A program made the translations under genes and the position numbers. The notes beneath the pieces are model-generated. The model worked only from the letters and a program-made list of their open reading frames with translations. It was not told the origin of the DNA and did no database searches. This document shows, piece after piece, positions 1 through 64,000 of a DNA stretch of 64,000 bases. Source of the stretch: Melioribacter roseus. Its GTDB lineage: Bacteria; Bacteroidota; Ignavibacteria; Ignavibacteriales; Melioribacteraceae. How positions within the stretch are numbered: the first letter of the stretch is position 1; the number at the start of each line of letters is the position of its first letter. The stretch covers positions 254,674-318,673 of the forward strand of contig DYHH01000001.1 of NCBI GenBank assembly GCA_020724265.1, in the 5' to 3' direction.

Positions 1-87
1 ATCGAAACCAAGTTTATAAGCTTGAAAAGCAGACATGCGTGCTAATTGTCCGCCACCAAGTATTCCTATTGTTTTTCGCTTAATCAA
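1..87 (-). CDS. purK: 5-(carboxyamino)imidazole ribonucleotide synthase, N-terminal fragment
   Basis: Only the first 29 codons lie in the window; the gene continues past position 1. The reverse strand reads IKRKTIGILGGGQLARM followed by SAFQAYKLGFD. This is the characteristic ATP-grasp N-terminus of PurK, with the glycine-rich loop GILGGGQLARM. PurK makes N5-carboxyaminoimidazole ribonucleotide from AIR, ATP and bicarbonate in purine biosynthesis. I place the start at a TTG (85-87) because no ATG is available before the conserved GILGGG and several other genes here use TTG. The assignment rests on the motif alone. Confidence 0.8.
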   Translation of the reverse strand, partial: MIKRKTIGILGGGQLARMSAFQAYKLGFD

Positions 88-205
88 AATGATTTGATAG
101 ATAATTAAGAATTACTCAAAATTAGATTTTAATGAGGTAAGAAACAACCGAACATTTTATGGAATTGATTATCGAACAAAGAATTATGTGATAATAATTT
201 TAATG

Positions 206-859
206 CTAGAATTCCTTTTTAATAATTCTTCCCAATCCCGATACATTGGTACTTATATCATCAGGATCTCCGTAATAATTAATATTACCGACACCGGAAA
301 TTTCCGCTATAATTGACTCTGAAGCATAAACATCTGCGTTTGAAGCACCGCTGCTGGAAATATCAACAAACCTAGCAAATAATTCTTTAGCTTCCAATCT
401 ACCCGCACCGGAGAGTTCCGACGTAAATTGCTCAACTTTCCCTTGCAATTCAATAAATCCGGCACCGCTTAGATCAAGTAAAAATTCCTGTTCATCAATT
501 CCGGATGCATAAATATTGCTTACGCCGGATGAACTGATTTCTTCTAGATCAGGGACTGTAATATTAATTCTAATTTTCCGTTTAGGTGAAATTGCTCTTG
601 AATTTTCAATTCTCAATGTATTGTTTATAACTTCGGTAATAATGTACTGCTGTAAATTATCTTCGGCAGAAATTTCTAAAGATGTTCCAATTCCAACCAA
701 GATTTCAATGTTATAAGCGCCGCTGACTTTGAGTCTATTGAAATCCTCAATAGACCTTTGTTCTGTTACTATATTTCCGCTCCCTTTAACACCCATTTCT
801 CTGCAGCCGATAAAAAGAACTAAAAAGATTAATGACAGTGACAATATCATTTTTTTCAT
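206..859 (-). CDS. GIN-domain (DUF2807) lipoprotein
   Basis: 217 residues. The N-terminus is a lipoprotein signal peptide, with a hydrophobic stretch ending in the lipobox LFIGC (Cys19), so the mature protein is probably lipid-anchored in the envelope. The rest is a head-GIN/DUF2807 domain. About every 20 residues an S-G-x-G/S turn recurs (SSSGVSN, LSGAGF, LSGAGR, SSSGASN, ISGVGN, VSGLGR), as expected for a parallel beta-helix. The family is widespread in Bacteroidota and called a putative auto-transporter adhesin, but its biochemical role is unknown. It is transcribed away from the large AAA+ gene, with a 147 bp divergent spacer. Confidence 0.85.
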   Translation of the reverse strand: MKKMILSLSLIFLVLFIGCREMGVKGSGNIVTEQRSIEDFNRLKVSGAYNIEILVGIGTSLEISAEDNLQQYIITEVINNTLRIENSRAISPKRKIRINITVPDLEEISSSGVSNIYASGIDEQEFLLDLSGAGFIELQGKVEQFTSELSGAGRLEAKELFARFVDISSSGASNADVYASESIIAEISGVGNINYYGDPDDISTNVSGLGRIIKKEF

Positions 860-1006
860 AACAGACTCGTTTTTGAATTTTTAGACGCCTCAATATTGTA
901 AATGTTACAACTATATTCAAACCAGGTTATTGTGATGATTATTAAATTTAATATATCAATTCAAATTCATATCTTTACGGATGCTTGTTGAATTCGATTA
1001 TATAAT

Positions 1007-4000
1007 ATGACAACAGAAGAACTCAATACACTTCAGGAAGAAGCTTACGACCACTTGTGGAACGGTCGTTACAGAATGGCGCTTGAAGCCGCTAAAAAGG
1101 TTTATCGAGACCGCCCGGATGATAGTGAATCTGCTATTTGTCTTGCTTGGGCATTACTTGAAAACGGTAATCCTGTTAAAGCAATGGAGTATGCCAATTT
1201 AGCGGTTGAACTTAAAGGTGATTCAGTTAAAGCGCATTTGTACCGTGGTTATTTACTAATGAGAATGAGCATATTTGAAGGTGCTGTTTCCGATTTTGAT
1301 TTTGCAATTCATCAGCAGAAAGAATCACTCGCTTGGGCTTATCTAAATAAAGCTCGCACCTTAGCCGGTATGGAAAAATTTTCGGAAGCAGAAAAAACTC
1401 TTGAACTGGCAATTTTAATCGACCGAGGGAAAAATCCAAATTGGACAGAGATTAAGAAATGGTATGCTTCAGCAAAAAACATAAATGCCGGCAATGAAAA
1501 AATCAACTCAAAAAATACAAAAGAGTATTTATTAAAATGTTCTGAAGCAATCAAACAAAAAGAATATTGGTATGCATTAAAGATTGCCAGAATGATTCAA
1601 AATGATTTGCAATCCAAAAAGGATGAAAAACTTTCTGCAGAATTTACCGAATTGGAAGCAATGTTTTATTTGTATCAATTTCGTCCCGCTTTAGAAAAAG
1701 CAGAAAAACTTAAAAGTAAATTCAAGAAGGATGAAAAATTTCAAAGTATATATAACTCCTTACGTAAATTTATTACACAAGAAGAATCCGAACAATTGGA
1801 AAAAGAACTTTCTGTTGTAGGACCTCCTTCTTTAAATGAAAAAAGAAAAACTAAACCGACCGATATTTCAGGGAAAACTCATGCTATATTTTTCCCAAAT
1901 AAAAATGCTGATGTATTTTCAGCCAAGATTTTTGATGCAATAAATGATGTTGATAACGGTGATAGAAATTTTTTACTTGCCGTAAATGTTAATACTGTTA
2001 AAAACATTGGCCTGGAAGTTATTTTTAACAACCGTCATTTCGAGACTTCCAACAAAAATTATGACTGCAATTTAGTTTGGTACTTAAACGATTTTGAAAT
2101 TGCAAAAACCCCGTTCAAACTTTCTGTGAAAAAAAGTTGGGACTCTGTAATCTTTACTCAATCTTTAGAATCAAATGGAACCAAATTATCACCCGGGCAA
2201 GCAAGAGTAGATGTCTATATTGATAACTTTAAAGTATGTGAAAAATGGTTTGTTTTAGGTGACCGAAATGTTAAACAACAATTTGAAGCACCGGATTTAC
2301 CAAAAGATTCAAAACCGCCCCAGCAAGAAAAGAAAGAAGTTGATATTTCAGCTCAAATACATGAACCTGACTCGACAAAATCATTAGAAGAACTTTTAGA
2401 AGAACTTAATTCTTATGTTGGCTTGAATAATGTAAAGAACTCGATAAAGGATTTTATAGATTATCTTAAGTTCATGCAGGAAAGAGAAAAAGAAGGACTT
2501 AGATCCGACCACAATTTATCATTGCATACATTGTTCCTTGGCAATCCCGGAACCGGGAAAACAACAATCGCTAGGTTGCTAGGACAAATATTTAAATCAA
2601 TGGGATTACTTACACGGGGACACGTTGTAGAAGTTGATAGAACAGGTTTAGTTGGACAATTTATAGGAGAAACTGCGCAGAAAACCGAAAAGGTTATTAA
2701 TGAATCAATCGGAGGTGTACTATTTATTGACGAAGCTTATACCTTTTCTAAAAAAGGCGGCAGCGGTCAGGATTTCGGTCAGGAAGCAATTGACGTTTTG
2801 TTAAAAAGAATGGAAGATAAAAAAGGTCAATTCATAGTTATTGCGGCGGGATATCCCGATGAAATGCAAACATTCATGGATTCAAATCCCGGATTAAAAT
2901 CTCGATTTACCCGCACTTTTATTTTTGAAGATTATACACCGGATGAATTGCTTTCAATCTATACAATGCAGCTTGAGAAAGAAGAATACAAAATAAAAGA
3001 TGATGCAAAAGAAATTGTTAAAAAGCATTTAATGAATCTTTATAGAAAACGTGATAAATCTTTCGGTAATGCAAGACTATGTATTCAGTTCTGGGAAGAT
3101 TCAAAAATAAATCTTAGTAAACGTTACTTAAGTCTTAATGAAAAAGATCGCAACAAAGAACAAATGACAACAATCTTTGCCGAAGATGTAAAAAGATTGC
3201 TTGTGGAAGATGCTGTTGATGAAGTAAAAATTCCTATAAATGAAGATGAACTTGGTGAAGCACTTAGAGAGTTAAATAATCTTGTTGGAATTGATTCGAT
3301 AAAAAGCGATATAAAAAATATTGTAAAACTTGCGCGTTATTATCAAGAATTAAATGAAGATGTAAGTGATAAATTTTCTTCTCATATACTGTTTGTCGGC
3401 AATCCCGGAACCGGCAAAACAACAGTTGCAAGAATAATTAGCCGTATATATTCGTCGCTCGGAATTCTTAAAAAAGGTCATATGGTAGAAACCGATCGTC
3501 AGGGATTAGTTGCAAGTTATGTTGGACAAACTGCAGAGAAAACTAAAGCACAAATTGATAAATCAATAGGCGGTACTTTATTTATTGATGAAGCTTATGC
3601 TTTGGTTAAGAAAGATGACAGCGGAAGTGATTTTGGCAAAGAAGCAGTTGATGTTCTAATTAAAAGAATGGAAGATGACCGTGGCAAGTTTATTGTAATT
3701 GCTGCCGGGTACACCGACGAAATGAAAAAGTTTTTGGAAAGTAATCCCGGTTTACAATCCCGTTTTACAAAAACTTTCATTTTTGAAGATTACAACCCAA
3801 ACCAATTATTAGAAATAACCCTGCGTAATTTATCGGCAAGCAATCTTAAATTAACCGATGAAGCAAAGGATAAATTATTACTCTATTACAATGAACTCTT
3901 TAGAAACCGGGATAAAAATTTCGGAAATGCAAGAATTGTAAGAGATTCTGTTGATAAAGCAAAACAAAACTTACTGCTTCGCAAAGCGGATCATAAAGAT

Positions 4001-4927
4001 TCAAAATCAAAACTTGATGAAAATCTTATCACATTAGATGATATAAAAGATATAATTTCTACCGAAAGTAAAATTGAAAAATTTGATATAAAAAGTGACC
4101 CGGAAAAATTAGAAAAAGAATTACAAGAACTTAATTGTCTTACAGGTTTGGAATCGGTAAAATCAAGTGTGGAAAAATTAATAAGTTCACTTAAAGTTGC
4201 ACAGTTAAGAAAACAGGAGGGATTAAAAGTAATTGAAAAAAGTCTTCATTCTGTTTTTGTCGGAAATCCCGGAACCGGTAAAACCACTGTTGCAAGAATA
4301 TTAAGCAGAATTTACAAACAACTCGGATTACTTGAAAAAGGTCATTTAGTTGAAGTTGATAGAGCCGGTTTGGTAGCCGGATACCAGGGGCAGACTGCTA
4401 TTAAAACAAATGAAGTGATTCAACAAGCTTTAGGCGGTACATTATTTATTGACGAAGCTTATACTTTAGCGCGTGGTGTAAATGATTTCGGTCAAGAAGC
4501 AATTGATGCTTTACTGAAAAGAATGGAAGATTACCGCGGTCAATTTGTTGTTATTGTGGCGGGTTACCCTGACGAAATGAAAAAATTCGTAAATTCTAAT
4601 CCCGGGCTGCAGTCTCGTTTTGAAAATATATTTGATTTTGAAGATTACAATGCGCGTCAACTCTTGGAAATATCTGCAGAAATTGCAGTTCAACATGGTT
4701 ATAATTTGGATGAAGGTGCATTACAATTATTACTAGAAATTTTTGAAAATCTTTATTCAACCAGGCAGAAGAATTTTGGAAATGCACGAACCGCAAAGAA
4801 TATTCTATACAAAGCTATCAGTTATCAGGAAGAAAGAATTTCTCAGATGTTTGAACACAGTAAAGAAGATTTAATGACAATACGATTTGAAGATGTACAA
4901 AAAATTAAAAATGATCTTCTCAAATAA
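1007..4927 (+). CDS. TPR protein with three CbbX/SpoVK-type AAA+ modules
   Basis: 1306 residues, no signal peptide, so probably cytosolic. Residues 1-270 are TPR-like helical repeats. Residues about 290-430 form a beta-rich segment I do not recognise. Three AAA+ modules of the CbxX/CfqX class follow. Walker A GNPGTGKT lies at about residues 512, 798 and 1086. Each module keeps Walker B FIDEAY, sensor-1 AGYxDEM, the arginine segment NPGLxSRF and a FGNAR sensor-2 motif, so all three look catalytically competent. TPR plus a CbxX-type AAA+ domain is the layout of EccA of mycobacterial type VII secretion, but EccA has one AAA+ module and no other ESX gene is visible. CbbX itself remodels Rubisco; nothing here suggests that. 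The gene is 14 bp before an ABC transporter ATPase and probably co-transcribed with it. The substrate is unknown. Confidence 0.85.
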   Translation: MTTEELNTLQEEAYDHLWNGRYRMALEAAKKVYRDRPDDSESAICLAWALLENGNPVKAMEYANLAVELKGDSVKAHLYRGYLLMRMSIFEGAVSDFDFAIHQQKESLAWAYLNKARTLAGMEKFSEAEKTLELAILIDRGKNPNWTEIKKWYASAKNINAGNEKINSKNTKEYLLKCSEAIKQKEYWYALKIARMIQNDLQSKKDEKLSAEFTELEAMFYLYQFRPALEKAEKLKSKFKKDEKFQSIYNSLRKFITQEESEQLEKELSVVGPPSLNEKRKTKPTDISGKTHAIFFPNKNADVFSAKIFDAINDVDNGDRNFLLAVNVNTVKNIGLEVIFNNRHFETSNKNYDCNLVWYLNDFEIAKTPFKLSVKKSWDSVIFTQSLESNGTKLSPGQARVDVYIDNFKVCEKWFVLGDRNVKQQFEAPDLPKDSKPPQQEKKEVDISAQIHEPDSTKSLEELLEELNSYVGLNNVKNSIKDFIDYLKFMQEREKEGLRSDHNLSLHTLFLGNPGTGKTTIARLLGQIFKSMGLLTRGHVVEVDRTGLVGQFIGETAQKTEKVINESIGGVLFIDEAYTFSKKGGSGQDFGQEAIDVLLKRMEDKKGQFIVIAAGYPDEMQTFMDSNPGLKSRFTRTFIFEDYTPDELLSIYTMQLEKEEYKIKDDAKEIVKKHLMNLYRKRDKSFGNARLCIQFWEDSKINLSKRYLSLNEKDRNKEQMTTIFAEDVKRLLVEDAVDEVKIPINEDELGEALRELNNLVGIDSIKSDIKNIVKLARYYQELNEDVSDKFSSHILFVGNPGTGKTTVARIISRIYSSLGILKKGHMVETDRQGLVASYVGQTAEKTKAQIDKSIGGTLFIDEAYALVKKDDSGSDFGKEAVDVLIKRMEDDRGKFIVIAAGYTDEMKKFLESNPGLQSRFTKTFIFEDYNPNQLLEITLRNLSASNLKLTDEAKDKLLLYYNELFRNRDKNFGNARIVRDSVDKAKQNLLLRKADHKDSKSKLDENLITLDDIKDIISTESKIEKFDIKSDPEKLEKELQELNCLTGLESVKSSVEKLISSLKVAQLRKQEGLKVIEKSLHSVFVGNPGTGKTTVARILSRIYKQLGLLEKGHLVEVDRAGLVAGYQGQTAIKTNEVIQQALGGTLFIDEAYTLARGVNDFGQEAIDALLKRMEDYRGQFVVIVAGYPDEMKKFVNSNPGLQSRFENIFDFEDYNARQLLEISAEIAVQHGYNLDEGALQLLLEIFENLYSTRQKNFGNARTAKNILYKAISYQEERISQMFEHSKEDLMTIRFEDVQKIKNDLLK

Positions 4928-4941
4928 TCCCCCCCAATTTT

Positions 4942-5661
4942 ATGCTTGAAATAAAAAACTTAACAAAATCATTCGGTAGTTTTTTAGCAGTTGATAATAT
5001 CTCTTTAAGCATTAACAGCGGTGATCTTTACGGTTTTCTAGGTCCAAACGGTGCCGGTAAAACAACTACCATAAAAATTATTACCGGTTTATATTCTCCT
5101 ACAAGCGGTAGTGTTGAAGTAGACGGAATTGATATTACAAAAAATCATATCGAAGTAAAAAAAAGAATCGGTTATATTCCGGACCAACCTTTTCTATACG
5201 AAAGATTAACGGGGAAAGAATTTCTCTACTTCTCCGGCGGTTTATACAAGATTCCAAAGAATACGTTAAAAAATAAGATTGAAGAACTTATAGATCGTTT
5301 GAATATTGAAGAATGGATAAATAAACGAACCGAAGAATATTCACAAGGTATGAGACAAAGAATCACAATTGCCTCTGCCCTACTCCATGAACCGAAATTA
5401 CTTATAGTAGATGAACCAATGGTTGGGTTGGATCCTCAAAGTGCTCATATTATTAAACAGCTTTTTAAGGAATTAACAAGTAACGGGACAGTTATTTTTA
5501 TGTCAACCCACTCACTTAATGTTGTTGAAGAAATCTGCAGTAAGGTTGCAATCATTCATAAAGGAAGAATAATCTTTAATGATAATATTGATCAGCTTTA
5601 CGAGATTAGGAAAGATATGGATAGAAACATTGAACAAATTTTTATACAATTAACAAATTAA
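4942..5661 (+). CDS. ABC transporter ATP-binding protein
   Basis: 239 residues, the usual length for a single nucleotide-binding domain. Walker A is GPNGAGKT (residues 34-41), the signature is SQGMRQ (from residue 134), Walker B is LLIVDEP (Asp157), and the switch histidine lies in MSTHS. The sequence is of the CcmA/ABC-2 exporter type, with the N-terminal LEIKNLTKSFG typical of that group. The stop codon shares one base with the start of the downstream permease gene (TAATG), which indicates translational coupling. Transport direction is probably export; the substrate cannot be told. Confidence 0.93.
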   Translation: MLEIKNLTKSFGSFLAVDNISLSINSGDLYGFLGPNGAGKTTTIKIITGLYSPTSGSVEVDGIDITKNHIEVKKRIGYIPDQPFLYERLTGKEFLYFSGGLYKIPKNTLKNKIEELIDRLNIEEWINKRTEEYSQGMRQRITIASALLHEPKLLIVDEPMVGLDPQSAHIIKQLFKELTSNGTVIFMSTHSLNVVEEICSKVAIIHKGRIIFNDNIDQLYEIRKDMDRNIEQIFIQLTN

Positions 5662-7340
5662 TGTCGGTAATTTATCACATACTTAAATACAAATTTCTTT
5701 CATTCATTAAACTAAACATTTCCATTAATGCCTCTTCCATTTTAAAGAATTTCGGAAGTTTCACGGTTTACTCCGTTTTTGCAATCGGCGCATTTTTCTT
5801 TTCCTACAATATGATTAAGTATTTACTAGAGACGATGAAAATCGGTCTATTTTTACTGCATGAATTTCTTTCAATCACTCTTTTTATTTTCTTCATTGCT
5901 GTAAATGTCGGTAACATTATTGTTTCCTATTCAACATTATATAAATCAGATGAAGTAAATTTTTTATTTCACAAACCAGTTTCACCATCGAATATTTTCG
6001 TAATAAAATTTTTCGATAATTTTTTCTACAGCTCGTCCACTCTAATATTGATCCTTTTATCTATTCTTGCAGGGTATGCACATTACTTGGGATTAACTGT
6101 TTGGCAGGTAGCATCTTTATTTATTTTTAATTTCGTCCCGTTCATGATGACTGCCGCAGCATTGGGAATTATTATTCTATTGTTAATTGTAAAAGCATCA
6201 TCTTTAATTGGTGCAAGAGTTGTAATATCTATTTTGGCAATTGGTTATTTATCCTCGCTGTTTATATTTTTCCGTGTTATATCTCCTGTTGATTTGGTGA
6301 ATCAAGTAATGCAGTTTTACCCGAATGTTGATCTATATTTCGGTTATCTGCTTCCAAAAGAATTAAAATACTTACCGAATCATTGGCTTTCCGAATCGCT
6401 TTATTGGGTTGCAAGAGATAATCTGCCTGCTGCAGGAAAATATTTTTATCTACAAATACTAACTACTCTTGTCTTGGTTGCTTTAGCAGTATTTATAGGG
6501 AAAATATGGTATTACAAAACTTGGTTTTTTGCATTCAGGCTTAGATCTCAAAAATCAAAAGCCGATCTCGATAGAATATTTTCTTTTAAAGATAATTCGA
6601 AACTTTCGACTGTTACAGAATCAATATTCAAAAGAGAATTTCACATATTTATGAGAGAACCCACACAGGTATTTCATTTAATTATTCTTTTATTATTAAT
6701 TGCAATTTTCCTCTCAAGTGTTTCCAGTTTAGCTCGATTAGGGGGATTAAATATTTTTCTTCAGACAGTTATCTATCTATCGGTTTTCATATTCAATACA
6801 TTTATGGTTGCGACCTTATCGTTAAGATTTGTCTTTCCGCTTGTTAGTTTGGAAGGACAATCATTTTGGAAAATTAAATCAGCACCAATCGCGACTATTA
6901 ATTTTATGTTAAGAAAGTTAACTCCGTATGCCGTAACAATAATATACGTTTCATTTTTACTGAACATTGTTGTAAATCTTCAATTCAATCTTCATTTTAC
7001 AGTTATTATGGTTTTTGTCAATCTTATTATTTCCGTCAGTTTGATTTCAATGAACTTTTCGGTTGGAGCACTTTTTGCAAACTTTAACGAGAAAAACCCG
7101 ATTCGTATTGCATCTTCTCAAGGAGCTTCTTTATCTTTCCTAATGAATTTGATCTATATGGTGTTGTTGATAATTATTATGTATCTGCCAATTCTAACTT
7201 TTTTTGATTCTATGATCAGATACGGAAAAGTTAATCTCGGTTTAATATATAACTCATGTGCAATAATTTTTATTCTCGGATTAATTATTTTTACTATATC
7301 ATACCAATTATTAAAAAAAAGTTTGAAAAGAGATTTTTAA
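5661..7340 (+). CDS. ABC transporter permease (ABC-2-like)
   Basis: 559 residues with about a dozen hydrophobic segments, for example around residues 35-55, 68-95, 120-150, 160-185 and 260-285, and a run of them in the C-terminal half. There is no cleavable signal peptide or large periplasmic domain. It is coupled to the ATPase gene by a one-base overlap, so the two should form one transporter. A polar stretch at about residues 295-330 (RLRSQKSKADLDRIFSFKD) separates two membrane halves, as in long ABC-2 permeases. The substrate is unknown. It closes the operon begun by the triple-AAA+ gene. Confidence 0.8.
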   Translation: MSVIYHILKYKFLSFIKLNISINASSILKNFGSFTVYSVFAIGAFFFSYNMIKYLLETMKIGLFLLHEFLSITLFIFFIAVNVGNIIVSYSTLYKSDEVNFLFHKPVSPSNIFVIKFFDNFFYSSSTLILILLSILAGYAHYLGLTVWQVASLFIFNFVPFMMTAAALGIIILLLIVKASSLIGARVVISILAIGYLSSLFIFFRVISPVDLVNQVMQFYPNVDLYFGYLLPKELKYLPNHWLSESLYWVARDNLPAAGKYFYLQILTTLVLVALAVFIGKIWYYKTWFFAFRLRSQKSKADLDRIFSFKDNSKLSTVTESIFKREFHIFMREPTQVFHLIILLLLIAIFLSSVSSLARLGGLNIFLQTVIYLSVFIFNTFMVATLSLRFVFPLVSLEGQSFWKIKSAPIATINFMLRKLTPYAVTIIYVSFLLNIVVNLQFNLHFTVIMVFVNLIISVSLISMNFSVGALFANFNEKNPIRIASSQGASLSFLMNLIYMVLLIIIMYLPILTFFDSMIRYGKVNLGLIYNSCAIIFILGLIIFTISYQLLKKSLKRDF

Positions 7341-7407
7341 TAAAAGGAATGTCCGGACACTAAAACAATAAAACTATATATGAGAAGTTGAGTATCAGGA
7401 GGAAGCA

Positions 7408-8496
7408 ATGAGAATCAATGTATTATTAGCATTATTAATTATCATCTTATGCACTTCACCTTTTTATTCACGGGTTACAAATACTGAATTGAAAGATGAT
7501 ATCAAAAGACTAAAACAAAATGATGAAAATCTTAGACACAGATTGGATGTTTTAGAGAAGAAAATCGACGATTTAATTTGGTTCGAAAGAGTAGGAGATG
7601 TTGCTCATATCGACAAAGTATTTATGTATGGACCGCCATTATGGAAAGAAAAAAATCCAAATGCACAAGGTGCCGGTAATCCTACAAAATTTTGGAGTTA
7701 TGTCTTCATTCCAAAATCAATTGACTACAACAAAAAGTATCCGTTGATTGTATTTCCGCACGGTGGTGTTCACGGTGACTTTTCTACATACTATACTCAT
7801 ATAGTTAGAGAGCTTGTTGCTCAAGGATATATTATTGTTGCAGCGGAATACCGCGGCAGTACCGGTTACGGCAGAGGTCATTATGAAAAAATTGATTACG
7901 GCGGTTTAGAAAACGAAGATGTTTATTACAGCAGAAATTATATGATCGAAAACTATGACTTTGTAGATAAAAATAGAGTCGGGATTATAGGCTGGAGTCA
8001 TGGTGGAATGATAACATTATTTAACATTTTTGATTATCCAGATGATTACCAAGTTGCATTTGCCGGAGTTCCCGTTAGTGATGTAATCGCTCGTATGGGA
8101 TATAAAAATCAATCTTACCGCGATCTTTTCGAAGCCGAGTATCATATTGGTGAATCTGCAGATGATAATGTGAATGAATATAGAAGAAGATCACCAGCTT
8201 GGAATACTCATAAATTTAAGAATACTCCCCTTCTTATTCACACCAATACTAACGATGAAGATGTAAATGTATTGGAAGTTGAACATCTTATAAAATCACT
8301 AAAAGCAGACGGGAAAAAATTTGAATATGAAATCTTCCAAGACTTACCCGGCGGTCATTCATTCGATAGGATGGATACAAAAACGGCAAAAGAAATTAGA
8401 CTAAAAATTTATAAACACCTTGCTCAATACTTGAATCCACAGGTAAAATTTAATTCAGTAAACGATATAAACAAAGCAGCTTACTTTAATAAATAA
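7408..8496 (+). CDS. Exported alpha/beta hydrolase, prolyl oligopeptidase-like (S9)
   Basis: 362 residues. An N-terminal signal segment (MRINVLLALLIIILCTSPFYS) is followed by a short coiled coil at about residues 27-60 rich in K, E, D and L. The catalytic domain has the nucleophile elbow GWSHGG (Ser197) and the histidine in GGHSF (His317). An acidic residue in the HTNTNDEDV stretch probably completes the triad. The beta-propeller of full-length S9 peptidases is absent, so this is only the hydrolase part. A strong Shine-Dalgarno AGGAGG at 7397-7402 supports the start. It is followed 9 bp later by a C69 dipeptidase, suggesting extracytoplasmic peptide breakdown. Peptidase versus esterase cannot be settled from sequence. 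Confidence 0.8.
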   Translation: MRINVLLALLIIILCTSPFYSRVTNTELKDDIKRLKQNDENLRHRLDVLEKKIDDLIWFERVGDVAHIDKVFMYGPPLWKEKNPNAQGAGNPTKFWSYVFIPKSIDYNKKYPLIVFPHGGVHGDFSTYYTHIVRELVAQGYIIVAAEYRGSTGYGRGHYEKIDYGGLENEDVYYSRNYMIENYDFVDKNRVGIIGWSHGGMITLFNIFDYPDDYQVAFAGVPVSDVIARMGYKNQSYRDLFEAEYHIGESADDNVNEYRRRSPAWNTHKFKNTPLLIHTNTNDEDVNVLEVEHLIKSLKADGKKFEYEIFQDLPGGHSFDRMDTKTAKEIRLKIYKHLAQYLNPQVKFNSVNDINKAAYFNK

Positions 8497-8505
8497 GGAG
8501 TAACG

Positions 8506-10107
8506 ATGAAGTTAATTAATAATGGATTAGTATTTTTACTTTTTACTGCTCTATTAATTGTAAATAATTTTGCACAAGATAAACCGGATTGGGAAGGAGG
8601 TGTTCCGGAAGGATGTACAACAATTACTGTCGGTAGATTAGCAACTTCAGACGGTTCGGTAATGACTTCTCATACTGATGATTCTCATCGGACTCGTTCT
8701 TGGTTGGATATGGTACCTGCTAAAGATCATCCCGAAGGTTCAACCGTAACTATGTACGTCCGTAAACCTTATGATTCACTCGCTATGCCGACATATCAGC
8801 ATATACCGATTGGCGAAATCCCTCAAGTTCCTCATACATACGCATATATAAATACTGCCTATCCTTCGATGAACCAACATCAATTGGCAATTGGTGAAAC
8901 AACTTTCGGAGGGAGAGAATCTCTTCAATCTGAAGAAGGATTAATAGACTGCCAACGTTTATGCCAGTTAATGCTGGAAAGAACAACCAATGCAAGAGAT
9001 GCGATAAAATTAGCCGGAGAATTAACAAAAAAATATGGATGGAATGATAGTGGAGAAATGTTAACAATTGCCGATACAAAAGAAGTTTGGCATCTTGAAA
9101 TTGTTGGTCCCGGCAGAGGAAATGTCGGTTCGATATGGGTTGCCCAAAGAGTGCCGGATGATCACATTTCTGTTGGTGCAAACGGAAGCAGAATTAGAGA
9201 AATTAACTTAGATGATCCGGATTATTTCATGGCATCGGAAAATGTTTTTCAGGTTGCAATTGATAGCGGCTGGTGGAATCCCGAAAACGGACCTTTTGAA
9301 TTTTGTTATGCTTATTCCCCTTCAAGTAGAGAAACTTTTTCAACAAGAAGAAGAGAATGGCGTGTTTTATCTTTAGCTGTACCGTCACTAAATCTCCATC
9401 CAAATTCAGAAAACTATCCATTCTCAGTTAAACCGGATGAACCGATTACTAAAGAAAAAATGGTTGAAATATTTTCTGATTATTTTGAAGGAACTGATTT
9501 TAATTTTATAAAAGATTTAACTTGGGTAAATGCTGACGACGAAGTTGAAATATCTCCCCTTGCAAATCCATTTATGCCTTACGATATGAATAAATTGTTT
9601 AAGATAAACGGCGGATGGGGCTGGCGCGGCGAAAGAACAATTGCAAGATGGTATACAATGTACGCCACAATTACTCAATCACGTGATTGGCTACCCGATG
9701 AAATCGGCGGTGTTGTTTGGCTTGCTTGGGATAATGTTGCTACATCCGTCTATACTCCTATTTATTCCAACATTACCGAAGTAAATAAATACTTTAAAAC
9801 ACCCGGAAGAATTCACGGTTATACTCATGATTCGGCATGGTGGGCATTTAATAGGTTAGGTACTCTTACTGCGCAAAGATGGGGAGATATGAGACATGAT
9901 GTAAGAGCAGTTTGGGACCCCATGCAAGCTGAACTCTTTGCTAATCAAGAAAAAATTGAAGCGCAAGCTCTTGAGTTTTTGAAAACTGATAGAGATAAAG
10001 CAATAAAATTCTTAACAGATTACACAAATCAATGGGGAATCAAAGCTACCGAACGTGCTTGGAAATTAGGCGACGAGCTTTGGACTAAATACGATGAATT
10101 ATTCTAA
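8506..10107 (+). CDS. C69-family dipeptidase (peptidase U34)
   Basis: 533 residues. After an N-terminal signal segment (residues 1-24, ending NFAQ) comes GGVPEGCTTITV. Cys37 is the expected N-terminal nucleophile of this Ntn-hydrolase family, exposed after removal of the leader. The following TSDGSVMTSHTDD, the internal ETTFGGRESL and WHLEIVGPG are family signatures. Members hydrolyse dipeptides with broad specificity. The presence of an export signal places this one in the periplasm or outer envelope. A GGAG-like ribosome site (aaggagtaacg) precedes the ATG. It lies in a tight operon with the preceding S9-like hydrolase and overlaps the next gene by 14 bp. Confidence 0.9.
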   Translation: MKLINNGLVFLLFTALLIVNNFAQDKPDWEGGVPEGCTTITVGRLATSDGSVMTSHTDDSHRTRSWLDMVPAKDHPEGSTVTMYVRKPYDSLAMPTYQHIPIGEIPQVPHTYAYINTAYPSMNQHQLAIGETTFGGRESLQSEEGLIDCQRLCQLMLERTTNARDAIKLAGELTKKYGWNDSGEMLTIADTKEVWHLEIVGPGRGNVGSIWVAQRVPDDHISVGANGSRIREINLDDPDYFMASENVFQVAIDSGWWNPENGPFEFCYAYSPSSRETFSTRRREWRVLSLAVPSLNLHPNSENYPFSVKPDEPITKEKMVEIFSDYFEGTDFNFIKDLTWVNADDEVEISPLANPFMPYDMNKLFKINGGWGWRGERTIARWYTMYATITQSRDWLPDEIGGVVWLAWDNVATSVYTPIYSNITEVNKYFKTPGRIHGYTHDSAWWAFNRLGTLTAQRWGDMRHDVRAVWDPMQAELFANQEKIEAQALEFLKTDRDKAIKFLTDYTNQWGIKATERAWKLGDELWTKYDELF

Positions 10108-10702
10108 AAATACAATTGAGATTCCGTCAGCCAAAAAACGGAAGGGATTTTATCTTATTCCGATAGTAATAATTTTCTTTCTCATTTCATGTAAAGAGAA
10201 TGACAACCCTAAAGATGTTGTTGACAACTACATTCCCCCACCTTTATCAGTAGTCGACAAACAGTTTAATTTTCATATTGTTGATAATAATCTTTGGCGT
10301 TCATCACAGCCTAACTCTGAATCTATAAAGAGAATGAAACTTCATGGACTCAAATCAATTATTAATTTAAGAGGTGATGAACAAACAGATATTTGGGAAA
10401 AGAAATTATCCGATTCACTCGGTATTAAATATTTCAGCAAACCGATGGATGCCACAAAAGAACAGGATTTAAATTATCTCAAAGAAATTCTATCATTAAT
10501 TGAAGATGAAAATAATCAACCTGTTTTAGTTCACTGCCTTGGCGGTAAAGATAGAACAGGACTTATAGTTGGTATGTACAAGTTAAAATATTCCAATATT
10601 TCGATGGAAGATTTGAAAAAAGAAATTATCATGTACGGGCATGATGAAAAATACAAAAGTATTTTCCAAGCATTAAAAATTTGGGAATCTGAAATTCGTT
10701 AA
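10094..10702 (+). CDS. Dual-specificity/tyrosine phosphatase-like lipoprotein
   Basis: 202 residues. A basic N-terminus and hydrophobic stretch end in FFLISC (Cys33), a lipobox, so it is probably lipid-anchored. The phosphatase signature C-x5-R appears as HCLGGKDRTG with Cys148 and Arg154, preceded by the NLWRSSQPNSES segment usual in bacterial DSP/PTP-like proteins. The general acid is probably in the stretch around FSKPMDAT. Substrates may be phosphoproteins, phospholipids or inositol phosphates. The ATG lies inside the end of the C69 peptidase gene (14 bp overlap), so the two are probably translated in sequence. Confidence 0.85.
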   Translation: MNYSKNTIEIPSAKKRKGFYLIPIVIIFFLISCKENDNPKDVVDNYIPPPLSVVDKQFNFHIVDNNLWRSSQPNSESIKRMKLHGLKSIINLRGDEQTDIWEKKLSDSLGIKYFSKPMDATKEQDLNYLKEILSLIEDENNQPVLVHCLGGKDRTGLIVGMYKLKYSNISMEDLKKEIIMYGHDEKYKSIFQALKIWESEIR

Positions 10703-10792
10703 TCTCATAATATCCATCGATTTTTGTTGACATGAATTTCTCTAAGACTTATTTTAATCGGACACTTTGTCATTAATTACTTGGAGGAATAA

Positions 10793-11380
10793 ATGAAAAA
10801 ATTAACTACACTTTTCTTAGTTCTGTTTTTAAGCGTATTACTTTACGCTCAAGAAGATAAATCTGCGCAGGAAATGCAGAGCGAAGAAATGAAAGCCTGG
10901 ATGGAATTCATGACACCGGGCGAACAACATGCTTGGCTTGCAAAAGCTGTCGGTGATTGGAAGGTTACAAATAAATATTGGTATTCTCCCGATTCCGAAC
11001 CTGAAGTAAGCGAAGGCACTGCAACCGCCGAAATGATAATGGGAGGTAGATATTTACAATTTACTCATCGTGGGACTATTATGGGAATGCCATTTGAAGG
11101 TGTAAGTATTGAAGGATATGATAAAGCAAGAGAAAAATATATCGCTATATGGTATGATAATATGGGTACAAGCATCACTTATTCAGAAGGTACGCTGGAT
11201 AAAGAAAATAATTTACTTATCTATGAAGGAAAAATGTCAGACCCAATGACTAAAGAATTCGTTTGGTTTAAACAAACCGTTAAACTTGTTGACGATAATA
11301 GATATGATTTCGAAATGTATATGAAATCTCCAGATGGAGCCGAATTCAAGAATATGGAAATTACATTTACAAGATCATAA
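10793..11380 (+). CDS. DUF1579 domain-containing exported protein
   Basis: 195 residues with a clear signal peptide (MKKLTTLFLVLFLSVLLYAQ). The mature part matches the DUF1579 pattern: WLAKAVGDWKV near the start, MIMGGRYLQ, a YDNMGTSI region and the EGKMSDP turn, predicted to form a small beta-barrel. No catalytic motif is known for the family. A good ribosome site (TTGGAGGAA) precedes the ATG. A 90 bp gap separates it from the phosphatase gene, and a strong hairpin follows it, so it may be a single transcription unit. Confidence 0.85.
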   Translation: MKKLTTLFLVLFLSVLLYAQEDKSAQEMQSEEMKAWMEFMTPGEQHAWLAKAVGDWKVTNKYWYSPDSEPEVSEGTATAEMIMGGRYLQFTHRGTIMGMPFEGVSIEGYDKAREKYIAIWYDNMGTSITYSEGTLDKENNLLIYEGKMSDPMTKEFVWFKQTVKLVDDNRYDFEMYMKSPDGAEFKNMEITFTRS

Positions 11381-11385
11381 TTTAC

Positions 11386-11436
11386 GGATTGATGGATTTT
11401 GTATTCATATTTATTCAAATCAAAATCCATTAATCC
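11386..11436. terminator. Bidirectional terminator between convergent genes
   Basis: A 16 bp stem (11386-11401 with 11421-11436, one G-T wobble) and a 19-base loop. T-rich sequence follows on the plus strand and the gap is only 63 bp. It separates the DUF1579 gene from the convergent GH13 gene and could serve both. Confidence 0.75.
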
Positions 11437-11443
11437 TGTTTTA

Positions 11444-14400
11444 TTACTCACCGTTTATTAATTGTTCCAACTCGTCTAACTTATAACTAGACAGCTCTGC
11501 GGCTTCCTTTAAATAGTTGTTTATGAAAAATATGTTTTTCATCATAACAATTCTTGCTTTTTCATCTTTACTCAAATAGAATGATCTGTGAAGAGCTACC
11601 GTAGTAAGCCAGTTTATTAGTTCTTCAAATTTTTCTTTACTGAAGTACCAAATATTATTATAAAAATTTACACCTAAGAAAGTTATTACAAAGTCATCTT
11701 TCAGCAATTTTGAAAACTCTTTTGATTTTTCTTTTCGTAAGTATTCTTTCAATTCTTTATTTTCTTTTGAAATTATAAGTTCCTTCTTCAGATCGGGAAC
11801 ATCAAATAATTTTGTTTTAACCACAGAAATAATTTCAAGCAATGTCATTTCAGAAAATATTTCATTTTCTCCCCTTCCAAGATGACCTAATATATCATGA
11901 ACCGGCAAATCAAGGAGTAATTTATTTACAAAATTATCTTGCGTTATCTTACCTTCTTTATCGAAAATATTCTTAAGATGATAAAGTACGGAATGAAGCA
12001 AAAAGATCAATGAAGTTTCATTGTAATTTGAACTTGCTGATAATTTATAAGTTTCGGTGAATTTATTGTAATTAATATTATTCTTTATGGACAACTCCCT
12101 CTCCAACAGGATATTTATCTTCCCAACATTTTCCAAATTAGTTTCGAATTTTTTGATTGTTTCTTCTTTACTAATATCAAGTTCAAGAAAAGTTTTAACC
12201 TCTTCAATCAGCCTGCTGAAATCATGAACGACAGCGATTCTGTCTTCAATTTTTTCTTTAAGTAAAATGTTAGCATCAATAAATTCTTTAACATGTTCTG
12301 TTTCAAAAATATTTTTCAAAGCATTATGGATTGGTTCATATCTAAGTTCGTATAATTTTCTATTAACATTAGGAACTCCCGAATTACCGATAATCTGATG
12401 TAATTTTCTATATTCACCGGTATCATCGTAAACTTCATTGAAATTCATAAAGACATTGTACTTAAACGCACCGAGCTCGATTTGCCACCCATTATAAACA
12501 ATATCTTGTCCCGATCTTATATATTCCAGGTTGTTTACAACATCCTTGAATATATAATAGTAATTAGGTTCCGGTTTTATTTCTAATGCCTGGTATATTT
12601 TTATTGTTTGAAGTTCTTTGATACCATACCGAGAAATTAGTTTCGGTGCTGATTCAAAAATAGTTCCATATGTATTTTCAAATTTATTGTTGAAGAAAAC
12701 AAGTGCTTTTTCATTTTCGAACGAATTAACAAATGCAAAAACATTTTCGTTAACTCCTCCGTGATTTTTATTCAAGTCAAATATCCAGAAGTTTTCAACT
12801 TCACTGAATACATATCGTTTACGCATAAGCGGAAATATTTCTCTTTGGTGTCTATCAATCAACCATTTATTTGGAGTTTCGTTATAATAAGCTCGTTTGT
12901 ATTCCATTCCGTACTTTTCTGTGAATCCTTCCACTTGTCCATGCCCGAACATTGGTAGTCCGGGAAGTGTAACCATCATCGTCAACACACCGAAATATTT
13001 ATCATCAGTCCCGAATTGTTTAATGGCAGTTTCTTCATCGGGATTGCTCATAAAATTTACATAACGTTTTAGAATTTCCGGTTCAAACTCAAGTGTGTTT
13101 GTAATCAAATCACGGTACTTATCATTTTCTTCTTTCATCATCATATGCATGAAGGCAGAGTTATAAACTCGATGCATACCAAGTGAACGAACAAAATAAC
13201 CTTCCATCAGCCAAAATGCTTCTGCAAGCAGTAAAGTCTCCGGCATTTCTTTATTAAACCGTTCAACAACCTCTCTCCAAAATTCATTAGGAAATTGTTT
13301 ATCGAATTCGGCACGTGTCATAGCATGATCAGCACGGGAAGGAATATCTCCTCCGGTTCCGGGCTGTGGAAACCATAAACGCTGAAAATGTTTTTTCGTA
13401 AGAGTCATTGCCGCATCAAAACGAATAATGGAAAACTTGCGGGCTACTTCGAATATTTTTTGAATTACAGCTTCGCGTACTTCCTTATTAAGCAGATTTA
13501 ATTGTGCGGTATCGTTCCATGGCATACTTGTACCATCGTTGCCGTGATAAATATATTTTACTCCTCCGGTTTTGTTGTCGATTCTTTGAAAGACTACTGC
13601 CGCATCGCGTCTTTCATAATAACCGTCTTCTATTCTTACCTGATAATCGGGATCTTCGGAAAGATTCGGTCCATAAAAAGTATAATTTGGAAAAGGTGGA
13701 AAGTCTGATTGAATAAAATATTCGGGATGATGCTTAACCCAATCACTAACAATTCCTGTATGATTCGGTACCATGTCGCTTGCAAGTCTAATACCTCTTG
13801 CTTTAGCTCTTTCATTTAAATTGTTATATGCTTCATCCCCGCCAAGGTCATAAGCTATATGATAATCATAAAGAGAATATGCTGAAGCAACAGCATCAAT
13901 ATTGCCCATAATATGTTTAATTTTTTTTGATGCCGGACTTCTTTCCCAAATACCAATAAGCCAAAGAGAATTAAAATTCCATCTTGCAAGCTGGTCAAGT
14001 TCTTCGTCCGGGACCTGATCTAATCTTTTTATTTCTCGTTGATATTTTTTTGATAATTGATCAAGCCAAACAAAAGCATTCTTTGCTAATAAAACTACGT
14101 TCGGCATCCAATGAATATCTTTCGTAAAGTTCTCCGGTTCTTCATAAAAATCATCAATATCCTTTGCGTATTGATACATTGATTTACCAAGCATTAGAAA
14201 ATCGGCATCTTTCATACCGCCTTTATATTTTGGTGCAATAGTGGGAGCACCACCACCTCCGCCAAAACTTTCAAAGCGAATATCTTCTTTCATCAAATCT
14301 TTGCTTGATAATATTTTGCTGGTAAATTTATCTTTTAATATTATGTCCCACTTCTTAATTACAAAATCGAGTTGTCCTTCAAGATTTTCCGGATTTAAAT

Positions 14401-15073
14401 CAATCGGTGTTTTCAATAATGTAAATACGTCATGGTTATCCGGTCCGAATGGTTTTTCTTTTTTGAAAAATTCATCGAGTTGAAAAATAGTTTTATCGAA
14501 TAATTCTTTATTCGTGAAATAACTTGTATCAAAAAGTTCTTTTAGTTTTTTGTTGGCTGGATTGTAATCCGAAAAATAGAGCAAGAACATTTCTTCCATT
14601 GTAATTTCCGTATTAGGTCTATCTTCGGTATAAGAATTCAAGTAGTCGTAAACGCTAAGCTTCCCTTTATAAACATCAACAGGTGGAAATAATGAAACAA
14701 ATTCAGTCAATATCTTATTTATGTTTTCATCGCCGAGGTTTGTTGTAAGTTCGGTTAATGCTTTTTTAAATACACCGGGATTAACAGTTAATTCATACTC
14801 TCTTAAGATATAATGATAAATCTCATCGAGCAAACCCATAGCGTTTAAGTATCCGGGAGATATTTTATCACTCTCTATTCTTTTGGAATTAATTTTTTGT
14901 ACAACTTTTCTAACTTCGCTAAAATTTGCTAAGATTACATTCCCGTTAATTGTAAATAGTGTTTCTTCAATCTCATACTTTTTACGGATTTCTTTTGCGA
15001 TATGAAATTCATATAAAGGTATTCCTTCAAAACATATTTTGCTTTGGTTATATTTCTCAATTAATATCAGCAT
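11444..15073 (-). CDS. Large alpha-amylase-family (GH13-type) glycosyl hydrolase
   Basis: 1209 residues, no signal peptide, so probably cytosolic. A non-catalytic N-terminal region of about 280 residues is followed by a GH13 barrel and a mostly helical C-terminal region of about 350 residues. Conserved region I is DMVPNHTG, region II IIRFDAAM with nucleophile Asp553, and region III LLAEAFWL with acid/base Glu618. Region IV reads MSNPDEETA, giving Asp679 as third acid but Pro where most members have His. It probably acts on alpha-glucans such as glycogen or maltodextrin; hydrolase versus transglycosylase cannot be decided. The gene stands alone on its strand with no other glycogen gene nearby. 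A poly-Gly loop (FGGGGGAP, around residue 273) precedes the barrel. Confidence 0.85.
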   Translation of the reverse strand: MLILIEKYNQSKICFEGIPLYEFHIAKEIRKKYEIEETLFTINGNVILANFSEVRKVVQKINSKRIESDKISPGYLNAMGLLDEIYHYILREYELTVNPGVFKKALTELTTNLGDENINKILTEFVSLFPPVDVYKGKLSVYDYLNSYTEDRPNTEITMEEMFLLYFSDYNPANKKLKELFDTSYFTNKELFDKTIFQLDEFFKKEKPFGPDNHDVFTLLKTPIDLNPENLEGQLDFVIKKWDIILKDKFTSKILSSKDLMKEDIRFESFGGGGGAPTIAPKYKGGMKDADFLMLGKSMYQYAKDIDDFYEEPENFTKDIHWMPNVVLLAKNAFVWLDQLSKKYQREIKRLDQVPDEELDQLARWNFNSLWLIGIWERSPASKKIKHIMGNIDAVASAYSLYDYHIAYDLGGDEAYNNLNERAKARGIRLASDMVPNHTGIVSDWVKHHPEYFIQSDFPPFPNYTFYGPNLSEDPDYQVRIEDGYYERRDAAVVFQRIDNKTGGVKYIYHGNDGTSMPWNDTAQLNLLNKEVREAVIQKIFEVARKFSIIRFDAAMTLTKKHFQRLWFPQPGTGGDIPSRADHAMTRAEFDKQFPNEFWREVVERFNKEMPETLLLAEAFWLMEGYFVRSLGMHRVYNSAFMHMMMKEENDKYRDLITNTLEFEPEILKRYVNFMSNPDEETAIKQFGTDDKYFGVLTMMVTLPGLPMFGHGQVEGFTEKYGMEYKRAYYNETPNKWLIDRHQREIFPLMRKRYVFSEVENFWIFDLNKNHGGVNENVFAFVNSFENEKALVFFNNKFENTYGTIFESAPKLISRYGIKELQTIKIYQALEIKPEPNYYYIFKDVVNNLEYIRSGQDIVYNGWQIELGAFKYNVFMNFNEVYDDTGEYRKLHQIIGNSGVPNVNRKLYELRYEPIHNALKNIFETEHVKEFIDANILLKEKIEDRIAVVHDFSRLIEEVKTFLELDISKEETIKKFETNLENVGKINILLERELSIKNNINYNKFTETYKLSASSNYNETSLIFLLHSVLYHLKNIFDKEGKITQDNFVNKLLLDLPVHDILGHLGRGENEIFSEMTLLEIISVVKTKLFDVPDLKKELIISKENKELKEYLRKEKSKEFSKLLKDDFVITFLGVNFYNNIWYFSKEKFEELINWLTTVALHRSFYLSKDEKARIVMMKNIFFINNYLKEAAELSSYKLDELEQLINGE

Positions 15074-15187
15074 TATACAATCTCCGGTTAAGAGTCTCGG
15101 TTTTGTTTTGTTAATATAGTTAAATAACGGAATTAATTGAATTAGTCAAATTAATAACTCTTAATCGTAATCTTACTTAAAATTAAA

Positions 15188-15349
15188 AACCGATGAATCG
15201 GTTATGAGTGTTGGGTTGTTCGTTCAAACCCCACGGATAAATCCGTGGGTTAATGAAAAATCTTCAGTTTAATTTCCCATTAACCAATGGCTTTAGCCAT
15301 TGGTGGTAAAAAGCCAATCACCAAAACTCATCTAACGGTTTCAACCGTT
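15188..15349. repeat. Cluster of four REP-like palindromes
   Basis: Four different short inverted repeats follow each other: 15188-15203 (AACCGAT/ATCGGTT), 15230-15249 (CCCACGGAT/ATCCGTGGG), 15283-15304 (ACCAATGGC, loop TTTA, GCCATTGGT) and 15334-15349 (AACGGTT/AACCGTT). All lie in the 351 bp non-coding gap between the GH13 gene and mutS, which run away from each other. They are far more GC-rich than the surroundings. Clusters like this resemble REP/BIME elements moved by IS200-like RAYT transposases in other genomes; no such transposase gene is in this window. None is followed by a T-tract, so simple terminators are unlikely. Confidence 0.75.
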
Positions 15350-15394
15350 TTTCTATTCTCAAACATAAATTGAAATTCCCTATCTATTAAGGTA

Positions 15395-15402
15395 TATTTT
15401 TG
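15395..15402 (+). promoter_or_regulatory. Possible -7 promoter element of mutS
   Basis: The sequence TATTTTTG fits the TAnnTTTG -7 consensus of Bacteroidota housekeeping promoters. A TTG at 15370-15372 could be the upstream element. It lies 22 bp before the mutS ATG, leaving a very short leader. The region is AT-rich, so a chance match is quite possible. Confidence 0.3.
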
Positions 15403-15424
15403 GTTTGAATTTATTTGAAGCGAT

Positions 15425-18037
15425 ATGTCAGCTACTCCATTAATGACTCAATATTATAAAATCAAAGAGAAGAACCCGGATACAATTCTTCTTTTTCGTG
15501 TTGGGGATTTCTTCGAAACTTTTGAAGAAGATGCAAAAACAGCTTCAAAAGTATTGGGAATAACTTTGACAAAAAGAGCAAACGGAGCTGCCGGTGAAGT
15601 ACCTCTTGCCGGTTTTCCTCACCATGCAATTGATACATATCTTCCTAAGCTTGTCCGTTCTGGTTATAGAGTTGCAATTTGTGAACAACTTGAAGATCCT
15701 AAACATGCTAAAGGTATTGTAAAACGAGATGTTGTTGAAGTGGTAACGCCAGGTGTTGCCCTTTCGGATAAATTACTCGACCACAAGAAAAACAATTACT
15801 TGCTTTCGATCTATTTGAAAAGTGATATTGCCGGACTTTCATTCTGTGATATTTCAACCGGTGAGTTTTTTGCTTATGAAGTTCATCAGAGTGAATTAAT
15901 AAATCAATTCGGATTAATTAATCCTTCCGAAATTCTAATTTCTAAAAAACAAAAAAATATTCTGGAAGCTATATTTCCCAAAGCAATTGAATCAGTTAGA
16001 GTAACCAAAATTGATGATTGGATTTTTAATTACGATTATGCAAATGATATTCTCCGCGATCAATTCAATACAAAGACACTTAAGGGATTTGGAGTTGATG
16101 CACTTGATGCCGGTCTAATTGCTGCCGGTGTTATTCTTAATTATTTACGCGATACTCAAAAAGCTAATTTAACGCACATCAATAAAATTGCCCGTTATAA
16201 TCCTTCCGATTATATGCAGTTGGATTTTTCTACAAAACGAAATCTCGAAATTACATTTACAATGCAAGAAGGAACACGGGAAGGTTCGCTAATTTCTATT
16301 CTCGATAAAACAGAAACTGCGATGGGTGCAAGAATGCTGAAAAAATGGATATCTGCACCTTTACGAAAACTCTCACCCATTTTACAAAGACAAGAATGTG
16401 TTGCTGAGTTTGTCGAGAACAAACAGTTAAGAAAAAATATCCAAAATGAGTTAAAAGAAATCGGTGATCTTGAAAGACTTATTTCGAGAATTTGTACGGG
16501 AAGAGCGACACCGAGAGAGTTGGTCAATTTGAAAACTTCTCTTAAAAAAATACCTTTGATTAAACTTCTACTTGACCAAACTCAGTCTCAGACTTTGCAA
16601 AATATAAATGATAGATTAATCGATCTTGAAAAACTTATAGAAAAAATTGATAATTCAATTACGGATGATCCACCTTTAAGTGTAAATGACGGAAGTGTTA
16701 TTCGCGAAGGATACTCGCCCGAACTTGACGAACTTCGTAATCTTTCAACAAATGCAAAAAGTTGGATTGCAAATCTTCAAAAATCCGAAAGAGAACGAAC
16801 TGCTATTCCTTCCTTGAAAGTAAATTATAATAAAGTATTCGGTTATTACATTGATATTAGTAATGCTCATAAAAATAAAGTGCCGGATAATTATATCAGG
16901 AAACAAACACTTGTAAACAGTGAAAGATATATAACTCCGGAATTAAAGGAATATGAAGACAAAATTTTAAATGCTCATGAAAATATTTTAAAATTAGAAT
17001 CTTCTCTCTTCGATCAGATAAGAAAAGAAGCTGCTGCTGAAACAGAAACGATTCAGCAAAATGCAAACTTAATTGCAATGCTTGATTGCTATGCTTCATT
17101 TGCAGAAACTGCAGATCAGTATAATTATGTAAAACCCGAATTAGATGAATCAGATGAAATAGAAATTAAACAAAGCAGACATCCGGTTGTTGAAAGAATT
17201 TTACCACCCGGTGAAAAGTTTACTCCGAACAATTGTAAGATTAACGGCAAAGAAACGCAGATAATTATTTTAACCGGTCCAAATATGGCGGGTAAATCTG
17301 TTTATTTAAGACAAATCGGATTAATAGTTCTGCTTGCACAAATCGGTTCTTTTGTTCCCGCAAAGGAAGCGAAGATCGGATTGGTTGACCGCATATTTAC
17401 ACGTGTCGGTGCAAGTGATAACATAGCCGCCGGTGAAAGTACTTTCCTTGTTGAAATGCAGGAAGCAGCAAATATATTAAATCATGCTACCGATAAAAGT
17501 CTAATATTACTCGATGAAATTGGAAGAGGAACAAGTACCTTTGACGGTATTTCAATTGCATGGGCAATAACTGAGTATATTCATGAAAACCCGGTTGTTG
17601 CTTCAAAAACATTATTTGCAACACATTATCATGAGTTAAATGAAATGGCTACAATATTTCCACGGATAAAAAATTATAAAGTAGAAGTACGTGAATATGA
17701 TGACAAAGTTATCTTTCTTCATAAAGTATCCCCCGGCGGTGCCGATCATAGTTACGGAATTCAAGTTGCACAAATGGCTGGTCTCCCGGAATTTGTAACA
17801 AAGCGAGCTAAAGAAATTTTATTTAACCTGGAAGACAAAGAATTAACTCCTTATGAAATTAAAAAACAGAAACTCGCCAAGTTTAAGAACCACGACGATA
17901 TGCAGATAAGTATGTTCGAAATTCAAGATGATTCACTTAGAAAAGAAATTTCGAATATGCAGTTGGAAGGATTAACTCCGTTAGAAGCATTAAATAAACT
18001 AAACGAACTTCAGAAAAAAATTAAGGATGATAAATAA
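15425..18037 (+). CDS. mutS: DNA mismatch repair protein MutS
   Basis: 870 residues, normal length for MutS. The mismatch-reading motif F-x-E is present in GDFFETF (Phe29, Glu31). Domain order is standard: mismatch binding, connector, core/clamp, ATPase. The Walker A motif is GPNMAGKS (residues 618-625), the signature is GESTFLVEM, and Walker B is LILLDEIGRGTSTFDG, followed by the ATHYHEL switch. It recognises base mismatches and small loops and recruits MutL, which is not in the window. The gene follows the palindrome cluster and overlaps the next gene by 11 bp. Confidence 0.97.
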   Translation: MSATPLMTQYYKIKEKNPDTILLFRVGDFFETFEEDAKTASKVLGITLTKRANGAAGEVPLAGFPHHAIDTYLPKLVRSGYRVAICEQLEDPKHAKGIVKRDVVEVVTPGVALSDKLLDHKKNNYLLSIYLKSDIAGLSFCDISTGEFFAYEVHQSELINQFGLINPSEILISKKQKNILEAIFPKAIESVRVTKIDDWIFNYDYANDILRDQFNTKTLKGFGVDALDAGLIAAGVILNYLRDTQKANLTHINKIARYNPSDYMQLDFSTKRNLEITFTMQEGTREGSLISILDKTETAMGARMLKKWISAPLRKLSPILQRQECVAEFVENKQLRKNIQNELKEIGDLERLISRICTGRATPRELVNLKTSLKKIPLIKLLLDQTQSQTLQNINDRLIDLEKLIEKIDNSITDDPPLSVNDGSVIREGYSPELDELRNLSTNAKSWIANLQKSERERTAIPSLKVNYNKVFGYYIDISNAHKNKVPDNYIRKQTLVNSERYITPELKEYEDKILNAHENILKLESSLFDQIRKEAAAETETIQQNANLIAMLDCYASFAETADQYNYVKPELDESDEIEIKQSRHPVVERILPPGEKFTPNNCKINGKETQIIILTGPNMAGKSVYLRQIGLIVLLAQIGSFVPAKEAKIGLVDRIFTRVGASDNIAAGESTFLVEMQEAANILNHATDKSLILLDEIGRGTSTFDGISIAWAITEYIHENPVVASKTLFATHYHELNEMATIFPRIKNYKVEVREYDDKVIFLHKVSPGGADHSYGIQVAQMAGLPEFVTKRAKEILFNLEDKELTPYEIKKQKLAKFKNHDDMQISMFEIQDDSLRKEISNMQLEGLTPLEALNKLNELQKKIKDDK

Positions 18038-18674
18038 ACAGATGAAATTTATTAATAGTATCTTAGCAATCTTTTTTATTGTACTTATTTTCATTTCATG
18101 TAAAGAAGAGGAAAAAAGGGTTCTTACTGAAGAAGAAATAAATTATAGTAAAACGATAGCTCATATAAGAGAATCTCATGATTTTTATATGAAGACAAAT
18201 CCGAATTCACCGTTTAATGCAAAAGGTAAAGTTGATTTTAAACCTTTGAAATACTTTGAGCCGAATATGGAATACATTTTCAAAAGCAAGTTAATTTTAT
18301 ATGATTCACAAGATTCGGTGACAATTCTCGGAACTAAAGGTGAAGAAAGAAAATTTGTTAGTTACGGCTATTTCAATATTGAATACAAAAACGAGAATTA
18401 TAAATTAAATGTTTACCAAGGATATGAACCAAGCATTGGTTCTTATTACGGAATTTGGTTTACTGATGAAACAACAAATAAAGAATCCTACGGAGTCGGT
18501 AGATATTTGAATATGAGAATTGTTGACGATCCCGATCATATTTATACGATTGATTTTAATGCAGCCTATAACCCTTATTGTGCTTATAGTAAAGAATTTA
18601 CATGTGCAATTCCGCGTAAAGAAGATCATATTGGATTTGCAATTAAAGCAGGTGAGAAAAAATTTTACGATTAA
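18027..18674 (+). CDS. DUF1684 lipoprotein
   Basis: 215 residues from the first ATG. A second in-frame ATG at 18042 gives a cleaner signal peptide (MKFINSILAIFFIVLIFISC) and may be the true start. The lipobox FISC marks a lipid-anchored protein. The body matches DUF1684: a TILGTKGEERKFVSYG strand, YKLNVYQ, the turn SYGVGRYL, and the hallmark DFNAAYNPYCAYS with CAIPRKEDHIGF. The family is common in Bacteroidota and has no known function. The overlap with mutS suggests co-transcription, though a repair link is not implied. Confidence 0.87.
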   Translation: MINKQMKFINSILAIFFIVLIFISCKEEEKRVLTEEEINYSKTIAHIRESHDFYMKTNPNSPFNAKGKVDFKPLKYFEPNMEYIFKSKLILYDSQDSVTILGTKGEERKFVSYGYFNIEYKNENYKLNVYQGYEPSIGSYYGIWFTDETTNKESYGVGRYLNMRIVDDPDHIYTIDFNAAYNPYCAYSKEFTCAIPRKEDHIGFAIKAGEKKFYD

Positions 18675-18689
18675 TATTGGAGAATTGAA

Positions 18690-19706
18690 TTGGTAGTAAT
18701 AATAGAACCGAAAGCAACCGATGAACAAATTCAAAATGTAATTAAACATTTGGAAGATTATGGATTTCAAATTCATAAGTCGGTAGGCGTACAAAATACA
18801 ATTATTGGTGCAATTGGAGTTAAACCTGATTTTGATATAAGAAAGATCAAAATACTTGACGGCGTTGCCGATGTTTATAGAGTAACTGCTCCATTTAAGT
18901 TGGCAAGCAGAAATTTTCACGAACTAAACACTGTCATTGATATTAAAGGAACAAAAATCGGCGGGAATGAAATCGTAATTATATCAGGTCCTTGTTCCGT
19001 AGAAAACGAAGATCAAATTTTTAAACTTGCCGAAATTGTTTCGAAGTCCGGCGCCAAGATACTAAGAGGAGGAGCATATAAACCTCGTACTTCTCCTTAT
19101 TCATTTCAAGGTATGGGTGAAGAAGGATTAAAACTTTTAAGAAAAGCTGCTGACAAATACGGGTTGCTTGTAATAACAGAAGTAATGGAAAGTGCGCAGA
19201 TTGATATAATTGGAAAGTATACAGATATATATCAAATAGGAGCGAGAAATATGCAGAACTTTCCTCTGCTTAAAGAACTCGGTGCAACGAATATTCCGGT
19301 AATGTTAAAACGCGGTCTTTCAGCAACAATTGAAGAATGGCTTATGTCTGCTGAATATATTTTATCAAGCGGTAACCCGAATGTAATATTATGCGAAAGA
19401 GGAATAAGAACTTTTGAAAGATATACTCGAAATACATTTGATATTTCTGCAATACCTGTTGTACATAAAAAAAGTCATTTACCAATTGTTGCCGATCCGT
19501 CTCATGCTACAGGTTATAGAGACCAAGTACCTCCGATGGCAAGAGCAGCAGTTGCTGCCGGAGCAGACGGAGTAATGATTGAAATCCATCACGATCCTGA
19601 AAAAGCATTATCCGACGGACCGCAAGCACTATTACCTGAAACCTATTTGAAATTAATAGATGAACTGAAAACCATTGCTGCAGCAATCGGAAGAGAACTA
19701 AATTAA
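18690..19706 (+). CDS. aroF: 3-deoxy-7-phosphoheptulonate (DAHP) synthase
   Basis: 338 residues. The first 75 residues form a ferredoxin-like regulatory domain (VVIIEPKATDEQIQ), as in the Thermotoga-type enzyme. The barrel follows, with SGPCSVE, RGGAYKPRTSPYSFQG, GARNMQNF, LKRGLSAT and DPSHATG for phosphoenolpyruvate, erythrose-4-phosphate and metal binding. It condenses these two substrates at the entry to the shikimate pathway. The start is TTG (18690-18692) with GGAG eight bases upstream; no ATG fits. Prephenate dehydrogenase follows 4 bp later, giving an aromatic amino acid pair with likely feedback control through the N-terminal domain. Confidence 0.94.
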   Translation: MVVIIEPKATDEQIQNVIKHLEDYGFQIHKSVGVQNTIIGAIGVKPDFDIRKIKILDGVADVYRVTAPFKLASRNFHELNTVIDIKGTKIGGNEIVIISGPCSVENEDQIFKLAEIVSKSGAKILRGGAYKPRTSPYSFQGMGEEGLKLLRKAADKYGLLVITEVMESAQIDIIGKYTDIYQIGARNMQNFPLLKELGATNIPVMLKRGLSATIEEWLMSAEYILSSGNPNVILCERGIRTFERYTRNTFDISAIPVVHKKSHLPIVADPSHATGYRDQVPPMARAAVAAGADGVMIEIHHDPEKALSDGPQALLPETYLKLIDELKTIAAAIGRELN

Positions 19707-19710
19707 TTTT

Positions 19711-20796
19711 ATGAATTTGCCGATCAAGAATATATCAATAATTGGTTTAGGATTAATCGGTGGGTCTATTGCAAAAGCATTAAAGAAATCAAACATTTCT
19801 TTTGAGATTAGTGCTTATGATAAAGATGAAATATTATCGAAAGCTCTTTCAGAAAAAACAATTGATAAAACATTAACAGTTATAGAAGATTCACTTACTT
19901 CAGATCTAATTTTTCTTTGCTTACCTGTCGAAGTCTCATTAAAATTCTTAAAAGAATTAGCTCCCAAATTAGTAGAAGGACAAATTATTTCCGATGTATC
20001 AGGTATAAAAGGAATTTTCGAAGATGTATGGTTGAAGATAAATACTAAAGGAATTTATATAGGTGGTCACCCGATGACGGGCAAGGAACTTGGCGGTTAT
20101 AATAATTCCGATCCTTTATTATTTGAAAACTCGGTTTACATTTTATCCGATCAGCAAAAAGACTCTCCCCTATTTGAAGAATTCATTAAAGTAATTGAAG
20201 CTACCGGCTCCCGAATAACTTTACTAAATCCTTATATTCATGATAAAGTTGTTGCATATGTAAGTCATCTTCCGCAATTGCTTTCTGTTTCACTAGTTAA
20301 TAATTCTGTTATAAATAGAAACGCAATTAGCTTTAGTAACTTTGCCGCCGGTGGTTTTCGTGATATGACAAGAATAGCTTCAAGTGACTTTTCTATTTGG
20401 GAAAAGATCATAGCTTTTAATAAAGATGAAATAATAGAAGCTATAGAATCTATGAAAGATGAATTGGATAGTATGGAAGCATTAATTAAGGATGATAATT
20501 ATTATTTACTAGCAGAAAAATTTGAGAAAGCCAGAATTAAGCGTGATGAAATTCCAAAAGATACCAAAGGATTTCTAACACAACTTTATGATTTATTCGT
20601 TTTTGTTACCGACCAACCCGGTGTTATAAGCAGAATATCAACCGCACTCTTTAATAACAATATCAACATAAAAGATATTGAGCTTTTGAAAATTAGAGAA
20701 GGGACAGGCGGTACTTTCCGCTTGTCATTTGAATCCGAAGAAGATGTTATAAAAGCCGGTGAGATTGTTAAGAAAGAAGGATTTGAGATTAAGTAA
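19711..20796 (+). CDS. tyrA: Prephenate dehydrogenase with C-terminal ACT domain
   Basis: 361 residues. An N-terminal Rossmann fold (IIGLGLIGGSIAKAL) binds NAD(P). The catalytic region holds GGHPMTGKE, and the helical dimerisation domain contains YVSHLPQLLS and GGFRDMTRIASS. Residues from about 290 on (YDLFVFVTDQPGVISRIS) are an ACT domain, the usual site for tyrosine feedback. It converts prephenate to 4-hydroxyphenylpyruvate on the way to tyrosine. It follows DAHP synthase by 4 bp. A hairpin lies just after the stop codon. Confidence 0.93.
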   Translation: MNLPIKNISIIGLGLIGGSIAKALKKSNISFEISAYDKDEILSKALSEKTIDKTLTVIEDSLTSDLIFLCLPVEVSLKFLKELAPKLVEGQIISDVSGIKGIFEDVWLKINTKGIYIGGHPMTGKELGGYNNSDPLLFENSVYILSDQQKDSPLFEEFIKVIEATGSRITLLNPYIHDKVVAYVSHLPQLLSVSLVNNSVINRNAISFSNFAAGGFRDMTRIASSDFSIWEKIIAFNKDEIIEAIESMKDELDSMEALIKDDNYYLLAEKFEKARIKRDEIPKDTKGFLTQLYDLFVFVTDQPGVISRISTALFNNNINIKDIELLKIREGTGGTFRLSFESEEDVIKAGEIVKKEGFEIK

Positions 20797-20802
20797 GCAA
20801 AA

Positions 20803-20831
20803 ATCCCCGCGATCTTGTAGACCGCAGGGAT
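20803..20831 (-). terminator. Terminator for the S9 peptidase gene
   Basis: Arms ATCCCCGCG and CGCAGGGAT pair with one mismatch around an 11-base loop. On the minus strand the hairpin is followed by ATTTTTGC, a T-tract, so it works best as an intrinsic terminator for the leftward peptidase gene. It lies in the 45 bp gap between convergent genes. Confidence 0.65.
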
Positions 20832-20841
20832 CGACAATAAT

Positions 20842-23409
20842 TTATTTATACAAACTTTCCCACCACTCGGGTTGTCCTTTCAAATACTTATCAAAGTACG
20901 CAAGAATAGTTTTACTCCATTTTGTTCTTTTATCGTAATCCAAGATCCAATGTTCTTGTTTATCAACTTCGATTAATTCGACATCTTTACCCAGAAGTTT
21001 GAGTGCTACATACATCTGCATACTTTCTCCCGGAGGAACATTCGGATCTGAATTTCCGTGAAGCATCAATAAAGGTGTGTTCACTTTATCGGCATTGTAT
21101 AAAGGACTTTTATCAACATATTCTTCGGGAGCATTCCATGGGAAACTTTTTGCACCCGCAACCGAATTGTATAGATAGCCCCAATAACCAACTCCCCAGT
21201 AACTTGCTAAATTACTTATACCGGCATGCGAAATTGCCGCTGAAAACATATCTGTTTTTGTTATAATATTCATCGTCATAAATCCGCCGTAGGATGCACC
21301 GATACAACCAACTCTATTTGGATCAACAAATTGATGATCATTTAAAAACTTTTCCGTTCCTTCAATTACTTCTTGCGCAGTTGTCGCACCCCAATCGTTA
21401 ACATGTTTTGCAGAGAACTCTGTTCCGAATCCCGTTGCACCGCTCGGTTGAAGTACATAAACAACATACCCGTTTGCAGCCCATACATTTTTCGGATATC
21501 TGCCCCCGAAATCTCTTCCTACCGGACTTGTTCCGCCGTAATAATATACAATTGCCGGATGCTTTTTCGATTTATCAAAATTCGGTGGGTAATAAATTCT
21601 CCCTTTAATCTTCTCCCCTTCCGAAGAAACAAAATCCCAATCTTCAACTTCACCGAGAATTATATTTTTATATTGATCAGCTTCCGGTTCTAAGAATAAT
21701 TCAACGTTACCGGTTAATAAATCCAACTTATACACTTTTTCAGGTATGTTTGAACTCGAAGCTTTGAAAATTGCAGTTGAAAAATCATCAGAAAAATCTA
21801 TTGTACTTAGTGATTCCGATTGAAGATCAATAAGTTCATAATTATTAGTAGTAAGATCATATCTATATAATCTACTGTATGATTGATCTGTTGTTGAAAA
21901 ATAAATCACATTATGTTTGCCGTCCCATTCAGCATTTGAAATCTGCGGTTTAAAATCTTTTGAAATAGCTTTAACTTCTTTTGAGGCAATATTATAAATG
22001 TAAGCTTGGGTATCATAATCATTTGGAATAATATCTTCCGGCAAATTGTTACCAACTCTTCCGAAAATACTTGACCCACCCAGAATTAATAATTGTTTGC
22101 TGTCCGGCGACCATGATGCTGAACTTGAATAAAATAAAGATAAAATTGAATCGGCTTGCATTGTTTCTAAATGAAGAATATAATAATCAGTACGACTGTA
22201 TGGTCGTTTTTGTTCACCATAGAAAGATTTCGTAAACAGGATTTTTTCCGAATCGGGACTAATTTCAAGAAAACTTGTCGAATGTTCTCCAGCCGTAAGT
22301 CTTTCTTTCATTTTACTTTTAACAAAGACTCTATAGATAAATTGCTTATCTCTGAATCCAGGCCATCTGTCTTCGGGTAATTCATATTTTTTAAAATTAG
22401 AATCCTCTTCTTTTGCCTTTTCAGTTACAGTATAAACAATAAACTGACCATTTTTAGCCCAAGTAAATCCACCCATGTTTTTTACATTTTCTAAAAGTGA
22501 TTCGGTTGTACCGTTTTCTAAATCAACAACCCACAATGTTTTCTCTTCACCCGAAGTTGTTGTATAGGCAAATGATTTTGAGTCCGGTGCCCAATCAACT
22601 TCCGGGATACTTAATCCGCCTTTGAATGTCCATCTTAAGCTGCCGTCTTTGACATTTCGTAATTCTATCCAATTATCATAAGAATTTTTGCTTTGATTTC
22701 TTTCTCTCATTTTGAGTGCAACTAATTCTCCGTTTGGACTAAGTGAAATAGACGTAACATTTTTATTATCAAGTAAATCCGAAATTGTAGTTGTTCTTTT
22801 AGGATTAGTATTTACAGAAATATTATCAGCATGTTTTTTATCGAGAGTTATTGATGTGGTTAAAAGCCACTCACTATTTTTTGATGGATCAAATAGTAAT
22901 TTTATTAATACGAAATGTTTCCCGTATTCAATCTCAAGCTTTGAAGTTAGTTTACCAGGTTCACATTTATTTTTTTGAGTTTCTTCCAAAGTAGTTTTTT
23001 CGGTTTTCTTTTTGCTGTTTAAAAAAAGTGATGCTAATTGACATGTTTTACTTTCTATTTCTGCATCTATGTATCGGTTAGTCTCAATATAAAATCCTGC
23101 ATAATAAATAACCGGATTCTTTTCTTTTTCAAAGTTCAATTCTTTCTTTGAAACTTTCTTCCAATCTAAAGTTGAATTTGCGTAAACAAATAATAAATCA
23201 CCTTCGCCGGGCCACCAATTTTTAATATCAAGTTCACTGTACGTAATTATGGAATTCAAATCTTCAGATTTGCTTTCAACCGGAGATGTAACTTTTATAG
23301 GTCCTAATACTAAGTATTCATCAACATAAATTGTTGATTTTGAATCTCCGGCATAAATTATTTGACAAAAAATAATTGTTAAAAGAATAAACACAGATTT
23401 ACGTAACAT
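20842..23409 (-). CDS. Exported S9-family prolyl oligopeptidase
   Basis: 855 residues with an N-terminal signal peptide (MLRKSVFILLTIIFCQIIYAG). A region of about 200 residues precedes a beta-propeller with repeated SPDS/WAPDSK-type turns (SLSPNGELVAL, WAPDSKSFAY, SPDSEKILF, WSPDSKQLL). The C-terminal alpha/beta hydrolase has GASYGGFMT (Ser706 nucleophile), an Asp in HGNSDPNVP and the His in KQEHWILD. This layout is that of dipeptidyl-peptidase IV/acylaminoacyl-peptidase relatives acting on peptides in the periplasm. It is a single gene, read away from nuoA. Confidence 0.92.
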   Translation of the reverse strand: MLRKSVFILLTIIFCQIIYAGDSKSTIYVDEYLVLGPIKVTSPVESKSEDLNSIITYSELDIKNWWPGEGDLLFVYANSTLDWKKVSKKELNFEKEKNPVIYYAGFYIETNRYIDAEIESKTCQLASLFLNSKKKTEKTTLEETQKNKCEPGKLTSKLEIEYGKHFVLIKLLFDPSKNSEWLLTTSITLDKKHADNISVNTNPKRTTTISDLLDNKNVTSISLSPNGELVALKMRERNQSKNSYDNWIELRNVKDGSLRWTFKGGLSIPEVDWAPDSKSFAYTTTSGEEKTLWVVDLENGTTESLLENVKNMGGFTWAKNGQFIVYTVTEKAKEEDSNFKKYELPEDRWPGFRDKQFIYRVFVKSKMKERLTAGEHSTSFLEISPDSEKILFTKSFYGEQKRPYSRTDYYILHLETMQADSILSLFYSSSASWSPDSKQLLILGGSSIFGRVGNNLPEDIIPNDYDTQAYIYNIASKEVKAISKDFKPQISNAEWDGKHNVIYFSTTDQSYSRLYRYDLTTNNYELIDLQSESLSTIDFSDDFSTAIFKASSSNIPEKVYKLDLLTGNVELFLEPEADQYKNIILGEVEDWDFVSSEGEKIKGRIYYPPNFDKSKKHPAIVYYYGGTSPVGRDFGGRYPKNVWAANGYVVYVLQPSGATGFGTEFSAKHVNDWGATTAQEVIEGTEKFLNDHQFVDPNRVGCIGASYGGFMTMNIITKTDMFSAAISHAGISNLASYWGVGYWGYLYNSVAGAKSFPWNAPEEYVDKSPLYNADKVNTPLLMLHGNSDPNVPPGESMQMYVALKLLGKDVELIEVDKQEHWILDYDKRTKWSKTILAYFDKYLKGQPEWWESLYK

Positions 23410-23566
23410 TGCAGCTCCATTTTTTTAGATTACATTTCGAAAGTAAATATTTTTTGTCACATTAAGAAATTGTATTAACGGATATTCTAACCGATTTTCT
23501 ATTGATAAAGATATATTGACATTCGAACAAGGTTGTACTATTTTCAAAAGCAAAAATATCCAAAAT

Positions 23567-24013
23567 ATGCTCACAGAATTCGGTAAAATATTCATATTTC
23601 TCTTACTTGCAATAGGATTTGTCGGAATAGCCCTATTCGCTGCTAAACTTATCAGACCCCATAGACCAACTAAGGAAAAACTTCTTATTTATGAATGCGG
23701 TGAAAACGTCGAAGGTTCTCCTTGGGTAAAATTTAATATTAGGTTTTACGTAGTTGCCTTAATATTTCTGATCTTTGATGTGGAAGTTGTTCTGCTTTTT
23801 CCCTGGGCTTTAACTTATCAAGAATTCGGATTTTATGGTTTTTTGGTTGGAGTAATATTTCTTTTAATTTTAGGTCTTGGCATGGCATACGAATGGCGAA
23901 AAGGTGATTTAAATTGGGACAGAACAAAACCGAATATTCCTGAGCTCTCCAAAATCTTAACCAATAAAAATGTTTCAAACGTAAAAATAGACGAACAAAT
24001 TAAAGAAAGTTAA
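23567..24013 (+). CDS. nuoA: NADH-quinone oxidoreductase subunit A
   Basis: 148 residues from the ATG at 23567. An upstream in-frame TTG at 23516 would add 17 polar residues (starting TFEQGCTIF), unusual for NuoA, so I prefer the ATG. Three membrane helices flank the conserved loop [20 protein letters not shown], and the second helix carries [12 protein letters not shown] with its conserved Asp and Glu. NuoA sits in the membrane arm next to the quinone site. It is the first gene of an 11-subunit operon that runs to 34391. Confidence 0.95.
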
Positions 24014-24020
24014 TTTCTAT

Positions 24021-24512
24021 ATGGGTTTACTTGACCAACAATTTTCGGATAGTAACATTGTAATAACTAAAGCAGAAGATTTAATGAACTGGGCAAGATT
24101 GTCATCGCTCTGGCAGCTTGGTTTTGGTCTTGCCTGCTGTGCAATAGAAATGATGGCAACTTCAGCTTCTCATTATGATTTTGATAGATTTGGTGTAATA
24201 CCGAGACCTTCACCAAGACAAAGCGATATAATTATTATTTCCGGAACTGTAACTTTGAAAATGGCATTGAGAATAAAAAGACTTTATGAACAAATGCCTG
24301 ATCCAAAATATATAATTTCAATGGGAAGCTGCTCAAATTGCGGCGGTCCTTATTGGGAGCATGGATATCATGTCTTGAAAGGAGTCGATAGAGTTATTCC
24401 GGTTGATGTATTTGTGCCGGGGTGTCCTCCGCGTCCTGAAGCTTTGTTGGAAGGATTACTTAAGCTACAAGAAAAAATTAGAATGGAAACTTTGAGAAAA
24501 AAATCAGTATGA
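24021..24512 (+). CDS. nuoB: NADH-quinone oxidoreductase subunit B
   Basis: 163 residues. Cluster N2 ligands are visible as LACCAIEM (Cys39, Cys40), GSCSNCGG and PGCPPRPEA. NuoB carries the last iron-sulfur cluster before quinone and belongs to the connecting module. The gene lies 7 bp after nuoA and shares 4 bp (ATGA) with nuoC. The length matches typical NuoB. Confidence 0.97.
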
Positions 24513-25039
24513 AAAAAGCCGAAGCTATTTTTGAAATACTAAAAAATAAATTTCCAGATGCCGATATTCAGATCGATTCGGAAACACCAACAGAACCTAT
24601 AATTTCAATTCCTCCCAAAAGAGTTTATGACATTTCTCTTTTCTTAAGAGACGAAGAAGGATTGTTATTTGACAGTTTAATGTGTTTATCAGGTGTTGAT
24701 GATGCTAACGGTGAAAAAATTAAACAAGAAGATGATTCCGAAATTATTAAAGGCGGAACTCTTAGTGTTTATTATCATTTATATTCAGTTTCCTTAAAAC
24801 ACAAGGTAACAATTAAAACTTCTGCAGATAGAGAGAATCCCGAAGTCGATTCTGTTGAACCTGTCTGGAAAACAGCAGATTGGCATGAAAGAGAAGCATA
24901 TGATATGTTTGGAATTATCTTTCTTAATCACCCTAACCTGCAAAGAATTCTAATGCCCTATGATTGGGATGCAGGCTATCCATTAAGAAAAGATTATAAA
25001 AATCCTGAATTTTACAAAGGCATGAAGGTTCCTTATTAG
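24509..25039 (+). CDS. nuoC: NADH-quinone oxidoreductase subunit C
   Basis: 176 residues. The family signature is [13 protein letters not shown], followed by [23 protein letters not shown]. NuoC is a peripheral-arm subunit that packs against NuoD. It is not fused to NuoD as in E. coli. It overlaps nuoB by 4 bp. The next nuo gene starts 468 bp later because a foreign-looking cassette lies between them. Confidence 0.95.
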
Positions 25040-25043
25040 ATAT

Positions 25044-25069
25044 AAGTATCAAGATATGAGTATCAAGAT
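25044..25069. repeat. Left inverted repeat of the nuo cassette
   Basis: A 26-bp arm starting five bases after the nuoC stop. It reads as heptamer units AAGTATC, AAGATAT, GAGTATC, AAGAT. It pairs with 25471-25496 with two mismatches. Confidence 0.85.
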
Positions 25070-25097
25070 TATTTCAAAAAAAATAAGGATTTAGTTT

Positions 25098-25460
25098 ATG
25101 CATAATTTCAAAGAGTTAAAAATTTGGCAGGATTCAAAGAATCTTGTTATAGATATTTATAAAAAAACCGAAAATTTTCCTAAAGAAGAAATTTTTGGTC
25201 TAACAAATCAAATTAGGAGATCGGCAGTTTCAATTCCTTCTAATATTGCTGAAGGATGCGGGAGAAATTCAGATAAGGATTTAATTAGGTTTATAGATAT
25301 TGCAAATGGTTCATCTTTTGAATTGGAAACACAATTAATTATTGCACATGAACTTGGTTATGTGGATGAAGAAGACTTTAGATATTTTGACGACAAATTG
25401 AGTGAGATACAAAAAATGAATTACGGTTTCAGAAACAATTTAATTAATAAGACAAATTAA
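25098..25460 (+). CDS. Four-helix-bundle (S23/23S rRNA intervening-sequence) protein
   Basis: 120 residues. It shows the family pattern: FKELKIWQDSKNLVIDIY at the start, LTNQIRRSAVSIPSNIAEGCGR in helix 2, FIDIANGSSFELETQL in helix 3 and ELGYVDEEDF before helix 4. Homologues were first seen within 23S rRNA intervening sequences and also occur as stand-alone genes. They are related to the bAvd accessory protein of diversity-generating retroelements, which binds nucleic acid. A ribosome site (AAGGAT) precedes the ATG. The gene is flanked by inverted repeats inside the nuo operon and has no expected role in complex I. Confidence 0.9.
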   Translation: MHNFKELKIWQDSKNLVIDIYKKTENFPKEEIFGLTNQIRRSAVSIPSNIAEGCGRNSDKDLIRFIDIANGSSFELETQLIIAHELGYVDEEDFRYFDDKLSEIQKMNYGFRNNLINKTN

Positions 25461-25470
25461 CTTACTTAGT

Positions 25471-25496
25471 ATCTTGATACTTACATCTTGATACTT
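25471..25496. repeat. Right inverted repeat of the nuo cassette
   Basis: This 26-bp arm is the reverse complement of 25044-25069 apart from two positions. It ends 11 bases before the nuoD ATG, so the repeat, not a clear Shine-Dalgarno sequence, occupies the nuoD leader. A third partial unit (GATACT) continues toward nuoD. Confidence 0.85.
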
Positions 25497-25507
25497 GATA
25501 CTGACAA

Positions 25508-26623
25508 ATGGCGATAAAAACTGAAGAAATGGTATTGAATATGGGACCTCAGCACCCTTCTACTCATGGGGTTCTGCGGCTCGAATTGATTCTTGAAGGT
25601 GAATTGATTGTTGATGTAAAACCTCATGTCGGTTATCTTCATCGCTGTTTTGAAAAGCACTGCGAAGCAATGACTTATCCCCAGGTTGTCCCTTACACTG
25701 ATAGGATGGACTATCTTTCTTCAATGTACAATAATTTCGGATATGCAGTTGCTGTGGAAAGATTACTCGGAATTGAGGTACCGGAAAGAGTTGAATACAT
25801 TAGGGTAATTATGGGTGAGTTACAACGTATCGCATCCCACCTTGTTGCCATCGGGACTTATGGACTTGATATAGGAGCGTTTACCCCCTTCTTATATTGC
25901 TTTAGAGATAGAGAAAGAATTCTTAGTTTATTCGAAATGACATGCGGTGCACGATTACTCTACAACTATATTTGGGTCGGAGGTTTATCGCATGACCTGC
26001 ATCCCGATTTTGTAAGACTAACCCGTGATTTTCTAAATGACTTTAAGCCCACAATTAAAGAATTAAACAATCTTCTCAGCTACAATAAAATTTTCATTGA
26101 AAGAACTGCTAATGTTGGAGTGCTTCCGCTAGATACCGCAATAAATTATGGAATGACCGGTCCAAATCTACGTGCGAGCGGTTTAGCTTTTGATTTAAGA
26201 AGAGAAGATCCGTATTCCATTTATGACCGTTTTGATTTTAATATTCCCGTTGGTGAAGGAACTCACGGTACTGTCGGTGATTGCTGGGATAGATATTATG
26301 TTCGTGTTCTTGAAATGTACGAAAGTATAAGAATTATTGAACAAGCTTTGGATAAGTTACCGGAAGGTGATGTCACTTCTGCAATTCCGAAAAGAATAAA
26401 ACCGCCGAAAGGAACTATTTATACAAGAGTGGAAAATCCCCGGGGTGAACTTGGTTATTTTATAATTAGTGACGGATCATTAAATCCTTTTAGAGTAAAA
26501 GTAAGGGGTCCTTCTTTCATTAGTCTGGAATTAATGGGTGAACTTTGTAAAGGACATCTTGTTTCCGATGTGGTTGCAGTATTAGGAAGTATTGATATAG
26601 TTCTAGGCGAGGTTGATAGATAA
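25508..26623 (+). CDS. nuoD: NADH-quinone oxidoreductase subunit D
   Basis: 371 residues. Signatures are MGPQHPSTHGVLRL near the N-terminus, PHVGYLHRCFEK, and the C-terminal VLGSIDIVLGEVDR. NuoD forms the quinone pocket with NuoB and NuoH; the conserved His in PSTHG is part of it. The protein is close to the normal length for an unfused NuoD. Its leader is unusual because it is the outer end of the inserted cassette. It abuts nuoH with no gap. Confidence 0.96.
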   Translation: MAIKTEEMVLNMGPQHPSTHGVLRLELILEGELIVDVKPHVGYLHRCFEKHCEAMTYPQVVPYTDRMDYLSSMYNNFGYAVAVERLLGIEVPERVEYIRVIMGELQRIASHLVAIGTYGLDIGAFTPFLYCFRDRERILSLFEMTCGARLLYNYIWVGGLSHDLHPDFVRLTRDFLNDFKPTIKELNNLLSYNKIFIERTANVGVLPLDTAINYGMTGPNLRASGLAFDLRREDPYSIYDRFDFNIPVGEGTHGTVGDCWDRYYVRVLEMYESIRIIEQALDKLPEGDVTSAIPKRIKPPKGTIYTRVENPRGELGYFIISDGSLNPFRVKVRGPSFISLELMGELCKGHLVSDVVAVLGSIDIVLGEVDR

Positions 26624-27694
26624 ATGTACGAACTGTTAAAAGACATATTCGGTAATGATATTATTGCTTACATAATTGGTGCTGCATTACCATTATTTGT
26701 ATTTATCCTTCCTTTCGCCTTATTCGCGGTATACTTGGAAAGAAAAATTTCTGCATTTATGCAGGACAGGTTAGGTCCTATGCGCACCGGTCCATACGGA
26801 TTATTACAAACTATTGCTGATATATTAAAACTCATTCAAAAAGAAGATATAACTGCTTCAGAAACTGATAAAAAGTTTTTTAATCTTGCACCTTATTTAG
26901 TTTTTGCTGGAAGTTATGCTGCGTTTGCCGCTATTCCTTTCAGCGGTATGTATATTGGCTCTAATGTTGATGTCGGCATATTCTTTATAGTTGCTATATC
27001 TTCTTTGGTTGTTGCCGGATTATTAATGGCGGGATGGGCATCCAACAATAAATATTCATTACTTGGTGCAATGCGTTCTGCTGCCCAAATTATCAGTTAT
27101 GAAATCCCTACTGTTCTCATCATTTTAACTATTGTTATGGTAACAGGTACATTAAGCCTGGAAAAGATCAGTCAAATGCAAACAGCATATTTTTGGAATT
27201 GGATGATTTTCGGAGGTGCCGGTTGGGGTTTAACCAAATTTTTATTATTCCCTTTCATGGTAGTTGCATTTATAATTTTCTATATAAGTTCCTTAGCAGA
27301 AGTCAATAGAACTCCCTTCGATATACCTGAAGCAGAATCGGAATTGGTTGCCGGGTATCATACTGAGTATTCAGGAATGAAATTCGCTATGTTTTTTCTT
27401 TCGGAATATGCTAACATGTTCGCAGTCTCGGCAATTGCAGTAACATTATTTTTAGGCGGGTATCAATCACCTTTCGGATATTTAGGCAACACTTTAGGTA
27501 TAAGCTGGTTAATTCCAATAGAACAACTTTTCTGGTTTACTTCAAAAGGAATTTTCTTTGTAACAATTCAAATGTGGTTAAGATGGACCTTACCTAGATT
27601 AAGAGTAGATCAACTTATGGCTGTCTGCTGGAAATATTTGATACCTTACGCATTTGTAAATTTAATAATAGTAGGAATTATAACTTTACTTTAA
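26624..27694 (+). CDS. nuoH: NADH-quinone oxidoreductase subunit H
   Basis: 356 residues with about eight membrane helices. Signatures are ERKISAFMQDRLGPMRTGP, the quinone-site loop EVNRTPFDIPEAESELVAGY and YSGMKFAMFFLSEY. NuoH links the quinone cavity to the proton-pumping arm. It starts directly after the nuoD stop codon and nuoI follows after one base. Confidence 0.97.
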   Translation: MYELLKDIFGNDIIAYIIGAALPLFVFILPFALFAVYLERKISAFMQDRLGPMRTGPYGLLQTIADILKLIQKEDITASETDKKFFNLAPYLVFAGSYAAFAAIPFSGMYIGSNVDVGIFFIVAISSLVVAGLLMAGWASNNKYSLLGAMRSAAQIISYEIPTVLIILTIVMVTGTLSLEKISQMQTAYFWNWMIFGGAGWGLTKFLLFPFMVVAFIIFYISSLAEVNRTPFDIPEAESELVAGYHTEYSGMKFAMFFLSEYANMFAVSAIAVTLFLGGYQSPFGYLGNTLGISWLIPIEQLFWFTSKGIFFVTIQMWLRWTLPRLRVDQLMAVCWKYLIPYAFVNLIIVGIITLL

Positions 27695-27695
27695 T

Positions 27696-28301
27696 ATGAA
27701 GCAATACTTTAAAAATACTTGGGAAGGTCTTTATACAGTTTTTGTAGGAATGATAATTACTTTTAAACATCTATTCGTTCCTTCAGTTACTATTCAATAT
27801 CCTTCTGTGAAAGTTCCTCTTCCCGAAAGAGTTAGAAATAGATTATATGTGAATATGGATGACTGTATCGGCTGCGATCAATGTGCTCGTGCTTGTCCGG
27901 TTAATTGCATTACAATCGAAACAGTTAAATCCCTTCCCGAAGAAGATTTGGGAAAGACATCTAACGGTAAGAAGAAAGCATTATGGGTAACAAAATTTGA
28001 TATTGATATTGCAAAATGCTGTTATTGTCAATTATGTGTTTTCCCTTGCCCTACCGAATGTATATACATGACCGATGTTTATGAATTTGCAGAATTTGAA
28101 CGTAACAATTTAATATTCAATTTTGCAACACTTACAGCCGATGAAGCCGAAGAGAAAATAATCAATTATGAAAAAATGATGGCTGAGAAAGAAGCACAGA
28201 AAGCAGCTGCCGCAAAAGCTAAAGCTGAAGCTGCTGCCAAAACAAAAAAAGAAGATAATTCTACCGAAAAGAATAACGGTAAAGAAAAGGATTCGGAATA
28301 A
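27696..28301 (+). CDS. nuoI: NADH-quinone oxidoreductase subunit I
   Basis: 201 residues. Two 4Fe-4S binding motifs are visible: CIGCDQCARACP and CCYCQLCVFPCP, which carry clusters N6a and N6b and pass electrons toward NuoB. Residues from about 150 on are a low-complexity Ala/Lys/Glu tail (for example AAAAKAKAEAAAKTKKE) not required by the core fold. In a complex lacking NuoEFG, this subunit and its neighbours are likely places for ferredoxin to dock. That role is inference. Confidence 0.95.
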   Translation: MKQYFKNTWEGLYTVFVGMIITFKHLFVPSVTIQYPSVKVPLPERVRNRLYVNMDDCIGCDQCARACPVNCITIETVKSLPEEDLGKTSNGKKKALWVTKFDIDIAKCCYCQLCVFPCPTECIYMTDVYEFAEFERNNLIFNFATLTADEAEEKIINYEKMMAEKEAQKAAAAKAKAEAAAKTKKEDNSTEKNNGKEKDSE

Positions 28302-28306
28302 ACTAA

Positions 28307-28804
28307 ATGTCAATTTACGATGTAATATTTTATTTATTTGCAATCTTGACAATAGGCTCGGGATATTTAGTAGTAACAAGTAAAAATATTGTCCACTCGG
28401 CATTCTATTTACTTTTTACACTATTCGGAGTTGCAGGCTTATATGTTCTTTTAGCAGCTGATTTTATTGCCATCGTACAATTGATGGTTTATGTAGGAGG
28501 TATATTAATCCTACTTTTATTTGGTGTGATGTTGACAAATAAAGTTACGGATGTAAAAATTAGAACCGGCACTATCCATATCATCCCGGCGGTAATCGGT
28601 ACCGGGTTATTGATGGGTGTTATTGTTTCAATGATGTTGAGAACAAATTGGAAATCAGAACCTGGCGAATTGCCTTTTACTACAACTTACGGTTTAGGTA
28701 GAATTTTATTAACAGATTATGTTTTAGTTTTTGAACTTCTTGCAATGCTATTATTAATTGCACTTATCGGTGCAGCATCAATCGCAAGAAGAGATAACGA
28801 ATAA
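28307..28804 (+). CDS. nuoJ: NADH-quinone oxidoreductase subunit J
   Basis: 165 residues, five hydrophobic segments. The third helix region LLAADFIAIVQLMVYVGGI is the family hallmark and contains the pi-bulge region near conserved Tyr and Gly. NuoJ belongs to the membrane arm near the quinone cavity. It follows nuoI by 5 bp, and nuoK starts 14 bp after its stop. Confidence 0.95.
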   Translation: MSIYDVIFYLFAILTIGSGYLVVTSKNIVHSAFYLLFTLFGVAGLYVLLAADFIAIVQLMVYVGGILILLLFGVMLTNKVTDVKIRTGTIHIIPAVIGTGLLMGVIVSMMLRTNWKSEPGELPFTTTYGLGRILLTDYVLVFELLAMLLLIALIGAASIARRDNE

Positions 28805-28818
28805 TCGGGAGTTATTAA

Positions 28819-29130
28819 TTGATAGAAGTTGGATTAAATCATTATCTTGTTGTTAGTTCGATTTTATTCTCATTAGGGGTGTATGGTGTCGTTACGCGTA
28901 AGAATGCCGTAATGGTATTAATGGGACTTGAACTAATTCTCAATGCTGCTAATATCAATTTTATAGCATTTGCTAAGTACGGTAATTTTGGTTTGGGCGG
29001 ACAAGCAATGGCATTGTTCGTAATAATCCTTGCCGCTGCCGAAGCTGCAATTGCATTAGCTATTGTATTAAATCTTTACAAGACATTTTCAAACGTCAAT
29101 GTTGACGAAATCGATAAATTAAAAGAATAG
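28819..29130 (+). CDS. nuoK: NADH-quinone oxidoreductase subunit K
   Basis: 103 residues, three membrane helices. Conserved glutamates lie in MGLELILNAANINF and AAAEAAIALAIVL, typical of NuoK/MrpC. The start is TTG (28819-28821) preceded by CGGGAG, and no ATG is available at a sensible place. The length is normal. nuoL begins 3 bp after the stop. Confidence 0.95.
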   Translation: MIEVGLNHYLVVSSILFSLGVYGVVTRKNAVMVLMGLELILNAANINFIAFAKYGNFGLGGQAMALFVIILAAAEAAIALAIVLNLYKTFSNVNVDEIDKLKE

Positions 29131-29133
29131 AAT

Positions 29134-31233
29134 ATGTCGGAAATTTCAATAATAAATATCTCTATAATTATTCTTCTGCTTCCATTAGTCAGCTTTGTTT
29201 TGCTAATATTTTTCGGGAAGAAATTTCCTAAGTTATATTTAGCCGCGACAGGTGTTGTATTTGTAGCTTTGGTATTGTCTATTGCCGTCACTTTCGGAAT
29301 GCTTACTTCATATTCCGGGGAGACATTATCATTTTCATTTACCTGGATTGATTTTGGAAATGTTCCTTCTATTGGTTTCCTCTCAATAGAATTAGGTTTT
29401 GAAATTAACAATGTAACCGCATTGATGTTATTCGTAGTAAATTTAATCAGTGCATTAGTTCATCTTTATTCTATCGAATATATGCGGGGTGATATTAGAT
29501 ACACAAGATATTTTGCTTACTTAGGCATCTTTACTTTTTCAATGCTTGGTATTGTTATTACCAACAATTTATTAATGATGTACATCTTCTGGGAATTAGT
29601 TGGTTTATCTTCTTATCTATTGATTGGATTCTGGTTCGAAAAAGATTCAGCTTCCGATGCAGGGAAGAAAGCATTTCTTGTTAACCGTGTCGGTGATATT
29701 GGAATGTGGATAGGAATTTTAATTCTCTTTACACATTATAAAACTTTTACATTCTCAACAATATTCGAACAAATATCTTTAGGCAATTTGCCATTCGATA
29801 GTGCTGCGGCACTAACAACAGCCGGTATATTAATCTTTTTGGGGGCAGTCGGTAAATCCGCACAATTTCCGTTACATGTTTGGCTTCCGGATGCAATGGA
29901 AGGTCCTACACCTGTTAGTGCGTTAATTCATGCTGCTACAATGGTTGCTGCCGGTGTTTATTTATTAGTAAAGATATTTGTAATTCTTACTGCTGATGCG
30001 ATGCTTGTAATTGCCGTAGTTGGCGGAGTTACTGCGTTTGTTGCTGCAACAATTGCTCTAACTCAAAATGATATTAAAAAAGTTCTGGCTTATTCGACTG
30101 TTAGTCAATTAGGTTACATGGTATTAGCTGTTGGTGTCGGCGCTTATGCATTTGCTTTTTTCCATTTAGTTACACATGCTTTCTTTAAAGCATGTTTGTT
30201 TCTTGGTTCCGGTTCGGTAATTCATGCAATGCATCATGAGCAGGATATTCGTTACATGGGCGGATTGAGAAAGAAAATGCCACTTACATATTATACATTT
30301 TTGATCTCTACCTTGGCAATCTCAGGTGTTCCGCTATTTTCCGGATTTTTAAGTAAAGATGGAATTCTTGCCGGCACACTTGCTTTCGGCAGTTTAACCG
30401 GTCATTGGTTACTTCCAATAATTGGATTTACCGTTGCGGCGATGACAGCATTTTACATGTTTAGATTAGTTATTATTACTTTCCACGGCGAACCTCGTAA
30501 TAAAGAAAAATATGATCATGCTCATGAAAGTAAATGGGTAATGACTGCTCCGCTGGCTGTTTTAAGTTTACTTTCTATTTTTATCTTTTATACACCTAAT
30601 CCTATTTCGGCAGATGCAGGTTGGTTCTTAAATAAATGGATTTCCACACCTCAAACAGTTGTACCGGCAGAAGCAAGTTTTGACTTTATGCAATCGGGAA
30701 TGAATAAACATGAAACCGGTTTAGCTCAGGAATCCGGTATAGTTCATTCTGTTCAATATACCGAAGCAATGCATCATGCACATTATCCCGCAATGTTTTT
30801 GTCTCTTATCTTAGCCGGATTAGGAATATTGATTGCATTTATTTTTTATCAATGGAAGAAAGTTGATTTAGAAAAACTGACCGAAAAATTAAATTCACTT
30901 TATAAATTTTCTCTAAATAAATGGTACATCGATGAGTTTTATCATGCAACATTTATCAGTGGTACAATAAGAAGTGCGGATGCTTTATCCTGGTTTGACT
31001 ATTATATTATTGATGGAATTGTAAATGCAAGTGCATCTATTACACGTTTTGTCTCTAGATTAAGCGGTTGGTTCGATACTTTTATTGTTGACGGACTTGT
31101 TAATTTCTCTGCGCTCTTCAGCGGATTTATTGGTCTATCTTTTAGAAGATTACAAACCGGGAAAGTACAGACTTATATAGTATTTGTTGTATTTGCGGTC
31201 TTAGTACTGTTATTGTTTTTTAGACCGTTTTAG
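29134..31233 (+). CDS. nuoL: NADH-quinone oxidoreductase subunit L
   Basis: 699 residues, an antiporter-like pump subunit with about 16 membrane segments. Signatures include MMYIFWELVGLSSYLLIGFW (conserved Glu), KSAQFPLHVWLPDAMEGPTPVSAL with the pump Lys, and YSTVSQLGYM. The C-terminal 200 residues contain a polar insertion and the long lateral helix with a final anchor. It is somewhat longer than the E. coli protein (613 residues), mainly in the C-terminal half. Confidence 0.96.
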   Translation: MSEISIINISIIILLLPLVSFVLLIFFGKKFPKLYLAATGVVFVALVLSIAVTFGMLTSYSGETLSFSFTWIDFGNVPSIGFLSIELGFEINNVTALMLFVVNLISALVHLYSIEYMRGDIRYTRYFAYLGIFTFSMLGIVITNNLLMMYIFWELVGLSSYLLIGFWFEKDSASDAGKKAFLVNRVGDIGMWIGILILFTHYKTFTFSTIFEQISLGNLPFDSAAALTTAGILIFLGAVGKSAQFPLHVWLPDAMEGPTPVSALIHAATMVAAGVYLLVKIFVILTADAMLVIAVVGGVTAFVAATIALTQNDIKKVLAYSTVSQLGYMVLAVGVGAYAFAFFHLVTHAFFKACLFLGSGSVIHAMHHEQDIRYMGGLRKKMPLTYYTFLISTLAISGVPLFSGFLSKDGILAGTLAFGSLTGHWLLPIIGFTVAAMTAFYMFRLVIITFHGEPRNKEKYDHAHESKWVMTAPLAVLSLLSIFIFYTPNPISADAGWFLNKWISTPQTVVPAEASFDFMQSGMNKHETGLAQESGIVHSVQYTEAMHHAHYPAMFLSLILAGLGILIAFIFYQWKKVDLEKLTEKLNSLYKFSLNKWYIDEFYHATFISGTIRSADALSWFDYYIIDGIVNASASITRFVSRLSGWFDTFIVDGLVNFSALFSGFIGLSFRRLQTGKVQTYIVFVVFAVLVLLLFFRPF

Positions 31234-31265
31234 TGTGAATTAATAAAAATAGGTAATTATAAATC

Positions 31266-32867
31266 ATGATTGGATTTCCAATTTTAACATTGATCACCTT
31301 CCTGCCGATAGTAGGAATGATCATTATTCTAGCAATGCCAAAGGACAAAAGTATATGGATTAAGTATACAGCTCTAGCGGCAACCGGATTCCAAGTTATG
31401 CTTGCGGTTATTTTGCTTGGGAATTATGATTATTCCGCCGGTGGAATTTTTCAAGCAGAAAGTTTCCAATTCATCGAAAAATTCAGATGGATTGAAATTA
31501 CAGGTCTTTCATGGCTTGGAACTTTAAAAGTTGATTATTTTCTCGGCATCGACGGTCTAAGTATGCCGATGGTTTTATTAACTGCATTAATAAGTTTCAT
31601 AGCAACAATTTCTTCTTGGAACATTAATAAATCGGTAAAAGGTTACTTTGCTTTATTCTTGTTGCTTGATACCGGTATGATGGGTGTCTTTGTTGCTTTA
31701 GATTTGTTCTTGTTCTATGTGTTCTGGGAATTGATGCTTCTACCGATGTATTTCTTAATTGGAATTTGGGGTGGTCCTCGTAAAGAATATGCTGCAATTA
31801 AGTTCTTCATCTATACATTATTCGGATCGATATTTATTCTAATTGTGATGATCGGATTATACTTCAGTGCTACCGAAGTTATTGCCGGAGGTGAAAGGGT
31901 ATTTACATTTAACATGCTTGCTTTGATGGATCAAGCAAATTACAGTGTTGATGGTATACTTTCGCCTTTTAATCCACACAATTTAAGATTCATTGCATAC
32001 ATTGCATTGTTTGTTGGATTTGCTATTAAGATACCAATGTTCCCCTTCCATACATGGCTTCCCGACGCACACGTTGAAGCACCAACACCAATTTCGGTTA
32101 TTCTTGCCGGTGTTCTTTTGAAAATGGGTACTTACGGAATTTTAAGAATTAGTTATCCGATCTTTCCTGATATTACCCGGGATTTAATGTGGTACATAGC
32201 TTTGTTTGGAATGATAAATATTATTTACGGTGCACTCGTTGCACTTGCTCAAAAGGATTTCAAGAAACTAATTGCTTATTCTTCCGTCTCGCATATGGGT
32301 TATGTTTTGCTGGGAATGGCATCCCTTTCATCTACCGGAATTAACGGTGCTATATTCCAAATGTTCAACCATGGTACAATTACCGCAATGCTCTTTTTGA
32401 TTGTTGGAGTTTTATACGATCGTTCACATACAAGAGGATTAAATGATTTCGGAGGACTCGCAACACAAATGCCTGCTTATACCGGGTTTGTTACTGTTGC
32501 ATTTTTTGCTGCTTTAGGATTACCGAGTTTAAGTGGATTTATTTCCGAAGCTCTTGTATTTGTAGGTGCTTTTGGTGTAGAAAGTATTAGAGTCCTTACA
32601 ATAATATCCATGCTTGGAATTCTTTTAGGTGCGGCTTATATACTTTGGACCTTGCAAAGAATATTCTTCGGTAAATTAAATGAAAAATGGGCACAATTAA
32701 CCGATATTGATGCTCGTGAATATATTATGTTTATTCCTCTTACGGTTATTATTATTTTCTTGGGTATTTATCCTTCTGCAATGCTTGATATAATGAGCAC
32801 TTCGGTAAATACTTTAGTAGAGTTTGTGATTAACGGTGCAAACAATATTTCAATTAGCGGATTATAA
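31266..32867 (+). CDS. nuoM: NADH-quinone oxidoreductase subunit M
   Basis: 533 residues, an antiporter-like membrane subunit with about 14 helices. Signatures are LFYVFWELMLLPMYFLIGIWGG (conserved Glu), FPFHTWLPDAHVEAPTPISV (pump Lys region) and AYSSVSHMGYVLLG. A 32 bp gap separates it from nuoL; nuoN follows after 12 bp. It forms part of the proton-pumping arm. Confidence 0.96.
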   Translation: MIGFPILTLITFLPIVGMIIILAMPKDKSIWIKYTALAATGFQVMLAVILLGNYDYSAGGIFQAESFQFIEKFRWIEITGLSWLGTLKVDYFLGIDGLSMPMVLLTALISFIATISSWNINKSVKGYFALFLLLDTGMMGVFVALDLFLFYVFWELMLLPMYFLIGIWGGPRKEYAAIKFFIYTLFGSIFILIVMIGLYFSATEVIAGGERVFTFNMLALMDQANYSVDGILSPFNPHNLRFIAYIALFVGFAIKIPMFPFHTWLPDAHVEAPTPISVILAGVLLKMGTYGILRISYPIFPDITRDLMWYIALFGMINIIYGALVALAQKDFKKLIAYSSVSHMGYVLLGMASLSSTGINGAIFQMFNHGTITAMLFLIVGVLYDRSHTRGLNDFGGLATQMPAYTGFVTVAFFAALGLPSLSGFISEALVFVGAFGVESIRVLTIISMLGILLGAAYILWTLQRIFFGKLNEKWAQLTDIDAREYIMFIPLTVIIIFLGIYPSAMLDIMSTSVNTLVEFVINGANNISISGL

Positions 32868-32879
32868 TTTGGACTAACA

Positions 32880-34391
32880 ATGATAAACGAAATACTAAAT
32901 TCCATAACGTTTATTTACCCGGAACTTGCAGTATCAATTTTCTTGTTGATCATTGTTCTTGTTGATTTAGTTTTCCATAAAGACAAAAAATATATCCCTT
33001 ATATTTCACTTGCCGGTTTAGTAATAACCGGGATTCTAGTTTTAAATCAAATCGGCATTACTCATTTTGCATTTGTACCTCAGCTTTCTGCAGTTAAGAA
33101 ATATGGAATGATGACAATCGATCCTTTCGGTTCGTATTTCAAATTACTGGTTGTTGTTACTTCAATCTTGATAATCTTCTTTACTATAGCATCCGAAGAA
33201 GTAATAGATTTAAAAGAAAGACTTGGAGAATTTCATGCTTTGATTTACGGAATGATTCTAGGTATGCTGGTAATGATTTCGGCAAGCGATCTGATTTTAA
33301 TTTACTTATCTCTTGAATTACTTTCACTTTCGTCTTACGTCTTAGCTGGATTCTTGAAACTTAGAGAACGCAGCAGCGAAGCTTCTCTTAAGTATGTTAT
33401 TTATGGTTCCGTCTCCTCCGGGTTGATGTTATTCGGCATTTCAATTATTTACGGACTTACAGGAAGTACTAATCTATACGTTATCAATTCTTTGATTCAA
33501 GGACCACAGATAAATCTTTTTACATTATCTTTCTCTTCAATTCTCATGTTTGTTGGTATAGGGTATAAAATTTCTGCTGCTCCATTTCATTTCTGGACAC
33601 CGGATGTGTATGAAGGAGCACCGATTTCAATTACCGCATATCTTTCTGTTGCAAGTAAAGCTGCCGGATTTGCATTGTTAATAAGATTTATCCAAACCGG
33701 TTTTACTTCTTTTATTAGTGAAGATGGTTACTGGACATTAATTGCAGTTTTCGATTGGCAGGCTTTACTTATTGCGATATCTATTCTTACTATGACGCTT
33801 GGTAACTTTTCTGCTCTCTGGCAGGATAATCTAAAACGAATGTTGGCTTATTCAAGTATTGCCCATGCCGGTTATATTTTACTTGGTATTGCTGTTCTAT
33901 CAAACCAGGGTTTAATTGCGGTTCTTATTTATTTCTTCGTTTATATGTTGATGAATATCGGAGCTTTTTACGTTGTGATGTTAATTTCCAATAAAACCGG
34001 TTCCGAAAACATTGACGATTATGATGGACTTGGTGCTAAAGCTCCCTTCCTTGGTGTTGCTTTGGCAATATTTTTAATTTCATTAACCGGTCTCCCTCCT
34101 ACCGCCGGTTTTATTGCAAAATTATACCTATTCATTGCGCTTATTGATGCAAACATGATTGTTGTTGCAATCATTGCATTATTGAATACTGTTGTTTCTC
34201 TTTATTATTATGTTCGTGTTCTTAAACATATGTACCTCACAAAATCAGAACGCGAACAGGAAAATATCACACCTTCAATTGGAAGTTTAGTCTATTTATT
34301 AGTTCTATTAATACCAATTCTATTTTTCGGAATATATTTCACACCAATTGTTGAATTTGCTCGCTCTTGTGTTTCCTTGTTAGGAATCTGA
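32880..34391 (+). CDS. nuoN: NADH-quinone oxidoreductase subunit N
   Basis: 503 residues, the third antiporter-like pump subunit. Signatures are LIYLSLELLSLSSYVLAGF with the conserved Glu, KISAAPFHFWTPDVYEGAP with the pump Lys, and YSSIAHAGYILLG. It is the last nuo gene; no nuoE, nuoF or nuoG lies before or after the operon in this window. A 66 bp gap separates it from the Rrf2-type regulator gene on the same strand. Confidence 0.96.
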   Translation: MINEILNSITFIYPELAVSIFLLIIVLVDLVFHKDKKYIPYISLAGLVITGILVLNQIGITHFAFVPQLSAVKKYGMMTIDPFGSYFKLLVVVTSILIIFFTIASEEVIDLKERLGEFHALIYGMILGMLVMISASDLILIYLSLELLSLSSYVLAGFLKLRERSSEASLKYVIYGSVSSGLMLFGISIIYGLTGSTNLYVINSLIQGPQINLFTLSFSSILMFVGIGYKISAAPFHFWTPDVYEGAPISITAYLSVASKAAGFALLIRFIQTGFTSFISEDGYWTLIAVFDWQALLIAISILTMTLGNFSALWQDNLKRMLAYSSIAHAGYILLGIAVLSNQGLIAVLIYFFVYMLMNIGAFYVVMLISNKTGSENIDDYDGLGAKAPFLGVALAIFLISLTGLPPTAGFIAKLYLFIALIDANMIVVAIIALLNTVVSLYYYVRVLKHMYLTKSEREQENITPSIGSLVYLLVLLIPILFFGIYFTPIVEFARSCVSLLGI

Positions 34392-34457
34392 TCCTGCTTT
34401 TCTTGACATTTTTACTTATTTTCAATAGTTTTATATCCGATAAATTTAGTCGTATTT

Positions 34458-34868
34458 ATGTTGAAAATAGCAAAATCAGTTGAATATTCCATATTAGCAT
34501 TAAGGTATATAGCAAAAAATGAAAATATGGAATGTATAAGTACAAAGGAAATTTCTGAATATGAAAATATTCCCTACGACTTATTGGCAAAATTGATGCA
34601 AAAATTAGTTAAGCAAAATATCATTATTTCAAAACAAGGAAAGTTCGGCGGATATTTGTTAAATATATCCCCTGAAAAACTTTCTCTTAACGATGTGATA
34701 CTTGCTTTAGATGAAAAAGTTCAGTTAACCGATTGTATGGTGACAAATCCAACAAAAGAAGATTGTGCGAGATTTGAAAATTGCTGCTTAAGAAATCCTT
34801 TAAGCAAAATGCAGGATAAAATTACTGAATTATTTAAAAGTACTACTCTACAGGAAATCCTAAATTAA
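34458..34868 (+). CDS. Rrf2-family transcriptional regulator
   Basis: 136 residues. The winged-helix N-terminus (KSVEYSILALRYIAKN, then STKEISEYENIPYDLLAKLMQKL) is typical of Rrf2. The wing region has GKFGGYLLNISPEKLSLNDVILAL. Cysteines at 93, 103, 109 and 110 match the usual place for an iron-sulfur cluster (Cys93 and Cys103 plus one of the pair), so it probably senses Fe-S or redox state like IscR. The gene leads a run of an unknown protein, an IscA-type protein and SOD, which it may control. Confidence 0.9.
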   Translation: MLKIAKSVEYSILALRYIAKNENMECISTKEISEYENIPYDLLAKLMQKLVKQNIIISKQGKFGGYLLNISPEKLSLNDVILALDEKVQLTDCMVTNPTKEDCARFENCCLRNPLSKMQDKITELFKSTTLQEILN

Positions 34869-34882
34869 CTTTGGAATAGACA

Positions 34883-35191
34883 ATGAACTACTTCGATGAA
34901 TTAAAAAATAATCAAGAAATTTTCTTCAATTTTATGAAAGAAAAGTACCGTATTTTTTACAACTCAAACATTTTTGCACGCGATTTACAATATGCTATTA
35001 AACAATATTTCGAAAAGAAGGATATCAAAATTACTTATCCCGAAGCTGAAGAATTAATGATTGAATTCAGCGGTTATCTTATTAGCAAAGGAGATTTAAC
35101 AAAAATTAGCAACAATGTTTGGAAAGTGAATTTTTTCAAACCGGAAGTTGTTGAAGAAGAAACTCAAAAAGTAACAGAAGAAAAGGAATAA
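34883..35191 (+). CDS. Uncharacterised 102-residue protein
   Basis: I do not recognise this protein. It is predicted mostly helical, with no signal peptide and no cysteine. An aromatic-rich first half (FFNFMKEKYRIFYNSN) is followed by the KKDIKITYPEAEELMIEFSGYL segment and a highly acidic C-terminal tail (EVVEEETQKVTEEKE). It lies 14 bp after the Rrf2 gene and 2 bp before the IscA-type gene, so it is almost certainly translated with both. A role in iron-sulfur assembly or redox response is inferred from position only. Confidence 0.75.
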   Translation: MNYFDELKNNQEIFFNFMKEKYRIFYNSNIFARDLQYAIKQYFEKKDIKITYPEAEELMIEFSGYLISKGDLTKISNNVWKVNFFKPEVVEEETQKVTEEKE

Positions 35192-35193
35192 TT

Positions 35194-35544
35194 ATGAGTG
35201 AACAAACCACAATGCAAGAAATCCAAATTACGGATAAAGCCGCAGCTCAAGTAAAAAAAATTATGGATGAAAATAAAATTGAACCAAGTTTTGGTTTAAG
35301 GGTTGGTGTAAAAGGCGGAGGTTGTTCAGGCTTAACTTATCAGCTCGGTTTTGATGGTGAACAAAAAGACGGTGATACGATAATTGAAAAAAAAGGTATC
35401 AAACTTTTTGTTGACGGGAAAAGTTTGTTCTATCTAACCGGTACAATTTTAGATTTTAGCGACGGTTTGAACGGGAAGGGGTTCATCTTTAATAATCCGA
35501 ATGCATCAAAAACTTGCGGATGCGGAGAATCTTTCGGTGTTTGA
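35194..35544 (+). CDS. IscA/ErpA-type iron-sulfur carrier protein
   Basis: 116 residues, the normal length for the HesB/IscA family. The three cluster-binding cysteines are present: GGGCSGL (Cys44) and TCGCGESF (Cys108, Cys110). The remaining core ITDKAAAQVKKIM, GLRVGVKGG and FNNPNASKTCGCG matches the family. It delivers Fe-S clusters to target proteins. Its place behind an Rrf2 regulator and close to the Fe-S-rich nuo operon fits this. Which subtype (IscA, SufA, ErpA) cannot be told. Confidence 0.95.
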   Translation: MSEQTTMQEIQITDKAAAQVKKIMDENKIEPSFGLRVGVKGGGCSGLTYQLGFDGEQKDGDTIIEKKGIKLFVDGKSLFYLTGTILDFSDGLNGKGFIFNNPNASKTCGCGESFGV

Positions 35545-35564
35545 TATATAAATAGGAGAAAAAG

Positions 35565-36299
35565 GTGGATAGAAGGAAATTTATTTATTCGTTAGGACTT
35601 GCGTCAGCCGCAATGTCTCTTAATAACGTAAGTGCTTTTACAAATGCAAATTTAATCAATAATAAAAACGTAAGGAGTAATAATACTATGGCAAAATTCG
35701 AATTACCTGCATTACCATATGCTTTTGATGCTTTAGAACCGCATATTGATGCGAGAACTATGGAAATTCATCACGGTAAACACCATGCTGGTTATGTTGC
35801 AAATCTGAATAAAGCAATTGAAGGTACTGAAGCTGAAGGAAAATCATTAGAAGAATTGATGAGCAATATTTCAAAATATCCTGTTGCAGTTAGAAATAAC
35901 GGTGGCGGACACTATAACCATTCTTTATTTTGGACAATCATGGGACAAAATAAAGGCGGCGAACCGAGCGGCGATTTAGCAGAAGCTATTAACAAACATT
36001 TCGGATCATTTGATGATTTTAAAAAAGAATTTTCCAGTGCCGCTGCTACGAGATTCGGTTCCGGTTGGGCTTGGTTAATTGTTAAAAATGACGGTTCATT
36101 AGCCGTAACTTCAACTCCAAATCAAGATAACCCGCTTATGGACGTTGCCGATGTAAAAGGTACACCGATCTTAGGTATTGATGTTTGGGAACATGCATAT
36201 TACCTGCATTATCAAAATAGAAGACCGGATTATGTTGCTGCTTTTTGGAATGTAATTAATTGGGATGAAGTAGGAAAAAATTACTTAGCTGCCAAATAA
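35565..36299 (+). CDS. Fe/Mn superoxide dismutase, exported form (long start)
   Basis: 244 residues from a GTG start with AGGAG six bases upstream. The first 41 residues look like a Tat-type leader ([18 protein letters not shown], twin arginine). The enzyme core follows, with metal ligands in [23 protein letters not shown] and [19 protein letters not shown]. Gln in STPNQDNPL is the manganese-type residue in the second shell, so Mn use is more likely than Fe. An in-frame ATG at 35688 with its own AAGGAG site would give a 203-residue enzyme with no leader. It ends the operon that begins with the Rrf2 gene and is followed by a strong terminator. Confidence 0.93.
35672..35690 (+). promoter_or_regulatory. 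Internal ribosome-binding site and ATG in the SOD gene
   Basis: AAGGAG at 35672-35677 lies 10 bases before an in-frame ATG at 35688. Translation from here starts [13 protein letters not shown], exactly where cytosolic Fe/Mn SODs normally begin. This is an unusually good start signal inside a coding sequence. Confidence 0.7.
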
Positions 36300-36320
36300 T
36301 ATTTACACTACTTTTTTTGT

Positions 36321-36354
36321 AAGCCCGATGTTGTAAAAACTATCGGGCTTTTTT
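36321..36354 (+). terminator. Intrinsic terminator after SOD
   Basis: A perfect 9 bp stem, AAGCCCGAT with ATCGGGCTT, has a 12-base loop and is followed directly by TTTT. It closes the rrf2-SOD transcription unit. Confidence 0.9.
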
Positions 36355-36378
36355 ATATTTCAAAAAAAAAAGTTAATT

Positions 36379-37005
36379 ATGAAATCAATAATTCCAATAT
36401 TTCCATTGAATCTTGTAATGTACCCGGATTCAATTTATCCGCTGCATATTTTTGAAACGCGTTACAAAAAATTAATAAATTGGTGTAGAACGGAGAAGGA
36501 AGGTTTTGGAATTGTTACAAAGATCGATGAAAATATCTCCACAGTAGGATGTTATGTAGAAATTGTTGAAGTAATAAATGTATTTGAAAACGGTAGTCTG
36601 GATATTTTAGTCAGAGGACGTGAGAGATTTCAAACTGTTTCTACCGAATTACATCCACACGGTTATATTGTTTCACATGTCGTCCCTTATTTTGACGATG
36701 AACACCATTCCCCTTCTCTTCCAATTGAGAATGATACTATATCTAAGTTTAAAAATATATTGGATAGAACAGAAATTAAGTTTGATGAAAGATATTGGAA
36801 GAATTTTAATAAATCACAAAACAAATCTTACAAAATTGCTGAAAAATCAGGTATGAATTTAAAACAACAACAAAATTTGTTATCACTAAGAAGTGAATCA
36901 GATCGACTGAAATTTCTATTTCAACATTTTCAAAAACTTGAAGAGTATTTAGATAGAGCAGCAGTTTTAAAAGAAATAATTGCCGGGGATGGTTATATAA
37001 ATTAA
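36379..37005 (+). CDS. Lon N-terminal (LON substrate-binding) domain protein
   Basis: 208 residues. The start IIPIFPLNLVMYPDSIYPLHIFETRY is the typical Lon-N motif, followed by a beta-rich PUA-like fold and a helical C-terminal half. No AAA+ or protease domain is present, so it is not a Lon protease. Stand-alone proteins of this type are common but poorly understood; substrate binding or delivery is a plausible role. The gene sits alone between two terminators, with a run of A before its ATG. Confidence 0.88.
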   Translation: MKSIIPIFPLNLVMYPDSIYPLHIFETRYKKLINWCRTEKEGFGIVTKIDENISTVGCYVEIVEVINVFENGSLDILVRGRERFQTVSTELHPHGYIVSHVVPYFDDEHHSPSLPIENDTISKFKNILDRTEIKFDERYWKNFNKSQNKSYKIAEKSGMNLKQQQNLLSLRSESDRLKFLFQHFQKLEEYLDRAAVLKEIIAGDGYIN

Positions 37006-37006
37006 A

Positions 37007-37039
37007 AAAAGGGATTATGACAAAATCACAATCCCTTTT
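37007..37039. terminator. Bidirectional terminator between convergent genes
   Basis: A perfect 10 bp stem, AAAAGGGATT with AATCCCTTTT, and a 13-base loop. The arms provide A and T tracts on both sides, so it can end the Lon-domain gene and the leftward atpDC unit. Confidence 0.85.
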
Positions 37040-37062
37040 AACAAATAATTATTTAAATCGAT

Positions 37063-37473
37063 TTAACTATACTTACGAGAAACTTTTATTCTGTTAATTG
37101 CTCTTTTTAACGCTACTTCGGCTCTGTCTAAATCACAGTCACTTTTGTGAGCCTTTAATCTTTCTTCGGCTCTTTTCTTAGCTTCTTCGGCTCTTCGAAT
37201 ATCTATTTCTTCCGGAGTTTCAAAACTTTCAGCTAAAACAAGTACTTTATTTTTTAATACTTCTACGGTGCCTCCTCCAACGGAATAGTGTTTTTCCTTT
37301 CCATCGGAATCAATTATCGTTATCTCACCAATTTCAATTGAACTCAAAATGGGAGCATGGTTAAATAAAACCTGAAAAGAACCTAATGTACCTGGAAGAG
37401 TAATCGACTTGATACTCCCTTCATATGCTTTCTTTGATGGGGTAATTACTTCTAAACTTAGTTCTTTCATCAA
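37063..37473 (-). CDS. atpC: ATP synthase F1 subunit epsilon
   Basis: 136 residues. The beta-sandwich starts LSLEVITPSKKAYEGSIKSITLPGTLGSFQVL, typical of AtpC, followed by GGGTVEVLKNKVLVLAE and a C-terminal helical hairpin (RAEEAKKRAEERL). The epsilon subunit couples rotation and can inhibit ATP hydrolysis. It follows atpD with no gap. The other ATP synthase genes are not in the window. Confidence 0.95.
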   Translation of the reverse strand: MMKELSLEVITPSKKAYEGSIKSITLPGTLGSFQVLFNHAPILSSIEIGEITIIDSDGKEKHYSVGGGTVEVLKNKVLVLAESFETPEEIDIRRAEEAKKRAEERLKAHKSDCDLDRAEVALKRAINRIKVSRKYS

Positions 37474-38892
<1,419 letters not shown>

Positions 38893-38983
38893 TTAGATAA
38901 ATAAATATAAGATTACAAAATTAGGTAATCGCTCTTAATATTTCAATTAATTTTCCCTATTAATTTTAGTCAAAATCAATAAA

Positions 38984-39013
38984 AAACCCGCTAAACTTTA
39001 ATTCAGCGGGTTT
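38984..39013 (-). terminator. Terminator of the 2-oxoacid:ferredoxin oxidoreductase operon
   Basis: A perfect 9 bp stem, AAACCCGCT with AGCGGGTTT, has a 12-base loop. On the minus strand it is followed by a T-tract, and it lies 24 bp after the last operon gene. Confidence 0.85.
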
Positions 39014-39037
39014 CCTTAAACCAATTGGGGAAATTGA

Positions 39038-39586
39038 CTATGCGGTTACTTCTTCAACCAATTCCATTCCTCTGCGCAAGGCTTTTTCATTTAAAGGAAT
39101 TAAATGATGATAACGTTCCGGTAAAACTTTACCTAATCCGGCTAATACGTTATCAAATTTTAATATTGGTTTTTTCTTAAGAAAAGCTCCGAGAATAATC
39201 ATATTCATTACTTTTGGATTTTCAAGTTTTGTAGCTTCATTAGCAGCTTCAATAGGAACAATTTCAATATCAGTTCTTGTCGGCGGATTAAGGGCAGTGC
39301 TGCTTTCATAAATTAATAATCCACCCGGTTTAACTGCTGATTCAAATTTATCAATCGATGGTTGATTCAATGCTATTACAGTATCGAATTTGGTGAGAAT
39401 AGGAGAACTAATTTTTTGATCACTAATTATTGCAATACAGTTAGCCGTACCTCCTCTCATTTCAGGTCCATAAGACGGCATCCAGCTAACATCTTTTTCT
39501 TCAACCACACCGGAGTAACAGAGAATTTGTCCCATTGACAAAACACCTTGTCCTCCGAATCCCGATATAATTATTTCTTCAGTCAT
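39038..39586 (-). CDS. korC: 2-oxoacid:ferredoxin oxidoreductase, gamma subunit
   Basis: 182 residues. The POR/KOR gamma-domain motif IISGFGGQGVLSMGQIL opens the protein, followed by VSWMPSYGPEMRGGTANC, both typical. The subunit helps bind the CoA or electron-transfer interface. It is the last gene of a four-gene operon and shares one base with the beta gene. Substrate (2-oxoglutarate versus branched-chain 2-oxoacid) is not decided by the sequence, so the kor symbol is tentative. Confidence 0.88.
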   Translation of the reverse strand: MTEEIIISGFGGQGVLSMGQILCYSGVVEEKDVSWMPSYGPEMRGGTANCIAIISDQKISSPILTKFDTVIALNQPSIDKFESAVKPGGLLIYESSTALNPPTRTDIEIVPIEAANEATKLENPKVMNMIILGAFLKKKPILKFDNVLAGLGKVLPERYHHLIPLNEKALRRGMELVEEVTA

Positions 39587-40410
39587 TATTCATCCTCCTT
39601 CTCTGGTACTTTTAGATCTCCGAGCGGATAGAATGAGAACATATTTTCTTCCATCCATTTATTAGATTCGACCGGTGTCATTTTCCAGTTAGACGGACAA
39701 TTTGATACTATTTCAACAAATGATAATCCCTTCTCTCTCTTTTGATATTGAAAGCCATTTAGAATTGCTTTTTTTGCTCTTCTAACATTTTTCGGGTTGT
39801 TCACAGCAACACGAGTACAATAATAAACTCCCGGTAATTGAGCAATCAATTCAGTGATTTTTAATGGATTACCCATAATTTTAACATCTCTTCCAAATGG
39901 AGTTGTAGTTGATTTCATTCCTTCTAAAGTAGTTGGCGCCATTTGACCGCCGGTCATTCCGTAAATGCCATTATTGATAAATACAATAAGTATGTTTTCA
40001 CCTCTATTGCATGTATGAAGTGTTTCACCTGTTCCAATTGCGGCTAAGTCACCATCCCCTTGATAAGAAAAAACATATTTTTCAGGTAAAACTCTTTTAA
40101 TGCCGGTAGCAACCGCAGAAGCACGTCCATGTGCAGCTTCTGACATATCAATATTCAGATAATTATATGCAAAAACCGAGCATCCTACGGGAGCAACACC
40201 TATAGTATCTTCTTGAATATCAAGTTCGTCAATAGCTTCGGCTATCAATCTATGAGCAACTCCATGTCCGCAACCGGGACAATAATGCATCGGAGTATCG
40301 AGCAAAGTATCGGGTTTCTCGTAAACAAGATTATCGTTGATACAGATACTTTCTTCGGCAATTACTTCTTCGTAATGTTTTTCTTCTTCTATCATTCTTT
40401 TTTCATTCAT
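39586..40410 (-). CDS. korB: 2-oxoacid:ferredoxin oxidoreductase, beta (TPP-binding) subunit
   Basis: 274 residues. Thiamine diphosphate binding is shown by GDGDLAAIGTGE, with NNGIYGMTGGQ downstream, the usual GDG...N pattern. MHYCPGCGHGVAHRLI near residue 42 is the family N-terminal signature. The enzyme oxidatively decarboxylates a 2-oxoacid to an acyl-CoA while reducing ferredoxin. The gene overlaps alpha by 4 bp and gamma by 1 bp. Confidence 0.92.
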   Translation of the reverse strand: MNEKRMIEEEKHYEEVIAEESICINDNLVYEKPDTLLDTPMHYCPGCGHGVAHRLIAEAIDELDIQEDTIGVAPVGCSVFAYNYLNIDMSEAAHGRASAVATGIKRVLPEKYVFSYQGDGDLAAIGTGETLHTCNRGENILIVFINNGIYGMTGGQMAPTTLEGMKSTTTPFGRDVKIMGNPLKITELIAQLPGVYYCTRVAVNNPKNVRRAKKAILNGFQYQKREKGLSFVEIVSNCPSNWKMTPVESNKWMEENMFSFYPLGDLKVPEKEDE

Positions 40411-41486
40411 GCCGGAACTCCCACAAATTTTTCTTCAATTTTTTCTAATATTTCTTCCGGAGAAGGAACAACTCCACCCATTCTTCCGTGAAATTCAACA
40501 GGTACTTTTCCGTTGACTGCAAGCCGAATATCTTCAACCATTTGTCCTGCATTCATTTCTACATCAAGTATGCCTTTAATTTGTTTTGTATAGCTATCTA
40601 TTTGTTTATAGGGAAACGGGAAAAGTGTTTGCGGTCTGAAAACACCTACTTTAAATCCTTTTTCGCGAGCAAGCATTGCAGCTTTTTGACATATTCTTGC
40701 AACCAAACCAAAAGCCGTAATCATATATTCAGCATCTTCCATAGCAAATTCTTCAAACCTAATTTCTTCTTCTTCAATTTTTTTGTATTTCGCTTGAAGA
40801 TGTAGATTGATTTCTTCCATTTTATCCGGTTGAATATGTAATGAAGTAATAACATTTCTTTCGCGATCTTTTGTCTTTCCAATAGTAGCCCACTTTTCAA
40901 TACCATTAACAGTTTCTCTGGGTAATTGTTCAAATAATTCTACTTTTTCCATCATCTGCCCTAATGCGCCGTCAGTAAGCATCATAACTGGATTGCGCCA
41001 CTTAAATGCTAAATCGAATCCGAGTTTAACATAATCAACCATTTCCTGAACTGTGGAAGGAGCCAACACAATCATTTTATAATCACCATGTCCACCACCT
41101 TTTACGGATTGATAGTAATCACCTTGTGATGGTTGAATTGTACCTAAACCGGGACCACCTCTAACTACATTTACTAATAGGCAAGGCAACTCAGCACAAG
41201 CAATATAAGAAATACCTTCCTGCATAAGGCTTATACCAGGAGATGAAGATGAGGTCATAACTTTTTTACCTGCACCAGCAGCACCGTAAATCATATTAAT
41301 TGCAGCAATTTCACTCTCTGCTTGCAGAATTACCATTCCGGTTTTTTGATATGCAAAGTTGGTTAAGTATTCCAGTACTTCAGATTGCGGTGTAATCGGA
41401 TAACCGAAGTATGCATCGGCACCGGCTCTAATAGCGGCTTCTGCCATAGCTTCGTTACCCTTCATTAATTTTAGTTCTTTTTTCAT
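40407..41486 (-). CDS. korA: 2-oxoacid:ferredoxin oxidoreductase, alpha subunit
   Basis: 359 residues. The N-terminus KLMKGNEAMAEAAIRAG followed by DAYFGYPITPQSEVLEYL is the pyrimidine-binding domain of the family and resembles proteins annotated as VorB (3-methyl-2-oxobutanoate dehydrogenase). GGGHGDYKMIVLAPSTVQE lies in the middle, and a transketolase C-like domain ends the chain. It overlaps the ferredoxin-like and beta genes by 4 bp each. The physiological substrate may be 2-oxoglutarate or branched-chain 2-oxoacids. Confidence 0.9.
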   Translation of the reverse strand: MKKELKLMKGNEAMAEAAIRAGADAYFGYPITPQSEVLEYLTNFAYQKTGMVILQAESEIAAINMIYGAAGAGKKVMTSSSSPGISLMQEGISYIACAELPCLLVNVVRGGPGLGTIQPSQGDYYQSVKGGGHGDYKMIVLAPSTVQEMVDYVKLGFDLAFKWRNPVMMLTDGALGQMMEKVELFEQLPRETVNGIEKWATIGKTKDRERNVITSLHIQPDKMEEINLHLQAKYKKIEEEEIRFEEFAMEDAEYMITAFGLVARICQKAAMLAREKGFKVGVFRPQTLFPFPYKQIDSYTKQIKGILDVEMNAGQMVEDIRLAVNGKVPVEFHGRMGGVVPSPEEILEKIEEKFVGVPA

Positions 41487-41770
41487 TCGCTCACCGTAAT
41501 ATTAATATCTTTAGAAACATTTGAAATGGTTGCAAGGTGTACTTTCTTTTTATCAACCTTGCGATAAACTTTGATAATTCCTTCGGGACAAACTAACGCA
41601 CAGTTCATACAGCCGGTGCAGTTATCTTCAATTTTGACAATGTAATGATACCCTTTATTGTTAATCTTGCGTGACGCTTCAAGTGAATCTTGCGGGCAAG
41701 CAACAACACATAATTCGCATCCCTTACATTTTTCGATATCGATTAGTATATCCCCTTTTACTTTTGCCAT
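41483..41770 (-). CDS. korD: 2-oxoacid:ferredoxin oxidoreductase, delta (4Fe-4S) subunit
   Basis: 95 residues. Two 4Fe-4S motifs are present: CKGCELCVVACP and CTGCMNCALVCP. It relays electrons from the TPP site to soluble ferredoxin. It is the first gene of the delta-alpha-beta-gamma operon, with AGAGGTAATT before its ATG. The 352 bp region upstream, shared with the divergent subtilase gene, should hold the operon promoter. Confidence 0.93.
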   Translation of the reverse strand: MAKVKGDILIDIEKCKGCELCVVACPQDSLEASRKINNKGYHYIVKIEDNCTGCMNCALVCPEGIIKVYRKVDKKKVHLATISNVSKDINITVSE

Positions 41771-42122
41771 AATTACCTCTTTTGGTAAATAGTATAATTA
41801 GTCTTTTTTATTTCAGATACCTAACACTTATTTTATAGCAGAGAACGTACCAAAAATAATGATGACTATTCTCGGTTTAATTCAATTAAAGCTAATTTTC
41901 ATTAATTAATTAGTGAATAATTTTCAATTATGAGAAGAGTTTTCTTGTAAAAAAGGAAAATTTATAAACCGATTCCAAATTATTTCAAAGCTATGATACT
42001 TGATCTAAATATACAAATTATAAATCGTGTCATTGCCCAAAAATAATGACAACAAGTTTTTTATTTCCTCTTGTAAGAATTATTCTTATCTTCACAAAAA
42101 ATTAAATTAGAGAGAGAAAGCA
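41771..42122. other. Divergent intergenic region between korD and the subtilase gene
   Basis: 352 bp, very AT-rich, with no gene that I can support. The 13-mer CCAAAAATAATGA occurs twice, at 41850-41862 and 42037-42049. The second copy lies in an inverted repeat GTCATT-N10-AATGAC (42029-42050). These may be regulator sites but could be chance in such sequence. A ribosome site (TTAGAGAGAG) precedes the subtilase ATG. Confidence 0.5.
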
Positions 42123-45100
42123 ATGAAAAAATTTTTTAGAGTACTTATACTTTGCTTTATACTTCCATTAAATATTCTCTTTTCTCAATTGACAGATAAT
42201 GAACTTCGGAAAATTGACCCAAGTCTGCACAGTTTATTAAAAGAACAAATCGATGAAAAAATTACTAAGGAAAGTATATTTCTTACAACAATAGAAATTG
42301 AATCGATAACTTCCAAAAATGCTTTTGGTGAATCAGTATATGGTCTTATTGTTCACACAAAAAATCCTATGTCATTGATTTCCGAAGGAATAATAATAAA
42401 TTCTTTATACGATAATATAATTACTGCAAGAGTGACAAAAGATCAGATAGTAAAATTAGCTCAGAATTCTGATGTAATTTTTATTTCTCCCGGAGAAGTA
42501 TTCTACACAACCAATGATGTTGCCGGTGGACTAATTGGTTCTGATTTAATACATAACGGTTACATAAATGAGACATCTTATGAAGGAGCAGGGGTAATCG
42601 TTTGTATAATTGATACCGGGATTGATTGGGAACATTTAGATTTTCGAGATCCGGCAAATGATGCAATTAGTAGAATTCTTTACATATGGGATCAAACATT
42701 AACTGCTATCGGAGGAGAAACTACCCCAGCGGCTCGTGGCGGTGATTTTTCCACGTTAAATTATGGTGTTGAATATTCAAAAGCTCAAATTGAGGATGAG
42801 ATTGATGGTAGTCCTGCTGGTTTTGTTCGTCAAGAAGATACCAATGGTCATGGAACTCATGTTGCCGGATCAGCTGCGGGTAATGGAGCAGCACTTAGTA
42901 CACGAAAATATGCAGGAATTGCACCTAAAGCTGATATACTCGTGATAAAATCCGGCAATGGTACTTTTTCCAATTCAAATTTAATTGATGCTTTAACTTA
43001 TGCAAAAGCAGTAGCAGATGATGAAAACAAACCAATAGTTGTAAATATGAGCCTCGGCGGTCATTCTAATGCGCATGATGGAACAAGTGCAATTGAACAA
43101 GCTGTAGATACGTTTGTTGATAATGGTAGAATTGCTGTTATTTCCGCCGGTAATGATGGAAGTAATAATATTCACATTAATGGAACACTGCCGGCTTCCG
43201 GTACTACTGATATTAATTTCAGTGTTCCATCATATTCTCCAACACCTGGGACTGATAATGATTTTTTTTATTTTAAAGTTTGGCTTGATAATAACACTGA
43301 TGTAACTGCAAATGTTACATCTCCAAACGCTGTTACATATTCAAGAAATGCCGGTGAATCTGGAACGGGTGGAGATGATTCGGATGGTGCAATTTATTTA
43401 GAGAATTTAGTAGATGTTAACAATTCAGATCGGTATATTCTATTAATAGTTGACGATAATGATGCTTCAAAAACACCAGCAGTAGGAACTTGGACATTAC
43501 AGATTCAGAACAATACAGGCTCAAGTGTAGATTATCATGGGTGGTTATATTCTACATCAATTAGTACTTCATTAATTGGCGGTAATTCAAATTATACTGT
43601 CGGAAGTCCTGGAACTGCTAATGAAGCAATTACAATAGGTTCTTATGTCAGCAGATGGAGATGGAATTCATCGGACGGGGGTTTTTATTCTTACTCCGGG
43701 ACTGATTATTCTGATGATATTTCCTCATTCAGTAGCATTGGACCAACCCGTGACAGCAGGCAAAAACCTGACTTAACTGGTCCGGGTCAAGCTATAGTGT
43801 CTTCTTTGTCCTCGCATATAGCTAGTCCTACAGCTTCTAGTATAGTCCCAGGTGATAAACACATAAGGAATCAGGGTACAAGTATGTCTGCTCCAGTTGT
43901 AGCTGGAGCAGTTGCTCTATTACTAGAGCAAAATAACTCCTTATCAGGTTCAACGGTAAAATCATTATTGACATCTAATACTGACACTGATACATATACA
44001 GGCGGAGGTTTGCCTGATTACACTTGGGGTTATGGTAAAGTAAATATTTTTAAAGCACTTGCTAAATCCATTAATTCCTCGTGGATACCAAACCAAGAAA
44101 TTTTAGCTTATGATGAATGGACAGGAAATAGCTTTGCCTCTTTGTCTGCTGGGGAATATGCTGCTGTAAGGTATTCACCCTCCATATCAGGATCTGTTAC
44201 GGGTGCATTTTTTCATCCACATGACGTTTCAAACATAACAAGTGATATTTCATTTGAGATTTGGTCAGATAATAGTGGTATGCCTGATTCAAAAATGGGG
44301 AGCACTGTAACATTTGATAAAGATAATTTACTACTTTTTAGCTGGAACTATATTAATCTAGTTGGCACTGGTGTGAGTATCACCTCCGGTACAGATTATC
44401 ATCTTGTTATGTACTACCCAACTGGAACCGAGTTAAGAATACTTATGGATGCGTCATCAAGTGATGGTCGTTCAAGTGGAAATTTAGGCGGTGGTTGGGG
44501 ATCCTATGTTAGCAATGATTTTAGAATGAGGATGATAGTATCAGAAGAAAGCTCAGCACTTCCAGTTGAACTTGTCGCTTTCTCTGCCGAACTAATTGAC
44601 AACAAAGTTAGATTGGAATGGGAAACTGCAATGGAAATTAACAATTATGGTTTTGATATTGAAAGAAGGATAGTAGATGCAACTAATCAGAATGATTGGA
44701 ATAAAATTGGATTCGTTTTGGGTAACGGAACATCAGCTTCGAGCAAATACTATGAATTTATCGATGAGTTCCCACCTGCAGAATTTTTAGAATATCGTTT
44801 AAAGCAGATTGATTCGGATGGTAGTTATGAATATTATACACTTACAGCAAAAGTTGATGCTTCAACAATTACCGGCATTGCTGAAAATATTCCTAATGAA
44901 TTTGCATTGCATCAAAACTATCCAAATCCCTTTAACCCCAGCACAACAATAAAATTTGATCTACCCGAAAAATCAAATGTCTCGATTGTTATATATAATG
45001 TACTTGGACAGACAATCAGTACACTTTTAAATGAAGAATTGAATGCCGGGTATCATGAAGTGAAATTTAGTGCTGAGAATTTATCATCAAACATATATTT

Positions 45101-45158
45101 TTATAGGATTAAAACCGATAATAATGTTGCAGTAAAGAAAATGATGGTAATTAAGTAG
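42123..45158 (+). CDS. Secreted subtilisin-like (S8) serine protease with type IX sorting domain
   Basis: 1011 residues. A signal peptide (about residues 1-22, ending LFSQ) is followed by a propeptide-like region. The subtilase domain has Asp164 in IIDTGIDWEH, His243 in NGHGTHVAG and Ser587 in GTSMSAPVVAG. A large insertion between His and Ser (about residues 340-520) includes a beta-rich domain. After a further beta-sandwich and an FN3-like module (PVELVAFSAELIDNKVRLEWE) the last 90 residues are a type IX secretion sorting domain (NYPNPFNPSTTIKF ... MMVIK). It should be exported across the outer membrane and anchored or released. No T9SS machinery gene is in the window. Confidence 0.94.
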   Translation: MKKFFRVLILCFILPLNILFSQLTDNELRKIDPSLHSLLKEQIDEKITKESIFLTTIEIESITSKNAFGESVYGLIVHTKNPMSLISEGIIINSLYDNIITARVTKDQIVKLAQNSDVIFISPGEVFYTTNDVAGGLIGSDLIHNGYINETSYEGAGVIVCIIDTGIDWEHLDFRDPANDAISRILYIWDQTLTAIGGETTPAARGGDFSTLNYGVEYSKAQIEDEIDGSPAGFVRQEDTNGHGTHVAGSAAGNGAALSTRKYAGIAPKADILVIKSGNGTFSNSNLIDALTYAKAVADDENKPIVVNMSLGGHSNAHDGTSAIEQAVDTFVDNGRIAVISAGNDGSNNIHINGTLPASGTTDINFSVPSYSPTPGTDNDFFYFKVWLDNNTDVTANVTSPNAVTYSRNAGESGTGGDDSDGAIYLENLVDVNNSDRYILLIVDDNDASKTPAVGTWTLQIQNNTGSSVDYHGWLYSTSISTSLIGGNSNYTVGSPGTANEAITIGSYVSRWRWNSSDGGFYSYSGTDYSDDISSFSSIGPTRDSRQKPDLTGPGQAIVSSLSSHIASPTASSIVPGDKHIRNQGTSMSAPVVAGAVALLLEQNNSLSGSTVKSLLTSNTDTDTYTGGGLPDYTWGYGKVNIFKALAKSINSSWIPNQEILAYDEWTGNSFASLSAGEYAAVRYSPSISGSVTGAFFHPHDVSNITSDISFEIWSDNSGMPDSKMGSTVTFDKDNLLLFSWNYINLVGTGVSITSGTDYHLVMYYPTGTELRILMDASSSDGRSSGNLGGGWGSYVSNDFRMRMIVSEESSALPVELVAFSAELIDNKVRLEWETAMEINNYGFDIERRIVDATNQNDWNKIGFVLGNGTSASSKYYEFIDEFPPAEFLEYRLKQIDSDGSYEYYTLTAKVDASTITGIAENIPNEFALHQNYPNPFNPSTTIKFDLPEKSNVSIVIYNVLGQTISTLLNEELNAGYHEVKFSAENLSSNIYFYRIKTDNNVAVKKMMVIK

Positions 45159-45170
45159 ATGTGTTTAAAT

Positions 45171-45207
45171 TTACCCATCGATAGATATGGGAATTATCGA
45201 TGGGTAA
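45171..45207. terminator. Bidirectional terminator between subtilase and lipA
   Basis: A perfect 13 bp stem, TTACCCATCGATA with TATCGATGGGTAA, and an 11-base loop lie between convergent genes 52 bp apart. There is no long T-tract on either side, but stem stability and position support a terminator. Confidence 0.7.
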
Positions 45208-45210
45208 TAA

Positions 45211-46116
45211 TTAAATCAATCTCGCATGTTTATCTGCGTGGTAGGAACTTCTCACAAGTGGTGATGATTCAACTGCTTTGAATCCTAATTCCAGTCCAAA
45301 ATCTTTATATTCTTTGAATTCATCAAGAGTTACAAATCTATCTACAGGCAAGTGATTTTTTGTCGGTTGCAGGTACTGTCCGATAGTCATAATATCACAA
45401 CCGCTATTATAAAGATCTTCCATTAATTCAATCACTTCTTCTTTCTTCTCACCTATTCCAACCATTATTCCGCTTTTGGTTCTTAAGCCTTTTTCCTTAA
45501 ACCATGTTATCAATGCCAAACTTCTTGAATATTTTGCTTGAGGACGTACAGCATGGTATAATCTGTTTACTGTCTCTAAATTGTGATTAAGAATATCTGG
45601 CGGCTGTTGCATTATTATTTCAAAGGCGTGTTCTTCTCCTTTAAAATCCGGGATAAGAATCTCAATAGTTGTTTCCGGCATTTTCTCACGAATTAATCTA
45701 TTTGTTTCGGTAAAGATTGATGCACCGCCGTCTTTCAATTCATCTCTGTTCACGGAAGTAATAACAACATGTCTTAGTTTTAATTGCTCAACAGATTCTG
45801 CAACTCTTCTCGGTTCATCTAAGTCAAGCTCTGTCGGTAACCCGAGTTTAACATTACAGAAACCACAGCTTCTTGTACAAGTATCTCCCAAAATCATAAA
45901 TGTGGCTGTTCTTGCATTCCAGCATTCGGCAATGTTAGGACAACGAGCTTCTTCGCAAACTGTATTCAATTTTGAATTACGCATCAATTGATGCACATCT
46001 TTATAATTTTGTCCGCTCGGTAATCTTACTTTTAGCCATTCAGGTCTTTTTCCTAAAGGGATTCTTTCCTTTTCTAATGTCTCTGCATATTTTTTTTGAT
46101 GCTGATTGATTTTCAT
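45211..46116 (-). CDS. lipA: Lipoyl synthase
   Basis: 301 residues. The auxiliary cluster cysteines are in VCEEARCPNIAEC (Cys54, 59, 65) and the radical-SAM cluster in CTRSCGFC (Cys80, 84, 87). The C-terminal RSSYHA contains the conserved Arg-Ser-Ser-Tyr. LipA inserts two sulfurs into octanoyl chains on lipoyl domains. It is the last gene of the dehydrogenase group and is separated from the E2 gene by an unusual 130 bp hairpin-forming spacer. Confidence 0.97.
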   Translation of the reverse strand: MKINQHQKKYAETLEKERIPLGKRPEWLKVRLPSGQNYKDVHQLMRNSKLNTVCEEARCPNIAECWNARTATFMILGDTCTRSCGFCNVKLGLPTELDLDEPRRVAESVEQLKLRHVVITSVNRDELKDGGASIFTETNRLIREKMPETTIEILIPDFKGEEHAFEIIMQQPPDILNHNLETVNRLYHAVRPQAKYSRSLALITWFKEKGLRTKSGIMVGIGEKKEEVIELMEDLYNSGCDIMTIGQYLQPTKNHLPVDRFVTLDEFKEYKDFGLELGFKAVESSPLVRSSYHADKHARLI

Positions 46117-46129
46117 AATTTCCTTTTAA

Positions 46130-46223
46130 TTCTTAATCCTAATCATGCTCTTAATCTTAATCGCTTTCAATAAATATAAAATCATATTGAGATAAAGATT
46201 AAGATTATGATTAAGAGTAAGAT
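46130..46223. repeat. Large inverted repeat made of degenerate GATTAA hexamers
   Basis: The right arm (46191-46223) reads in 6-bp steps GATAAA, GATTAA, GATTAT, GATTAA, GAGTAA, GAT. The left arm (46130-46162) is the inverse, with units GATTAA, GATTAA, GAGCAT, GATTAG, GATTAA. Between them TCAATA (46167-46172) pairs with TATTGA (46185-46190), so the whole region can fold as one long imperfect hairpin. It lies between the E2 gene and lipA, contains no reading frame, and resembles the arms of the nuo cassette in design but not in sequence. Confidence 0.65.
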
Positions 46224-46246
46224 ATCCGCTTGAAGCGGGTATTTTA

Positions 46247-47872
46247 TTAAAAAATGGACATATCAAAATTTTCTAAAGTATTTTTAATCGATAATAAAAA
46301 CTTACCACCAAGCATACCGTCCACAAGTCGATGATCATGGCTAAGTGATAAATACATCATCGGTTTAACTGCAATTGTATCAACTCCATCAACCTCAACG
46401 GCTACAGGTTTCTTTGTAACCGCACCTACACCAAGGATTCCTACTTCCGGCTGATTTATTATCGGGGTACCAAATAATGAACCGAAAACACCGTAATTTG
46501 TAATAGTAAAAGTGCCGTCCATTATATCATCGGGAGTGAGTTTTTTATTTCTTGCTTTATCGCTCAGTTCAACCATTGATTTTGCAATTCCACGAATATT
46601 TTTTTCATCTGCTTTTTTAATATTAGGTACAATCAATCCGTTTGGTTCAACTGCAACTGCAATACCAAGATTAATATATTTTTTTACTACAATATTATTA
46701 CCGTCTATCGAAGCATTTATATAAGGGTATTCCTTCAGCGCTTTGATCACAGCATAAGAAATAAACGGCATATAAGTTAGTTTAAGACCTTCTGTTTCAA
46801 GGTATTTCTGTTTATTAGTTTGAATAAATTTATGAATCTTTGTCATATCAACTTCTAATACTGCCGTAACATGAACCGAAGTATCACGGCTATTTACCAT
46901 GTGGTACATAATTCTCTGTCGAATATTATCCATCGGAATTATCTCGACACCTTCACTTGCAGACCACGTAGGCTGCGAAGTTTCTTTCGACGTACTTTTT
47001 TGAATGACATCGGAAGATTTTTTCGGTTGTTGAGTTCTTGGAGCTGTTGCTTTACCGGATTTTCTATCTTCGATATACTTTAGAATATCATTTTTAGTTA
47101 CTCTCCCGTTTAATCCTGTTCCATCAATTGATTCTAATTCATCATAAGAGACATTTTCGGTATTTGCAATTTTCATTACCAAAGGTGAGTAAAATCTATC
47201 TGATGAAGCAACATCAGTTTTCTTCTCTACCGGTTTTTCTGTTTGCTTAACTTCTTCTTTCTTCTGCTCGGATTTTGATTCTTCATCTTTTACTTCAGTT
47301 TTCTTTTTAACAATACCGCCGCTTTTTGAAATTCGGGCAACAGTTTGACCAACTTCAACCGTTTCATTTTCACTAACTAATATTTCAGCAAGAACACCTT
47401 CTTCAGGAGCAGGTACTTCAGTATCAACTTTATCAGTGCTTATTTCAAAAATAATTTCATCTTTCTCAACTTTGTCACCTTCTTTTTTATGCCATTTTAT
47501 TATGGTTCCTTCCATAACAGATTCACCCATTTTAGGCATTGGTATATCAATAAGTTCTCCACCGACTTGTGTAGTTGATGATTCTTCTTTTGATTTTTCT
47601 TGTTCCGATTTAACCTCTTCTGCAGCAGCTTCACCGTCGGTTTCAATAATGGCAACAACTGCTCCGGCTTCAACTGTTTCATTTTCAAAAGCTTTAATAT
47701 CGGCAAGTACTCCGTTTTCCGGACTTGGAATTTCGGTGTCAACTTTATCGGTACTTATCTCGAAAATAATTTCATCTTTTTCTACTTTATCCCCTTTTTT
47801 CTTATGCCATTTGATAATCGTTCCTTCATTAACACTCTCTCCCATTTTGGGCATTACGACATCAACTTTCAT
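46247..47872 (-). CDS. 2-oxoacid dehydrogenase E2 (dihydrolipoyl acyltransferase), two lipoyl domains
   Basis: 541 residues. Two lipoyl domains carry the lipoyl-lysine motif EISTDKVDTE, with Lys43 and Lys148. Linkers rich in Lys, Glu and Ser join them to a peripheral-subunit-binding domain (about residues 228-265, YSPLVMKIANTENVSYDEL). The catalytic domain ends with SHDHRLVDGMLGG, holding the active-site His and Asp. It forms the core of a pyruvate or branched-chain 2-oxoacid dehydrogenase. The two lipoyl domains are almost identical in protein but have diverged at synonymous sites. The E1 gene ends 24 bp upstream. Confidence 0.93.
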   Translation of the reverse strand: MKVDVVMPKMGESVNEGTIIKWHKKKGDKVEKDEIIFEISTDKVDTEIPSPENGVLADIKAFENETVEAGAVVAIIETDGEAAAEEVKSEQEKSKEESSTTQVGGELIDIPMPKMGESVMEGTIIKWHKKEGDKVEKDEIIFEISTDKVDTEVPAPEEGVLAEILVSENETVEVGQTVARISKSGGIVKKKTEVKDEESKSEQKKEEVKQTEKPVEKKTDVASSDRFYSPLVMKIANTENVSYDELESIDGTGLNGRVTKNDILKYIEDRKSGKATAPRTQQPKKSSDVIQKSTSKETSQPTWSASEGVEIIPMDNIRQRIMYHMVNSRDTSVHVTAVLEVDMTKIHKFIQTNKQKYLETEGLKLTYMPFISYAVIKALKEYPYINASIDGNNIVVKKYINLGIAVAVEPNGLIVPNIKKADEKNIRGIAKSMVELSDKARNKKLTPDDIMDGTFTITNYGVFGSLFGTPIINQPEVGILGVGAVTKKPVAVEVDGVDTIAVKPMMYLSLSHDHRLVDGMLGGKFLLSIKNTLENFDMSIF

Positions 47873-47896
47873 TTTAATTTTCCTTTATATTCAATT

Positions 47897-50005
47897 TTAG
47901 TAACGTATTATTTCTCTTATTGATTCAACAATATTATTTCTTGTTGGAAGAATATAATTTTCAAGATTCGGGTGATACGGAATCGGCGTATCTTTAGCTC
48001 CAACTCGCATAATAGGACCGTCTAAACTTTCAAAACAATTTGCAGAAATTCTTGCTGCTATTTCCGCTCCGAATCCTGCGGTTAATGTATCTTCATGCAT
48101 TATAATTGCTTTACCGGTTTTACGAACAGAATTATAAATAGTTTCTTCGTCTAAAGGATGAATTGTTCTAATATCTATTACTTCTATGGAACATCCTTCT
48201 TCTTCTTCAACTTTTTTAACTGCAAATTTTGCTTCATGTACTATAGCACCCCATGTAATGATTGTTAAATCATTTCCTTCTTTAACAACATTTGCTTTAC
48301 CAAATGGTAGAAGATATTCGGCAGATGGCTCAGAAGTTGTGGAATGACTTTGTCTGTATAAACCTTTGTGTTCTAAGAAAAGCACCGGGTCGTTAAGACG
48401 AAGTGCTGTTTTAAGCAATCCTTTTGCATCACGTGCATTTGATGGATAAGCTATTAAAAGTCCGGGCATGTGCGCAAAAAATCCTTCAATATTTTGGCTA
48501 TGATAAAGCCCGCCGTGGATATAGCCGCCAACCGCAACTCTTGTAACAACCGGAGCTTCAAATAAATTATTAGAACGGTAACGATACATAACAAGTTCGT
48601 CTCTCATTTGCATAAATGCAGGCCAAATATAATCACCAAATTGAATTTCAACACAAGGTTTCAAACCTTTCAAAGCCATACCGATTGCAACACCCATAAT
48701 ACTAGCTTCTGCTAAAGGTGAATTGAAAACACGGTCGTTCCCAAACTGCGTTGACAATCCTTTTGTTGCACTGAATACTCCACCCTTCCCATCGGCAACA
48801 TCTTCACCAAAAACATAAATTTTTTCATTTCGTTCCATCTCTTCTCGAAGAGCATGATTAATTGAATCGACCATTACAACCGGTTGACCATCTAATTTGC
48901 CTTTTTCATAATCTAATTTTTCACGTTTACCGCTTTCATCAAGTACATATTTCACAGCTGTTTCGGGTTCCGGATCAGCTTGCTTTAATGCCCAATCTGC
49001 CGCTTCATCCACATGATTTTTAATTCCCTTTTTAAATTCTTCGTAAGCAAGTTCGGTAAGAATTCCTTTTTCAATTAATTTATTAGCAAAAATTTCAATA
49101 GGATCTTTTTTCAAATCTTCTTGAAGTGAATCTTGCGGTCTATATTTTTTTTGATCGTCGGAAGAAGAGTGAGATAGTAATCTAACAACGTGCGCTTCAA
49201 TTAAAGCAGGACCTTTTCCTTGCCTTGCATACTTAAATGCAGATTGTGCAGCAGCATTAACTTTAAGGAAATCCGTTCCGTCAACTTCCATACGTAAAAG
49301 ATTTTCATGCCCTTTCATCATTTCTGCGACAGAATTATTTTTCCCGGAATTTTGCCCTTGAACCGGGACAGAAATTGCCCATTTATTATTTTGAATCACA
49401 AATACAACAGGAAGTTTTTCACGAGAAGCCCAATTAACTGCTTCGTAAAATTCTCCTTCACTGGTGGTACCTTCTCCGGCACTTACATAAACTACTGTAT
49501 TTTCTCCTCTTTTACGTGCGGCAAGAGCAACGCCAACTGCCTGTAAAAACTGGGTACCTGTTGGGCTTGATTGTGTAGGTACATTTAATTCTTTGGAACT
49601 ATAATGACAAGGCATCTGACGACCACCGGTCATTGGGTCATCAGCTTTACCCATTTGTGCGAGGAATACATCTTCAATTTTAGTTCCGAGAGCGAGCATA
49701 AAAGCCATATCTCTATAATAAGGGAAAGCCCAATCAACTTTCTTTTTCATAGCCAGGCCGAAAGCAACTTGTGTTGCTTCATGTCCCGAGCCTGCAATAT
49801 GAAAAAAAACTTTTCCTTGACGGAGAAGGTTCATGATTTTATTATCCATCTGTCTTGATAATGACATTAAACGAAGAATGTTCATCAATTCATCTTTAGT
49901 CATACCGCCAAAAGAATCTATTTTTCCGGTAGGGGCTTTACCGTTTTTCTTGTTTGTAGTATTCTTCTCTTCGGTTAAAGAATCAAGTTTATTATTTCTT
50001 GTCAT
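47897..50005 (-). CDS. 2-oxoacid dehydrogenase E1, alpha and beta fused
   Basis: 702 residues. The N-terminal half is an E1-alpha domain with TPP-binding motifs (SAGEGTTSEGEFYEA, then NNKWAIS). From about residue 375 the chain is E1-beta (MVDSINHALREEMERNEKIYVFGEDVADGKGG is its start; LEHKGLYRQ and EDTLTAGFGAEIAA lie further on). Many bacteria encode the two parts separately; the fusion resembles those annotated as branched-chain alpha-keto acid dehydrogenase E1 in Bacteroidota. It decarboxylates a 2-oxoacid and hands the acyl group to E2. Substrate is not certain. Confidence 0.92.
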   Translation of the reverse strand: MTRNNKLDSLTEEKNTTNKKNGKAPTGKIDSFGGMTKDELMNILRLMSLSRQMDNKIMNLLRQGKVFFHIAGSGHEATQVAFGLAMKKKVDWAFPYYRDMAFMLALGTKIEDVFLAQMGKADDPMTGGRQMPCHYSSKELNVPTQSSPTGTQFLQAVGVALAARKRGENTVVYVSAGEGTTSEGEFYEAVNWASREKLPVVFVIQNNKWAISVPVQGQNSGKNNSVAEMMKGHENLLRMEVDGTDFLKVNAAAQSAFKYARQGKGPALIEAHVVRLLSHSSSDDQKKYRPQDSLQEDLKKDPIEIFANKLIEKGILTELAYEEFKKGIKNHVDEAADWALKQADPEPETAVKYVLDESGKREKLDYEKGKLDGQPVVMVDSINHALREEMERNEKIYVFGEDVADGKGGVFSATKGLSTQFGNDRVFNSPLAEASIMGVAIGMALKGLKPCVEIQFGDYIWPAFMQMRDELVMYRYRSNNLFEAPVVTRVAVGGYIHGGLYHSQNIEGFFAHMPGLLIAYPSNARDAKGLLKTALRLNDPVLFLEHKGLYRQSHSTTSEPSAEYLLPFGKANVVKEGNDLTIITWGAIVHEAKFAVKKVEEEEGCSIEVIDIRTIHPLDEETIYNSVRKTGKAIIMHEDTLTAGFGAEIAARISANCFESLDGPIMRVGAKDTPIPYHPNLENYILPTRNNIVESIREIIRY

Positions 50006-50019
50006 TGATTAACCCTTTT

Positions 50020-50724
50020 CTAATTATTATTTACAAAAGTAAATGCATCTTTTAATACAACTTTATATTCATCGTAATCAAATGCTTCTTTGAACTTATT
50101 CACAATTTTATTTTTTACCTCATTAATATCCACTTCTTTGCCCAATTCTTTTTGAAGTGATGTTACCTTTTTATTGGTAATTCCGCAAGGTATGATTCCA
50201 TTGAACAAATTAAGATCCGTATTTATATTAAATGCGAATCCGTGCATTGTAACCCAACGTGAAACTTTTATTCCTATTGCGGCAATTTTTCTATCATCAA
50301 TCCAAACACCTGTAAGACCTTCAGTTCTATTCGTCTCTAAGCCGTAATCAGCACAAACATCAATAACTACTTGTTCAAGATTACGAAGATAAAGATGTGT
50401 ATCTTCTTTCCAATTGCTAAGTTTTATTATTGGATAACCGACAATTTGTCCCGGACCGTGATAAGTAATATCACCACCGCGATCAATATCAAAAACTTTG
50501 ATATTGTATTTATTCAAAAAAGTTTCGTTGCTAATAAGATTTTTCCTATCTGCAGTTTTACCTAAGGTATAAGTATGCGGATGTTCAAGTAGAAATAAAA
50601 TGTCCTCTATCTCATCTAAGGTACGCAGTTTAAATACATCTTTCTGCAAATCCCAAGCTTTATCGTAATCGATAAAATCGAGATCAATATAATTAAATAT
50701 TCTATATGTGGATTGCTTCGCCAT
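50020..50724 (-). CDS. lipB: Octanoyl-ACP:protein octanoyltransferase
   Basis: 234 residues. The family signatures are GGDITYHGPGQIVGYPI, catalytic Lys153 in GIKVSRWVTMHGFAFN and catalytic Cys180 in IIPCGITNK. LipB moves octanoate from acyl-carrier protein to lipoyl domains, before LipA adds sulfur. It overlaps lpdA by 23 bp and the E1 gene follows 14 bp later, so complex subunits and cofactor enzymes are made together. Confidence 0.96.
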   Translation of the reverse strand: MAKQSTYRIFNYIDLDFIDYDKAWDLQKDVFKLRTLDEIEDILFLLEHPHTYTLGKTADRKNLISNETFLNKYNIKVFDIDRGGDITYHGPGQIVGYPIIKLSNWKEDTHLYLRNLEQVVIDVCADYGLETNRTEGLTGVWIDDRKIAAIGIKVSRWVTMHGFAFNINTDLNLFNGIIPCGITNKKVTSLQKELGKEVDINEVKNKIVNKFKEAFDYDEYKVVLKDAFTFVNNN

Positions 50725-52105
50725 AAGCTTGTCCTGCTGCTTCCATTATCATTTCGGCTAAAGTTGGGTGTGCATGCACTGTCTGCAAGATTGTTTCATA
50801 AGTTGCTTCCAAACTTTTTGCAATTCCAATTTCGGCAATCAGTTCAGTTGCTTCGGCACCAATTATATGTGCACCTAATATTTCACCGTATTTAGCATCA
50901 AAAATTATTTTAGTAAAACCTTCGCGTTCCCCTATTGCTCCGGCTTTGCCGCTTGCCGAATAAGGGAATTTACCAATTTTAATTTCGTATCCTTTTTCTT
51001 TCGCTTTTGCTTCTGTTAGCCCGATACTTGCAACTTGGGGCTGACAGTATGTACAACCCGGTATTGAATTATAATCAATCGGAGGATGATTAATACCGTG
51101 AATTTTTTCAATACAGTGAATACCTTCATGAGATGCTACATGTGCTAACCATGGTGGTCCAATTACATCACCAATTGCATAAACTCCGTCAACATTTGTC
51201 TTATATGTTTTTTTATCCACTTTAATATGATTTCGTTCGACTTCAACACCAATATCTTCAAGTCCGATTCCCTCAATATTTCCTTGCACACCAATTGCAC
51301 TTAATACTTTGTCGGCTTTTAATTCTTCTTTCTTGCCGTTCTTTTCTATAGTAACAACAACATATTTACCTTTTACTTCTGCTTTTTCAACTTTAGTACT
51401 TGTATGAATTTTTATTCCTCGTTTTTTGAAACTGCGTGCAAGTGTATCCGAAACTTCTTTATCTTCAATCGGGAGCACAGTATCAAGCATTTCAATAATT
51501 GTAACTTCTGTTCCGAGTACATTATAGAAATAAGCAAACTCTACTCCGATTGCGCCAGCACCTATAACAATTAAACTTTTCGGTTGTTTATCTAAACTCA
51601 TTGCCTCCGTACTTGTAATTATATTTTTTCTATCGATAGGAATTGCATCTACGGAACGAGGTCTTGCACCGGTTGCTATGATAATATGTTTTCCTTCAAC
51701 TTCGTCGATTTTCTTTTTATTGTTATCTAAAATTTCCAGTTTATTCTTAGCAACAAATTTTCCAAATCCTTGAATATGATCAATTTTGTTTTTCTTGATT
51801 AAAAATTGAACACCTTTTACAATTTTATCCGAAACTCCTCTACTTCTCTGAATAATTTTTGTAAAATCAAATTTCAGATCGGAAAATGAAAGACCATATT
51901 CTTCCGAATGATTTTTAGCAAGATCATAAAGTTCTGCATTTTTCAACAAAGATTTTGTAGGAATACAGCCCCAGTTTAGACAGACACCACCAAGATTATC
52001 TTTTTCAATAACTGCAGTTTTATATCCAAGTTGAGCAGCCCTAATTGCAGCAACATAACCACCGGGTCCACCTCCTAAAATTACAATATCATAATTTTTG
52101 CTCAT
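50702..52105 (-). CDS. lpdA: Dihydrolipoyl dehydrogenase (E3)
   Basis: 467 residues. The FAD-binding N-terminus is VILGGGPGGYVAAIRAAQLG. The redox disulfide is in GGVCLNWGCIPTKSLL (Cys42, Cys47). An NAD-binding domain (VIGAGAIGVEFAY) and the interface motif HAHPTLAEMIMEAA, with the catalytic His and Glu, follow. It reoxidises the dihydrolipoyl arm of E2. It is the first gene of the leftward lpdA-lipB-E1-E2-lipA group. Confidence 0.97.
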   Translation of the reverse strand: MSKNYDIVILGGGPGGYVAAIRAAQLGYKTAVIEKDNLGGVCLNWGCIPTKSLLKNAELYDLAKNHSEEYGLSFSDLKFDFTKIIQRSRGVSDKIVKGVQFLIKKNKIDHIQGFGKFVAKNKLEILDNNKKKIDEVEGKHIIIATGARPRSVDAIPIDRKNIITSTEAMSLDKQPKSLIVIGAGAIGVEFAYFYNVLGTEVTIIEMLDTVLPIEDKEVSDTLARSFKKRGIKIHTSTKVEKAEVKGKYVVVTIEKNGKKEELKADKVLSAIGVQGNIEGIGLEDIGVEVERNHIKVDKKTYKTNVDGVYAIGDVIGPPWLAHVASHEGIHCIEKIHGINHPPIDYNSIPGCTYCQPQVASIGLTEAKAKEKGYEIKIGKFPYSASGKAGAIGEREGFTKIIFDAKYGEILGAHIIGAEATELIAEIGIAKSLEATYETILQTVHAHPTLAEMIMEAAGQAYGEAIHI

Positions 52106-52231
52106 ATTTATTATCCTTTTGCTTCCTAATTAAGTTTAGATGAAGATTATAAATATACTGAAGATACTATTCAAAATAAAACAACGAATCCTATTAAAAA
52201 CGGATTACAAAACGATAAACGGATGTGATTT

Positions 52232-53089
52232 TTAAGAGAAAACAATAAGCATTACTCCGGTAAACATAACGGTTGCTCCAAGTAACCTTTCTTTTATATT
52301 TGACTCACCTAGAAAAAGATGCCCCAAGAAAACCGAAAATACTCCCGACATTCTTTTCATTGCAACAACATAAGCTACAAGTGTAAGAGAAAGAGCATTC
52401 ATATGAAAGAAAAAGGCGCTTGCTGTGAATAACGAAACCATAAATAAGTTTTTCTTCCCCTTTGAGATTTCTTGTTTTTTGAGCTTTCCTTTCAACAGCA
52501 CAATTATCGTTAATGAAACAAATATTATTATATTTACAAAAATTATGTGTTGATAAAGCGAAGAACTTTGGATTGAAATCTTATCAAAATTTGCCGAAAT
52601 GCTCCACACAAATGCAACTATAAACATATGTTTTGTACCTTTATCAGATAGAAGTTTTTTAAACGGGGCAAACATACCGTTTTCTCTCTCAGAGACATTC
52701 AATAAATATGAACCAATAACAACTAATAAAACTCCAATTAATCCCATCAGATTTGGGAACTCTCCGACAAATATCGGAGCAGTTACTAATAAAAACAGCG
52801 GCGTAAAACTCAGCATAGGCATAACAGAAGAAATATCGGATTCGGAAATTGCTTTCATATAAAGTATAGCAGCAATTACATTAATTATTCCACTTCCGAA
52901 TACTGACAGCCAAAATAGTTGATTGAATTTTAATTCTATAAAAAATAAAAGAGGGACGAAAACTAAAATAGGAATTACATAATTAGCCCAAGAAATAACA
53001 AGTGGGTCAATTGTTCTTGATGCACGTTTTATAAATAAACTTCTAAAACCCTCTGCAGCCGGATTGAGTGATGCAAACAATACCCACAT
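52232..53089 (-). CDS. EamA-family (drug/metabolite) transporter
   Basis: 285 residues with about ten hydrophobic helices in two similar halves, as usual for EamA. The first half includes AAILYMKAISESDISSVMPMLSFTPLFLLVTAP, the second MNALSLTLVAYVVAMKRMSGVFSVFLGHLFLGE, both at the family's typical places. The transported compound is unknown. The start codon shares one base with the stop of the upstream nth gene (TAATG), so the two are translationally coupled, though no functional link is evident. Confidence 0.88.
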   Translation of the reverse strand: MWVLFASLNPAAEGFRSLFIKRASRTIDPLVISWANYVIPILVFVPLLFFIELKFNQLFWLSVFGSGIINVIAAILYMKAISESDISSVMPMLSFTPLFLLVTAPIFVGEFPNLMGLIGVLLVVIGSYLLNVSERENGMFAPFKKLLSDKGTKHMFIVAFVWSISANFDKISIQSSSLYQHIIFVNIIIFVSLTIIVLLKGKLKKQEISKGKKNLFMVSLFTASAFFFHMNALSLTLVAYVVAMKRMSGVFSVFLGHLFLGESNIKERLLGATVMFTGVMLIVFS

Positions 53090-53826
53090 TATTTTACCGA
53101 ATATTTTGTTTTAATATTATCTAGAAGCATAAAATCATTTTTCTTATGCATTTTTTTTATTTGAAGATCTTTTTCTTCGTATTTACAGATTTTATTCAAC
53201 GGACAAATTCCACAGCTTGGGTTCTTTGGCTTACAAATTTCTCTACCTAACCTTATTAGATTCGTATGAAATGAATGTGCAATTTTGGGAGGAAAGGTTT
53301 CGTTAAGAAAAAGAAAAGTTTTATCCGGAGTTTTTGCATTCACAATTCCTATTCTGTTGACCGTTCGATGAACGTGTGTATCAACCGGACAAATATTTCT
53401 ATCCATCGAAAATAATAAAACACAACTTGCTGTTTTTACGCCAATTCCGCTATAATTTATTAATTCATTTATAGCAGATTTTTCATCATAATTTTTTAGA
53501 TAATCCAACGAAATATTATTATGCTTTTTTTGAATATCTGTTAAAAAGCTTTTTATAGCTGATGATTTTTGTTTGCCGAGTCCTGCAACTTTAATAACAA
53601 TTTCAATGTCCGAACGTTTTGCTTTAGCAGCTTCTTCCCATGTTGGATATTTTTCTTTAAGATTCTTAAACGCTTTATAAGAATTGTTATCATTTGTATT
53701 TTGAGATAGAATTGTAGCTATCAACATATCAACCGGATTTGGGAGTGATTTATTTCTCGGCGGAATGCCGAATTTATCGATGAGTAACTTGTTTACTTTA
53801 ATTATTAGTTTAGATTTTGATTCCAT
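53089..53826 (-). CDS. nth: Endonuclease III-like DNA glycosylase/AP lyase
   Basis: 245 residues. The helix-hairpin-helix and catalytic lysine are in YSGIGVKTASCVLLF, the catalytic Asp in CPVDTHVHR. A 4Fe-4S cluster is shown by CKPKNPSCGICPLNKIC. ATILSQNTNDNNSYKAF near residue 37 is the family N-terminal signature. It removes oxidised pyrimidines in base excision repair. It is slightly longer than E. coli Nth because of a C-terminal extension of about 25 residues. Confidence 0.93.
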   Translation of the reverse strand: MESKSKLIIKVNKLLIDKFGIPPRNKSLPNPVDMLIATILSQNTNDNNSYKAFKNLKEKYPTWEEAAKAKRSDIEIVIKVAGLGKQKSSAIKSFLTDIQKKHNNISLDYLKNYDEKSAINELINYSGIGVKTASCVLLFSMDRNICPVDTHVHRTVNRIGIVNAKTPDKTFLFLNETFPPKIAHSFHTNLIRLGREICKPKNPSCGICPLNKICKYEEKDLQIKKMHKKNDFMLLDNIKTKYSVK

Positions 53827-53985
53827 ACATACGAGAATTTATTATTATACGAAACTTAATTAAATGATCACACTTTTTCGTTAAATGAATTGAATGAAAA
53901 CTCACTTAATATTTCAAGAAATTATTATTTCAGAAAGTTTTTCATTTATAGTATTTTGCAGCATAAAAAATAAATCGGGAATTAT

Positions 53986-55338
53986 ATGTCAACGCTAATG
54001 GTAAGTGTATCGGGTATAAGAGGAATTGTTGGTGACGGTCTTGACCCCCAAACTTTAGTTAAATATACTCAAGCATATTCGAACTTTTGCGGTGAAGGCA
54101 AAATAGTAATTGGTAGTGACGGAAGAATTTCCGGGACAATGGTTAAGAGTATTGTCATCGGAACACTTCTTGCAAAAGGTAACGATGTGGTTGATTTAGG
54201 AATTACACCGACCCCAACTGTTTTATATAATATAAAAAAATTCAATGCTGCCGGCGGAATAGTAATTTCGGCAAGTCATAATCCAAATGAATGGAATGCC
54301 TTGAAATTATTGAACAGCGATGGTGAGTTTATGACTCCGGAACAAAATAAAGAAATACTTGAACTATTGGATAAACCAAGTCAATTCAAAAGTTGGGATA
54401 AACTCGGGAAATTAGAAGTATCGGAAGCCGGTTTAATGAATCATCTGAATGATGTTCTTTCGCTAAAATACATTGATTTTGGAGCTATTAGAAAACGTAA
54501 ATTCAGAGTTTTGCTCGATTGTGTAAATGGTGCCGGCAGTTACATAATGCCTAAGTTATTAGAAGAATTAGGATGTGAAGTAATAAAAATTAATTGTGAA
54601 AAGAACGGCATCTTTCCCAGATTACCCGAACCGATACCGGAAAACTTAACCGAAACAATGAAAACAGTTATTGATAACAATGCCGAAATTGGAATTGTTG
54701 TCGATCCTGATGTTGATAGATTAGTTCTTATTACTGAAAGAGGTGAACCGTTTATTGAAGAAAATACTATTACTCAAGCAGTAAAATTTATTTTAAGCAA
54801 AGAAAAAGGTGATGTTGTTGTGAATCTTTCTACAACACGCGCAGTTGATGATGTTGCAAAAGAATTCGGAGCTAAAGTGTTTCGTTCCCCGGTTGGTGAA
54901 GCTAATGTTGTAAAGAAAATGAAAGAAGTAAATGCTGTAATTGGAGGTGAAGGAAGCGGTGGTGTAATATTACCAGCCATACATTACGGCAGAGATGCAT
55001 TAGTAGGAACTGTATTGACACTTCAACACCTTTTGGAATTCGGAGGTACTATGAGTGAACTTAAAGAGAGTTTGCCCAAGTATAATATTGTAAAAGGAAA
55101 GATTGAAACTAAAGATCATAATCCGGATGACATTGTTAATAGGTTAATGGAAAAATATCATAACGAAAAAATCAATACGGAAGACGGGTTAAGAATTGAC
55201 TTTGATGATCACTGGGTACATTTCCGTCAATCAAACACTGAACCTATAATTAGATGTATTGTGGAAGCAGATAAAAAAGAAAATGCAGAAAAGTATATGA
55301 AAAAATATTTTACTGCTTTGAGTGAATTGATGTTATAA
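53986..55338 (+). CDS. Phosphohexomutase (phosphoglucosamine mutase-like)
   Basis: 450 residues. Catalytic Ser97 lies in VISASHNPNEWNALK, the metal loop is VDPDVDRLVLI, the sugar-specificity loop GEGSGGVI and the phosphate loop RQSNTEPIIR. This set marks the alpha-D-phosphohexomutase family. The protein resembles enzymes annotated as GlmM in Bacteroidota (glucosamine-6-phosphate to glucosamine-1-phosphate), but phosphomannomutase activity is also possible. It is a single-gene unit with a terminator after it. Confidence 0.9.
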   Translation: MSTLMVSVSGIRGIVGDGLDPQTLVKYTQAYSNFCGEGKIVIGSDGRISGTMVKSIVIGTLLAKGNDVVDLGITPTPTVLYNIKKFNAAGGIVISASHNPNEWNALKLLNSDGEFMTPEQNKEILELLDKPSQFKSWDKLGKLEVSEAGLMNHLNDVLSLKYIDFGAIRKRKFRVLLDCVNGAGSYIMPKLLEELGCEVIKINCEKNGIFPRLPEPIPENLTETMKTVIDNNAEIGIVVDPDVDRLVLITERGEPFIEENTITQAVKFILSKEKGDVVVNLSTTRAVDDVAKEFGAKVFRSPVGEANVVKKMKEVNAVIGGEGSGGVILPAIHYGRDALVGTVLTLQHLLEFGGTMSELKESLPKYNIVKGKIETKDHNPDDIVNRLMEKYHNEKINTEDGLRIDFDDHWVHFRQSNTEPIIRCIVEADKKENAEKYMKKYFTALSELML

Positions 55339-55377
55339 ACTTAGTTTTATATAACCACAACATTTACTAAGTTTTTT
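55338..55377 (+). terminator. Terminator after the phosphohexomutase gene
   Basis: An 8 bp stem (AACTTAGT with ACTAAGTT) has a 20-base loop and continues into a T-tract (TTTTTTC). The last base of the stop codon is part of the stem. Confidence 0.6.
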
Positions 55378-55430
55378 CTTTGTGCTCGTTGTGCTTTCTT
55401 AGTGTTCCTTTTGGTTTTGCTTTTAAATAT
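55352..55430. repeat. Degenerate nonamer repeat region, possible cassette scar
   Basis: After a short ACCACAACATTTACTAAG stretch the sequence runs in roughly 9-bp steps (TTTGTGCTC, GTTGTGCTT, TCTTAGTGT, TCCTTTTGG). ACCACAA...ACTAAG on the left partly mirrors CTTAGTG...TTTTGG on the right, giving a short imperfect inverted repeat. It lies in the 120 bp gap between convergent genes and overlaps the terminator. I recall similar sequences around four-helix-bundle genes in other Bacteroidota, but cannot check. Confidence 0.4.
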
Positions 55431-55458
55431 TGACTTATTATAAAAAGTAAGAAATTTA

Positions 55459-56367
55459 TTAAAGCAGTTTACTTCTGCGCTTTATGAAACTTAGCAATGC
55501 GGTATCGAAAGGTTCGTTTGTATTAATGAGGTTATATTCAATTCCAAAACTCAAACATTCTTTTTTTAGTCTGGAAAGATATTCCTTAAATGCGGTTTGA
55601 TAAGCAGCTTGAATTTGATATGGTTGAGTTGTCATTTCTTCTCTTGTTTCCAGATCAACAAAAACTCCGCTTTTTTCAAATGCAAAGTTTTTTTCTATCG
55701 GATCGAGAATTTGGAAAAGGATTACATCATTTTTTTTATAGTGTAATTTCTTTAATACAGTCAGAACTTTTTCAACATCATCAAAAAAATCCGAAATGAG
55801 AATTACCATTCCCCTTCTTTTAATTTTCTCGCTTACCGAATTGAGGCATTCGGCAGTATTAGTTTTACTTGATGCAATAACATTATTAATCTCAATTAAA
55901 ATATTCTTCAAATAAACTCTTGATGATTTCGGAGGTAAATAAGTTTCCAACTTATCAGAAAACAAACCTAAACCTACCGAATCTTGTTGATGAATTAACA
56001 AATATGAAAGAGATGCTGCAAGAATTTTTGCATATTCAAGTTTGGTTACTGCACCTTCATTTTTAAAATCCATTGACTTGCTGACATCAACAAAAATATG
56101 AGCAATTAAGTTTGTTTCTTCTTCATACTGCTTAATATAATAACGATCGCTTTTAGCTAAAACTTTCCAATCAATATCTTTTAATTGGTCTCCTTGCATA
56201 TACGGACGGTGCTCAGAGAATTCCACGGAGAAACCATGGTAGGGGCTCTTGTGGAGTCCCACCATAAAACCTTCAACAACGTTCCGGGCTTTTAATTCGA
56301 GTGAGGCGAGTTTAGAAATTACTTTTGGTTCTAAGAAAGTACGATATTGTGTTCTATCTAATGCCAC
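55459..56367 (-). CDS. DUF58 domain-containing protein (VWA-like)
   Basis: 302 residues. The DUF58 core is clear: GLHKSPYHGFSVEFSEHRPYMQGDQLKDIDWKVLAKSDRYYIKQYEEETN when read across residues 37-87, followed by a VWA-like fold with HIFVDVSKSMDF (DxSxS MIDAS) and VILISDFFDD. Proteins of this family usually work with MoxR AAA+ ATPases and VWA membrane proteins; no moxR gene is in the window. A TPR lipoprotein gene lies 5 bp upstream on the same strand. Confidence 0.88.
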   Translation of the reverse strand: MALDRTQYRTFLEPKVISKLASLELKARNVVEGFMVGLHKSPYHGFSVEFSEHRPYMQGDQLKDIDWKVLAKSDRYYIKQYEEETNLIAHIFVDVSKSMDFKNEGAVTKLEYAKILAASLSYLLIHQQDSVGLGLFSDKLETYLPPKSSRVYLKNILIEINNVIASSKTNTAECLNSVSEKIKRRGMVILISDFFDDVEKVLTVLKKLHYKKNDVILFQILDPIEKNFAFEKSGVFVDLETREEMTTQPYQIQAAYQTAFKEYLSRLKKECLSFGIEYNLINTNEPFDTALLSFIKRRSKLL

Positions 56368-56372
56368 TTTTG

Positions 56373-56900
56373 CTATTTAGGTTGAGCCATTGCCTTTAGC
56401 AAAATTTCTTCAGGGGTTAATCCTAAATTTTCCAGTTCAACTTTAGCAGAGCCGGCAAGTTCATGATCAGGGTATTTTTCAAGAAATAAATTATATGTCT
56501 TTTCAGCAGCCTCAATATCATTTATTTCATTTGCCAACAAGAATCCACACATAAAAAGTGCTCCCGGGGCAACTAAGTCACCATCATTATTTTTTAATTC
56601 CGGGTATTCATTATAAACAACTTGATAATATTCAACCGCTTTCAAAAAAGATTCCTTGTCATCAACATTTTTGATAGCTCTGCCTTGATACAATTTAGCC
56701 ATTTCTAAAAAAGCTGTTCCAGCTTCAGAAGTTTTAGGGAATTCATTAGTAATTTTTTCAAGACTTGATAAAGCTTCTGCATAAGAACCTTCTCTTAATT
56801 GAGTCTGAGCTTTAGACATCAATTCCTTTTCGTTTTCGCTTGAACAGGAAATAAGAAATACACCAATAATTATTAAAAAGACTAAATAACTTTTTCTCAT
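56373..56900 (-). CDS. TPR lipoprotein, BamD-like
   Basis: 175 residues from the ATG at 56900. An upstream ATG at 56942 would add 14 polar, basic residues before the signal peptide, which is unlikely. The leader MRKSYLVFLIIIGVFLISC ends in a lipobox. The rest consists of TPR-like helices (LMSKAQTQLREGSYAEALSSLEKI, TSEAGTAFLEMAKLY, AEKTYNLFLEKYPDHELA), as in BamD/YfiO outer-membrane assembly lipoproteins, though shorter than E. coli BamD. A generic TPR lipoprotein is equally possible. It is read together with the DUF58 gene. Confidence 0.75.
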   Translation of the reverse strand: MRKSYLVFLIIIGVFLISCSSENEKELMSKAQTQLREGSYAEALSSLEKITNEFPKTSEAGTAFLEMAKLYQGRAIKNVDDKESFLKAVEYYQVVYNEYPELKNNDGDLVAPGALFMCGFLLANEINDIEAAEKTYNLFLEKYPDHELAGSAKVELENLGLTPEEILLKAMAQPK

Positions 56901-57129
56901 TTTACCACACCGTTTTTTTTGATGATTTGAAATATAGTACATTTAACTCGGCTTCAAAAATAAATTGCATACAATACAATTTCCATACCTGATATGTTCC
57001 AGAAATAATTTGATTTGATCCCAATTATTTGAGAATTTAGATACAAAATAATTGTGTTTCGATAAAATTTTGTTGATTGAGTAAGTTTATTATAAGGAAC
57101 GGTTATTTATAAAAATATGATAATGAAGA

Positions 57130-58185
57130 TTAGAGATGGAGAAAACTAGAATTACGCAGAGAATCACCGCGTGAGAAAGAAATATCTCGTCCAATATTTG
57201 AAATCCTATCAACCAGCATTTTATGGCTGTCAAAAGGATCTGAATTAGAATCTCTTCGATTCGGATAAATTCTGTAGCTTTCTCTATAAGGATACGGAGT
57301 ATAATTCGGCATTAATATATTCGCACCGCATTTCAGCCCTTTCTCTTTACCCTTTGGGTCTAAACTATCGAGTGCTGTTGTTGCCGGTATATGAACATTT
57401 TTTAATAATAATCTTGCTACTGCAATCGCTTTTAAGGTAAGTTCAATACTCCCGGCAGGTTTATTCTGGAAAGGTGTAAATGGTGATGGGATAAAAGGAC
57501 TAAATGCAATCATATCGGTATCCATTTCTTGGAATAACAACATATCATCTGCAATTTCGTCTATAGTTTGTAAAGGTAATCCGATTAGGGTTCCATCACC
57601 AATTTGATACCCTAATCTTTTTAAATATTTTAATTGCTGTATTCTATTAGTGTGAGTTTTTTTATTTCTATAATAAGCATACTTTGTAGAATCACATGAT
57701 TCATGTCTCAAGATATATCTATCGGCACCGGCAATTTTCCATGTTTTATATTCATCTAAGCCTCTTTCACCGAGGCTTAAAGTAATTGCAACATTAGTTG
57801 ATTTCTTTATTGAGTATATGATGTGAGCAATAATATCTGTATCAAGTTTTCTATCTTCACCGGATTTAAGAACAATAGTATAAATGCCAAGTTTAACAAG
57901 TTTTGCAGCGGTTTCAATTATCTCATCCGGCTCCATTCTGTATCTTTTTACTGTAAAGTTATCATCACGCAAGCCGCAGAATAAACAGTTTTGGTCGCAA
58001 TGATTTGATATTTCAATTACACCTCTAAGATGGACTTCTTCACCGCAAAAATCTTTTCTAACTTGATCTGCTTTTCGAAATAAGCTTTCAATATCATGCT
58101 TCTCATCAAGGTTCAAAAGATCTATAACTTCTTCCTTGCTGAAATTCTGCTTAGACAGAATATTTTCTAACTTCTCATTTTTCAT
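57130..58185 (-). CDS. hydE: [FeFe]-hydrogenase maturase HydE (radical SAM)
   Basis: 351 residues. The radical-SAM motif is CDQNCLFCG (Cys63, 67, 70), followed by LRDDNFTVKRYRMEPDEIIETA. TIVLKSGED, ITLSLGERGLDEYK, YILRHES and PATTALDSLDPKGKEKGLKCG are HydE-type segments. HydE helps build the dithiolate-bridged diiron site of [FeFe]-hydrogenase. No hydF, hydG or hydrogenase gene lies nearby, so partners must be elsewhere or the protein has another job. Related BioB/PylB-type enzymes fit less well. Confidence 0.85.
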   Translation of the reverse strand: MKNEKLENILSKQNFSKEEVIDLLNLDEKHDIESLFRKADQVRKDFCGEEVHLRGVIEISNHCDQNCLFCGLRDDNFTVKRYRMEPDEIIETAAKLVKLGIYTIVLKSGEDRKLDTDIIAHIIYSIKKSTNVAITLSLGERGLDEYKTWKIAGADRYILRHESCDSTKYAYYRNKKTHTNRIQQLKYLKRLGYQIGDGTLIGLPLQTIDEIADDMLLFQEMDTDMIAFSPFIPSPFTPFQNKPAGSIELTLKAIAVARLLLKNVHIPATTALDSLDPKGKEKGLKCGANILMPNYTPYPYRESYRIYPNRRDSNSDPFDSHKMLVDRISNIGRDISFSRGDSLRNSSFLHL

Positions 58186-58647
58186 TTATTCTAAACTCAA
58201 TACGCGGTGAAATCTATTTCAAGTAATTTCATAATCAGATGAAGCTCTTTGAGTATTAAGGAAAATCAACAATTAGTATACCAATACATATAAATCTTAA
58301 TTATTGATTTATTTTTAATGGATTTTATAAATTTTTCTTAGATAAGAGAACTTAGAAAGTATTGATTTCCAATCGGTAAGCAATAGAGGATATGATGTGG
58401 GAATTATTAATATGTATTTTACATTCGAATCTAATGTTATTTCTGAATTACTTGTTATAAAATATTATAAGGTATCTTATTATTATCAACTTATTTAACT
58501 CAACTTTTTAGATTTTTTTTCGATAATATATCAGATAGAACTAGATATATGTTTTTCCAATACAAAATTAGGAAGAAATATTATATGGTAGGTTATTTAT
58601 TATAATTTTTAAGTTATTTCATTTTTCTGTTACCAATTGGAAATAAA
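58186..58647. other. 462 bp intergenic region, no gene seen
   Basis: Very AT-rich spacer between the divergent hydE and histidine kinase genes. I see no reading frame, tRNA, hairpin of note or clear promoter that I can defend. It should hold the promoters of both genes. Confidence 0.5.
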
Positions 58648-60873
58648 TTGCTTTTAAGGAACTCTATATTATCAATTATTCTTTTACTTACTCTCTTAAT
58701 CGGATATAAACAATTAGATGAATCAAAAACCGTTCTGAGTAACCGCAATTCTTTTTTAAATTTTTTAGAGAAAGACCTTAGTGATTCAAGCTGGCTTATA
58801 AATACATTAGACTCACTAAAAAGATATTCAACAGAGGAAGAATCCGAGAATATCTCACCTCTAATTAAACTCTTCGAAGGAAATTATTTACTTCAAAAAA
58901 AAGATTACAAATCTGCAAAAACGAAATTTGATTCGATTCTATACTGCAATGAAAATACGCTAGGAAATAAATTTTTAGCCGAAACTTATCTCGGTTTAGC
59001 TAAATGTTATCGAAATTTAGAGATTAAAGATTCAGCCGAGATATATTATCACAAGGCTGGAAATAAGTTTGAAGAATCCGGTGCAGACAAAAAACTTGCC
59101 GAAGTTCTGAACACAATCGGTTATATCCATTGGCAAATCACACATTTTGATAGTGCAATCTTTTATTTCGAAAGATCATTAAAAATAAAAGAAAATTTGC
59201 CTGATAAAGACAGTTATGCAACAACTCTCAACAATATCGGGACTGTTCATTACCATTGGGCAAGTTATGATATCGCTTTAGATTACTACCTCAAAGCGTT
59301 TGAAATCAAAAAAGAAGTAAATAACTTTAGCGGTGCTGCCTTAGTATTAACAAATATTGGATTAGTGTATAAGGATACCGAACAAATTGACAGAGCTATT
59401 GAATGTTTTTTTGAAAGCATTAATTATGCTGAAAAAGATTTTGATAACGATATATTCGGTTATATATACCATAATATTGGTTCGGCTTATTTAAGAACTA
59501 ATATCGATTCAGCAGAAGTCTATTTTGAAAAAGCTATGCAGAATTATAAAGAAGCTAACTCAATTGGAGGAATAATTATTTCCTTAAAAGGATTAGGTGA
59601 AACACAAATCGCAAAAAAGAATTATATAGCTGCAAATGAATTTATTAGTAATATGCTCCGGTTGGCAACAGATAATAATAATGCATTAAGAATTGCCGAA
59701 GCAAAGCATTTACTGGGAATTATAGCTAAAAAAGAATTTAATATTCCACTGGCAAAAAAATACTTGCTGGAAAGTATAACTATCTCCGAAGAAATTAAGA
59801 AGTACCCATTACTTAGGGATAATTACGAACTTTTGAGTGAAATCTATGAAGGTTCGCAAAATATAATTGATGCATTAAATTCTTATAAAGAATACATGCG
59901 TTATCATACTCTTATTGCAGATAGTGAAATGGAGAAAAGATTATCCAGGTTAAAACAGAATTTTGAAGCTCAAAAATATCTTGCCGATTTGGAAATTCAG
60001 AAATATGAATTACAAAAACAACAATTTCTGATTTATGCATTCATTTTGCTGTCAGTTCTTTTAATATCTCTTTCATTTTTTCTGATCAGAACGAATAAGA
60101 GAAAAAGAATTATTAACATAGAACTTTCCGAAAAGAATAGGTTGATTGAGGGGCAGCGAAGAGAATTAGAAAAGATTAATAATGAACTGAAAGCATCAAA
60201 TGAAGCTAAGGATAAATTATTTTCTATAATTGCCCATGATTTGAAGAACCCGTTTTTTAATTTGATGGGATATATTTCACTTTTAAGGGAAGGTTCACTT
60301 ACCGAAGAAGAACTTAACGAGACTCTGATCTATTTGGATTCATCATTAAGAAATACTTATTCCCTTTTGGAAAACTTACTTGATTTTTCTTTAAACCGTG
60401 TAAGAAATATCGAATATTCTCCGACAATTGTTGAAATAAAACCGTTCATCAACAGTGTGATTGAAGGAATGCAAAACCAATTAAATCAAAAAACAATATC
60501 GGTAAAACTTAATTTTTATTATGATACTGTATTCGCAGATATATCCATGCTTCAAATTGTATTAAGAAATCTTTTAGCGAATGCCATAAAATTCAGTCAC
60601 CCGGGCGGGGAAATTCATATCAATTTCAAAAAGGATAATAACATATATTTACTTTCTGTTATTGATAATGGAGTTGGAATCGATGAAGAAACAAGAATTA
60701 ATCTCTTCAATTCAGAATTCGTAAAAGCTGAACGTGGAACTCTTGGTGAAAAAGGTACAGGAATAGGACTGAATTTATGTAAAGATTTAATTGACAAACA
60801 CGGAGGTAAAATAAAAGTAAATTCCAAGCATGGAGCCGGTTCTGAATTTATTATCGAATTGCCTGCGGAGTAA
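58648..60873 (+). CDS. TPR sensor histidine kinase
   Basis: 741 residues, TTG start (58648-58650). An N-terminal hydrophobic anchor or signal is followed by about nine TPR units (residues 75-420, for example AEVLNTIGYIHWQITHFDSAIFYFERSL). A coiled coil and one membrane helix at about 465-485 (FLIYAFILLSVLLISLSFFL) precede the kinase core. The phospho-acceptor is His530 in IIAHDLKNPF; the ATP-binding part has NAIKFSHPGG, VIDNGVGI and GEKGTGIGLNLC. The TPR part is probably outside the cytoplasm and senses a protein or peptide. No response regulator is in the same direction. It ends 7 bp before a convergent kinase gene. Confidence 0.9.
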   Translation: MLLRNSILSIILLLTLLIGYKQLDESKTVLSNRNSFLNFLEKDLSDSSWLINTLDSLKRYSTEEESENISPLIKLFEGNYLLQKKDYKSAKTKFDSILYCNENTLGNKFLAETYLGLAKCYRNLEIKDSAEIYYHKAGNKFEESGADKKLAEVLNTIGYIHWQITHFDSAIFYFERSLKIKENLPDKDSYATTLNNIGTVHYHWASYDIALDYYLKAFEIKKEVNNFSGAALVLTNIGLVYKDTEQIDRAIECFFESINYAEKDFDNDIFGYIYHNIGSAYLRTNIDSAEVYFEKAMQNYKEANSIGGIIISLKGLGETQIAKKNYIAANEFISNMLRLATDNNNALRIAEAKHLLGIIAKKEFNIPLAKKYLLESITISEEIKKYPLLRDNYELLSEIYEGSQNIIDALNSYKEYMRYHTLIADSEMEKRLSRLKQNFEAQKYLADLEIQKYELQKQQFLIYAFILLSVLLISLSFFLIRTNKRKRIINIELSEKNRLIEGQRRELEKINNELKASNEAKDKLFSIIAHDLKNPFFNLMGYISLLREGSLTEEELNETLIYLDSSLRNTYSLLENLLDFSLNRVRNIEYSPTIVEIKPFINSVIEGMQNQLNQKTISVKLNFYYDTVFADISMLQIVLRNLLANAIKFSHPGGEIHINFKKDNNIYLLSVIDNGVGIDEETRINLFNSEFVKAERGTLGEKGTGIGLNLCKDLIDKHGGKIKVNSKHGAGSEFIIELPAE

Positions 60874-60880
60874 ATACAAT

Positions 60881-62479
60881 CTACAATGAACTTTGCTTTA
60901 CTAAAATTTTTTGACTTGGTACTATTTCGAATAAATCATTTTGAAAAGTTAAGAGAACCGTAGTCCCTGTCCCCCTTTCGGAATCTATTTTGAAATCAAT
61001 ATTATCCAATTCGCAATATCTTTTTGTAACCGAAAGACCTAATCCGCATCCGTCATATGGTCTTGAATAACCTTGATATTCTTGTGTAAAGGGTTCGAAT
61101 ATTTTATCAAGATAATCTTTGGAAATTCCAATTCCCGTATCCTTTATTTCAACACAGAAGTCCGATATATTCCGTTTAACTGTTACTTCAATTGTTCCTT
61201 TACTCGTATACTTAACTGCGTTATCAAAAATATTATTAAAAATTTGTGAAATAGAATACCTATCTGCAAGAAGATTCAAATCACTATCCGGTTTGTTATA
61301 AACTAATTTAACTTTCTTCTGCACAATAATTTGCGCATACTGGTTAAGAATCGGTTCAATAATTTCTTCGCATAAATTAAATTCCGTTTTAATTATTTCA
61401 TAACTACCGGTTTGTAACTCGGACATGTTCAGTATAGATTCTATTGTTCTAATTATTCTATTACCGGATGAATCAATTATTCCGAAAACATCAATCATAT
61501 CGTTAGTCATTTTACCACCGAGTTCATCCTTAAGAAAATCAAGGGTACTAAGTATTGCATTTAAAGGTGTTCTAATTTCGTGAGACATTTGAGCTAAGAA
61601 TTCACCTTTAACTTTTTCCATTGCCTCGGCTTTATTTTTTGCTGAGACAAGTTGTTCCTCAATCAATTTCGAATCGGTTATATCTTCAACAACTCCTTCA
61701 ATTACTTTTACTCCATTTTTCCGGGATATGATTTTTGCACTTTCCCGGATATAAATTTCTCTTCCATCTTCCGTAATAAGTTGACTTTCAAAACCGTAAA
61801 CCACACCTTCGTTTAATAAAATTTCACGAAACTTTTTTAATTGTTCCGGGTATTTGTAATAGTCCGAAACTTTCCGGTTAGATTTAATATCTTCAATTGA
61901 GGTTGATTCAAGTATTTTAAGAAAAGCCGGGTTGACCATTAATATGTCACCTTCAAGTGAAGTTCTGTACAAACCGACAGATGAGTTTTCATATAAACTT
62001 CGATGATTTTCTTCACTTTCCTTTAATGATTCTTCTGTTTGTTTTTGTGCGGTTATATCTTCATATGTACCAAGCACACCAATAACATTTCCCTTTTCAT
62101 CTTTGAGCGGGATTTTAGATGTTTTTAGCCACAGAGTCGTACTATCACTCCTATATTGAGGTTCTTCGTAATCAATTTTACTTTGTTTAGTCTCAATTAC
62201 GAATCTGTCATCGGCTCTATATAATTCGGCATTTTCTTTCCAAGACAATTCAAAATCGTTTTTGCCAATTATTTCCGACGGATGATTTAGACCGGCGTCT
62301 TTTGCAAACACCAGGTTGCATCCCAGATAATTAAGATTAATGTCTTTCCAAAAAACTCTCTGAGGAATTGTATCCATAATAAGATCGAACATAGCTTTCT
62401 GTTCGATCTTATTTTCATCATTTTTAATTGATTTATTCACCTTATTTTGGAGAGATATTTTTTGTTTATTTTTCGTCAT
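60881..62479 (-). CDS. PAS-domain hybrid-type sensor histidine kinase
   Basis: 532 residues, no membrane helix, so probably cytosolic. Two PAS domains cover about residues 30-270; the first starts MDTIPQRVFWKDINLNYLGCN and ends with a PAC-type GVLGTYEDIT, the second starts LYENSSVGLYRTSLEGD and ends EGVVEDIT. The kinase core has His300 in LAQMSHEIRTPLN and ATP-binding motifs FDNAVKYTSKG, IKDTGIGI and GCGLGLSVT. No receiver domain is attached despite the hybrid-type H-box. A single-domain response regulator gene lies directly upstream and is probably its partner. Confidence 0.92.
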   Translation of the reverse strand: MTKNKQKISLQNKVNKSIKNDENKIEQKAMFDLIMDTIPQRVFWKDINLNYLGCNLVFAKDAGLNHPSEIIGKNDFELSWKENAELYRADDRFVIETKQSKIDYEEPQYRSDSTTLWLKTSKIPLKDEKGNVIGVLGTYEDITAQKQTEESLKESEENHRSLYENSSVGLYRTSLEGDILMVNPAFLKILESTSIEDIKSNRKVSDYYKYPEQLKKFREILLNEGVVYGFESQLITEDGREIYIRESAKIISRKNGVKVIEGVVEDITDSKLIEEQLVSAKNKAEAMEKVKGEFLAQMSHEIRTPLNAILSTLDFLKDELGGKMTNDMIDVFGIIDSSGNRIIRTIESILNMSELQTGSYEIIKTEFNLCEEIIEPILNQYAQIIVQKKVKLVYNKPDSDLNLLADRYSISQIFNNIFDNAVKYTSKGTIEVTVKRNISDFCVEIKDTGIGISKDYLDKIFEPFTQEYQGYSRPYDGCGLGLSVTKRYCELDNIDFKIDSERGTGTTVLLTFQNDLFEIVPSQKILVKQSSL

Positions 62480-62857
62480 CTATCTGTTTTTCAAACCATT
62501 GTTTTTGATTTGCTCCAGTATAGAACTTAGTTTTTCAAGTTCATCAGATTTATTAAGAAAATATTCAGCACCATATTCAATAGCACGATCTCTGTATTGC
62601 GGATACGGATAATTTGTTATTATAATAACGATAATACCGGGGTATTTCTTTTTTATATATTGTAAAAGGTCTAAGCCTCCTCCGCCCGGCATTCGTATAT
62701 CGCTAATTACAACATCGGGGATTTTTTCTTTTATTATCGTTTTTGCTTCTAAAGTGTTTAGTGCCTGCCCGATAATCTCTATCTGACTTATTACAGAGAC
62801 TATACTGGTTAATCTATCAAGAATTATTTTCGAATCGTCTACAATTAATACTTTCAT
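62480..62857 (-). CDS. Single-domain response regulator (CheY-like)
   Basis: 125 residues, only a receiver domain. Acidic pocket residues are Asp7 and Asp8, the phospho-acceptor is Asp53 in VISDIRMPGGGG, the Thr is in IIITNYP, and the Lys in LNKSDEL. It has no DNA-binding output, so it probably passes phosphate on or regulates by protein contact. Its stop directly precedes the start of the PAS kinase gene, and the pair should form a two-component system. Confidence 0.92.
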   Translation of the reverse strand: MKVLIVDDSKIILDRLTSIVSVISQIEIIGQALNTLEAKTIIKEKIPDVVISDIRMPGGGGLDLLQYIKKKYPGIIVIIITNYPYPQYRDRAIEYGAEYFLNKSDELEKLSSILEQIKNNGLKNR

Positions 62858-62965
62858 AATATTTCCAAATTAATGAGTAACAAAATAATGCTGGAAGCAC
62901 TAATACTATGTAAGAATCTGATATACTTTCTGTAAGAATTAACTGAAAATTAAATAAGAATATTC

Positions 62966-63598
62966 CTACACATTCATTAGTTTATGGTCAATTGCATAGA
63001 CAACTAATTCGGAAATAGATTTAATTTCCAATTTCTCAAAAATTCTTGATTTGTAAGTACTTATTGTTTTTACGCTTAAATGCATCTGTTCGGCAATTTC
63101 CGAAATCTTTTTTCCCTCTGAAAGCTTAATAAATACATTATATTCTTGATCGGATAATTTGTGATGTTTGGCTAGATTAGATTTTTCGGTTTGAATTTGT
63201 ATTAAGGTAGATGCGAATTCCTTTGATATATAATTTTTACCTTCTATAACAGAATCAATAGCAATTAATAATTCATCTGCCGCTTGATCTTTAGTTATGT
63301 AACCGCTGGCTCCAAGTTTAATAGCTCTAACTGCATATTCTTTTTCCGGGTAGATGCTTAAGATTAATAACTTGGTACTAATTTTTTCATTTGTAATTTT
63401 TTGCAGTACTTCTAATCCGTTTAGTTTCGGCATCGAAATATCAAGTACAGCTAAATCAATTTTTTCATTTATCAAAATGTTATAAGCTTCTTGACCGTCG
63501 TTGGCTTCAATAACATTTTTAACCGATTTATGAGTTTTTAAGAGATGAACTAACCCGGCTCTAACTACTGCGTGATCATCGGCGATAAGAACTTGCAT
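62966..63598 (-). CDS. NarL/FixJ-family response regulator
   Basis: 210 residues from the ATG at 63598, which follows CTGGAG and starts MQVLIADDHAVVRAGL, the normal start of the family. A frame-open extension up to 63676 would add 26 hydrophobic residues and is unlikely. Receiver: Asp7 and Asp8, phospho-acceptor Asp53 in AVLDISMPKLNG, Lys in GYITKDQA. The C-terminal LuxR-type helix-turn-helix reads LSEGKKISEIAEQMHLSVKTISTYKSRIFEKL. It is read after a NarX-like kinase gene and probably receives phosphate from it. Confidence 0.93.
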   Translation of the reverse strand: MQVLIADDHAVVRAGLVHLLKTHKSVKNVIEANDGQEAYNILINEKIDLAVLDISMPKLNGLEVLQKITNEKISTKLLILSIYPEKEYAVRAIKLGASGYITKDQAADELLIAIDSVIEGKNYISKEFASTLIQIQTEKSNLAKHHKLSDQEYNVFIKLSEGKKISEIAEQMHLSVKTISTYKSRIFEKLEIKSISELVVYAIDHKLMNV

Positions 63599-63734
63599 TT
63601 TAAACTCCAGGTTAATTTTTAATGCACACTTGTTGTTTACTTTCACAAAGCAAAATACAATCAGCAAAAAAAACAATTAACTGGAAAACTTTATAAACAG
63701 TATAGTGAAAAAGCAAATTCTTTTAAATAGAATT

Positions 63735-64000
63735 CTATTTAAGAGGAATGGAAATTTCTATTTTTGTTCCCTTAGGAATTACTTTATCAATTACAAATGA
63801 ACCATTAGCAAGTTTTACTCTTTCTTTCATTCCTAAAATTCCAAACGAGGATGGATTTGTTATTGCACTTTGTGAAATGCCTTTACCGTTATCCTGGATA
63901 ATTAATTCCAAATTTGTGTTTTTTTCTTTCATTTTGATATTTACAAGATTTGCTTTGGCATGACGTACAACATTTGTTAATGCTTCTTGAATCATACGAT
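63735..64000 (-). CDS. NarX/DegS-type histidine kinase, C-terminal part
   Basis: The gene runs off the window end; about 88 C-terminal codons are seen. RMIQEALTNVVRHAKA is the N-box of HisKA_3-type (LuxR-associated) kinases, and QDNGKGIS and FGILGMKERV are the nucleotide-binding motifs. The upstream dimerisation domain with its His is outside the window. It is in line with the NarL-type regulator 137 bp downstream, its likely partner. Confidence 0.9.
   Translation of the reverse strand, partial: RMIQEALTNVVRHAKANLVNIKMKEKNTNLELIIQDNGKGISQSAITNPSSFGILGMKERVKLANGSFVIDKVIPKGTKIEISIPLK

Follow-up and report, generated by a model that had tools for sequence, protein, structure and literature searches.

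Between nuoC and nuoD in the complex I operon of Melioribacter roseus lies a small, selfish-looking one-gene cassette that, judging from its sequence, is probably an mRNA-borne member of the element type known from the intervening sequences (IVSs) of rRNA. Elements of this type combine one IVP/S23 gene with two inverted arrays of element-specific 7-9 bp units. Arms of this design, each built on its own short word, flank genes of the IVP family across many bacterial phyla.

Anatomy of the nuoC-nuoD cassette

The junction lies in a 64-kb stretch of DNA, which was analysed as a whole and is called the window here. From the left to the right, it is organized as follows.

24509..25039, + strand: nuoC, the upstream host gene (from the list of open reading frames)
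25036..25069, + strand: left arm, a degenerate 7-mer array with a 14-bp super-period, inverted partner of the right arm
25098..25460, + strand: IVP/S23 four-helix-bundle gene, 120 aa (PF05635, TIGR02436; profile matches to 2gsc and 2rld)
25464..25503, + strand: right arm, an inverted array of the 7-mers of the left arm that fills the nuoD leader (outer limits approximate)
25508..26623, + strand: nuoD, the downstream host gene (from the list of open reading frames; junction compared in relatives)

The distance from the end of nuoC (25039) to the start of nuoD (25508) is 468 bp, whereas the remaining nuo junctions among those listed measure 0-14 bp or overlap. An earlier note on this DNA, made from the letters and their reading frames, had called this gap exceptional and assigned to it one gene for an S23/four-helix-bundle protein, and both statements hold. 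The only ORF between nuoC and nuoD (25098-25460, 120 aa) encodes a protein that matches PF05635 (23S_rRNA_IVP) with an E-value of 4.9e-42 and TIGR02436 (four helix bundle protein) with an E-value of 2e-40. Such an S23/IVP ORF is typical of large rRNA IVSs. By profile, 2gsc and 2rld are its solved relatives, of which 2gsc is reportedly an assembly of five four-helix bundles. Purifying selection acts on the IVP protein, with dN/dS values of 0.07-0.16.

The 26-bp inverted repeats previously noted at both ends of the gap were confirmed at 25044-25069 and 25471-25496, with 24/26 complementary positions over 26 nt each. Among inverted pairs with arms within 1 kb, these arms form the top pair of the window (score 20; next unrelated pair 15). 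They consist, as had been described, of degenerate heptamers, and the arrays extend further than the earlier note had said, on the left from 25036. Read as 7-mers from this position, the left array runs TTAGATA, TAAGTAT, CAAGATA, TGAGTAT and CAAGAT, with the nuoC stop codon TAG (25037-25039) inside the first 7-mer. The right array stops a few bases short of the nuoD ATG. The cassette is thus placed exactly from the nuoC stop codon to the nuoD start codon. An influence of the right arm on nuoD translation, as suggested in the earlier note, would be speculative; without the cassette, the native nuoD leader is very short. The strongest self-match at this site is at a lag of 14, which points to two alternating heptamers.

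The cassette sits in a protein operon, outside any rRNA gene. A search of 24000-26500 against Rfam matched no known RNA, and scans for promoters and terminators remained at chance level. In the predicted fold of the cassette transcript, the arms are paired with a minimum free energy of -103.5 kcal/mol, compared with -83.0 kcal/mol for shuffled sequences (z -3.9). This prediction agrees with the suggestion, made in the earlier note, that the arms could pair in the mRNA around the inserted gene.

In this reading, the cassette would be transcribed together with its host operon, and arm pairing in the transcript would loop out the IVP frame, so that the end of nuoC and the beginning of nuoD come to lie next to each other. 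RNase III may then cut the stem and release the IVP RNA, as with rRNA IVSs; arguing by analogy, we give such cleavage of the arm stem slightly less than an even chance. The cost to the host operon would presumably be low, and the IVP protein may bind the DNA or RNA of the arms. Copying to a new place would need an enzyme of the host or one acting in trans.

Arrays around IVP genes and their placement

The host genome contains eight IVP matches, seven of them above the family cut-off, and short tandem units surround each of these seven loci, the unit being different at each. The earlier note had proposed a search of this genome for further copies with the same heptamers. Like arms do recur, but normally with another unit and around another IVP gene.

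The sample comprised 91 IVP loci from the bacterial family of the host and another 80 from genomes elsewhere, which span many phyla; most of the genomes analysed are drafts or MAGs. The collection was scanned with the narrower of two alignments, the wide one being too diverse. Most of the genes in both sets sit between inverted tandem arrays. In the 91 family loci, self-similarity at lag 7 reached 11.8 upstream and 10.7 downstream of the gene, compared with 3.8 in control stretches 500 bp away, and the runner-up, lag 8, reached only 6.2 and 6.5. Lag 7 was the best lag in 63% of these IVP flanks but in just 6% of the controls. The 80 loci from other genomes gave lag-7 values of 13.9 upstream and 12.2 downstream versus 4.0 in controls; a minority of their elements is built on 8- or 9-mers, often with both arms alike.

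The repeat unit is element-specific and common to both arms of one element. The two arms of an element were a better match than combinations of arms from different elements, with a permutation p of 5e-5 for the nuo site. Duplex energies compared with flanks 600 bp away were confounded by base composition, and shuffled controls were therefore used. Against these, the predicted duplex of own arms showed a mean z of -2.5 in both locus sets, whereas control flanks yielded -0.2 and -0.4. Only about half of the loci passed z < -2, indicating that many arms are weak, short or decayed.

In the host family, the median onset of the left array lies 2 nt ahead of the upstream stop codon, with 60 of 69 onsets located between -25 and +10 of this codon. 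The stop codon of the upstream gene is TAG in 45% of the family loci and 52% of those in other phyla; in a comparison set, a 400-kb sample of a congener, TAG ends 16% of the long reading frames. At the nuo site, nuoC ends with TAG in 18 of 19 occupied but only 4 of 36 empty junctions. The IVP gene is co-oriented with both neighbors in 131 of 150 loci and opposed to both in three. The onset of the array at the upstream stop codon together with the sense orientation means that the upstream gene, the element and the downstream gene run from stop to start. The sense bias could result from selection alone.

Variations in this placement were observed at individual loci. In genome G048 (L055), nuoD apparently begins inside the right arm, so that the 7-mers would add residues to the N-terminus of NuoD; the open frame has 401 aa. 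At L082 and L093, the downstream gene has its first in-frame ATG ahead of the right array, which is seemingly translated as an N-terminal extension. Solitary arrays of the nuo unit GTATCAAGAT, each lacking an inverted counterpart, occur at L353, L355 and L357 in G000, the genome that includes the window, and at L350 and L356 in G003. Some of these lone arrays begin at the stop codon of a gene, which suggests that they are relics of half elements.

Distribution and probable mobility of the cassette

We read more than 60 nuoC-nuoD junctions and found 19 with the cassette, approximately 36 cleanly empty, and several with decayed remnants (L049, L052, L057, L060). This junction in close relatives had been proposed as the place to look, and the comparison showed that the cassette is patchy in the family, being absent from some members including congener G001, and that it is not limited to the host genome. 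The empty junction of G001 reads ...CCGTATTAATGGCTC, and in congener G002 the cassette occupies precisely this position. A target-site duplication is not visible between these two, the sole close pair of an empty and an occupied junction at the nuo site. Because the cassette recurs at nuoC-nuoD in many genera, it is not a recent random insertion.

At the nuo site, the comparison of element and flanking DNA was too saturated to decide, and protein trees were used instead. The inference of horizontal movement rests on IVP trees built on about 108 protein columns. A single clade for the IVPs of the nuo site was not rejected (p-AU 0.49). When the topology of NuoC+NuoD was imposed on the IVP data, it was rejected with a delta lnL of 213 and a p-AU of 8e-6; rejection was equally strong in the opposite direction. 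The IVPs of the host sisters G092 and G093 were rejected as sisters (p-AU 0.0018), while the test for G000 and G002 yielded a p-AU of 0.072 only. The IVP of G000 is 81% identical to that of G026 from another genus, compared with 76% for host proteins, and 76% identical to that of congener G002, compared with 92% for host proteins. The conflict between the IVP and NuoC/NuoD trees indicates that the element moved between genomes independently of its neighbors. The synonymous sites of the IVP comparisons are saturated, so these transfers are not recent. Over all sites, the nearest IVP relative lies between the same flanking gene pair in 35 of 52 loci (22 of 39 outside nuo), with clear exceptions in which one junction is used by differing elements.

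For elements at different sites, the arms resembled each other less the more distant their IVPs were, similarity dropping from 3.9 to 1.4 (Mantel p 0.0025). Arm units hence track IVP relatedness even at different sites, which indicates that the arms move along with the gene they flank. Gene and unit are passed on as one, and the drift of the unit is common to both arms. The overlap of the arrays with the last codons of the upstream gene had raised the idea that the target supplies the unit, which we set aside as arm units follow IVP relatedness across sites; a local adjustment of the unit at the stop codon may occur. Strict homing to one site is too simple a model, since the ABC-2 permease junction hosts differing elements.

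From these comparisons we infer that the cassette is probably mobile, independent of the flanking genes. The earlier note had proposed a non-autonomous mobile unit. The discrete one-gene cassette and its mobility are supported by the empty site in the congener, the tree conflict and the arms that travel with the gene. Neither of the two observations that the note had named as refuting it was made: the cassette is missing from part of the relatives, and arms of this kind recur in the genome, though normally with another unit. A simple MITE-like unit with a single fixed end is not supported: no target-site duplication is visible, and our searches found neither a transposase partner nor another mobility enzyme for the cassette.

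The ABC-2 permease junction (L334 compared with L332, L333 and L335) is a shared insertion hot spot. In G001 and G002 it is occupied by an IVP element. G005 has an IVP with a different unit there, together with an older array, and G000 has a hairpin of the CACAGA type (the GxxExxY type described below) that carries no gene.

The window also contains a gene-less hairpin at 46119-46222, with inverted arrays of a 6-bp-type unit (GATTAAG-like). Approximately nine GATTAAG-like hairpins are dispersed in the genus, and their unit is common to the IVP element of L025 and a remnant at L322. These hairpins look like a MITE-like derivative family. Multicopy gene-less hairpins with the unit of one IVP element fit the mobility of arm-defined units.

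MITEs, or miniature inverted-repeat elements, share with the IVP elements the small size, the inverted ends and gene-less multicopy derivatives with shared ends. Unlike MITEs, the IVP elements have element-specific tandem arrays as ends and carry a conserved gene, and no target duplication was seen at the one close pair. As a MITE-type DNA element, the cassette would have its arrays read as ends at the DNA level by a transposase or recombinase in trans, with IVP as cargo or as an accessory DNA-binding subunit. Inverted ends, the several dispersed gene-less copies carrying the unit of one IVP element and the precise occupied and empty junctions would suit such an element. We nevertheless consider it rather unlikely, because the end sequence and even the unit length vary between elements, unlike the ends of a fixed transposase, target-site duplication is not seen and the sense bias is strong.

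Known systems, remaining alternatives and a possible wider class

The reading that we prefer, an mRNA-borne element of the rRNA IVS type, draws on the 23S rRNA IVSs of Leptospira and Coxiella burnetii (PMC4990558). As in these, there is one IVP/S23 ORF of about 120 codons, the inverted terminal repeats form a stem of about 26-28 bp, and the distribution is patchy with presumed horizontal spread. In the Coxiella IVS, the S23 ORF is preceded by tandem GACAGAT heptamers, and a 28-bp stem and RNase III cleavage have been described (PMC4990558); the nuo cassette likewise has tandem heptamers beside its ORF. Unlike the rRNA IVSs, it lies in a protein-coding operon from stop to start codon, not in an rRNA helix, and its excision by RNase III is putative. 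The Coxiella ORF is reported to be decaying (PMC4990558), in contrast to the purifying selection on the nuo-type ORF.

IVP ORFs also occur among the rRNA insertion sequences of CPR bacteria (PMC11270868). Unlike the nuo cassette, these insertions lie within rRNA genes and mostly carry homing-endonuclease ORFs, and tandem arms are not mentioned. TAACTGA heptamers, found in intergenic regions of Beggiatoaceae, cyanobacteria and some Bacteroidetes (PMC4679880), resemble the IVP arms in being tandem intergenic 7-mers but differ in using one fixed heptamer, nearly always direct and upstream of genes; we found no link to S23 or intervening sequences in that paper. IVP is also among the abbreviations explained below a figure about CRISPR-linked proteins (PMC10910872). 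Our literature search, with most subscription journals and preprints outside its reach, found no account of IVP tandem arms, stop-to-start placement or an mRNA-operon habitat, and the novelty of these features is therefore provisional.

Avd of diversity-generating retroelements (NF033474) belongs to a related four-helix-bundle family, and homology between Avd and PF05635 has been reported (PMC10053308). The window IVP matches the Avd model weakly (E-value 2.3e-5; 24.7 bits, below the cut-off of 80 bits). An Avd-related IVP might assist a reverse transcriptase acting in trans, by which the RNA of the element would be copied into further operon junctions, and besides this homology the sense bias and the structured RNA would fit such retro-movement. 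Unlike in Avd systems, however, no reverse transcriptase, template or variable repeat adjoins the cassette, and a reverse transcriptase adjoins none of the elements examined. Congener G002 (one contig, 99% complete) has ten IVP matches but no match to RVT_1, and the same search found none in G001; the two RVT_1 matches of G000 are on contig C14, the window being on C56. Retro-movement appears more doubtful still than a DNA element.

Domestication of the IVP gene as a regulatory or otherwise functional part of the complex I operon, for example tuning nuoC/nuoD expression, would explain its presence at the same junction in 19 genomes and the purifying selection at the dN/dS given above. The approximately 36 junctions without the cassette and the several decayed ones, an IVP history at odds with that of NuoC/NuoD and the identical design in many unrelated operons make this very improbable. 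Coincidence, with simple repeats prone to slippage in the gaps next to an otherwise ordinary operon gene, can practically be dismissed: single arms are short and degenerate and simple repeats abound in these genomes, but the lag-7 excess (also at 8-9) on both sides of IVP genes is missing in controls 500 bp away, and own arms match each other.

Genes of a second type, GxxExxY (PF13366/TIGR04256), were observed between inverted arrays in the host's bacterial family (L272-L301, e.g., L272, L285 and L296, and L261:7002-7394). Their array units are about 10-11 bp long and CACAGAG- or CGCAAAG-like. Own arms scored 20.6 compared with 12.5 for swapped arms, with weak periodicity at any single lag. 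L261 (G002, 1585001-1605000) is a polysaccharide biosynthesis locus in which most gaps between genes are packed with short tandem arrays, and it carries IVP, GxxExxY and nucleotidyltransferase genes.

Tentatively, a so far unrecognised class of mobile elements that lack a transposase might have the IVP and GxxExxY elements as its two branches. In place of fixed end sequences, both would carry inverted, element-specific arrays (7-9 bp and apparently about 10-11 bp units, respectively) that co-evolve with the carried protein. The elements would settle from stop to start in operons, with the rRNA IVSs as the best-known special case.

To our knowledge, S23/IVP proteins have been regarded for three decades as passengers of 23S rRNA without an assigned function. 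Most members of the family sampled here reside in operons of protein genes, each within an element that can be recognised and whose boundaries and insertion rule, from stop codon to start codon, can now be given, and the Coxiella heptamers are tied to this general design. RNase III processing of mRNA operons at the arms and binding of IVP to its own unit have become testable, as has the means by which an element with just one gene and no recognisable mobility enzyme reaches new sites. The arm design of IVP elements may also account for many unexplained heptamer arrays in environmental genomes.
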